DNA of 32,629 bases from Synechococcus sp. TMED19 (GTDB lineage Bacteria; Cyanobacteriota; Cyanobacteriia; PCC-6307; Cyanobiaceae). Both the position numbers and the translations under genes were made by a program. Each line of letters starts with the position of its first letter. Position 1 is the first letter of the stretch. Location of the stretch: contig NHBY01000040.1 in NCBI GenBank assembly GCA_002168155.1, positions 10,847 to 43,475 on the forward strand, written 5' to 3'. The notes under the pieces are model-generated. The model did not search any database. It saw nothing but the letters and a program-made list of their open reading frames with translations, and was not told the DNA's origin. This document shows positions 1-32,629 of the stretch, piece after piece.

Positions 1-35
1 GTGCGTCCTGCAGAGCTGCCGCAGCAGCCGGGCGG

Positions 36-623
36 TTGAGTCGAAACTGCTCTCCAGAGCGTCTGTTGGTGATGGCCCGCCGACCCAGTCCAGGCCGCTG
101 TAAAAGTCGTCTGGCTGTTGGTATTGGTGCTGCAGCAGCTGCTCGTGTGCAACGGCGCCTTTTGCAGCACACCCTGGCTGAGGCGGAGCGTTGGCAGGGT
201 CTCGCCAATGGCTCATTCAGCCTGGCGCTTGGGGAACATCAAGGGGCAGGCTGCCTTGGTCAACGGTTGCAACGTCTGATGGGCCACTCGCTGCGGCATG
301 GCGGTGAGCAAGTGGTGGTGGTGGGCAGTGATCTGCCCGGTCTGATGGCTGCCGATCTGCAGCAGGCCTTTGCTGCGCTTCACCATCAGCCCCTGGTGAT
401 CGGTCCTGCCGCTGATGGCGGTTACTGGCTGATCGGTCTGACGGCTGCAGCGTTTGAGCATCAGCGCGGCAGGCTCTTCAGTGGCATTCCCTGGGGGGGT
501 GATCAGGTGCTCGCCCGCACCATTGAGCGGGCTGCTGAGCTGGCGTTGAATCCGCACCTGCTGCGCGAGCAGCAAGACCTCGATCGGCTCAGTGACCTTG
601 CTCCTTGGTGCAGTGAGGCCTGA
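36..623 (+). CDS. DUF2064 / TIGR04282-type glycosyltransferase (arsenosugar-type)
   Basis: The protein has the nucleotidyltransferase-like GT-A fold of the DUF2064/TIGR04282 family. The N-terminal LLVMARRPSPGRCKSRLA matches the family's 'K-R-L' substrate-binding loop. VVVGSDLPGL (about residue 95) and GPAADGGYWLIGL (about residue 122) are the conserved metal- and sugar-nucleotide-binding segments. About 195 residues is normal for the family. It is annotated in databases as arsenosugar-biosynthesis glycosyltransferase; the true donor and acceptor are not evident from sequence. The next gene is the usual partner (TIGR04283) and overlaps this 3' end, so the two are probably co-translated. The start used is TTG. 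The frame is open to the window edge with no stop upstream, so a few more N-terminal residues are possible. Confidence 0.82.
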   Translation: MSRNCSPERLLVMARRPSPGRCKSRLAVGIGAAAAARVQRRLLQHTLAEAERWQGLANGSFSLALGEHQGAGCLGQRLQRLMGHSLRHGGEQVVVVGSDLPGLMAADLQQAFAALHHQPLVIGPAADGGYWLIGLTAAAFEHQRGRLFSGIPWGGDQVLARTIERAAELALNPHLLREQQDLDRLSDLAPWCSEA

Positions 624-1302
624 TCCCGCTGATCGCGCTCAGTGGAGCGTTGTGATTCCGGCTCTCCATGAAATGGAGCAGTTGCCGGGTCTGCTGACGC
701 AGTTGCAGGGGCCGGAGCAGGTGTTGGTGGTCGATGGTGGTAGCCGCGATGGCACTGCTGCTGCTGCTGCTGCCATGGGGGCCCTTGTCATCCATGCCAA
801 AGCCGCAAATCGCGGCTTGCAGCTGTCTGTCGGTGCGGCCCATGCCAGCCGTCCCTGGCTGCTGTTCATCCATGCCGATGCCCGACTTCCGTTGCGATGG
901 CCGAATTTGCTGGCTGAGGCGTTAGAGGCTGATGGGGTTGTGGCTGCAGCGTTCCGCTTGCGGGTGGATGGCGGTGGCTGGAAGCTGCGCTTGTTGGAGC
1001 GCTTGGTGGGCCTACGCAGCCGTTGGCGTGGTCTGCCCTATGGCGATCAGGGGTTGGCATTAGCGGCCGATGTCTACCACCAAGTTGGCGGCCACAGGCC
1101 ACTGCCGTTGATGGAGGATTTGGAACTGGTGCAGCGGCTGGGCTGCCGCGGACGCGTAGCGCTTGCTGCTGGTGCGGTTCTGGTCAGTGACCGTCGCTGG
1201 CGCCGTCTGGGCGTGTGGCGTAGCAGCTGGCGCAATGCCCGGTTGCGGGCCGCTTGGCGCCTTGGCACCGAGCCTGAGGAGCTGGCTCGCCGCTATCGCT
1301 AG
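613..1302 (+). CDS. TIGR04283-type family 2 glycosyltransferase (arsenosugar-type)
   Basis: This is a GT2 glycosyltransferase. It begins with WSVVIPALHEMEQLPGLL, continues with VLVVDGGSRDGT (nucleotide-sugar-binding DxS-type motif) and has LLFIHADARLP as the DxD-like metal-binding segment. GLPYGDQGLAL and LMEDLELVQRL are the conserved acceptor-side motifs of the TIGR04283 subfamily. Pairing with a TIGR04282 protein is characteristic, and the two are thought to act in one glycoside pathway, possibly arsenosugar synthesis; that assignment is family-based inference. I chose the GTG that overlaps the upstream stop by 11 bases. A GTG at 592, as in the ORF track, would add seven residues and lengthen the overlap to 32 bases. 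The stop codon overlaps the convergent GNAT gene's stop in the tetramer CTAG. Confidence 0.82.
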   Translation: MRPDPADRAQWSVVIPALHEMEQLPGLLTQLQGPEQVLVVDGGSRDGTAAAAAAMGALVIHAKAANRGLQLSVGAAHASRPWLLFIHADARLPLRWPNLLAEALEADGVVAAAFRLRVDGGGWKLRLLERLVGLRSRWRGLPYGDQGLALAADVYHQVGGHRPLPLMEDLELVQRLGCRGRVALAAGAVLVSDRRWRRLGVWRSSWRNARLRAAWRLGTEPEELARRYR

Positions 1303-1826
1303 CGGGCATACCAGAAGACGCAGCGCTCACCTCTTGGCTCGAGATTCCAGCCCTGGGCTTCGTAGAAGGACACCACAGCAGCATCCGCAAACAGTGTCAC
1401 CTTCTCCACTTCCATTGCCCGGAGACGCTCGAGCAGTACCCGCATTAGCCCTTTGCCCAGTCCGCAGCCTTGATAAAGAGGATGAACCGCCAAATCCCAG
1501 ATGGTTGCATCAAGCACACCATCACCGGTGCAACGGGCAAAACCCACCAGCTTTGGAACGCGAGGGTCATGGCGCCAGAGTCCAACCACAAGCAGGGAAT
1601 GGCTTAGCGCCTTGCGGACCCGCCTCAGCGGCCGTCGGCTCCAGCCCACGGCATCACAGAGCTGCTCGAGCTCAACAAGATCAATCGGGCGCGAGAAACT
1701 GGCCACCAGTCGTAGGCGCTCATTACTGGTGGGCAATTCACGCCACCAGTCTCCATAAAGCTGATCGAGCAGAGGTTCCGCCTGCGAGGCTGTTGATGCT
1801 GCCTGCGAGGCCATGGGATCGTGCAT
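1299..1826 (-). CDS. GNAT family N-acetyltransferase, Ycf52-like
   Basis: This 175-residue protein has the GNAT fold. WDLAVHPLYQGCGLGKGLMRVLLERL (residues about 113-138) carries the beta4 strand and the acetyl-CoA pyrophosphate loop (Q-G-x-G-x-G/K). VTLFADAAVVSFYEAQGW is the usual beta5/alpha4 segment. The N-terminal half (LYGDWWRELPTSNERLRLVASFSRP) and the ending ...CVFWYAR resemble the cyanobacterial/plastid Ycf52 (NSI-like) acetyltransferases. The acetyl acceptor is unknown. The gene is divergent from the alpha/beta hydrolase with about 55 bases between starts. A second ATG at 1814 is an alternative start. Its stop shares CTAG with the convergent glycosyltransferase. Confidence 0.75.
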   Translation of the reverse strand: MHDPMASQAASTASQAEPLLDQLYGDWWRELPTSNERLRLVASFSRPIDLVELEQLCDAVGWSRRPLRRVRKALSHSLLVVGLWRHDPRVPKLVGFARCTGDGVLDATIWDLAVHPLYQGCGLGKGLMRVLLERLRAMEVEKVTLFADAAVVSFYEAQGWNLEPRGERCVFWYAR

Positions 1827-1880
1827 TCCGGCCTGGACCGGGCATTCACAACCACCAACCTAAGGGACCTGCCTGTCTGT

Positions 1881-2558
1881 ATGAGTTCAGCACCACCGTT
1901 GCTGGTGATGGCCCATGGCTGGTTGCTGCGGGGCAGTCTTTGGCAGCCCCTGCGGCGGCGGCTTGAACCTCGCTGGCGCTGTTGGGCCCCGGATCTACCT
2001 GGCTGCGGCCAGGCGATCAGACCCGCGGGCCTGCACCCCACACTGCCGGCCTATGGCCGCTGGCTTGCGGCAGAAGCCAGCCGTCGCGCCAATGGTTCTC
2101 CCTTGGTGCTGATCGGCCATTCCCTTGGTGGCAGCGTCGTCCTGCATGCCAGCGAGCAGTTCGGCCCGCAGTTGCTTGGGGTGGTGCTCATCGGTTCAGG
2201 CGGCGGTGTATATCAGCGACGACCCTTCCGTCAGCTGCGCCGGGTTGGGCGTTTTCTGGCTTTGACTCAGCGTGATCGTCGCGCCGCCCGCGGCTTACTG
2301 ATCAACAGCACCCAGCGCCGGGCAGTGGCCGACCTGCCCAAGCGCGTTGCCCGTTTGGCAGTACCAAGCCTCTGGATTGCCGGCAGCCGTGATCGTGTGA
2401 TGCAGCCGCTTTATGTCCGCCACCTTGCCGGCTATGCCCCTGATCACGAGGTGGAGGTACTGCAGGGGGCTGGCCATCTTCCGATGCGCGATCAACCGGG
2501 ACCGTTACAGCAGCTGTTGGAGCCTTGGCTTCAGAGGGTCGCCAGCCCACGCTCTTGA
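1881..2558 (+). CDS. alpha/beta hydrolase
   Basis: This is an alpha/beta hydrolase of about 225 residues. HGWLLRGSLW near the N-terminus provides the oxyanion-hole HG motif, LIGHSLGGSVVLHA holds the nucleophile serine (G-H-S-L-G), WIAGSRDRVM supplies the acid Asp, and GAGHLPMRD supplies the catalytic His. The triad is therefore complete. The substrate cannot be told from sequence; the family includes esterases, lipases and peptidases. The ORF track extends upstream to a GTG at 1821, but that region overlaps the divergent GNAT start and looks non-coding, so I prefer the ATG at 1881, placed just before the first conserved strand. The 3' end overlaps the convergent ABC transporter gene by 28 bases. 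Confidence 0.8.
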   Translation: MSSAPPLLVMAHGWLLRGSLWQPLRRRLEPRWRCWAPDLPGCGQAIRPAGLHPTLPAYGRWLAAEASRRANGSPLVLIGHSLGGSVVLHASEQFGPQLLGVVLIGSGGGVYQRRPFRQLRRVGRFLALTQRDRRAARGLLINSTQRRAVADLPKRVARLAVPSLWIAGSRDRVMQPLYVRHLAGYAPDHEVEVLQGAGHLPMRDQPGPLQQLLEPWLQRVASPRS

Positions 2559-4306
2559 AGCTCGGCCAGCTGGGCGTAGAGCCCACCTAGGCGCCTCAGC
2601 TCCTGATGGCTGCCTTGCTCCACCAATTGGCCACGTTTGAGCACCAAGATGCGATCGCTGGACTCGACGGTTGCCAGGCGGTGGGCGATGACGATGGCAG
2701 TGCGGTGATCCAAAACGCGAGCCAAATCCCGTTGCAGGGTGGCTTCTGTGCTGGGGTCCATGAAAGCGGTGGCTTCATCCATCACCAGCACCGAGGGGTC
2801 CCTTAGGGCTACTCGTGCAACAGCTAGCAGTTGCCGTTCGCCAGAGCTCAGATTGCCGCCGCGCTCTCTCAATGGGGTATCGAGTCCTTGGGGCAGTCTC
2901 TGCAGCAGCGGGTTTAGGCCCAATTCATTGCTGAGCTGCTCCAGCTGTTGTCGAGGCAGTTGCCTATCGAGGGTGAGGTTGTCGGCAACACTCCCACTGA
3001 AAAGGAAGGTGTCCTGCAGCACCACACCAAGCTGGCGGCGTAGCTCGCTGATGGGAAGATCGCGGATGTCAGTGCCATCAAGCAGGATCCGTCCCTGCTG
3101 TGGCTCATAGAGGCGGCAGAGCAGACGAATCACCGTGCTTTTGCCAGAGCCGGTGGGCCCGACCAAGGCCACGTGTTCTCCAGGGGTGATGTGCAGATTC
3201 AGGTGCTGCAGGATCGGTTCATCGGGTCGGTAGGAGAAGCAGACGTCCTCGAAGATCACTTCACCGTGTGCCGCTCCATGGTCAAGAACGGGATTTGGTT
3301 TGCCTCGCTCGACAATCTCCTGGGGTTCGTCGAGCAGCTCACCGATGCGTTCCACCGCTGTCAGGCCCCCCTGGATCTGGGTGAAACGCTCTGCCAGCTG
3401 GCGCAGGGGATCAAACAATCGCTGGGAATAGAGAATGAAGGTGGTCAGAACCCCCAGTCCCATCGCACCTGCGGTCACCAGACTGCCGCCCACTGCCAGC
3501 ACCAGGGCTACTGCAGCGAGAGCCACCCACTCCAATAGCGCGGAGATACTGCTGTCGTAAAAAATGGTGCCGTTAATTGCATTGCGATAGAGGGCACTGG
3601 TTCGCCCGAAGCGCTCGCTGTTGAGCTTTTCGCGGCGGAACATCTGCACCACTTCCAGCCCCTGAAGGTTCTCCTGCAGATCGGCATTGAGCTGGCTGAG
3701 CTCTTCTCGCACCCTGTAATTGGCGCGTCGGTAGCGCTGCTGCAGCGTGATCACCGTCCAGGTGAGCGGCAACTGCAAAGCCAATAAAAGCAATCCCAGA
3801 CGCCATTCGATCGTCAGCATCAATGTGGCGATCACCACAAGGGTCACCAAATCAGCCAGTACACCGATGGCACCGCTGCCAAAAACCTCGGCCAGAGCAT
3901 CCACATCACTGGTCAGCCGGGTCAGCAACTTGCCTACCGGAGTGCGGTCGTGGAATCGCAGAGATAGATCCAGCGAATGGCGGAACAGATCACCCCGCAG
4001 CCTGGCCGTCAACCGCTGACCGATGCTCTGCACAAGAAAGCTCTGGGTGCCCTGCAAGGTCAGACGCAGCAACACCGCAAGCAGTAGCAGGCCGATCAGG
4101 CTGTGCATCGCTTGGGAGGTGGGCATGGCTTGCAGCCAGCCCCAGGCGGTTTCTCCCCGCAGCACGCTCACGACTTGACCAACAAGCAGCGGCTGCACCG
4201 CACTGGCCGCCGCCACAGGGACCAGAATCGTTAAGGCAGTAGCAAGTCGGCGACGGTCACGGCGTAGGTAGGGCAGCAGTCGCCGTACTCGCTGCAGGTC
4301 GCTCAT
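2531..4306 (-). CDS. ABC exporter half-transporter (MsbA/MdlB-type, fused permease and ATPase)
   Basis: The 591-residue protein has an N-terminal ABC transmembrane domain (about residues 20-300, roughly six helices, e.g. [13 protein letters not shown] and [18 protein letters not shown]) and a C-terminal ATPase. Walker [10 protein letters not shown] is at about 383-391, the signature LSSGERQ at about 486, Walker B VLVMDEAT at about 506 and the switch His in VIAHRLA at about 542. All catalytic elements are present, so it should be active as a dimer in the inner membrane. The family exports lipids, drugs or peptides; substrate unknown. Its ATG overlaps the hisG stop in ATGA, so it is probably translated after hisG, although no functional link to histidine synthesis is evident. 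Confidence 0.9.
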
Positions 4307-4944
4307 GGGGTGGCCCCGCCCTCGTTCATGGACTGGACCAGTTGCCGCAGTTCGCCGCTATCAAGGCGCAGCGCCAGGGGGTTGCCGATCAGCCGCGCAG
4401 TGCTGTGGAAAAGGTCTTCGATGGCAATCAGGCCGTTGTCTCGCAGAGTCCGGCCTGTGGCCACCAGGTCGACGATTGCCTCTGAGATGCCTGTGAGAGG
4501 GCCTAGTTCCACTGAACCAGTGAGATGAATTAGCTCAACGGGTAGATCGAGCTGATCAAAAAATGCCTTGGCCGAATGGGTGAACTTGCTGGCCACGCGG
4601 CAGTGAGCGGGCAGGTCCGCCGCACGCCGGTAAGGGCTGCTTTCCTTGACCGCCACAGCCATGCGGCAGCCGCCAAAGCCCAGATCCAGAAGCTGGGCCA
4701 CTGTGCGCTGCTGCTCGAGTAGTACGTCGTATCCCACAACTCCAAGCTGGGCCTGGCCGTAAGCCACATAGACGGGTACGTCACCGTTGCGCACCAGCAG
4801 AGCCCTGGCTCTGCCGCAGGCGCTCGGCAGCATCAGCTGGCGGTTGTCCTTATCGTTGATTGCACTGAAATCGAGGCCGGCCGCGGCAAAGCGCGCCACG
4901 GAATCCTTGAGCAGGGCCCCCTTGGGTAGGGCGACGGTGAGCAT
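4303..4944 (-). CDS. hisG: ATP phosphoribosyltransferase, short form (HisG)
   Basis: This 213-residue protein catalyses the first step of histidine synthesis, joining ATP and PRPP to give phosphoribosyl-ATP. It begins [16 protein letters not shown], the conserved HisG N-terminus. [15 protein letters not shown] and [32 protein letters not shown] form the PRPP-binding loop (E-L-G..D-L-V-x-T-G-x-T). The length and the missing C-terminal ACT-like regulatory domain mark it as the short form, which works in complex with HisZ; hisZ is not in the window. It is followed at ATGA by the ABC exporter gene. The start lies head to head with gloB, so a shared promoter region is likely. Confidence 0.95.
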
Positions 4945-5008
4945 GCTGATTCCCGCTCCAGCGCTGGACTTTAACGAGCTGCCTCACACTGGTGTCAGAT
5001 GCACCGCC

Positions 5009-5782
5009 GTGGTGGAGATCGTCAGGCTGCCTGTGTTGCGGGATAACTACGTCTTCCTGCTCATTGAGCCTGCGGGGAGCCGCGCCGCAGTGGTCGATCC
5101 TGCAGTTGCTGAGCCGGTGGCGGCATTGCTGCAGCACAGGGGTCTGGAGCTGACGGTGGTGCTCCAGACCCATCACCATCACGATCACATTGGCGGCACA
5201 CCCGAACTGTTGGCGCGCTGGCCAGGGACCGAGGTCTGGGCAGCCTCCTCTGATCAGACGCGGATTCCTTTTCAGACCAGGGGCTTGGCCGGCGGTGATC
5301 AGCTGGAGCTTTTTGGACGCCCTGTCGAGGTGCTCTCCATTCCGGGGCACACCAGTGATCACATTGCCTATTACCTGCCCGCCACCGCTCAAGAAGGCGC
5401 TGAGTTGTTCTGCGGTGACACCCTCTTTGGCGGAGGCTGCGGTCGCATCTTTGAGGGCACGCCAGCCCAGATGCTGGCTTCTTTGGAACAGCTAGCAGCC
5501 TTGCCAGCTTCAACCCGAGTTTGGTGCGCCCACGAGTACACCGAGACCAACCTGCGCTTTGCGATCACTCAGGATTCTGAGAACCAGGCGCTGGCCGAGC
5601 GCTTTGAGCTCGTGAAGCATCAGCGGGCTTTAGGGGAGGCCACCATTCCCTCCAGCATTGGCCTCGAGCTGGCCACCAACCCCTTTCTCCGCTGCCGACA
5701 ACCAGCGCTGCAGATGGTCAGTGGCGCTGTTGATGGTGCTGATGTGCTGGCGGAGATCCGCCGCCGTAAAGATGTGTTCTGA
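5009..5782 (+). CDS. gloB: hydroxyacylglutathione hydrolase (glyoxalase II)
   Basis: The protein is a metallo-beta-lactamase-fold thioesterase that hydrolyses S-lactoylglutathione in methylglyoxal detoxification. It has the signature THHHHDHIGG (dinuclear metal site), IPGHTSDHI, FCGDTLFGGGCGRIFEGT and WCAHEYTETNLRFA, followed by the C-terminal substrate domain ending ADVLAEIRRRKDVF. About 257 residues from the GTG at 5009 fits the family, which usually begins close to the 'PVLRDNY' motif. The ORF track starts at 4787 inside hisG, which is unlikely. ATG 4943, overlapping the hisG start codon, is another possible start. Confidence 0.92.
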   Translation: MVEIVRLPVLRDNYVFLLIEPAGSRAAVVDPAVAEPVAALLQHRGLELTVVLQTHHHHDHIGGTPELLARWPGTEVWAASSDQTRIPFQTRGLAGGDQLELFGRPVEVLSIPGHTSDHIAYYLPATAQEGAELFCGDTLFGGGCGRIFEGTPAQMLASLEQLAALPASTRVWCAHEYTETNLRFAITQDSENQALAERFELVKHQRALGEATIPSSIGLELATNPFLRCRQPALQMVSGAVDGADVLAEIRRRKDVF

Positions 5783-5785
5783 GCC

Positions 5786-5956
5786 ATGACATGCCGGCCG
5801 ACAACGCTTTTGGGGACCTTGTTCGGCGCTGCTGCGCTGATCTCTTGTGGGCTATGCCGTGGTCATCGTCAATGTCCTGGCGGTGGCGATGTGCAAGCCC
5901 TTGCGTTTGACGCAGTTGCATCGGGCACTGAGGCGATGATGACTAGACCTGGATAA
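5786..5956 (+). CDS. small ORF, possible short lipoprotein
   Basis: This is a 56-codon ORF, too short for the ORF track, starting 3 bases after the gloB stop. The N-terminus MTCRPTTLLGTLFGAAALISCGLC looks like a short signal sequence with a lipobox-like L-I-S-C. The rest is hydrophilic and I do not recognise it. The support is only position (directly behind gloB) and the signal-like start. It could equally be non-coding spacer between gloB and ridA. Confidence 0.25.
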   Translation: MTCRPTTLLGTLFGAAALISCGLCRGHRQCPGGGDVQALAFDAVASGTEAMMTRPG

Positions 5957-5965
5957 AGCCGTTTG

Positions 5966-6364
5966 ATGAGCAGCAAAGGTCTTGAGGCGGTTGAAACCAA
6001 GGCAGCACCGGCGCCGGTGGGCCCCTACAACCAAGCGGTGAAGGCCGGCGGGATGCTCTTCTGCTCCGGTCAGATCCCGTTGGATCCGATGACCGGTGTG
6101 ATGGTCGGGGACGGTGATGTGGAGGCGGAGACCCGCCAGGTACTCAGCAATCTTGAGTCGGTGCTGAAGGCTGCGGGTTGCACGCCTCAGCAGGTGGTGC
6201 GCACAACAGTGTTCCTGACTGATCTCGCCGATTTCGCCAGGGTTAATGCCATTTACGCCGAAATGTTTGGCCAGGGCGTGGCACCGGCCCGGGCCTGTGT
6301 GCAGGTGGCGGCGCTGCCCAAGGGGGCGAAGGTCGAGATCGATTGCGTCGCGCTGATGAGCTAG
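5966..6364 (+). CDS. ridA: RidA family (YjgF/UK114) enamine/imine deaminase
   Basis: This 132-residue protein belongs to the trimeric RidA family, which hydrolyses reactive enamine/imine intermediates such as 2-aminoacrylate from PLP enzymes. Visible signatures are APAPVGPYNQAVKAGGMLFCSGQIPLDP near the N-terminus, VVRTTVFLTDLADFARVNAIYAEMF in the middle, and PARACVQVAALPKGAKVEID near the C-terminus, which contains the active-site Arg and the conserved Glu. The length is typical. The ATG at 5966 is preferred over the TTG one codon earlier. A long stem-loop begins in its stop codon. A role next to amino-acid biosynthesis genes is plausible, but they are on other transcripts. Confidence 0.92.
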   Translation: MSSKGLEAVETKAAPAPVGPYNQAVKAGGMLFCSGQIPLDPMTGVMVGDGDVEAETRQVLSNLESVLKAAGCTPQQVVRTTVFLTDLADFARVNAIYAEMFGQGVAPARACVQVAALPKGAKVEIDCVALMS

Positions 6365-6410
6365 CGCCCTATCGGATTCAGACTCATTGTTTGAGCCGTA
6401 GGGCGGCTAG
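6361..6410 (+). terminator. long imperfect stem-loop at the ridA 3' end
   Basis: CTAGC GCCCTA (T) CGG pairs with CCG TAGGGC (G) GCTAG, giving 14 base pairs with one bulged base on each side around a 20-base loop. The loop itself contains CTCA...TGAG. The structure begins in the ridA stop codon. No T run follows on the plus strand, so it is not a textbook intrinsic terminator; it may be a 3'-end stabiliser or a processed RNA structure, or serve the convergent DUF4079 transcript. Confidence 0.5.
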
Positions 6411-6511
6411 GAGAAGCTCACACAAGGTCGCCACTGCTGGACTTTGCAGGATCACCACATCACTTGCTGATTCCTGAAGTCGCATGGACAGACCAGGCAA
6501 GCGGTCTTATC

Positions 6512-7210
6512 TCAGCGGGGCTGATCGGCGCAAGTGGCTTCACTCCAGTTGCATTGGCTTAGGAACGGTTGCTGCCAGCTCAGCGGAATCTCAAGCAGGT
6601 CCCGTGTGCCGCTCAGCCCTTGACAGATGAAGAGGATCGCCGCCAGGACATTGGCGGCGATGTGCACGCGCCGCCAGCGCCGATGGTTCAAGATCTCAGG
6701 CCGTGCGGCCAGGTTGAAGATCATTAGGCCGCACACCATGACCCCGCCCCAGTAGTGGGATTGCCAGAACGCCGGCTGCAGAGGGTTGTCGCTGAGTCGG
6801 AACACCTCTGGTTGTGCCCCGAGGCTCAGCAGTCCCAACCATGTGATCAGGCTGAAGCTCAGCCGCAAGGCAGCACCCCGTACGCGCATCAGGGCGATGA
6901 GGGCACTGATGCTGCCAAGCCAGGCCAGAAGTAGAGGGGTTAATGCAGTTGCCCCTCGGCCACCGTCGCTGCCCAGTCCTTTGCTGCCGATGACCACGGC
7001 CAGGGCGATCAATACGATCACAACCACCGCAGCAGCGAGCCATTGGCCCAGATCGCTGTGATCCCTGCCGGTGGAAGGCGGCAGCTTGGCTTGCTCAACC
7101 CGGCGCTGACGGGTTTGAAGTCCTAGTCGTGCCACTACCCCGATTAGGGGATAGATGAGCGTCACCGCAAGAAACGGGTGGATGATCCAGAGCCAGTCAA
7201 TCGCCTGCAT
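6512..7210 (-). CDS. DUF4079 multi-pass membrane protein
   Basis: This 232-residue integral membrane protein has about six hydrophobic segments (about residues 8-28, 57-76, 90-108, 115-131, 152-170, 184-200). It matches the DUF4079 family of cyanobacteria and plastids. The family-type His residues in IIHPFLAV (His11), WQSHYWGG (His152) and RRVHIAANVL (His183) lie in or beside helices, which would fit a b-type cytochrome or ferric-reductase-like haem binder. That is inference; no function is established here. It stands alone on the minus strand, about 150 bases from ridA and about 50 bases from the ABC-F gene. Confidence 0.8.
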   Translation of the reverse strand: MQAIDWLWIIHPFLAVTLIYPLIGVVARLGLQTRQRRVEQAKLPPSTGRDHSDLGQWLAAAVVVIVLIALAVVIGSKGLGSDGGRGATALTPLLLAWLGSISALIALMRVRGAALRLSFSLITWLGLLSLGAQPEVFRLSDNPLQPAFWQSHYWGGVMVCGLMIFNLAARPEILNHRRWRRVHIAANVLAAILFICQGLSGTRDLLEIPLSWQQPFLSQCNWSEATCADQPR

Positions 7211-7263
7211 CAGGCTCGGTTATCACTGTTCTCAAACTCTCCTCAGCTGGCAGCTCTGGCAAG

Positions 7264-9150
7264 TCATGACTCCGGCAGAGCACTCAGTTCGAGCCAGCGG
7301 TCCTCTCCGCTGGAAATCTGTTCACAGATTGCCGCTAGCTGCTGGGTGAGCTGCTCCAGCGTTCCGTAATCCGCCTGGGCCAGCTTTGCCTCCAGTTCAG
7401 CCTTGCGCTGCTCCCATTGGGGCAACTCTTCTTCCAGGGCATTGAGCTCACGTTGTTCCTTGTAGCTGCGCTTCCTGGGTTTCTCGCTCTTGGGTTTGGC
7501 GCTGCTCTCCTTGCTGGGGATCTTGCTTGCGTCTGCCGATGAGTTGTCGCCAGCTGTATTTCGCTGCTCTTGCTCCAGCCATTCGCTGTAGTTCCCCTCA
7601 AAGCGTTCCAGCTGTCCACCCGGCCTGAAACAGAACAGCCTGTCAATGGTGCGATCGAGAAAATAACGGTCGTGGGAAACAATGATCACGCAGCCACGGA
7701 AATCCTCGATGTAGTCCTCAAGCACCGCAAGCGTCTGGATGTCGAGGTCATTGGTGGGCTCGTCGAGCAGCAGAACATTCGGTGCGCCCATCAGCAGACG
7801 GCAGAGATGAAGCCGGCGGCGCTCGCCGCCGGAGAGGCGTGCCACTGGACTGTGCTGCTGGGCGGGGGGGAAGAGAAAGCGCTCAAGCAGCTGGGAGGCA
7901 CTGAGGCTGTTGCCCTGACCTAGATCGATGTGCTCCGCCACTTCCTTAATCACATCAATGACCTTGAGGTCATCACGCAGTGCTTCGGAGTGCTGATCAA
8001 AACGGCCGATCACAACGGTCTCACCCCGTTGAACAGCGCCGCCGTCGGGTAGCTGAAGTCCGCAGAGCAGATCAAGCAGGGTTGATTTGCCGATTCCGTT
8101 AGGGCCGATGAACCCCACGCGGTCTTCTGGACTGAAGCTGTAGCTGAAGTCCTTGATCAACACACGTTCAGCCAGACACCGCTGCAGCCCCTCCACTTCG
8201 ATCACGGTCTTGCCCAGACGTCGGCCGACGCTGGCCATCTCCACCTTGGCCTTGGCACCTTTGAAGGACTGCTCCTGCATCGCTTCGATGCGTTGAATCC
8301 TGGCTTTCTGCTTGGTGCTGCGGGCTTTGGGGCCGCGCTTGAGCCACTCCATTTCACGACGCATCACTGAGCGATAAGCCCTCAGACGCGCGGCGTCGGC
8401 CACCTCTTCCTCGTTTTTCTTAGTTAGGTAGGCGCCGTAGTTGCCGGGATAACGGCGGAGCTCACCGCTGTCGAGCTCGATGATGGTGTTCGTCACCCGC
8501 TCGAGGAAGTAGCGGTCGTGGGTGATCAGTACCAGAGCTCCGCTGAAGCGCTGTAAAAAACCCTGCAGCCACTCGGTGGCCAGGGCATCAAGGTGGTTGG
8601 TGGGCTCATCCAGTAGAAGTCCGTCGGGTTCGGCCACCAGGGCTGAGGCCAGGGCGAGTCGCTTGCGGTAACCCCCTGAGAGCTCTCCCACCTTGCGTTG
8701 ATGGTCACAGATTCCGAGGCGGCTGAGCACTTCCTGGCACTGCCGTTCAAGCTCCCAGGCCTTGAGTTCATCCATGCGGCTGCTGAGCCCACTGAGTTCC
8801 CCCAGCAGGGCTGCATCACTGGGGTCGGCCTCAAGCTGCCGGATGAGGCCTTCATAACGCTTGACGAGCTGCATCTTTTCGCCGCTGCCGGCGAAAACCT
8901 GCTCCAGAACAGTGCGTTCAGGGTCGAGTGTGGGGTTCTGATCGACATAGATGACCCGGCTGCGCGGGTTGATCTGAACCTTTCCTTCCCCTGGGGGTTC
9001 GAGACCGGACATCACTCGCATCAGAGTCGATTTGCCCGAGCCGTTGGTGCCGATCAAACCGAGACGGTCCTTGGGACCAACTTCCAGATTGACGCTGGCT
9101 AACAGGGTTTTGACCCCGAAATCCTTGCTCACCTGCTGCAGGCTGATCAA
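7264..9150 (-). CDS. ABC-F family ATPase, Uup-like
   Basis: The 628-residue soluble protein has two ABC ATPase domains and no membrane segments. Domain 1 has Walker A GTNGSGKST (34-42), signature LSGGYRKR (about 157) and LLLDEPTNHLDAL. The inter-domain linker (about 240-310) is basic. Domain 2 has GPNGIGKST (about 349), LSGGERRR (about 439) and LLLDEPTNDLD. A C-terminal extension (about 540-628) begins with a Ser/Lys-rich stretch and ends in a predicted coiled coil (EEELPQWEQRKAELEAKLAQ), as in Uup. ABC-F proteins act on the ribosome or, for Uup, affect DNA transactions. The start is TTG and overlaps the upstream GNAT stop as TTGA, so translation is probably coupled. Confidence 0.9.
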   Translation of the reverse strand: MISLQQVSKDFGVKTLLASVNLEVGPKDRLGLIGTNGSGKSTLMRVMSGLEPPGEGKVQINPRSRVIYVDQNPTLDPERTVLEQVFAGSGEKMQLVKRYEGLIRQLEADPSDAALLGELSGLSSRMDELKAWELERQCQEVLSRLGICDHQRKVGELSGGYRKRLALASALVAEPDGLLLDEPTNHLDALATEWLQGFLQRFSGALVLITHDRYFLERVTNTIIELDSGELRRYPGNYGAYLTKKNEEEVADAARLRAYRSVMRREMEWLKRGPKARSTKQKARIQRIEAMQEQSFKGAKAKVEMASVGRRLGKTVIEVEGLQRCLAERVLIKDFSYSFSPEDRVGFIGPNGIGKSTLLDLLCGLQLPDGGAVQRGETVVIGRFDQHSEALRDDLKVIDVIKEVAEHIDLGQGNSLSASQLLERFLFPPAQQHSPVARLSGGERRRLHLCRLLMGAPNVLLLDEPTNDLDIQTLAVLEDYIEDFRGCVIIVSHDRYFLDRTIDRLFCFRPGGQLERFEGNYSEWLEQEQRNTAGDNSSADASKIPSKESSAKPKSEKPRKRSYKEQRELNALEEELPQWEQRKAELEAKLAQADYGTLEQLTQQLAAICEQISSGEDRWLELSALPES

Positions 9151-9707
9151 GGTGAATCGGTTGCGGTGACCTCGAGCCTCTCATGCAAACGGAGCGGTGC
9201 CTTCCGCATGCGGTATCGCTCGAAGGGAATACCGGCAATGAGAATGTGCTCCGTCCCTAGTTGCTCCCAGCCCAGCTTCAGAAACAGCGGGCGGCTCAGT
9301 TGGCTGGCCTCACTTTGAAGTTCACTGCAGCCACGTCTGCAGGCTTCTGACTCAAGAGACTGCAGCAGCTGTCGGCCGCGCCCCTGACGGCAAGCCCACC
9401 CCCGGCAATAGAGCAGAGCGATCCGCTGCGGTGGATGCAGCACCGCAAAGGCTGCCGCACCTTCCGGTCCCTCGCTGATTAGTCCATAGCCCAGCTGCAG
9501 TGGCTCATCCAGCACTCCTGGGAGTAGCGCAAGGGACGCCCAGGCCTGTACCTGTTCAGGGCTGTAGAGACCTGGTGCCTGGGTGAGCACAGCATCGCGA
9601 TAAATCTCAAGCGCTGTGGGGATGTCACTTGGCAGTAACTGGCGGGGCGGTGGGATCAAGTTGTTGTGGAGCAGATCATCACGAACGAGCGCAGGCCCTG
9701 GCGACAT
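9147..9707 (-). CDS. GNAT-like N-acetyltransferase
   Basis: This protein of about 187 residues has a GNAT-like layout. LLPSDIPTALEIYRDAVLTQAPGLYSPEQVQAWA is typical of the YafP-like N-terminal part. Then come YGLISEGPEGAAAFAVLHPP (beta2-3), IALLYCRGWACRQGRGRQLLQSLE (acetyl-CoA loop, R-Q-G-R-G-R) and ELQSEASQLSRPLFLKLGWEQLG. The acceptor is unknown. I use the ATG at 9707; the ORF track's TTG at 9821 would overlap another minus-strand coding fragment. Its stop overlaps the ABC-F start in TTGA, so the two genes form an operon. Confidence 0.65.
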   Translation of the reverse strand: MSPGPALVRDDLLHNNLIPPPRQLLPSDIPTALEIYRDAVLTQAPGLYSPEQVQAWASLALLPGVLDEPLQLGYGLISEGPEGAAAFAVLHPPQRIALLYCRGWACRQGRGRQLLQSLESEACRRGCSELQSEASQLSRPLFLKLGWEQLGTEHILIAGIPFERYRMRKAPLRLHERLEVTATDSP

Positions 9708-9787
9708 TCGTTGTAGCTGTAGCAGCGGCTGCTCAAGCCCTGGAACTGTTGTCTGCCCTTTTTGGGTTCGCGTTCTAGTGGCAGCCT

Positions 9788-9967
9788 CTACAGATCCAGA
9801 TCCTGGAGTCTGCCAAGGCAATCCTGTGGGTAGAGCCGTTCATCTAGACAGAAGCTGTACTCGATGTCCTCGTAATCAAGAAAACTCTCCGCCTGGTTGC
9901 GGGTGGCTTCGCTTACTTCGTGGAGTGCATGCAGTGGCGCGGCGTCCTTGCGCGAAAGTTCGGCGTG
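9788..9967 (-). pseudogene. start-less coding fragment
   Basis: Between an in-frame TGA (9968-9970) and a TAG (9788-9790) lies a 59-residue frame with no ATG, GTG or TTG. Its translation is strongly protein-like: HAELSRKDAAPLHALHEVSE, then NQAESFLDYEDIEYSFCLD and ERLYPQDCLGRLQDLDL. The acidic, aromatic-rich composition is unlike a shadow ORF. It could be the 3' remnant of a decayed gene, or a small gene with a non-standard start. I do not recognise the family. Confidence 0.3.
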
Positions 9968-10024
9968 TCAGCTGTGAAGGAGAAATAATTTCCCTGGTCG
10001 CGGTAATTGAGGATCAAATATCAC

Positions 10025-10165
10025 ATGCAGGAGTGGGGGCAGCTTGAGGGTGTTCCGCCTTGGATGTTTCACCCAGTTAGGACAGCTGCGCTGACACCGG
10101 TTGAGGTCAGCGTTCCTCAGTTGGGCCTGGGTCTGTTTGCAGGCATGGCGCTTGATCTGCTTTAG
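10025..10165 (+). CDS. small hypothetical protein (46 aa)
   Basis: This short ORF starts at an ATG with a GAGG about 12 bases upstream. It reads MQEWGQLEGVPPWMFHPVRT and ends PQLGLGLFAGMALDLL, so an aromatic/proline-rich front is followed by a hydrophobic C-terminus. A TTG six codons earlier is an alternative start. Its TAG overlaps the TAA of a minus-strand ORF within four bases, the same arrangement seen for two confident gene pairs in the window. Function unknown. Confidence 0.35.
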   Translation: MQEWGQLEGVPPWMFHPVRTAALTPVEVSVPQLGLGLFAGMALDLL

Positions 10166-10275
10166 GCGCTCAATGCAACATGCAATCTGGAGGATTCAGG
10201 TTGGGTCCGTTGCCTCTGCAGATGCCCGCGCATGGTTTCGTAGAGCACCTCAAGCTCGCCAGTACCCCCTCCCAC
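10162..10275 (-). CDS. small hypothetical protein (37 aa)
   Basis: This minus-strand ORF starts at GTG and includes GELEVLYETMRGHLQRQR, a likely charged helix. Its stop overlaps that of the convergent 46-residue ORF. No family is recognised. It could be the tail of a frameshifted longer gene together with the ORF just upstream (10286-10411). Confidence 0.28.
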   Translation of the reverse strand: MGGGTGELEVLYETMRGHLQRQRTQPESSRLHVALSA

Positions 10276-10285
10276 GCCTGGCTAG

Positions 10286-10411
10286 CTATCGGTCGTTGAG
10301 CTTCTTGAATGGTTTGAGTCGTGTATCGGCAAGCTGAACTGTTGCTCTGAGGCGCAGCAGATTCATCTGCAGTTGATGCAGTGCTCCTTTCTGGTGCTGC
10401 AGCCTCAGCAA
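10286..10411 (-). CDS. small leucine-rich ORF, possibly a gene fragment
   Basis: This 41-codon frame starts at TTG, with sequence of the type LRLQHQKGALHQLQMNLLRL and a basic end LKPFKKLNDR. The heptad-like leucines suggest a short coiled coil. It ends 10 bases before the next minus-strand small ORF, so the two may be parts of one broken gene. Support is composition only. Confidence 0.2.
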   Translation of the reverse strand: MLRLQHQKGALHQLQMNLLRLRATVQLADTRLKPFKKLNDR

Positions 10412-10537
10412 GGGCGCTACTCATCAATGCGACGGAAGTAGGCCTGCCACTGCTCCAGGCTTGTTCACCCCTGCTTGGAACAGCGAAACCGGGGAATCTC
10501 CACTGTTCTCATCGTGAACAGAAGCCGGCCCGTGAAT

Positions 10538-10687
10538 TCATTTCGCCAGAGGCTTTTGAGAGCTGAGGCTGTTGTCTGTTGCAGGCAAGCTGAGATGGCG
10601 CTGTTGAAGACGCTGATCAACCACCTCAGAATTGCTTGACATCAATGCCTTGTTGGTGGTGGATCGGCCTCCTTCAACGGAGTTCAA
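10538..10687 (-). CDS. small hydrophilic ORF (49 aa)
   Basis: This minus-strand frame from TTG (or ATG at 10642) contains MSSNSEVVDQRLQQRHLSLP and is polar throughout. There is no recognised domain. Downstream in other frames the same strand remains open for short stretches, so this may be noise in a decayed region. Confidence 0.17.
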   Translation of the reverse strand: MNSVEGGRSTTNKALMSSNSEVVDQRLQQRHLSLPATDNSLSSQKPLAK

Positions 10688-10915
10688 CGAGGCTTTGCAG
10701 GTTCAGCTGCACTCGTGCCCAACTTTCCTGAGTGTGCTTGCAAAAGCTTGTTGCCCTAAGGCCGTAATGGCTTGCGCGGGGCGCGATAGCAGCAGAGGCA
10801 ATGTCCACTGCACTGTCGTTTACTGCTGTTGTCAGTGGTTGTTATGAGCTTTGCCCCGCCTGTAATGCCCGTGGAGCATCAGTGCCGCTCAGAAATATGT
10901 GCGCAAATTTTCTGC

Positions 10916-10943
10916 TTGACCCTTTCCAAACGGATGATCTAAT
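10916..10943 (+). promoter_or_regulatory. sigma-70-type promoter of the cyAbrB gene
   Basis: TTGACC (10916-10921) and TCTAAT (10938-10943) are separated by 16 bases and lie 34 bases before the cyAbrB ATG. Each box matches five of six consensus positions (TTGACA, TATAAT). This is a sequence match only. Confidence 0.5.
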
Positions 10944-10977
10944 GGTTATCTTGACGATGTAGATTCAAATCACTGGA

Positions 10978-11343
10978 ATGCTCACTGGTCAAGATCTTCT
11001 CTCCAAGGTGCGGGACCTTGGCGATGCAGGTAAGTCTGAGATCGTTCGCGCCTGTGGCTATGTCTCCAATAAAAAAGACGGCGGCGAGCGCCTGAACTTC
11101 ACGGCCTTCTACGAGGCTCTGCTGGAAGCCAAGGGTGTCGAGATCGGTGGAGCCACTGTCGGCAAGGGTGGTCGTAAGCTCAGCTACGTCGCCACTGTTC
11201 AGGGCAATGGCAATCTGCTGATCGGCAAGGCATACACAGCTCTGCTGAACCTCAAGCCCGGTGATGAGTTTGAGATCAAGCTCGGTCGCAAACAAATTCG
11301 TCTAGTACCTGTTGGTGGCGAAGGCGAAGAGGAAGAAGAGTGA
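10978..11343 (+). CDS. cyAbrB family transcriptional regulator
   Basis: This 121-residue protein matches the cyanobacterial AbrB-like regulators, which control nitrogen and carbon genes in Synechocystis. The N-terminal part (LTGQDLLSKVRDLGDAGKSE and YVSNKKDGGERLNFTAFYEALLEAKG) is typical of the family. The C-terminal AbrB-like DNA-binding part is GNGNLLIGKAYTALLNLKPGDEFEIKLGRKQIRLVPV, followed by an acidic tail EGEEEEE. In contrast to Bacillus AbrB the DNA-binding domain is C-terminal. It is monocistronic, with a recognisable promoter upstream. Which cyAbrB clade it belongs to would need a tree. Confidence 0.9.
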   Translation: MLTGQDLLSKVRDLGDAGKSEIVRACGYVSNKKDGGERLNFTAFYEALLEAKGVEIGGATVGKGGRKLSYVATVQGNGNLLIGKAYTALLNLKPGDEFEIKLGRKQIRLVPVGGEGEEEEE

Positions 11344-11358
11344 TCTGTTTAGCCTTGT

Positions 11359-11377
11359 ATCTAGATTTGGCCTAGAT
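11359..11377. terminator. short hairpin between convergent genes
   Basis: ATCTAG pairs with CTAGAT around a 7-base loop, 16 bases after the cyAbrB stop and before the stop of the convergent gene. It is symmetric and could serve both strands. There is no T run, so termination is a guess. Confidence 0.3.
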
Positions 11378-11407
11378 GCCCGGCTTGCTTAGATCTTCTG
11401 ATCTCAA

Positions 11408-12580
11408 TTAGCTCGCGCCAAGGTTGTAGGTGGTGCGACTCTCGACTCCATTGGCGTCTTTCTGGATCACCTCCAGAATTGCCGTCGGTGGAGTTGCTGC
11501 TTTCATGTCCATGTTGCTGCCAGCGCCATTGGTTCTGGTGGCCTTGCCGCTTGCGGCAAGACGTAGTGACCTGCAGTAGGGCTCGATAGAGGCCTCGGAA
11601 TCAAAGCTCTTCATGCCCTGCCCGCCGCTGAGGCTCTGGTTCATCACCGAGAGCGCCACCAGTTGGCCGGCGTCGTATCCGGAAGCTTCGATCATTCCAG
11701 GCTCGTAGCCGAAACGCTCCGAGAAATTGCTGCTGAAGTTGTCCCAGCCTGGCCCCCGGTTGGCTTCATCAACGCCCAGCTGTGAAGTTGGTGTGCTGTG
11801 GCTTGGGGAAACATTCCAGACCAACTGCATGCTCTGGGGCCAGCGCTGTTTGAGAATTTCCTTCATCAGGGAGCTGTTCTCACTTGTCATGACCACCAGT
11901 GCCAGCGGCCGGAACCAATCCACATCAAAGGCCAGTTGTTCCACCGCTTTGGTGTCATCACCATTGATAACCCGCGCACTTGGTTCCAGGCCGATCAGTT
12001 CGCCTCCTTGGTTCCCCATGGTTTCGAGAAAGCGATCCGCCAGTTGCTGTTGATCGGCCGTGCCATCGGTGATCAGCATGAACTTGAGGCGGTTCTGCTC
12101 GAGAAGAGCCTTGACCAGGACATCTATTTCCAGGCTGCGGGAGGCTGATACCGGCCAGAGCCTGTCTGAGCCTGGGCGGCTTGCGAGTTGCTGCAAGGAG
12201 ATTCCACGTTGCAGCGGAAGTAGCACCTGTCGCTGACGCCGCTCAGCGAGAAGACCAGTGGGCACAAGGGCTGCAGCTGGTGGTGCGACAAGCAGTGGCG
12301 GCAGGGCGCGATGGCGGAGCTTCTCAGTTAGGTCAGCGCCTGGTGAGAGCCAGCCAACCGACCAGTCGGTCTGTTTGTCTGTGCATAGGCGTGATTGCTC
12401 CTGGGCTAGGAGGAACCCGCGACGCAGCCCATCTCCGAGGCCGGCAATCGCGCCTTCACTGGGGAGCAACATCAGGGCGTGGCCAGGTTGCGGAATCGCA
12501 GCCACAAGGCTCTGACTGCCCAGCATGGCAGCGATGACACCGAGGCTCCGCCAGATCCGGCGCCATGAGTCAGTGGTCAT
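11408..12580 (-). CDS. exported type-1 periplasmic-binding-fold protein
   Basis: The protein of about 390 residues has an N-terminal signal sequence (MTTDSWRRIWRSLGVIAAML, then GSQSLVAA) with no lipobox. The first strand, ALMLLPSEGAIAGLGDGLRRGFLLA, is characteristic of the Leu/Ile/Val-binding-type (PBP1) fold. A second lobe contains KFMLITDGTADQQQLADRF and ...WFRPLALVVMTSE. ABC-transporter binding proteins of this fold usually sit with permease genes, but none is nearby, so it may have another exported role, for example a LpoA-like or sensing function. I use the ATG at 12580; the track start at 12622 adds 14 residues before the signal. It diverges from the Tic22-like gene. Confidence 0.65.
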   Translation of the reverse strand: MTTDSWRRIWRSLGVIAAMLGSQSLVAAIPQPGHALMLLPSEGAIAGLGDGLRRGFLLAQEQSRLCTDKQTDWSVGWLSPGADLTEKLRHRALPPLLVAPPAAALVPTGLLAERRQRQVLLPLQRGISLQQLASRPGSDRLWPVSASRSLEIDVLVKALLEQNRLKFMLITDGTADQQQLADRFLETMGNQGGELIGLEPSARVINGDDTKAVEQLAFDVDWFRPLALVVMTSENSSLMKEILKQRWPQSMQLVWNVSPSHSTPTSQLGVDEANRGPGWDNFSSNFSERFGYEPGMIEASGYDAGQLVALSVMNQSLSGGQGMKSFDSEASIEPYCRSLRLAASGKATRTNGAGSNMDMKAATPPTAILEVIQKDANGVESRTTYNLGAS

Positions 12581-12655
12581 GCCGCAATCCGTCCAGCGCC
12601 GGCAGGTTAGGTCGGTTGCCATGACTACGCTCGTTCCAATCCAATTACGGGTCTC

Positions 12656-13366
12656 ATGCAGGACGTTTTTGCACAGGCGCGGTCCTTCGCTACAGCTGCC
12701 ATTGCTGCCATACCCCTTGCCCTGACTGCAGTTCCTGCCCTGGCTATTCCCGAAGATCAGGCTCTCAAGAAGCTGTCTGTGATTCCCGTTTTTCTGCTGA
12801 CCTCTGAGCAGGGCGTGCCCCTACCCATTCCCCAGGGTGACGACAAGCTGCTTTTGCCGATGTTTCTTCAGAAGACCCGCGCTGAGAAGGAGCTGAGCAC
12901 GTTCAAGAAGACCAATCCTGAGGCCAAAGCAAAGGTCTCTGCCATCCCGATGAATGTGGCGAATGACCGGGTTAATGAAATGAATGAGAAGCTCGAGGCT
13001 GATGGCAAAAAGATCGTGACTCCTGTTGTGGGTGCCCAAGCCGATATGAAGCAGGCCGCGGCTATCCTCCGCAACCAGGGAGTCAGCGCAGAAGACATCC
13101 AGAAGGGTCTTTCAGTGCCAGTCTTCTTTCACAATCCCTTCATCACCGTCAAGACTCCTAATGGCGTGAAGGGTGTCTTCTTCCTTAGCTACGGCGATGC
13201 AAGCCGTGCAGCAAAAAGTATCCAAGGTGCCAATCCTGAGATCCAGGCTGCGGACATCACTAATGCACTGGCCCAGATGATCGAGGAGAAAAAGGATAGT
13301 TTTGTCTTTTATCCAACCGCTGAGTTCTTCACTCTGATGAAGGAGGAGGGAGGAAAGCAGAACTGA
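12656..13366 (+). CDS. Tic22-like periplasmic protein
   Basis: This 236-residue protein begins with a signal peptide (VFAQARSFATAAIAAIPLAL, cleavage near VPALA-IP). The Tic22-type repeats follow: LKKLSVIPVFLLTSEQGVPL (about residue 36) and, in the second half, GLSVPVFFHNPFITVKTPNG with GVFFLSYGDA. In cyanobacteria Tic22 is a periplasmic factor involved in outer-membrane biogenesis; in plastids it belongs to the intermembrane-space import machinery. The length fits the family. It is divergent from the PBP1-fold exported protein. The stop codon lies within a compact hairpin shared with the convergent small gene. Confidence 0.85.
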   Translation: MQDVFAQARSFATAAIAAIPLALTAVPALAIPEDQALKKLSVIPVFLLTSEQGVPLPIPQGDDKLLLPMFLQKTRAEKELSTFKKTNPEAKAKVSAIPMNVANDRVNEMNEKLEADGKKIVTPVVGAQADMKQAAAILRNQGVSAEDIQKGLSVPVFFHNPFITVKTPNGVKGVFFLSYGDASRAAKSIQGANPEIQAADITNALAQMIEEKKDSFVFYPTAEFFTLMKEEGGKQN

Positions 13367-13380
13367 GCCGCTCTCAGGTT
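13361..13380. terminator. compact hairpin covering two convergent stop codons
   Basis: AACTGAG pairs with CTCAGGTT (one bulged base) around the loop ccgct/ct. It contains the TGA of the Tic22-like gene and the TGA (tca) of the minus-strand small gene. It may act as a minimal bidirectional terminator; no T run follows. Confidence 0.35.
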
Positions 13381-13550
13381 TCTGTGGGTATCAACTGGGC
13401 CAGGAGCCCAGCCGCCATCAGCCCCAGTCCGAGGCTGATGGCAAGTGTGTGGTTTGCCTGATCACCCCAAATTGCTGCTGAAAGAAACGCGCCGCCAAGC
13501 AGCAGACACGGCACCATGACAATCCCTTTGGCTGTTTTGTTGAGGCTCAC
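13374..13550 (-). CDS. small two-helix membrane protein (58 aa)
   Basis: This ORF is missed by the track because of its length. It starts at GTG, overlapping the preceding gene's stop as GTGA. The translation has two hydrophobic helices: GIVMVPCLLLGGAFLSAAIW and LAISLGLGLMAAGLLAQLI, joined by a short polar turn (GDQANHT). It lies convergent and 7 bases from the Tic22-like gene. The coupling to an upstream exported protein and the clean two-helix pattern support it as real. Function unknown. Confidence 0.65.
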   Translation of the reverse strand: MSLNKTAKGIVMVPCLLLGGAFLSAAIWGDQANHTLAISLGLGLMAAGLLAQLIPTET

Positions 13551-13930
13551 GCTTCACCTTTGCGATTGGTGCATTCGCCGCCATTACTTGCTAGCTGTGC
13601 CTCAACCAATTGAGTGCTGAGATCAATCTCACTGCCAAGAGGTCGAACTCTGGCCAGCAGTAGCCCATCTTGGCTGCCCATCGGCATCAGGTTGACCCTC
13701 TGACGCCGGGGCAGCTGTTTACGCAAAAAATTCACGGCCTCTGCCTCCTGGCCTGCCTTCGGCGTGATGCAAGCCAGTCGAACGCTGTATGTGCGGTTGT
13801 GATCGCCAATCAGCAGCAGATCCGGCTCCCGCACCTGCAGTACCTCAGCTGCGGTTGCAGGCAATGGCGAAAGCAGAGCCACGGCCAGCAGCAGCGCTGC
13901 AAGGGTCTGCCACCATCGCCGCCGCTTCAT
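13547..13930 (-). CDS. exported staphylococcal-nuclease-fold-like protein
   Basis: This 127-residue protein has a clear signal peptide (MKRRRWWQTLAALLLAVALL, cleaved near ATAA). The mature part resembles an SNase/TNase barrel: VLQVREPDLLLIGDHNRTYS, then VRLACITPKAGQEAEAVNFL, RVNLMPMGSQDGLLLARVRP and GSEIDLSTQLVEAQLA. In true nucleases Arg-Glu-Arg residues are catalytic. Here one Arg is in place (VRLACI), but the second Arg expected before G-L-L-A is absent (QDG), so nuclease activity is doubtful. It is the upstream gene of a GTGA-coupled pair with the small membrane protein and diverges from ppk2. Confidence 0.65.
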   Translation of the reverse strand: MKRRRWWQTLAALLLAVALLSPLPATAAEVLQVREPDLLLIGDHNRTYSVRLACITPKAGQEAEAVNFLRKQLPRRQRVNLMPMGSQDGLLLARVRPLGSEIDLSTQLVEAQLASNGGECTNRKGEA

Positions 13931-14019
13931 CCCAATCCCCTAAACCAAAAACATTCTCTCCAACCGCAGGCTCCACTTGTGGCATGGCGTTACCTCAAGG
14001 AGGTCCTTAACCCTGCCGC

Positions 14020-14889
14020 ATGGCCCACCACTGGAAAGACATCGCTTACTACCAGGTACCTACCGATGGCTCGTTTCAGCTGAATGATCGCCACCCGGAT
14101 TTCCACGGCGAGATTGCTAACAAGAAAGACGCAGCCGAGCTGCTGCAGCAAGGAGTGGAACAGCTCGCTGAGCTGCAGGATGTTCTTTACGCCGATGGGC
14201 GCTGGGGTGTGCTGGTCGTGCTTCAAGCCATTGATGCGGCCGGCAAGGACTCCACCATCAAGCACGTAATGAGTGGGGTTAATCCCCAGGGTGTGAAGGT
14301 CCACAGCTTCAAAAAGCCCTCAGCCGAGGAAATGGCGCACACATGGTTGTGGCGCTACAGCCAGCGGGTTCCATCCCGCGGGGAGATCGGCATCTTCAAC
14401 CGCTCGTATTACGAGGAAGTGCTGGTGGTCAAGGTGCATGATCTCGTCTCCCATCAGGGCCTGCCGTCAGCTCTGGTGGACAAGAAGGTGTTTCCACATC
14501 GCTACGAGGACATCAATGCCTATGAGCAGCACCTCACGCGTAACGGCATCCTGGTGCTGAAGTTCTTCCTCCATATCAGCCCTGACGAGCAGCGCAAACG
14601 CTTCCTGAAGCGACTGGATCGTCCCGACAAGAACTGGAAGTTCTCGCTCAGTGACCTCGAGGAACGCCGCTACTGGGATCAGTACCAGGAGGCATTCGAG
14701 TCCATGATGCGTCACACCAGCACCAGCCATGCTCCCTGGTACTGCGTGCCAATGAACAACAAATGGTTTGGTCGTTTGGTGGTGACCAAGACGATTATCG
14801 AAAAGCTCCAGGCACTAAAGCTCCACTACCCGAAACTCAACGCCGAGCAGGAGCAGGCCCTAGAGAAGGGCAAGGAGATGCTCTCCTAG
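14020..14889 (+). CDS. ppk2: polyphosphate kinase 2 family protein (PPK2)
   Basis: This 289-residue protein transfers phosphate between polyphosphate and nucleotides. The P-loop [20 protein letters not shown] (about residues 69-88) and [20 protein letters not shown] (about 121-140) are hallmark PPK2 motifs, followed by [21 protein letters not shown] (the lid-type segment) and [16 protein letters not shown]. The length fits the single-domain classes (AMP or ADP phosphorylation). Which nucleotide is used cannot be told. AAGGAGG is present 18-24 bases upstream of the ATG, rather far for a ribosome binding site. The stop overlaps the convergent ilvB stop in CTAG. Confidence 0.93.
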
Positions 14890-16748
14890 AGCCTGCTACC
14901 GCAGTTGCTGCAGAAAAGATGCTCAGAAGGGTTGTCGTGCTGGCAGTTACTGCAGGTCCGACGCTCACTCACGGCCAGTTCCGGATGACTGGGGAGGCCA
15001 ACCATCTGAGCATTGCTCTTGCCAGGGGGAACCATTGGGTAGCAGTTCTCCCCTCGGCGTACATGGACGTCAATCAGCATCGGTCCAGGCGTATCAAAAG
15101 CCCGTTGCAGTTCGCTCTGAAGGTTTTCGCGTTCGTTGATCAGAACACCATCAACACCAAAGGAGCGAGCTAACGCGATGAAATCCGGCATCCCAGGCAG
15201 CATGTCTGAGGCGGAGTAGCGCTCCTCGTAGAAACTCTCCTGCCACTGGCGCACCATGCCCTGCCAGTGGTTGTTGACGATGACGAGCTTTACGGGAAGC
15301 TTGTACTGAGCGAGGGTTCCAAGTTCCTGGATGTTCATCAGGATGCTGGCATCGCCGGCGATGCACACCACCTGTTCGTCGGGTAGCGCTACTTGCGCTC
15401 CCATGGCTGCCGGCATGCCGAATCCCATGGTGCCAAGGCCGGCACTGCTGATCCATTGGCGCGGGCCGCAGCGTAGGTACTGTGCAGCCCACATCTGGTG
15501 TTGACCGACATCAGTTGTGATCGTGGCATTGGGTGCCAGATCTCTCACTGCCATCAGCACTTCTTGTGGGTAGATGGCTCCTTCTGGTTGTGGTGTTGCC
15601 AAGGGATAGCGAGATTTCCAGCTGTCAATACGGGCCAGCCAGGAGTTTGTGGCCGGTTCGACGTTGCGCTGCAGGCTCTCCTCGAGCAGTTGTGCCAGGC
15701 TGAGCTTCACATCGCCGAGTACGGCGACCTCGGGTTTGCGGTTCTTGCCCACCTCAGCAGGATCGATCTCAAAGTGAATCACCTTGGCTCGCGGAGCAAA
15801 GGTGTCGAGCTTGCCGGTGACACGGTCGTCAAAACGTGCACCAACGGCGATCAGAAGATCGCATTCAGTCACCGCAAAGTTCGCGTAGGCGGTGCCGTGC
15901 ATCCCAAGCATGCCGAGGGCGAGGGGATCCTTTTCATCGAAGGCTCCTTTGCCCATCAAGGTTGTGGTCACCGGAATGCGATGGCGCTTGGCGATGGCGG
16001 TGATGCTGTCGTGGGCGCCAGCTGAGATGGCGCCACCACCGACGTAGAGAAGGGGGCGCTGGGACTGTTCGATCAGCTCAAGGGCCGCAAGAATGTCAGT
16101 GCGCTCATGCTGGGGAGGCTGCTGGAACCCGCGGGGAATGATGCTGCCTGGCTCGACGGGGACGTAGTCGAATATCTGCTGGCCCACATCTTTGGGGATG
16201 TCCACCAGCACAGGGCCGGGTCGCCCGCTGGCGGCAATGAAGAAGGCTTGGGCGATCACACTGGCGAGATCCTCTGGATCGCGTACGAGCCAGGAGTGCT
16301 TCACGATCGGCAGGGTGATGCCGAAGATATCTGTTTCTTGAAAAGCATCGGTGCCGATCATCGGCCTGGGCACCTGACCGGTGATCACCACCATCGGCAC
16401 CGAGTCCATCTGAGCGGTGGCAATGCCGGTCACCAGGTTGGTGGCACCGGGCCCGGAGGTGCCGAAGCAGACCCCTACCTTGCCGGTGGCCCTTGCGTAG
16501 GCATCAGCAGCGTGGGATCCCCCCTGCTCGTGGCGCACCAGGATGTGGCGCAGATCACCCCGCTCCTCTGCTAGGTGGAGTTCGTCGTAGATCGGCAGGA
16601 TTGCCCCGCCGGGATAACCAAAGATGTGGTTGACCCCATGACGGTGCAGCGAGTCCATCAGCGCGTAGGCCCCGCTGACCCGCTTTGGCACCGCCACGGC
16701 GCTCGCTGTGGGCGTGGGGGACGTGATCGTCACGGCTGGACCCGGCAC
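14886..16748 (-). CDS. ilvB: acetolactate synthase large subunit with C-terminal zinc ribbon (IlvB)
   Basis: This TPP-dependent enzyme makes acetolactate or acetohydroxybutyrate in valine, leucine and isoleucine synthesis. The N-terminal domain has [15 protein letters not shown] and [19 protein letters not shown] (catalytic Glu). The FAD-binding middle domain follows ([10 protein letters not shown]..). The TPP domain has [31 protein letters not shown] and [18 protein letters not shown]. After the usual end ([18 protein letters not shown]) there is an unusual tail [19 protein letters not shown], a C-x2-C-x10-C-x2-C zinc ribbon. The start is GTG at 16748; a GTG at 16733 giving MTITSPTPT is equally plausible. 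The small subunit ilvN is not in the window. Confidence 0.95.
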
Positions 16749-16841
16749 TCAGGAGATAGTTTCCCAACTTAGGTGCCGGTCCGGCTTGTTGCCAGGGCGC
16801 GCAAGATTGCGAACCAGCAGCCGCTGCAGCGCAGGCTCCAA
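16749..16841 (-). CDS. possible short ORF upstream of ilvB
   Basis: This 30-codon minus-strand frame starts at TTG and ends in a TGA directly before the ilvB GTG at 16748. It contains ALQRLLVRNLARPGNKPDRH. It could be an upstream ORF coupled to ilvB. The Leu-Leu-Val run is suggestive of an attenuation leader, but I see no clear terminator/antiterminator pair. There is no ATG and no clear ribosome binding site. Confidence 0.22.
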   Translation of the reverse strand: MEPALQRLLVRNLARPGNKPDRHLSWETIS

Positions 16842-16850
16842 CGCAGCTGA

Positions 16851-17223
16851 GAGCCAAGTGGCGAATGGTTAAGACGATGGGCCGTTGCTCTGATCAATGC
16901 TCAAAGGAGTGCCGTTGAGCACCCTCATGCCAGTGCTATCCAGCTCCCTTTGCCCACCGTCCAGGCCAGATATCAACAGATTTGTTCGTACGAATCCGCA
17001 CCAATCATCAAACCGTTGCCGCACATGCTGTCCTGGATCACTTCTTGTACCCAGCCGCTCGACCAGCTGCGCACCGGGGTGCCTAAAGCGGCGCGATTTT
17101 CAGGCTGCGCTGAACCAGGGTTGGTTGGCTTTCAGCCGGCTCAATCACTCCTGTCCATGTGGATCAGCTATCGGGCTTGAGCCGCCGCAGGATGAGCAGG
17201 CGCAAGGACAAGACGAGGGTTGA
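16851..17223 (+). pseudogene. possible frameshifted hypothetical gene
   Basis: Two overlapping plus-strand frames look protein-like in turn. One (16851-17180, no ATG/GTG/TTG before 16950) contains ALINAQRSAVEHPHASAIQL and ends SLLSMWISYRA. The other (track ORF 16897-17223) ends in a hydrophilic tail LEPPQDEQAQGQDEG that begins where the first stops. A single-base shift near 17170 would join them. A weak hairpin with a T run follows. No family is recognised, and this may simply be intergenic sequence. Confidence 0.25.
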
Positions 17224-17255
17224 GTCGATCCTCTATTTGAAGTCATGACAGATCC

Positions 17256-17273
17256 AATCGGGTTTGGCCGATT
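17256..17273 (+). terminator. weak hairpin before the hemH 3' end
   Basis: AATCGG pairs with CCGATT around a 6-base loop, followed by cggctttt. On the plus strand it would terminate the putative gene ending at 17223. On the minus strand it lies just after hemH. Confidence 0.32.
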
Positions 17274-17284
17274 CGGCTTTTGCC

Positions 17285-18448
17285 TTAGAGCAGACCTAGG
17301 GCATGGAGTGGACCTTGGCCGCTAATGAGCTCAAGCAGGAATGCGGAGAAGCCCAACATGGCTAGACGGCCGTTCCAGACTTCAGAGCTGTTATTCCAAC
17401 CCCACTCCCACTTCTCTTGGGGGTAGAGCTTGGTGCGTGCAGGCAGAGCTGCTGCCTGGTCGAGGTCGACTTCTGGACCGGCGAGCGACTCCTGCACCAA
17501 ATCAGCAAGGCTGGCAATGAAGGTGGGATCTGTATCGAGAGCCGGCACCCTGCGGAAATTGCTTACACCTGCCTCGGTGGCGATTTCCCTGTATTCGATA
17601 TCAATCTCCTCAAGCGTCTCGATGTGCTCGCTCACGAAACTGATGGGCACCACCACCAGCTCCTTAACTCCCTTGGCGCCAAGCTCTTCAAGGGCCTCCT
17701 CCGTATAGGGCTGAAGCCACTCCACCGGACCCACCCGGCTCTGGTAGGCCAAGGTCCAGGGATTTCCCCGCCCTAGCTGTTCCATGATCAAATCGGCGCA
17801 GCTCTCAATCTCCTTTTGGTAGGGATCACCCACCTCCTCGACATAGCTCTTGGGCACGCCATGGGCACTGAAAAACACATGGGCCTTGGCTGGATCAACG
17901 CAGGCATCGATCTCATTGGCGATCAGCTGAGCCATGGCACGCAGATAGCCAGGGTGGTCGTGCCAGCTGCGGATAGCGCGCAGAGGCAGCTTGGCGAAGT
18001 TGGGGTCGCCTTGGCGCAGGCGCTGCAGTTCGCGGAAGCTTGAGCCACTGGTGCTGATCGAGAAGTGGGGGTAAAGGGGCAGTACGACCACTTGGTCGAT
18101 CTCATCAGCCTTGATATCAGCAACGGCCGACTCGGTGAAGGGATGCCAGTAGCGCATGGCCACATAGGTAGTGGCGTTGACTTCTCTCTGCCGCAGCAGG
18201 CTCTGGAGTTCCCGTGCCTGCTGGTCGGTGATGCGGCGCAGTGGTGAGCCACCGCCAATAGAGCGATAGGCCTCCTGTGACTTACGACTGCGCAGGGTGC
18301 TGATCAACCAGGCCAGAGGCTTCTGCAGCTGGGGTATCGGCAGACGGATGATCTCCGGATCTGCAAAGAGGTTGTAGAGGAAGGGGCCGACATCCTGGAT
18401 CCGCTCCGGGCCCCCCAGATTCAGGAGCACGATCCCAACCCGGGACAT
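17285..18448 (-). CDS. hemH: ferrochelatase with C-terminal chlorophyll-binding-like helix
   Basis: The protein inserts Fe2+ into protoporphyrin IX, the last step of haem synthesis. It begins [40 protein letters not shown] contains the catalytic His, and [24 protein letters not shown] the conserved Glu region. After the catalytic domain a linker leads to a C-terminal segment [20 protein letters not shown], an E-x-x-N-x-R-x-A-M chlorophyll a/b-binding motif typical of cyanobacterial and plastid type-II ferrochelatases. Start: ATG 18448, about 387 residues; the track adds 12 residues upstream. It is divergent from the integrase-like gene. Confidence 0.95.
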
Positions 18449-18520
18449 AGCAACTCTTTTGACTGCAGGGAGCCTACCCGTCACTGGCTGAGCCTTATGT
18501 ACATCGGTACGTTCTGGCTA

Positions 18521-19669
18521 ATGAATCCACCCCAGGACGATGTTCTGAGCCGGATCAATGCCGGCCTCCGCAGCAGCGGCTTACGTCTGCGATTGGAGCG
18601 ACGCGGGCATCGCCTGGGATTGCGGGGTCCCTTGCCCCGCCGTGATGGACAGCCTGGTTTGAAGGTTCAGCGCATCAGCCTGGGGCTGATGGATGACGCT
18701 GCAGGCCGGCGTAGGGCATTGCAGCGTCTGCATCAGGTGGAGGCTGAGTTGGCAGCCGACTGTTTCCACTGGATTGAGGCTCCGCAAAGCTCGGGTGCTG
18801 CCGCCACGGCCCTGGAATCAGCGCTGGAACGCTTTCAGCACTCTTTTGAGACCGACCCTCGCCGCCGCCGTCATCCAGCTGGTGCCCGCAGCACCTGGAG
18901 TGCGGCCTATCAGCCCTACTTGCGCCGGTTGCGTGATCAAGGTCAAGGGGATTCTCAACTCAGCGCCGGACTGCTGGAGCGGGTGCTTGAGAGCTATCCG
19001 CTGGCTAGTCGATCTCGTCAGCAGTGCGGTCTGGTGCTTGGGCTCCTGGCGAGGCAGGAGCAGCTGAACCTGCCTGAGAACTGGAGCGAGCGCGCCGCTG
19101 GCTATGGCCTGCATCAGGCCCGTTTCCGCCAATTGCCCAGCGACAGTCGCATCCTCGAACAGGTTGAGGCCATCCCCAACCCTGGCTGGAGGCTGGTTTA
19201 CGGCTTGATGGCCACCTATGGCTTGCGTAACCATGAGGTGTTCTTCACTGATTTCAACGGGCTCGATCAGGACCAGGACGCCGTGCTGCGCGTGCTGCCC
19301 ACCACCAAGACCGGTGAGCATCAGGTCTGGCCCTTTCTGCCGGAGTGGGTGGATCGCTTCGGGCTGAGGTCCTTGGGATGCTGTCGTGAACTCCTGCCTG
19401 CGGTCTGCACGGATCTCAGTCGCACCACGCTCCAACAGGTGGGCCGGCGGGTGGCCGAGCAGTTCCGCCGTTACCGATTGCCGCTGACCCCCTATGACCT
19501 TCGCCATGCCTGGGCTCTGCGCACCATTCACATGGGTTTGCCCGATACCGTGGCGGCGCGCATGATGGGCCACTCCGTGGCGGTCCACACCCGCACCTAC
19601 CACCACTGGATCACCCGTCGTGATCAGCAGCAGGCGGTGGATGCGGCCCTGGCACGCCGCGGCGCCTGA
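18521..19669 (+). CDS. tyrosine-recombinase-like protein (chromosomal integrase family)
   Basis: This protein of about 382 residues has an N-terminal region (RINAGLRSSGLRLRLERRGH) as in the chromosomally conserved integrase-like proteins of cyanobacteria. Its C-terminal half resembles a tyrosine recombinase catalytic domain: Arg in TYGLRNHEVFF, Lys in TTKTGEHQVW, LTPYDLRHAWALR (box II, with Tyr where His is usual), MMGHSVAVH and the nucleophile Tyr in TRTYHHW. No attachment-site repeats, tRNA or phage genes are nearby, so I doubt it drives a mobile element; a housekeeping DNA role is possible. Starts: ATG 18521 preferred, ATG 18497 possible. Confidence 0.8.
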   Translation: MNPPQDDVLSRINAGLRSSGLRLRLERRGHRLGLRGPLPRRDGQPGLKVQRISLGLMDDAAGRRRALQRLHQVEAELAADCFHWIEAPQSSGAAATALESALERFQHSFETDPRRRRHPAGARSTWSAAYQPYLRRLRDQGQGDSQLSAGLLERVLESYPLASRSRQQCGLVLGLLARQEQLNLPENWSERAAGYGLHQARFRQLPSDSRILEQVEAIPNPGWRLVYGLMATYGLRNHEVFFTDFNGLDQDQDAVLRVLPTTKTGEHQVWPFLPEWVDRFGLRSLGCCRELLPAVCTDLSRTTLQQVGRRVAEQFRRYRLPLTPYDLRHAWALRTIHMGLPDTVAARMMGHSVAVHTRTYHHWITRRDQQQAVDAALARRGA

Positions 19670-19681
19670 CTACTGATCTCC

Positions 19682-20326
19682 ATGGCGGGTTCTCCCCTGC
19701 GGCAACTGGCCTATCGCCATCGCTGGATTTACGACACAGTCACCGCCACTTCCGCGCTCAGCGTCGGTGGAGTTGAGCGCCTACGAGCTCTCGGTTCCGA
19801 GTGGCTGGTGCCCCTTCTCCCTAAGGGCTCCCCAGTGCTGGATCTCTGCTGCGGCAGCGGTGAGGCCGCAGCCCCCCTGCTGCAGGCTGGTCTGCAGGTC
19901 ACGGGTCTCGATATTGCACCACGTGCACTGGAGCTGGCCGCGCTTCGCCATAGCGATTTGATCCTCGTTCAGGGACTGGCGGAGGATCCACCACTGACGG
20001 ACTCGACGTTTGCAGGAATTCAGTTGAGCCTGGCCCTGCATGAATTCCCCGCCTTAGAGCGCCGCGCTTTGCTGCGATCAGCCCGCCGTCTGCTGCGGCC
20101 AGATGGTGTTTTTGTGATGGTCGACATGCACCCTGCTGCCGGTGTCATGAAGCCCTTGCAGCAGCTGTTCTGCGCGCTGTTTGAGACTGAGACCGCCACA
20201 GCGTTTCTCAAGCTCGATCTCGGGCAGGAACTGGAAGGGTGTGGCTTTCGGGTCGAGCGGCATGAGCTGCTGGCCGGTACGGCCCTGCAACGATTGCTGT
20301 GTCGACCTCAGCCCACGAGCCCATGA
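19682..20326 (+). CDS. class I SAM-dependent methyltransferase
   Basis: This 214-residue protein has a Rossmann-fold SAM site. VLDLCCGSGEAAAPLLQAGL (about residue 53) is motif I, VTGLDIAPRALELA is motif II, and LSLALHEFPALERRALLRSARRLLRPDGVFVMVD covers motifs III-IV. The layout resembles UbiE/COQ5-type enzymes, but the substrate is not evident. It lies 12 bases after the integrase-like gene, and its TGA overlaps the cobO ATG (ATGA). The coupling to cobO may suggest, but does not show, a link to cobalamin or tetrapyrrole metabolism. Confidence 0.8.
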   Translation: MAGSPLRQLAYRHRWIYDTVTATSALSVGGVERLRALGSEWLVPLLPKGSPVLDLCCGSGEAAAPLLQAGLQVTGLDIAPRALELAALRHSDLILVQGLAEDPPLTDSTFAGIQLSLALHEFPALERRALLRSARRLLRPDGVFVMVDMHPAAGVMKPLQQLFCALFETETATAFLKLDLGQELEGCGFRVERHELLAGTALQRLLCRPQPTSP

Positions 20327-20946
20327 GCGCTGCTGACGCCCTTGCCAATGAAGCCGAATCCCACCGACTGCGGATGCAGCGCCGTAAGGAGGTGCAGGAC
20401 CAGCGCGTGGGTGATCGTTCGGCGGAAAAGGGACTGGTCATCGTCACCACAGGCCACGGCAAGGGCAAGACCACCGCGGCCCTAGGGCTGGTTCTCCGCA
20501 GCCTTGGCCACGGTGAGCAGGTGGCGGTCGTGCAATTCATCAAAGGGGCGTGGCAGCCCGGTGAGGCTTTGGCCTTGCAGCGCTTCGGGGAGCAGATCCG
20601 TTGGCATGCCCTTGGTGAGGGGTTCACCTGGGAGACCCAGGACCGGGACCGCGACATTGACTTGGTGGAGCAGGCCTGGGCGCAGGGCCTGATCTACCTC
20701 AGAGACCCATCTATTCATCTGGTGATGCTCGATGAGGTGAATGTGGCGATGAAGCTGGGCTATCTCGCCCTTGATCGAGTTCTTGCTGGCGTGAGTGAGC
20801 GGCCGGAAGGAACCCATGTTGTTCTCACCGGTCGCGGTGCACCCGATGGCCTGATTGAAGCGGCTGATCTGGTGACTGAAATGACACTGGTGCGTCATCC
20901 CTTCCGGGAGCAGGGCGTCAAGGCTCAGCGCGGTATTGAGTTCTGA
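20323..20946 (+). CDS. cobO: cob(I)alamin / cob(I)yrinic acid a,c-diamide adenosyltransferase
   Basis: This 207-residue CobA/CobO-family enzyme adds the 5'-deoxyadenosyl group to the corrinoid cobalt using ATP. GLVIVTTGHGKGKTTAALGL (about residues 37-56) is the modified P-loop. VAVVQFIKGAWQPGEALALQ and HALGEGFTWETQDRDRD are conserved family segments, and LVMLDEVNVAMKLGYL is the Walker-B region. HVVLTGRGAPDGLIEAADLVTEM closes the core. The start is the ATG overlapping the methyltransferase stop; the track GTG at 20299 is less likely. The pathway is (pseudo)cobalamin synthesis. Confidence 0.93.
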   Translation: MSAADALANEAESHRLRMQRRKEVQDQRVGDRSAEKGLVIVTTGHGKGKTTAALGLVLRSLGHGEQVAVVQFIKGAWQPGEALALQRFGEQIRWHALGEGFTWETQDRDRDIDLVEQAWAQGLIYLRDPSIHLVMLDEVNVAMKLGYLALDRVLAGVSERPEGTHVVLTGRGAPDGLIEAADLVTEMTLVRHPFREQGVKAQRGIEF

Positions 20947-20949
20947 GGC

Positions 20950-21117
20950 TCAGGCGGCGTTGAGGTCCTCACCGTTGAGATCGCGCCGCAGCAGCCAGGT
21001 GGCGGAGGTCAGCACTGAGAGGCCGCTGACCAACAAGGCTCGGTGGACATCGGGCTGACTCCAGGCGCTGGCATCACGGGTTGCATCGGCCACAGCCGAG
21101 AGGGTGAGCCTTGCCAT
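20950..21117 (-). CDS. small membrane protein (55 aa)
   Basis: The start at ATG 21117 gives [21 protein letters not shown] then [21 protein letters not shown], one hydrophobic segment, and a polar end [15 protein letters not shown] about 8 bases upstream of the ATG could serve as a ribosome binding site. The longer track ORF (to 21273) reads through what is likely the pyrH promoter region and has no homology-like features. It is convergent with cobO and divergent from pyrH. Unknown function. Confidence 0.5.
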
Positions 21118-21247
21118 AACTCCACTCCGGCAGCCATCACCCATGGGGTCCTCCTGGTTGCCGCAATGCAAGCGATCAGGAGGGTATGAGGCAACCCCCG
21201 GGCAGCAATGGAGGTGCTTGCTACTGTTCGCCGGACAGGTTTTGCCG

Positions 21248-21961
21248 ATGGCGTACCAACGGGTTCTGCTCAAGCTCAGCGGCGAGGCCCTAATGGGTGA
21301 GCAGGGCTACGGAATTGATCCGGCGATCGTCAGTTCGATCGCTGCTGATGTGGCGGCTGTGGTGGCCTCGGGTACCGAATTGGCGATCGTGGTGGGTGGC
21401 GGCAACATCTTTCGTGGCCTCAAGGGATCGGCTGCAGGCATGGAGCGAGCTACAGCCGATTACGTCGGCATGCTTGCGACGGTGATGAATGCCATCACAC
21501 TGCAGGACGGTCTAGAGCGTGCCGGTGTTCCCACGCGCGTGCAGAGCGCTATCGCTATGCAGGAGGTCGCCGAGCCCTACATCCGTCGTAAGGCGATGCG
21601 GCACTTGGAGAAGGGTCGGGTCGTGATCTTCGGGGCTGGTTGCGGTAACCCCTTTTTCACCACTGACACCACAGCGGCGCTTCGGGCTGCAGAGATCAAT
21701 GCTCATGTGGTGCTGAAGGCCACAAAAGTTGATGGGGTTTATGACAAAGACCCAGCGCGCTTCGCTGATGCAGTGCGCTACGAGAGCCTGACTTTTCAGG
21801 ATGTTCTCACCGGAGAGCTGGGGGTCATGGATGCCACCGCCATCGCCCTTTGCAAGGACAATTCCATCCCGATCGTGGTATTTGATCTATTTGGTGCGGG
21901 CAACATCGCCCGGGCCGTAGCGGGTGAACCGATCGGCACCCGTATCACCCCTGCTGCCTGA
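21248..21961 (+). CDS. pyrH: UMP kinase
   Basis: This 237-residue amino-acid-kinase-fold enzyme phosphorylates UMP to UDP. It begins [20 protein letters not shown], the nucleotide-binding K-x-S-G-E-A motif. [17 protein letters not shown] and [20 protein letters not shown] are the UMP- and ATP-binding loops, and [15 protein letters not shown] is characteristic of bacterial PyrH. The track start at 21104 lies in the upstream non-coding region; the ATG at 21248 is the standard N-terminus. It is followed after 2 bases by frr, the common bacterial pyrH-frr arrangement. Confidence 0.96.
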
Positions 21962-21963
21962 CC

Positions 21964-22503
21964 ATGGACCTCAACGCCAGCATGAGTAAGTCGCTGGAAG
22001 CCACCCAGCGCAACTTCAACACCATCCGTACCGGGCGGGCTAACACCTCATTGCTCGACAAGATCGTGGTCGAGTACTACGGAGCTGATACTCCGCTGAA
22101 GTCGCTGGCGACGATCTCGACTCCCGATGCTCAGACGATCCAGATCCAGCCTTTTGACATGGGTGCGATGGGGATGATCGAAAAGGCGATCGCCACCAGT
22201 GATCTGGGCCTGACTCCTAACAACGATGGGAAGTTGATCCGCATCAACATTCCCCCTCTCACTGAGGAGCGCCGCAAGGAGCTCTGCAAGCTCGCTTCTA
22301 AATATGCGGAGGAAGGCAAGGTGGCGTTGCGCAACTTGCGCCGCGATGCCATTGATCAGATCAAGAAGCAGGAGAAGGAGGGAGAGCTTTCTGAGGACTT
22401 GAGCCGAGATGAGCAGGACAAGGTGCAGAAGAAGACCGACAAATCCATCGCTGAACTGGAGAAGCTTCTAGCTGACAAGGAAGCGGACATCCTCAAGGTT
22501 TGA
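21964..22503 (+). CDS. frr: ribosome recycling factor
   Basis: This 179-residue protein splits post-termination ribosomes together with EF-G. The family core is plain: [40 protein letters not shown] and [20 protein letters not shown], followed by the long C-terminal helix with [20 protein letters not shown]. The length is normal. It sits 2 bases after pyrH and overlaps the next gene's TTG start in TTGA. Confidence 0.97.
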
Positions 22504-23648
22504 CGAGCGTCGCCGTCGCAGTTGTTGGCGCTGGTGCTGCCGGTGCCGCAGCGGCTTACCACTTGGCCAGCCGAGGCCATCAAGTAGTCCTGCTTGACGA
22601 ACGACCTTTGCCGCGCTCTAAACCCTGCGGGGGCGGGATGGCGGCATCGGTGCAGAACTGGTTTCCTTTTGATCTGACTCCCGCAGTGGATCGGGTCATC
22701 AACCAGGTGCGCTTCACCTGGTGTCTTGAGGATCCGGTGGTTGCCGATCTCCCAGGTGAGGCTCCTTTCTGGATCGTGCGTCGCGATGCCCTCGATGGCT
22801 ATCTGGCAGATCAGGCCGGGGCGGCCGGCGCTGAGCGCCTCGAAGGCCATGCTGTTCGCGAGGTCTGCCGAGATGGTGAAGGGTGGCAGCTCACCCTCTC
22901 AGGCCCCAGTGGCGAGCGTTATCTCAACTGCAGCAGGTTGGTGCTTGCCCATGGTTCCCACGGAACCCTCGCCCGTCAGCTGGGGGTGGGAGACCCTAAG
23001 CCCCGATTGGCTTCAGCCCTGTCTGTGGAGGTGGAGGGGGAGGTGAGCGAGCCCCAGACGGCCCGATTTGAATTTGGCCTGGTCAAGCATGGTTTCTGCT
23101 GGTGTTTTCCTCGCCATGGGGGCTACAGCATCGGCGTGGGAACCTTCTTGGGGCAGCGCGACGGCGACTATGACGCCGTACTGGAGCAATTGCTTCCCAA
23201 CCTGGGGCTGTCCGCTGATGCTGGTGAGCGGCGACGCTGGCCCCTGCGGGTGTGGAACGGCCATCACAGCTTGCATCGTCCTGGTGTGGTGGTCGTCGGT
23301 GATGCGGCCTCGCTGGCGGATCCATTCCTGGCCGAAGGGTTGCGCCCTGCACTGCTCTCAGGCCTGCGGGCCGCTGAGGCCATTGACCATGACCTGGCCG
23401 GGGATTCAGGAGCCCTGGGGGAATACACCGCAGTGATGCGGAGGGAGTGGGGTGAATCGATGAGCTGGGGCCGTCGCATCGGCCAGGTCTTCTATCGCTT
23501 CCCCAAGGTGGGTTATCAGTTGGGTATCAAAAGGCCCACAGCACCGCGTCGCATTGCCCAGATCCTCAGCGGTGAGATGGGCTACGGAGATATTGCCCAG
23601 CGGGTGATCCGCAGGCTGGGTGGCGGTCTGCTTGGTGTGCAGCAGTGA
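22500..23648 (+). CDS. geranylgeranyl-reductase-family FAD-dependent oxidoreductase
   Basis: This 382-residue protein has an N-terminal Rossmann dinucleotide site [21 protein letters not shown] followed by [20 protein letters not shown], the sequence signature of the geranylgeranyl reductase (ChlP-related) family. [20 protein letters not shown] is the second FAD-contact motif (G-D-A). Possible roles include saturating prenyl chains of chlorophyll, carotenoids or lipids; substrate not determined. The start is TTG, overlapping the frr stop. The next gene overlaps at GTGA. The chain pyrH-frr-this gene-esterase is probably one transcript. Confidence 0.85.
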
Positions 23649-24646
23649 TTGAGTTGCTGTTGCCATGTCCCCTTTCGGCTGGCTGGGAGTTGCTGTGGCA
23701 ACAGAGATTGCCCAGAGAGGCCGGTGCGTTGCCGCTGGGCGGTTTCTCCGGCATGGAGCTGGACTGGCCAGGGCGGCGCCTGTGGCTGCTCAGTGATGCT
23801 CCCAGAACCCACAGCCTTGAGCTGAGCTGGCGGGGCAGCGTTCGACAGCCCCAATTTCTGCTTAAGGCACCGCAGCCCCTCACTGATCAGGGCGTAAGCA
23901 GACTTGATGGGGAGGCTCTAGTGCGTGCAGGCCAGGGCGGCCGATTCTGGATGGCTAGTGAAGGCCGTACCGGTCTCAAACCAGCAGCAGCGCTGCTTGA
24001 GCTTGCTCCCACTGAGCTCGGTGGCTTCCGTGTCCTAAGCCGCTCAGCTTTGCCTGATGCGTGGCAGCCCGTTGAGGGGAGGGGCATGGGCTCGAATAGG
24101 GGACCAGAAGCGCTTGTCGCGCTTGCTCCTGATCGTCTGCTGTTGGCACCAGAATCAGCGCTGCAGCAGGATCCCGGGCGGCAGCTGCGCTTGCTGTTGG
24201 CTCGCTTACAGGGGCCGGATCTGATCTTTTCTCCCCTCGGCACGCCGCTGATGGTGGCACCCCCGAGCGGCTTTGAAGACCACTGGGGACTGACTGCCCT
24301 GTTGCCCGCTGAATCCTCAAAAAGATTGCAGCAGCGCACACCGATGCTGCTGGCGCTTTGGCGTGGCTACGCCGAACCCAATCGATGGTGGAACCGCCTC
24401 AGCCTGTTGCCATCGATTCCACTCGAAGCAAAAGCTGGTGCTCCCTTATCGCCTCTCATGAGCTGGAATTTGAATCACCTCGGGCTTGAGCCCGATAACT
24501 GGGAGGCCCTGGAAGACGGTCCGCCGCTGGAGGACGGCAGACCGACTCTGCTACTCGCCAGTGATGACAACTTCAATCCTCTGCAGCAGAACCGCCTAGC
24601 GCTATTGGCGCCAAGGCGGTCTGGTCGCTGCCAGTCGCTGCCGTGA
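23645..24646 (+). CDS. esterase-like activity of phytase family protein
   Basis: This 333-residue protein matches the beta-propeller-like 'esterase-like activity of phytase' family. LGGFSGMELDWPGRRLWLLS (about residues 31-50) is the typical opening. VSRLDGEALVRAGQGGRFWM then NRGPEALVALAPDRLLLAPE and PLMSWNLNHLGLEPDNWEAL follow, ending in PTLLLASDDNFNPLQQNRLA. There is no signal peptide at the N-terminus ([19 protein letters not shown]). The catalytic activity of this family is not well established. The GTG start overlaps the oxidoreductase stop. Confidence 0.72.
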   Translation: MIELLLPCPLSAGWELLWQQRLPREAGALPLGGFSGMELDWPGRRLWLLSDAPRTHSLELSWRGSVRQPQFLLKAPQPLTDQGVSRLDGEALVRAGQGGRFWMASEGRTGLKPAAALLELAPTELGGFRVLSRSALPDAWQPVEGRGMGSNRGPEALVALAPDRLLLAPESALQQDPGRQLRLLLARLQGPDLIFSPLGTPLMVAPPSGFEDHWGLTALLPAESSKRLQQRTPMLLALWRGYAEPNRWWNRLSLLPSIPLEAKAGAPLSPLMSWNLNHLGLEPDNWEALEDGPPLEDGRPTLLLASDDNFNPLQQNRLALLAPRRSGRCQSLP

Positions 24647-24654
24647 AGTGAGCT

Positions 24655-25836
24655 CTAGCGCACGACGGCCAGAGCAGCCCCCAGACCGGCACGAACGTCT
24701 TCGGGGTGCAGCTTGCCGTCGTGGTCGGAATCGAGCGCATCAAATACCGCATCACTACCCAGCCACTCTTCGCGGCAGATGCAGCCATCACCATCGAGGT
24801 CGTTGAGCAGGAAGATTTCCTGGGCAGCGTGGGCGAAGGCGGCACCGCCTTCCAGCACCGCCATGCGGTGGGCCAGCTGGGCCTCAAGGGTTTCAATCGC
24901 TTTGGTGAAGCCTTGAATGCCTTCCGCGAGCTTCTCGTGGGCCATCTGGTCTTCGCCCATCATCTGCTCGAAACGGGCGGCGTCGATGTTGAGCTTTTCA
25001 AGATTGCTGCTGGGATTCGCAGCATCGAGCTTGCGTGCCAGGGTGCCCTCCTGGTTTCGCAGCTGATCGAGCAGTTTCGGAGAGATGGTTAGCAGGTCGC
25101 AACCGGCTAGCTCGACGATCTCGTCGACGTTGCGGAAGCTGGCTCCCATCACCTCGGTCTTGTAGCCGTGGGTCTTGAAGTAGTTGAAGATCTTGCTGAC
25201 AGAGACCACGCCTGGGTCTTCGGGGCCGGGGTAGCTGTCACGACCGGTGCTCTTTTTGTACCAGTCGAGGATGCGACCGACGAAGGGAGAGATCAGCGTT
25301 ACACCAGCCTCGGCGCAGGCGGCGGCCTGGGCGAACCCGAATAGCAGGGTCAGGTTGCAGTGAATGCCTGATTTCTCAAGCTCCTCAGCCGCTTTGATGC
25401 CCTCCCAAGTGGAGGCGATCTTGATCAGCACGCGGTCGTTGCTGATGCCGGCGTCGTTGTAAAGGCCAATGAGTTTGTGGGCCTTGGCGATGGTGGCCTC
25501 GGTGTCATAGCTGAGCCTGGCGTCCACCTCAGTGGAGACACGGCCAGGGACGATCTTGAGGATTTCCTTGCCGAAGTTGACGCAGATCTCATCGAGGGCT
25601 TCGGTCACGACCTGCTCTGCAGGTGCTGTGGGACCGATTAGCTCGCGGGAGGCCCGAAGGGTCTCATCGATCAGGTTCTGATAAGCGGGAATCTGTGCTG
25701 CCGCCAGGATCAAGGAAGGATTGGTTGTGGCGTCGCGCGGAGTGAATTTCTCAATTGCCTGGAGATCGCCGGTGTCGGCTACCACCACGGTCATGCTGGA
25801 CAGCTGCTCAAGCAAGGTCGCCACGGCATCAGGCAT
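24655..25836 (-). CDS. tal: transaldolase with C-terminal EF hands
   Basis: The protein of the non-oxidative pentose phosphate pathway moves a dihydroxyacetone unit between sugar phosphates. Residues 1-330 are a TalB-type transaldolase: [19 protein letters not shown], Schiff-base Lys139 in [13 protein letters not shown], and [20 protein letters not shown]. The C-terminal 60 residues carry two EF-hand loops, [12 protein letters not shown] (346-357, canonical) and [12 protein letters not shown] (369-380, Asp at position 12 instead of Glu). EF-hand extensions are known in some cyanobacterial transaldolases and suggest calcium binding; the effect on activity is unknown. It is convergent with the esterase gene, 8 bases apart. 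Confidence 0.95.
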
Positions 25837-25877
25837 ACGGTTATCGACAAGGTAGCCATGGCGTGCAATGGCGCTTC

Positions 25878-25895
25878 AAGCCTGGCTTAAGGCTT
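25878..25895 (-). terminator. hairpin after ftsI
   Basis: AAGCCT pairs with AGGCTT around the loop TAAGCC (minus strand), starting in the ftsI stop codon. There is no T run on either strand, so it is a weak terminator candidate between ftsI and tal. Confidence 0.33.
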
Positions 25896-27691
25896 CAGCT
25901 CTTTCGGGATCGGCTGGGGGGGATCCGCTCGATAACCAGTAACGCCTCCATGATGCTTTTGGCTACCGGAGCCGCCACGGTGGAGCCGTAGGCGTGATCT
26001 CCTTGGGGTTCATCCACCACGACCAGCACCACATAACGCGGGTCATCAATGGGGAGGTGGGCCACAAAGCTGGTGATCCGAGCGCCGGGGATGTACACAC
26101 CGTTGGCAGCTTTCTGAGCGGTGCCGGTCTTGCCGCCGATGCGATAACCGGCGATTTGTGCCTTTTTACCGCTTCCCTTTTCGACAACGGTTTCAAGCCA
26201 GCTGAGTACTTGGGAACTGACTTTGGGATCCAGCAATGCTTGTCGGCGAGCGCGGCCAGGTCCGGCCAGGTCATCACCGCTGCGAAGGCCACGGGTGATG
26301 TGCGGGCTAACCAGATGACCGCCATTGCTGAGCATGGCGTGCAGCTGCAAGAGCTTCAGAGGAGTGAGGGCGAGCCCCTGACCGAAGGCGGCTGTGGCCG
26401 GTTCAATCGGGTTGCCCGTGAACACTCTGCGGCTTTTGAGCTGGCCGCTGACAGCACCTGGTAGGTCGGTGTCCGGTGCTGAGCCAATGCCGAGCCGTTC
26501 GAGCCATTCCCAGTAGCGGTCGGCATTGAGTCGTTGCATGGCTCTCACCATGCCGACGTTGCTCGAGACCTGTAGCACTTTGGCTAGCCCCACCTTGCCG
26601 TGGGCAACCTTGTCGTGGTTGTAGATCGGCCAGCCGCTGATCATCAGGCTGCCCTTGTCAACAACGGTGCTGCCAGGGCTCAGCGCTTTCTCCTGAAGCG
26701 CAATGGCTAAGTTGATGGGCTTGAGTGTGGAACCTGGTTCATAAAGATCCTGTACGGACCATTCCCGGAACAGGCTGGGGGAGAACTCCCAGAACTCGTT
26801 TGGGTCATAGGTCGGAACGGATGCAAGAGCCAGCAGTTCCCCATTGCTGGCATCCATCACCAGCGCCGCACCACGCTTGGCCGACCATTGTTGGACTTGG
26901 CGGGCCAGCTCCAGCTGCGCCACCCGTTGAAGGCGGGTATCGAGCGTGAGCTGCAGGCGCAGATCATCACGATGCATACGTCCTGCACCAATTCCATCGG
27001 GCAGCGGTGTGCCATCACCGCCCTTACGGATTCCTAGAGGCAACTCTTGGCTTTGGAGCCGCTGATTCAAGCTCAGCTCAAGTCCTGCCTGAGGCACCCG
27101 CTCAAGGTTGAGAAAGCCGAGCACATTGGCGAACAGGCTGCCCTGGGGGTAAACGCGCTGGGGGCCATGCTCGAAGTCGATGCCGTCAATGCCAAGTCTC
27201 CGCAGCCTGGTAGCCAGTGAGGGCTCAAGGTTGTTGGCTAAACGGACCCCGGAGCGGTGTTGGCCCATGCGCTGCACCAAGTCGGTGGCAGCAACTCCAA
27301 GCAATGGAGACATCTTGGCTGACACCTCGGTGGTGCTGCGCCGAATGGATGACTCGTCTCCAGGGAAACGGAAGTAACGGGGATGGGCCCAGACGGTGAC
27401 GCGTTCCTCGTCGATGGCTAGGAGTCGTCCACGACGATCGACGATCGTGCGGCGCCTGCCCAGGGGATTACGGGTTTCGGTCTGCACTCGGCGAGCCCGG
27501 GCCTCAAGGCGGGTGCCTTCGATCAGCTGCAGCCAAGCGAGCCGCAGGCCAAGACCACCTAAGGCCAAAGCCAGAAGCACCATCACTGTGATGAGACGGC
27601 TGGCGGGAACGACGTGAAGTTGCAGCACTCGCTGCGAACGATGCGCTCCACGCAGGGTGCGACCACGCGTTGGGGCTTGAATTCGCGCCAC
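25895..27691 (-). CDS. ftsI: septal peptidoglycan transpeptidase FtsI (PBP2/PBP3 class B)
   Basis: This 598-residue class B penicillin-binding protein has a short cytoplasmic N-terminus, one transmembrane helix (about residues 32-52), a pedestal domain (...VDRRGRLLAIDEERVTVWAHP) and a C-terminal transpeptidase. The active-site motifs are present: Ser321 in YEPGSTLKPINLAIAL (SxxK), SSNVG (SxN, about 376) and GGKTGTAQKA (KTG, about 521). It cross-links peptidoglycan at the division septum in the divisome with FtsW. The upstream gene, 2 bases away, is a FtsL-like small membrane protein. Confidence 0.93.
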   Translation of the reverse strand: MARIQAPTRGRTLRGAHRSQRVLQLHVVPASRLITVMVLLALALGGLGLRLAWLQLIEGTRLEARARRVQTETRNPLGRRRTIVDRRGRLLAIDEERVTVWAHPRYFRFPGDESSIRRSTTEVSAKMSPLLGVAATDLVQRMGQHRSGVRLANNLEPSLATRLRRLGIDGIDFEHGPQRVYPQGSLFANVLGFLNLERVPQAGLELSLNQRLQSQELPLGIRKGGDGTPLPDGIGAGRMHRDDLRLQLTLDTRLQRVAQLELARQVQQWSAKRGAALVMDASNGELLALASVPTYDPNEFWEFSPSLFREWSVQDLYEPGSTLKPINLAIALQEKALSPGSTVVDKGSLMISGWPIYNHDKVAHGKVGLAKVLQVSSNVGMVRAMQRLNADRYWEWLERLGIGSAPDTDLPGAVSGQLKSRRVFTGNPIEPATAAFGQGLALTPLKLLQLHAMLSNGGHLVSPHITRGLRSGDDLAGPGRARRQALLDPKVSSQVLSWLETVVEKGSGKKAQIAGYRIGGKTGTAQKAANGVYIPGARITSFVAHLPIDDPRYVVLVVVDEPQGDHAYGSTVAAPVAKSIMEALLVIERIPPSRSRKS

Positions 27692-27693
27692 GC

Positions 27694-28224
27694 TCAGTAC
27701 CCGCTAGCGATCAGTTCGAACTGGAGGGGCTGCTGAACCTTGCTGCCTGTCCCTCGCGGAGGCGGGCTGGGCAGGAATAACAAATCCTTGCTGCTCGTCG
27801 CCACCAGAGTGCCTGGACGGCTTGCACGACTGAGGAAATGCCGCTCTAGAGCCGAGCGGCTCTCCATGACTCGATGTTCGAGCTCCTGGGCGGACTGCAG
27901 ATTTCGAAAATCATGGCCCCAGCGTCCCTGCCAGTGCAGTGTCAGTCCAGCTAAAGCAAGGGCTGCAACGCCTGTCGCTAGAAGAGCGCCATCGGCAACG
28001 CGGTGTAAACCAGCCAACCAGGGCGCTTGGCGTTCAACCCGGCGGGCTGAAAGCGACCCCTGAAGTAGTTCAAGTGAGCGCTTCTGGCGCTGGACACGGC
28101 GCTGTGCAACACGTGATCGGCGCTCACTTAACGCGCGTTGTTGGGCACTGCCGGTGTCCGGGTGCTGTGGCAGGGGGACGGCAACCACCGGGACTGGACC
28201 ACAGAAGATGTGCCAGTGAACCAC
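27694..28224 (-). CDS. FtsL-like single-pass membrane protein (candidate divisome component)
   Basis: The 176-residue protein has a basic N-terminus (SERRSRVAQRRVQRQKRSLE), one transmembrane helix (about 78-97, ALLATGVAALALAGLTLHW) and an outside segment predicted to form a coiled coil (about 104-131, DFRNLQSAQELEHRVMESRS), ending in a Pro-rich tail (LFLPSPPPRG). I do not recognise it by sequence. The topology and its position immediately before ftsI, 2 bases apart, match FtsL, which is hard to detect by similarity because it diverges fast. It starts at GTG 28224; a GTG at 28188 is an alternative. The assignment is by context and architecture only. Confidence 0.6.
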   Translation of the reverse strand: MVHWHIFCGPVPVVAVPLPQHPDTGSAQQRALSERRSRVAQRRVQRQKRSLELLQGSLSARRVERQAPWLAGLHRVADGALLATGVAALALAGLTLHWQGRWGHDFRNLQSAQELEHRVMESRSALERHFLSRASRPGTLVATSSKDLLFLPSPPPRGTGSKVQQPLQFELIASGY

Positions 28225-28246
28225 TCGCCCCAGGGCTGGGCAAGGT

Positions 28247-29623
28247 TTAGCTGCCCAGCAGCAGCAGATTCACAAAGGTCAGCCCGTTCCAGAGGCTATG
28301 CATCAGCACGGTGCTGAACAGTCGACCACTGCTCCAGCGCAGCCAGCCAAGACCAATCCCCAGAGCGAGAAGCGGTGGTGCTTCGCTGAGGCTGAGGTGG
28401 GCTAGGGCAAATACCAGCGCACTGACCAGGATTCCGGCACTGACGCCCCAGCGCCGACCCACCACCGGTAGTAGGACCCCCCGGAACAGCACTTCCTCAA
28501 ACAGGGGAGCCAGCACGGTGGCGGTGATTGCTAGAAGACCGATGGCCACGCCACTGCGGCCATTGAGAACCTCTTCCAGCAGAGGATTGCTGCCGCCGGC
28601 ATCGGGCCATAAGCGTTCCACCAGCCATCCGAGCAGGGCCACCAGGGGCAGGCTCATCAGCAGGCCGCGCAAGGCCTGTGGCCAGCATTTCCAGCTTGGG
28701 AGCCATTGCAGTAAGCGCCCCTCACCTTCAGGAAGATTGCGCAGTAGCAGCACAAGGACCGCAACAGCTGGTAAGGCAGCGACGCTGTAGAGAATCAGGA
28801 CCTCCAGAGCGGCACGAAGAGCCGGCGTCAGGGTGAGTCCATCAAGCAGGCTCCCAAGCATCGGCATGGCCAGCAGGGGTGTCACCAGCCCGCCGAGCAC
28901 GACAAAACCGCCGGCGATCAGCAGCACGGTTTCTGTGATGGTGAGATCGGGCCCCTGCAGTTCTGGAGCCGCCGGCTGCTGACCTCGCCAGCGGCGCCAC
29001 AGCTGCTGAAGCAACAGCACACCGCCAGCGAGCACTCCGAACAGTGGCAGCAGATTGACTAGGACCAGCCGCCAGCTAGCCCAGCGCAGCGTTGCCGGCG
29101 ATAAGCAGGCATCGGCAGGCTGCTGTAAGGCCTCACAGACGAGCAGCCGATAAAGGGGCCGATCGGGCAGGGGTGGCAGGGGTTGTTGCGCCGGATCCGG
29201 GGCCAGCAGGGTTTCGGCAAGAGGTCGCAGATCTTCCGGTCCGCTTTTGATCACGGTGTTGAGATGACGCCGTGACTGGTCCACAAGGCCAAGACTGTCT
29301 TCCAGCAAAGCCTGAGCCAGCAGGCTGTCGCTGCTCCCGGCTCGTGGGCTTTGCTGCAGGGTTTCCAGCAATTGCTGCTCAGGAGGCAGCGGGCCAGTGG
29401 GTAGAAGGTCTCTACCGCCATCCCGCTCTGCCAGCACCTCAAGCTCTAGCTGGCGCTGTTCGAGAACGTTGCCGACGGAGGGACGTTCGATGCTCTGGGC
29501 CAGTGAGAAGCCCCAGATCAGTAATGCCAAAGCCAGGCTTAGTAGGGCCAGCAGGCTCAGCAGCGGTGTTGTTCGCCTGGTTGAGTCCCTGCTCGGCACT
29601 GTTGCTCTCCGGTTGCAGGGCAT
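28247..29623 (-). CDS. CPBP family intramembrane metalloprotease
   Basis: A protein of about 458 residues with several transmembrane helices. In the C-terminal half LFEEVLFRGVLLPVVGRRWG carries the E-E-x-x-x-R motif, SALVFALAHLSLSEAPPLLA the F-x-x-x-H motif, and LMHSLWNGLTFVN the final His/Asn motif, so the CPBP (Rce1/CAAX-like) active site is complete. The N-terminal half holds a membrane helix (LLALLSLALALLIWGFSL) and a long charged outside region (about 60-180) with no known domain. The substrate is unknown. The track start at 29794 would overlap the divergent phosphatase, so I use the ATG at 29623. Confidence 0.85.
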   Translation of the reverse strand: MPCNRRATVPSRDSTRRTTPLLSLLALLSLALALLIWGFSLAQSIERPSVGNVLEQRQLELEVLAERDGGRDLLPTGPLPPEQQLLETLQQSPRAGSSDSLLAQALLEDSLGLVDQSRRHLNTVIKSGPEDLRPLAETLLAPDPAQQPLPPLPDRPLYRLLVCEALQQPADACLSPATLRWASWRLVLVNLLPLFGVLAGGVLLLQQLWRRWRGQQPAAPELQGPDLTITETVLLIAGGFVVLGGLVTPLLAMPMLGSLLDGLTLTPALRAALEVLILYSVAALPAVAVLVLLLRNLPEGEGRLLQWLPSWKCWPQALRGLLMSLPLVALLGWLVERLWPDAGGSNPLLEEVLNGRSGVAIGLLAITATVLAPLFEEVLFRGVLLPVVGRRWGVSAGILVSALVFALAHLSLSEAPPLLALGIGLGWLRWSSGRLFSTVLMHSLWNGLTFVNLLLLGS

Positions 29624-29683
29624 TGTCACTGCTGGCCGGAGCCGGGGTGCGTACGATGACGCCCCGAACCGTGAAGACTCCCC

Positions 29684-31012
29684 TTGGCCACGAGGATTTT
29701 GCTGGTGCGGCACGGTCTCAGCAGCTTCAATCAGGAAGGGCGCATTCAGGGCCGTGAAGATGCCTCCCAGCTCAGTGATGCCGGCGTGGAACAAGCCCAG
29801 CGCCTAGGGGATGCACTGAAAGATGTACCGCTTACTGCAGCCTTCTGCTCACCGTTGCAGCGAGCTCACAAGACCGCTGAACTGCTACTGGCTCGACAGG
29901 GAAGCGATGTAACCCTCACCAGCACCGAGCAGCTGCTGGAGATCGATCTTTCCTGCTGGAGCGGTCTTCTTCGTGGCGAGGTGGCCAGGCTTCACCCTGA
30001 TGAGGATCGTCTCTGGCGAACAGCCCCCGCCGAGCTTCAGTTGCAGCGCGCTGATGGCAGCAGTTACTACCCGGTGCAGGAACTGTTGGTGCAGGCCAAG
30101 GCCTTCTGGCAAGAACTGCAGCAGCGCTTTCCTCCTGAGGGGGATCACAGTGTTTTGGTGGTGGCACACAACGGAATCCTGCGTTGCCTTCTGCTGGCGG
30201 CTCTGGACTTGCCGGCAAGTCATTTCAACCGCTACCGCATCAACAACGCTTCCCTCTCGGTCTTGAACCTCAAGAGCGGCGGTCAGGTTCAGATTGAATC
30301 GCTCAACACCATCGCTCATCTGGGCGAGAGCCTCCCCTCGCGCAAGAGCGGTCCGCGGGTGTTGCTGGTGCGCCATGGAGAAACGAATTGGAATAAGGAG
30401 GGTCGTTTTCAGGGCCAGATCGATATCCCTCTCAATGACCGCGGCTGGGCACAGGCGGAAGCCGCCGGCAACTTCCTCAGTGACGTGGCCGTTGACCGTG
30501 CGTTCGCCAGCTCCCTCACCCGCCCCCACCAGACAGCCGAGGCGATCTTGAAGCAGCAGGCTGCTGATCTTCCGATCACCAGCTGTCCGGGTTTGGTGGA
30601 GATTGGTCATGGCGCCTGGGAAGGCTGCCTTGAACAGGAGATCCGTGATGGTTGGCCTGAACTTCTGGCGGCCTGGCAGACGGAGCCCCACACCGTTGAG
30701 ATGCCTGGAGAAGGCGGAGAGACGATCCAGCAGGTCTGGGACCGATCAGTGGTTGCTTGGCAGGAGATCATTCATTCCCTTAAAGACGGTGAGACTGCAC
30801 TGGTGGTGGCTCACGATGCGGTCAATAAAACGATCCTCTGCCACCTGCTTGGCCTCGGTCCACAGGACATTTGGGCGGTCAAGCAGGGCAATGGTGGTGT
30901 GAGTGTTATTGATTACGCCCCAGGAGGAGACGCTCAGCATGTGGTCGCCAGTCTCAACTTGACTGGCCACCTGGGAGGGGTGCTGGATCGCACGGCGGCT
31001 GGCGCCCTGTGA
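29684..31012 (+). CDS. tandem histidine phosphatase (two PGM-like domains)
   Basis: This 442-residue protein has two complete histidine-phosphatase domains. Domain 1 has ILLVRHGLSSFNQEGRIQGR (R-H-G), FCSPLQRAHKTAELLL and VLVVAHNGILRC. Domain 2 has VLLVRHGETNWNKEGRFQGQ, FASSLTRPHQTAEAI and ALVVAHDAVNKTIL. Both catalytic His pairs are present. Tandem proteins of this type are found in cyanobacteria and plants, where some are linked to inhibitory pentulose bisphosphate or carboxyarabinitol phosphate removal for Rubisco; here the substrate is unassigned. The start is TTG, the first possible after an in-frame stop. Its TGA overlaps the GTG of the dihydroorotase-like gene. Confidence 0.85.
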   Translation: MATRILLVRHGLSSFNQEGRIQGREDASQLSDAGVEQAQRLGDALKDVPLTAAFCSPLQRAHKTAELLLARQGSDVTLTSTEQLLEIDLSCWSGLLRGEVARLHPDEDRLWRTAPAELQLQRADGSSYYPVQELLVQAKAFWQELQQRFPPEGDHSVLVVAHNGILRCLLLAALDLPASHFNRYRINNASLSVLNLKSGGQVQIESLNTIAHLGESLPSRKSGPRVLLVRHGETNWNKEGRFQGQIDIPLNDRGWAQAEAAGNFLSDVAVDRAFASSLTRPHQTAEAILKQQAADLPITSCPGLVEIGHGAWEGCLEQEIRDGWPELLAAWQTEPHTVEMPGEGGETIQQVWDRSVVAWQEIIHSLKDGETALVVAHDAVNKTILCHLLGLGPQDIWAVKQGNGGVSVIDYAPGGDAQHVVASLNLTGHLGGVLDRTAAGAL

Positions 31013-32253
31013 AACGGCTGCTGAAGAACCTCCAATTGCTGCAGGGTCCAGGGGCAACCATTCAGCGTGGTGATGCGCTCTTTGACGGTGATCAGTTGAT
31101 CGCCTTTGGCTCTGAGGTCTCTGCCGCTGCTGATGCCGCAACTGTCTTGGATGTACCTCCCAGAACGTTGCTGGCTCCTTTGCTCGTTGATCCCCATAGT
31201 CATTTGGAGGATCCTGAAACCGGTTGCGCCGAGACTCTCAGCAGCCTGAGCCGTGAGGCGATTGCCGCTGGCTACGGCACCGTGGCTCTGTTGCCGAAGG
31301 CAGCCTCCTGGCGTGATCGTCCGGAACGTCTCAACCTGTTTCCCATTGAAGGGCTGGAGGTGCGGCTCTGGGGGGCGGTCACCCGTGCTGGTGATGGAAT
31401 TGAGCTGGCTCCCTTGGGTGATCAGCTCAATTGCGGTGCTATCGGCCTCAGTGATGGCGAGGCCATGCCGCCACTGCCGTTGCTAGAGCGATTGCTGCTG
31501 TTGGGGGAAGCCGATGCAGCCCCGCTGCTGATCGCGCCAAGGGATCCGGCTCTGACTCAGGCGGGTCTGGTACGAGAGGGGGTCGACACCCTGCGGCTGG
31601 GCTGGCCTCCCGATCCGGTGAATAGTGAGCTGTTGCCGCTTCACACCCTGCTGGCCCTCGCGCCGAGAGCCCCTCAGCTGCGTCTGATGAACCTCTCCAC
31701 TGCGGCGGGGCTCGCCTTGCTCGCTGCGGCTCCAGAGCCACCGCCAGCGAGCGTCAGCTGGTGGCATCTGCTGGTCGATCACAGCAGCCTTGATCCTTTT
31801 GCGGATGGATGGGTGGTGCTGCCCAGTCTCGGGAGCAGTGTTGATCGCGCTGCACTGCGCCAAGGGCTGCGTGATGGACATTTGCAGGCCATTGCGGTGC
31901 ACCACAGCCCTTTGGATCATGAGGAGCATCTACTGCCACTGGACCAGCGTCCTGCGGGGGTGGCGGGATATCAGGCGGTCCTGCCGGCCCTTTGGCATGA
32001 GCTCGTTGATGGTGACGGCTGGCGCCCTGAAGAGCTCTGGCAGGCTCTGAGCTGGGGGGGATCGACCTTCCTGGACCTCGAGCCGGAACGGTTGCAAACC
32101 GGTAGCCGCCGTTGGCTGCTGTTTGATCCCGACGCCATGCATCAGCCGCGTGAAGCCAGTCTTGCGGCTAACCGCCCACTTACACGAGTTCCCCTCAGGG
32201 GGCAGGTGCTGGCGACGGGGTTGCTGGAACCTCGATTGTGGGATCTGGACTGA
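31009..32253 (+). CDS. dihydroorotase-like amidohydrolase, probably inactive
   Basis: The 414-residue protein follows the dihydroorotase layout: LLAPLLVDPHSHLEDPETG at the H-x-H metal motif, CGAIGLSDGEAMPPLPLL at the A-F-S-D-D-G-like segment, LMNLSTAAGLALL where H-I-S-T is usual, and AIAVHHSPLDHEEH where S-D-H-A-P-H is usual. Expected ligand His (N in NLST) and the catalytic Asp (H in HHSP) appear changed, and the Arg after H-x-H-L is Glu. It may therefore be a PyrX-type non-catalytic dihydroorotase rather than PyrC. The GTG start overlaps the phosphatase stop. The 3' end overlaps lepB by 59 bases. Confidence 0.75.
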   Translation: MKRLLKNLQLLQGPGATIQRGDALFDGDQLIAFGSEVSAAADAATVLDVPPRTLLAPLLVDPHSHLEDPETGCAETLSSLSREAIAAGYGTVALLPKAASWRDRPERLNLFPIEGLEVRLWGAVTRAGDGIELAPLGDQLNCGAIGLSDGEAMPPLPLLERLLLLGEADAAPLLIAPRDPALTQAGLVREGVDTLRLGWPPDPVNSELLPLHTLLALAPRAPQLRLMNLSTAAGLALLAAAPEPPPASVSWWHLLVDHSSLDPFADGWVVLPSLGSSVDRAALRQGLRDGHLQAIAVHHSPLDHEEHLLPLDQRPAGVAGYQAVLPALWHELVDGDGWRPEELWQALSWGGSTFLDLEPERLQTGSRRWLLFDPDAMHQPREASLAANRPLTRVPLRGQVLATGLLEPRLWDLD

Positions 32254-32629
32254 CCAGTGAGCCCGCGCTGGCTAGAGGCCAGAAGCGGAACAGCGCACGG
32301 CCGATGATCTGGTTATCAGGTAAGAAGTGGGTGCCTGGCCAGAAACGGCCATCCCAGCTGTTGGCTCGGTTATCACCAAGCACCAGCACCGATTTGGGTG
32401 GAACCACAGCGCGTAAGGGCTGGCAGCCCTTGCCTTCTTCACTGGCGCAGAACCGGTTCACATAGGGCTCATCGACCGCCTTGCCGTTGATGCTCAGCCG
32501 GCCGTTGGGGTCCACCACGACCTTGTCGCCTGGAATGGCCACAACGCGTTTGATGAAGGCTTCACAGGAGGGTTCCTGGAGTCCTGGGAGACCACCGATG
32601 AAGGGAAGGTTGACCACAAAGCAGCGAAG
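32195..32629 (-). CDS. lepB: signal peptidase I, C-terminal part (gene runs past window)
   Basis: This is the C-terminal portion of the membrane-bound protease that removes signal peptides. CEAFIKRVVAIPGDKVVVDP contains the general-base Lys, and LVLGDNRANSWDGRFWPGTH then LPDNQIIGRALFRFWPL are the conserved G-D-N-x-x-x-S-x-D-S-R-like region and box E. The catalytic Ser and the N-terminal membrane anchor lie beyond the window edge; the frame is open to the last base, so the track start (GTG 32617) is artificial. After the family's usual end there is a Pro/Ala-rich tail (TPSPAPAP) that overlaps the convergent dihydroorotase-like gene. Confidence 0.9.
   Translation of the reverse strand, partial: LRCFVVNLPFIGGLPGLQEPSCEAFIKRVVAIPGDKVVVDPNGRLSINGKAVDEPYVNRFCASEEGKGCQPLRAVVPPKSVLVLGDNRANSWDGRFWPGTHFLPDNQIIGRALFRFWPLASAGSLVSPDPTIEVPATPSPAPAP

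Follow-up and report, generated by a model that had tools for sequence, protein, structure and literature searches.

A strongly diverged FtsL candidate encoded upstream of ftsI in cyanobacteria

Results

The locus and its reading frame

Within the window, the whole stretch of 32,629 nucleotides of DNA analysed here, a small ORF precedes ftsI and is itself preceded by a gene for an intramembrane protease (Table 1). An earlier note had proposed this ORF as a divergent ftsL ending 2 bases before ftsI, leaving its strand unstated. The ORF is real and lies on the minus strand, and the spacing was given correctly: the junction reads, 5' to 3', ...GGG TAC TGA GC GTG GCG..., in which TGA terminates the candidate and GTG is the start codon of ftsI. 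The product of the latter contains the Pfam domains Transpeptidase (PF00905, E=7e-66) and PBP_dimer (PF03717). The 176 residues initially assigned to the candidate describe the longest ORF; the protein itself is probably 164 residues long, because close relatives start 'MVAVPLP' and the matching codon of the window ORF (codon 13) is the GTG at 28188, which is probably the real start in place of that at 28224.

Table 1. Features of the candidate ftsL locus, with positions in the window
Feature	Position	Strand	Basis or remark
ftsI, septal peptidoglycan transpeptidase	25895..27691	minus	begins 2 bp past the stop codon of the candidate
Longest ORF of candidate ftsL	27694..28224	minus	176 codons, GTG start
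Candidate ftsL, preferred start GTG at 28188	27694..28188	minus	164 aa, stop TGA; start of relatives and family-wide homology
Basic stretch of cytoplasmic tail, ERRSRVAQRRVQRQKRS	28075..28125	minus	sequence
Core of single transmembrane helix, GALLATGVAALALAGLTL	27937..27990	minus	hydropathy and AlphaFold2 helix
Juxtamembrane and periplasmic coiled-coil helix, WQGRWGHD...RHFLS; nearly invariant Gln, Trp, Leu	27829..27933	minus	family alignment, AlphaFold2
Post-coil segment, RPGTLVATSSKDLLFLPSP; family pattern G-L-V-P-x-x-P-x-x-x-I-F-L	27763..27819	minus	family alignment, hhalign
C-terminal peptide, IASGY-COOH	27697..27711	minus	101/103 members of the family share the [G/A]-Y end
CPBP/Rce1-like intramembrane protease, directly upstream of candidate ftsL	28247..29794	minus	

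Neither Pfam nor NCBIfam gave a match to the window protein with the threshold relaxed to E<=10, and the context of its start is weak, features that would suit an unexpressed ORF or an unrelated small one lying beside ftsI. That explanation, to which we assign a negligible probability, is already refuted by conservation of the ORF across all genera searched in the class and by its mode of change: relative to the nearest relative dN is 0.26 while dS is saturated at about 2.4, and the ORF therefore encodes a protein under purifying selection.

Predicted architecture of the protein

Sequence, hydropathy and AlphaFold2 together bore out the basic inner N-terminus, single membrane helix and outer coiled coil described in the earlier note. 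The short N-terminal tail contains 13 K/R versus 5 D/E, and by the positive-inside rule the product is predicted to be a single-pass membrane protein oriented N-in, with this tail in the cytoplasm. AlphaFold2, supplied with an alignment of 63 homologues (A1, below), placed ORF residues 68-134 in one unbroken helix with pLDDT of 96-99 over most of its length, so that the transmembrane helix runs on into the periplasmic coiled-coil helix; the C-terminal arm was modelled with low confidence. This N-in, single-pass topology, in which the transmembrane helix extends without a break into a periplasmic coiled coil, is shared with known FtsL (PMC7614612), although the cytoplasmic tail of E. coli FtsL is shorter than that of the candidate. 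A Foldseek search of the PDB with the predicted monomer returned zero matches, as expected for a single long helix, and a PDB sequence search with the family profile gave chance matches only.

Two further stretches can be aligned in position with canonical FtsL. Immediately outside the membrane, a nearly invariant Gln and Trp fall approximately where canonical FtsL has its conserved Arg between FtsW and FtsI, and hhalign pairs the family pattern that follows the coil with 'LGMxxPxxxqIxxV', a short hydrophobic post-coil segment being common to both. The signature 'RIExxAxxxLGMxxP', common in aligned FtsL of Bacillota and E. coli, is missing from the window protein and from photosynthetic members of the family. 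We regard it as typical rather than definitional of FtsL because known FtsL sequences, according to the available part of a survey of dcw clusters (PMC8871954), are divided among 36 orthologous groups.

The family differs from known FtsL at its far end, where a variable Pro-rich linker leads to an almost invariant [G/A]-Tyr C-terminus: [G/A]Y occurs in 101 of 103 members, and the terminal residue is Tyr in 102 and Phe in the one remaining. Copies unlinked from ftsI share this end, which rules out that it is forced by overlap with ftsI and indicates that it is selected in the protein. The [G/A]Y end is a new feature of the candidate family, which may be a docking or recognition end. Two Bacillota FtsL (L141:1342-1848 and L152:1306-1881) likewise terminate in '...VPGY'; in several other long-tailed Bacillota FtsL the chain closes with 'EAS' followed by one or two residues.

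Distribution and gene order

A search with the single sequence retrieved the family from 143 of 150 genomes of the order (picocyanobacteria), covering 25/25 genera; ftsI was present in all 150. We then used an iterative profile built from the regions before ftsI in 40 genomes, nearly all of which belong to other cyanobacterial families, and in these the neighbour before ftsI was almost always a member of the same family, 130-300 aa in length with one transmembrane segment. The profile from A1 (63 family sequences) identified the family in 238 of 242 class genomes, in 224 of the 225 of high quality and in 121/121 genera, nearly always as a single copy per genome, a near-universal conservation consistent with a need for the protein in cell division.

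Linkage to ftsI is likewise widespread. Each of the 50 picocyanobacterial loci examined (one, L076, by six-frame scan) has the family immediately upstream of ftsI, as do, on the same strand, 108 of the 123 class genomes for which the places of both genes were listed; in the other 15, of which three have a second ftsI-like gene, the best family copy is found at another place. The earlier note had held that absence from relatives, or lack of linkage to ftsI there, would speak against the assignment; these counts show neither. In several cyanobacterial families (L104-L109, L112 and the genomes of family f23) the ftsL-like gene is intact yet moved from ftsI.

The place before ftsI, in some genomes combined with a place after rsmH (mraW), is one that the family shares with ftsL. 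The available part of the dcw survey indicates that ftsL was assigned there by its position between mraW and ftsI, and that cyanobacteria generally have all dcw genes but mraZ and ftsA, in dispersed form (PMC8871954). Unlike known ftsL, the cyanobacterial gene is mostly unlinked from rsmH, as in the window itself, and sometimes from ftsI. The order rsmH-X-ftsI was nevertheless found in eight relatives: five photosynthetic genomes (L047, L055, L056, L068, L211) and three members of the phylum (L196, L197, L198) taken as non-photosynthetic from their kinship (same phylum, other class). The rsmH product was confirmed as PF01795 in L196, L197 and L211; in the first two of these, Pfam also confirmed ftsI.

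Remote homology to known FtsL

No curated FtsL model recognises the family at its cut-off, which is a detection threshold and not a biological definition: PF04999 scored above cut-off in 0/116 cyanobacterial genomes and TIGR02209 (ftsL_broad) in 0/242. Matches to these two models in cyanobacterial genomes fall mostly on unrelated coiled-coil proteins, TIGR02209 being noisy in this setting; five of its matches land on the gene of this family and, given the noise, are not taken as proof. Its match in the genome from which the window derives (C40) is an unrelated ORF resembling a secreted protein. When the 63 family members were compared with 18,950 NCBIfam models, ftsL_broad and FtsL_Actino (NF053549) belonged to the three models with the most matches, four members each (best E 3.7e-4 and 7.7e-3, respectively), a result treated only as a lead because TIGR02209 also matches many unrelated coiled-coil proteins.

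The strongest link runs through the non-photosynthetic Cyanobacteriota. The X proteins of L196, L197 and L198 match the family profile (E 3.3e-7, 1.6e-4 and 0.003), and their best NCBIfam match is FtsL_Actino (E 5e-7, 6e-4 and 2e-3), the sole match in two of them. These bridging members carry a remnant of the FtsL signature, 'VExxAxxxG(M/L)' (e.g., 'LPAVESRAQAMGMQP'), and their last two residues are likewise Gly-Tyr or Gly-Phe. When the cyanobacterial profile was run against 150 Bacillota genomes, the best match (E 1.7e-4) stood about eightfold ahead of the next in E-value and was the only one to cover nearly the whole profile (positions 14-159 of 170). Its gene sits between those for rsmH and ftsI in a cluster mraZ-rsmH-X-ftsI, and it matches FtsL_Actino at 2.4e-9.

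In profile-profile (HMM-HMM) comparison, hhalign aligned the family with 42 Bacillota FtsL proteins encoded upstream of a transpeptidase gene, plus E. coli FtsL (together A2), at a probability of 85.6% (P 5.5e-6, 71 columns), co-linearly from the end of the transmembrane helix through the coil to the post-coil strand. With an earlier FtsL set of 31, the real score was reached by 0/200 nulls with shuffled columns, by 0/200 heptad-block nulls with a shuffled transmembrane segment, and by 3/200 in which this segment was kept intact and the heptads were permuted; the similarity is therefore specific but modest.

The modest similarity bears on the idea that the protein is a cyanobacterial invention, an unrelated single-pass coiled-coil regulator of FtsI that replaced FtsL by convergence. 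A transmembrane segment followed by a coiled coil can produce spurious profile similarity, as the three nulls illustrate, and the idea would also account for the failure of every curated model, the missing signature and the unique [G/A]Y end. It is largely refuted by the bridging sequences, which supply graded sequence continuity, lie between rsmH and ftsI and carry both the signature remnant and the G-Y/F end, and we consider it very improbable.

FtsB/DivIC and the slr1601 family

FtsB/DivIC (PF04977) and the NCBIfam 'slr1601 family putative cell division protein' (NF052344) share with the candidate the general fold of a transmembrane helix plus coiled coil. Applied to cyanobacteria, a Bacillota FtsL profile finds a gene of the slr1601 family first (E 3.5e-8), ahead of the candidate ftsL family; its match to DivIC is sub-threshold. 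This is a separate single-pass coiled-coil family (L091:1450-1848, minus; L092; L093; L103:2040-2390, plus), encoded by a separate gene that co-occurs with the candidate in some genomes, and despite the same architecture hhalign relates it to the candidate family with a probability of only 5%.

The two families could in principle have exchanged roles, the candidate being the FtsB/DivIC counterpart, or combining the functions of FtsL and FtsB, and the slr1601-family protein being FtsL. FtsL and FtsB have a common fold and low conservation, and the precedence of the slr1601-like gene in the FtsL search speaks for such an exchange, as does the behaviour of an slr1601-like pair (two sequences), which hhalign fits about as well to FtsL as to DivIC (34.9 vs 31.4, no clear separation). 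The candidate family, by comparison, scores 31.7 against FtsL and 25.1 against DivIC, and the bridge set 62.3 against 35.3; the bridging members match FtsL models and not FtsB models, and the position rsmH-X-ftsI is that of ftsL. We judge the exchanged assignment unlikely, and regard the slr1601-family protein as the natural, best candidate for FtsB.

Discussion

Reviews list FtsL as absent from cyanobacteria (PMC7766704), whose divisome has been described as being without both FtsL and FtsB (PMC7766704, PMC4748335), although one genome report includes ftsL in a subsystem table (PMC5069947). We found no description of a cyanobacterial ftsL family in the available part of the dcw survey (PMC8871954), nor any published description of the present family in a search of the published, mainly open-access literature. 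Were FtsL and FtsB truly missing, the activation of FtsWI would be left unexplained in one of the largest bacterial phyla.

The results presented here support the divergent FtsL proposed at the outset, chiefly through the rsmH-X-ftsI order in eight relatives and the remote homology to bona fide FtsL. Taking these together with topology, the continuous transmembrane-coil helix and near-universal presence, we consider the gene very probably to be the cyanobacterial ftsL, vertically inherited and strongly diverged, that has kept its place before ftsI. Several observations weigh in the other direction: scores stay below the curated cut-offs; photosynthetic members have no 'RIExxAxxxLGMxxP'; the Bacillota FtsL profile prefers the slr1601-family gene; some nulls with the transmembrane segment kept reach the real score; linkage to ftsI is missing in some families; and the Foldseek monomer search was without a match.

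An alternative missing component has been suggested in CyDiv (All2320 of Anabaena PCC 7120), proposed as an FtsB/DivIC-like part of the cyanobacterial divisome and reported to be specific to filamentous forms, with a coiled coil near its N-terminus and a transmembrane segment near its C-terminus (PMC4748335). The candidate has the reverse arrangement in the AlphaFold2 model, transmembrane helix and then coil, and is set apart from CyDiv as published.

In the Pseudomonas FtsWIQBL structure, FtsL is made up of one long coiled-coil helix plus a short helix and a strand; within the membrane it touches FtsW, its coil contacts the FtsI pedestal, and its last strand completes the FtsQ-FtsB sheet (PMC7614612). 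By analogy, the short basic tail of the cyanobacterial protein would face the FtsZ-linked side, and its transmembrane and periplasmic helix would pair with an FtsB partner, the leading candidate being the slr1601-family protein. The same helix would lie along the FtsI pedestal and FtsW, coupling assembly of the divisome to activation of septal peptidoglycan synthesis, so that FtsL would link FtsQ and the FtsB partner to FtsI and FtsW and transmit activation. The 'GLVP..P...IFL' stretch may be the counterpart of the distal FtsL region in contact with FtsQ and FtsI, and the Pro-rich linker may present the conserved [G/A]-Tyr-COOH end to some partner. An FtsL that occurs near-universally, mostly with its gene beside ftsI, fills half of the gap in FtsWI activation with a gene testable in any model cyanobacterium, and in combination with the slr1601 family as FtsB candidate it suggests a complete cyanobacterial FtsQLB complex.

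The nearly invariant Gly-Tyr end is a specific, unexplained feature that can be tested by a single point mutation. As a tentative proposal, which we hold to be possible but doubtful, cyanobacterial FtsL may have been rebuilt, its distal FtsI/FtsQ contact replaced by a flexible Pro-rich arm whose [G/A]-Tyr-COOH docks on a phylum-specific divisome partner or serves as a protease recognition tail; septal synthesis would then be switched by a signal that other bacteria do not use.

A relative of the CPBP protease lies directly upstream of the ftsL-ftsI pair in 50/50 picocyanobacterial loci examined, and also in L036-L038. RasP controls the level of FtsL in Bacillus, and by analogy the adjacent CPBP intramembrane protease could control that of FtsL in picocyanobacteria. 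Elsewhere on the minus strand of the window are genes for a transaldolase-like protein whose C-terminus carries two EF-hand-like motifs (24655-25836) and for an acetolactate-synthase-like protein that has a zinc-ribbon-like tail with four cysteines at its C-terminus (14886-16748).

What the first reader, a model, noticed from the sequence alone, without database searches (positions are those of the whole stretch)
31009..32253. Dihydroorotase homologue with apparently lost metal ligands, coupled to a phosphatase
The H-x-H motif is kept, but the later His (NLST), the catalytic Asp (HHSP) and the substrate Arg (HSHLEDP) appear replaced. This fits a PyrX-like pseudoenzyme or a new amidohydrolase specificity. 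It is translationally coupled to a tandem histidine phosphatase, an odd partner for pyrimidine synthesis.
Basis: partly seen in the sequence, partly recalled or inferred. Interest (0 to 1): 0.5.

Follow-up and report, generated by a model that had tools for sequence, protein, structure and literature searches.

The report
Cyanobacterial dead dihydroorotase, probable ATCase partner
A gene that databases call an enzyme of pyrimidine (DNA/RNA building-block) synthesis has lost most of its working parts in essentially all oxygenic cyanobacteria sampled, yet is kept by selection, most likely as a non-catalytic partner of the preceding enzyme, while a separate intact gene does the chemistry.

Summary
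Window 31009-32253 (+) encodes a 414-aa type I dihydroorotase (DHO) homologue. Aligned to Aquifex DHO, it keeps His63, His65 and Asp149, but the beta-site histidines (Ala176, Asn228), the catalytic Asp (His298) and the substrate residues (Glu67, Lys97, Leu302) are replaced. Replacement is family-wide: none of 33 picocyanobacterial (window's family) or 37 other cyanobacterial relatives has an intact site, while 10 of 10 Vampirovibrionia-like relatives do. HxH itself is intact in only 7 of the 33. The same genome carries an intact type II PyrC and a pyrB. The gene is under purifying selection (dN/dS 0.12-0.22) and is predicted to fold as a DHO. The best reading is a pseudo-DHO resembling Pseudomonas PyrX, an assembly or regulatory partner of aspartate transcarbamoylase (ATCase); binding to PyrB is inferred, not shown. 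The phosphatase neighbour is conserved: it precedes this gene in at least nine cyanobacterial families. One streamlined lineage deleted the pseudo-DHO cleanly but kept phosphatase, pyrB and pyrC, and its PyrB evolved unusually fast (rank 2 of 81 genes). That hints at a PyrB link, but also shows the subunit is dispensable there. NCBI's PRK07369 label 'dihydroorotase' is probably wrong for the whole family.

The parts
31009..32253 (+). pseudo-dihydroorotase (cyanobacterial pDHO; PRK07369-like), 414 aa, GTG start
31195..31209 (+). H63-S-H65-L-E67: HxH kept in this clade, substrate Arg replaced by Glu
31297..31299 (+). K97 in place of substrate Asn (Aquifex N95)
31453..31455 (+). D149, equivalent of Aquifex D153 (first-site ligand), kept; one residue missing next to it
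31534..31536 (+). A176 in place of metal ligand His (Aquifex H180)
31690..31692 (+).
31900..31914 (+).
29684..31012 (+). tandem histidine phosphatase, 442 aa, two His_Phos_1 domains, each with RHG and a second His; overlaps the pDHO start by 4 bases
32195..32629 (-). lepB (signal peptidase I), convergent, 3' end overlaps the pDHO 3' end; conserved neighbour, presumably unrelated in function

Best explanation
The gene encodes a catalytically dead type I dihydroorotase (pseudo-DHO). Shown computationally: loss of active-site residues, DHO-like predicted fold, purifying selection, and a separate intact type II PyrC in the genome. Inferred: it works as DHO subunits do in class A ATCases. Dimers of it bridge or stabilise PyrB trimers in a dodecamer-like complex and so assemble or regulate aspartate transcarbamoylase, the step before dihydroorotase, as PyrX does in Pseudomonas. 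Its co-expression with the tandem histidine phosphatase would then reflect an old cyanobacterial gene pair. I put about 0.9 on 'no dihydroorotase activity' and about 0.5 on 'ATCase partner'; the stated confidence is for the latter.
For: Residues: 6 of 9 key positions replaced; 10/10 Vampirovibrionia-like relatives are intact, and in several of these the DHO abuts pyrB (e.g. G238, G231, G281, G302, G291). Other active enzyme: intact TIGR00856 PyrC at G000:C35; all 37 Cyanobiaceae genomes sampled have one, while most other cyanobacteria use PRK07575. The pDHO is therefore kept whichever catalyst is used. Co-occurrence: 103/103 same-class genomes have both pDHO and pyrB, by my count of the listings. 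Gene order: in several families the pDHO lies near the PRK07575 DHO (L125, L130, L131; coordinates). Selection: dN/dS 0.12-0.22. Fold: TM 0.83-0.87 to type I DHOs, including ATCase-bound Aquifex DHO 3d6n. Coevolution hint: in the lineage that deleted pDHO, 11 of 160 otherwise invariant PyrB sites changed, rank 2 of 81 genes, beta-binomial p 0.035. Precedent: PMC7053772.
Against: pyrB is not adjacent (it is on another contig). The pDHO-less lineage keeps pyrB and pyrC, so this ATCase can work without it there. PyrC-II is also somewhat raised in the rate test (5 against 1 changed sites), so the signal may be pathway-wide. No interaction evidence was available. The constant neighbour is a phosphatase, not a pyrimidine gene.
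Confidence: 0.5

Rival explanations
1. A pseudoenzyme whose partner is not ATCase: it binds a ligand or protein and regulates or scaffolds the tandem histidine phosphatase encoded with it, or another enzyme.
For: The phosphatase lies directly upstream on the same strand in nearly all Cyanobiaceae loci and in at least 8 other families; translational overlap in the window; no pyrB was seen next to the pDHO in oxygenic cyanobacteria (coordinates).
Against: The phosphatase is retained intact in the 16 g18 genomes that lack the pDHO, with no outstanding change on that branch (4/177). Some cyanobacteria have no phosphatase next to the pDHO.
Confidence: 0.2
2. An amidohydrolase of altered specificity that works with a single metal held by H63, H65, D149 and perhaps H298.
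For: In the window's own clade HxH and D149 are kept and H298 could be a further ligand. Aquifex DHO remains active with H180A/H232A (PMC3880350), so loss of the second site alone does not kill a type I DHO.
Against: The catalytic Asp is gone, and the putative ligands are not conserved among close relatives: position 63 is H in 7 of 33, position 153 is D in 12 of 33, position 305 is H, N or Q.
Confidence: 0.12
3. A functional dihydroorotase, as annotated (PRK07369).
For: The database name; overall homology.
Against: Catalytic Asp, substrate Arg and Asn and both second-site His are replaced; intact PyrC elsewhere; scores far below the curated cut-offs (247 against 456; 125 against 279).
Confidence: 0.03
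4. A decaying relic without function.
For: Very long branch leading to the Cyanobiaceae (1.89 changes per site); lost in one streamlined lineage.
Against: dN/dS 0.12-0.22; the frame is open in nearly all relatives matched; 27 invariant columns across 43 sequences.
Confidence: 0.05

Closest known systems
PyrX / PyrC' pseudo-DHO of Pseudomonas class A2 ATCase (PMC7053772)
   Same: Type I DHO homologue of similar size (about 45 kDa) lacking zinc ligands and substrate residues; active DHOase encoded elsewhere; pyrB present.
   Different: Not next to pyrB; different gene neighbour (histidine phosphatase); complex with PyrB not shown; absent from one lineage that keeps pyrB. Alphaproteobacterial relatives examined here lost a different set of residues.
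Aquifex aeolicus type I DHO of the DHO-ATCase dodecamer (3d6n, class A1)
   Same: Predicted fold (TM 0.87); H61, H63 and D153 equivalents kept in the window.
   Different: Lacks H180, H232, D305, R65, N95 and H309 equivalents.
Pseudo-DHO domain of fungal Ura2 (CAD-like protein)
   Same: Dead DHO kept inside an ATCase-containing assembly (PMC7053772, PMC4581275).
   Different: There it is a domain of one polypeptide; here it is a separate protein.
NCBIfam PRK07369 (NF005614) 'dihydroorotase'
   Same: Best-matching curated family; most other cyanobacterial orthologues exceed its cut-off.
   Different: The window scores 247 against a cut-off of 456; the function in the name is probably wrong for the family.

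Membership tests
Active type I dihydroorotase | HxH first-site motif | tested here: met
   H63-S-H65; not conserved in relatives
Active type I dihydroorotase | First-site Asp (Aquifex D153) | tested here: met
   D149, with a one-residue gap next to it
Active type I dihydroorotase | Second-site His180 and His232 | tested here: not met
   A176, N228
Active type I dihydroorotase | Catalytic Asp305 | tested here: not met
   H298
Active type I dihydroorotase | Substrate Arg65 and Asn95 | tested here: not met
   E67, K97
NCBIfam PRK07369 / TIGR00857 | Score above curated cut-off | tested here: not met
   247.2 against 456 and 125.3 against 279.05
PyrX-type pseudo-DHO of class A2 ATCase | Type I DHO fold and length | tested here: met
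PyrX-type pseudo-DHO of class A2 ATCase | Metal and substrate residues lost | tested here: met
   (partly: HxH and one Asp kept in the window)
PyrX-type pseudo-DHO of class A2 ATCase | Separate intact DHOase and pyrB in the genome | tested here: met
PyrX-type pseudo-DHO of class A2 ATCase | Gene next to pyrB | tested here: not met
   pyrB lies on another contig; neighbours are the histidine phosphatase and lepB
PyrX-type pseudo-DHO of class A2 ATCase | Stoichiometric complex with PyrB; needed for ATCase activity | not testable with these tools
   A lineage without it keeps pyrB
PyrX-type pseudo-DHO of class A2 ATCase | Common descent with proteobacterial pDHO | tested here: inconclusive
   Two alphaproteobacterial pDHOs are sister to the cyanobacterial clade (95/87), but a Vampirovibrionia + cyanobacteria clade is not rejected (AU p 0.10)

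The most novel reading that the evidence does not exclude
A pan-cyanobacterial non-catalytic DHO, arisen from the ATCase-linked active enzyme of the common ancestor, was recruited together with a tandem histidine phosphatase into a regulatory assembly linking pyrimidine synthesis to phosphate or carbon metabolism. One streamlined lineage escaped it by deleting the subunit and adapting its PyrB.
Probability: 0.15. Interest if true: 0.65.

Novelty: new variant of a known kind. Interest (0 to 1): 0.42.

Why it matters
If the protein is inactive, the 'dihydroorotase' label on this family is wrong across cyanobacteria, and metabolic models that assign the reaction to it are misled. If it binds PyrB, ATCase of cyanobacteria belongs to the little-studied class A2 and a further lineage of pseudo-DHO assemblies becomes known. 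The picocyanobacterial lineage that deleted the gene offers a natural comparison of an enzyme with and without its pseudoenzyme partner.

Tried and rejected
Intact ligands at shifted positions: not found in the multiple alignment. Sole DHOase of the genome: rejected, intact type II PyrC present. Phosphatase as a chance neighbour: rejected by conservation across families. Divergent pDHO missed in g18: rejected, the space between phosphatase and lepB is about 60 bases in the genomes inspected. Placing cyanobacterial pDHO firmly with Vampirovibrionia or with proteobacterial PyrX: unresolved. PyrB rate test: with 51 controls, one outlier gene set aside, p was 0.001; with 80 controls and that gene kept, p was 0.035; I rely on the latter. 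Literature: no paper on a cyanobacterial pDHO found in the open-access library, which is not complete.

Full report
What is there. ORF 31009..32253 (+) starts with GTG inside the stop of a tandem histidine phosphatase (29684..31012, overlap GTGA). Its best curated family is PRK07369 'dihydroorotase' (247 bits, cut-off 456), followed by TIGR00857 (125 bits, cut-off 279); Pfam gives nothing. The genome is a marine Synechococcus-like assembly: a 91%-identical copy lies in a MAG so named.

Active site. Against Aquifex DHO, whose ligands are given in PMC3880350, the window keeps H63, H65 and D149 and replaces H180 by A176, H232 by N228, D305 by H298, R65 by E67, N95 by K97 and H309 by L302. In 33 Cyanobiaceae (the window's family) the second His of HxH is present in only 7, position 232 is always Asn and 305 is His, Asn or Gln. 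In 37 other cyanobacteria the first His is always Tyr, 65 is Gly or Ser, 180 is mostly Trp, 232 is Arg in 36, while D305 is kept in 36. In 10 Vampirovibrionia-like relatives all nine positions are intact. Because Aquifex H180A/H232A stays active, the decisive losses in the window are the catalytic Asp and the substrate residues. The assignment of R65, N95 and H309 as substrate or second-shell residues rests on my knowledge of type I DHO structures.

Fold and selection. The AF2 model from 43 cyanobacterial sequences has pLDDT 90.7 and pTM 0.92; the best solved matches are type I DHOs (TM 0.83-0.87). dN/dS against relatives is 0.12-0.22, about twice that of the neighbouring phosphatase but clearly purifying.

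Who does the chemistry. The genome has an intact type II PyrC (TIGR00856, 420 bits; catalytic residues visible in the translation) and a pyrB. In a 291-genome phylum sample, all 37 Cyanobiaceae have TIGR00856, and most other oxygenic cyanobacteria have PRK07575 instead. In some that have TIGR00856, PRK07575 is broken or in fragments (G237, G290, G323, G111). The pDHO is in all 103 same-class genomes and in 26 of 37 Cyanobiaceae, whichever catalyst is used; pyrB is in all of these. These counts are mine from the printed listings.

Neighbours. The tandem phosphatase lies upstream on the same strand in nearly all Cyanobiaceae loci and in at least 8 other families, and lepB follows convergently in many. 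In some genomes PRK07575 sits just beyond (L125, L130). In Vampirovibrionia-like genomes the intact DHO often abuts pyrB. The closest solved structure to the phosphatase is phosphoserine phosphatase 1 (4ij5).

A natural deletion. pyrB was found over cut-off in 22 of the 23. I asked whether PyrB changed on that branch. At sites invariant in pDHO-plus and outgroup genomes, all three minus genomes tested differ at 11 of 160 in PyrB, against a pooled 1.4% in 80 control genes: rank 2 of 81, beta-binomial p 0.035. The phosphatase shows 4/177 and PyrC-II 5/154. This is suggestive, not decisive.

Origin. The cyanobacterial pDHOs form one clade (100/100) with a very long stem to the Cyanobiaceae (1.89). 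Two alphaproteobacterial pDHOs are placed as sister (95/87), but long branches and similar losses could cause that; a Vampirovibrionia-cyanobacteria clade is not rejected (AU p 0.10).

Interpretation. Pseudomonas ATCase needs an inactive DHO to assemble (PMC7053772). The present protein fits that mould in fold, residue loss and genomic context, but not in adjacency to pyrB, and a complex is unshown. I therefore say it probably works like PyrX and do not file it as PyrX.

Noticed in passing
32195-32253: The 3' ends of the pDHO and of lepB (convergent) overlap by about 59 bases; a similar overlap is seen in same-genus relatives (L013, L014).
   Followed up: partly
L125:5957-7315, L130:5785-7371, L131:707-2065: A second DHO of the PRK07575 kind (QxH in place of HxH, most other key residues intact) lies close to the pDHO in several cyanobacterial families; in some genomes with type II PyrC it is broken (G237, G290, G323, G111).
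   Followed up: partly
24655-25836: Transaldolase with a C-terminal EF-hand pair (PRK12309), a known fusion.
   Followed up: no
G177, G284: Two near-complete cyanobacterial genomes show neither TIGR00856 nor an over-cut-off PRK07575; which protein is their dihydroorotase is open.
   Followed up: no
G256:C1:239479-240462: A gene whose form in the pDHO-minus genomes differs at 40 of 132 otherwise invariant sites; probably a replaced or paralogous copy.
   Followed up: no
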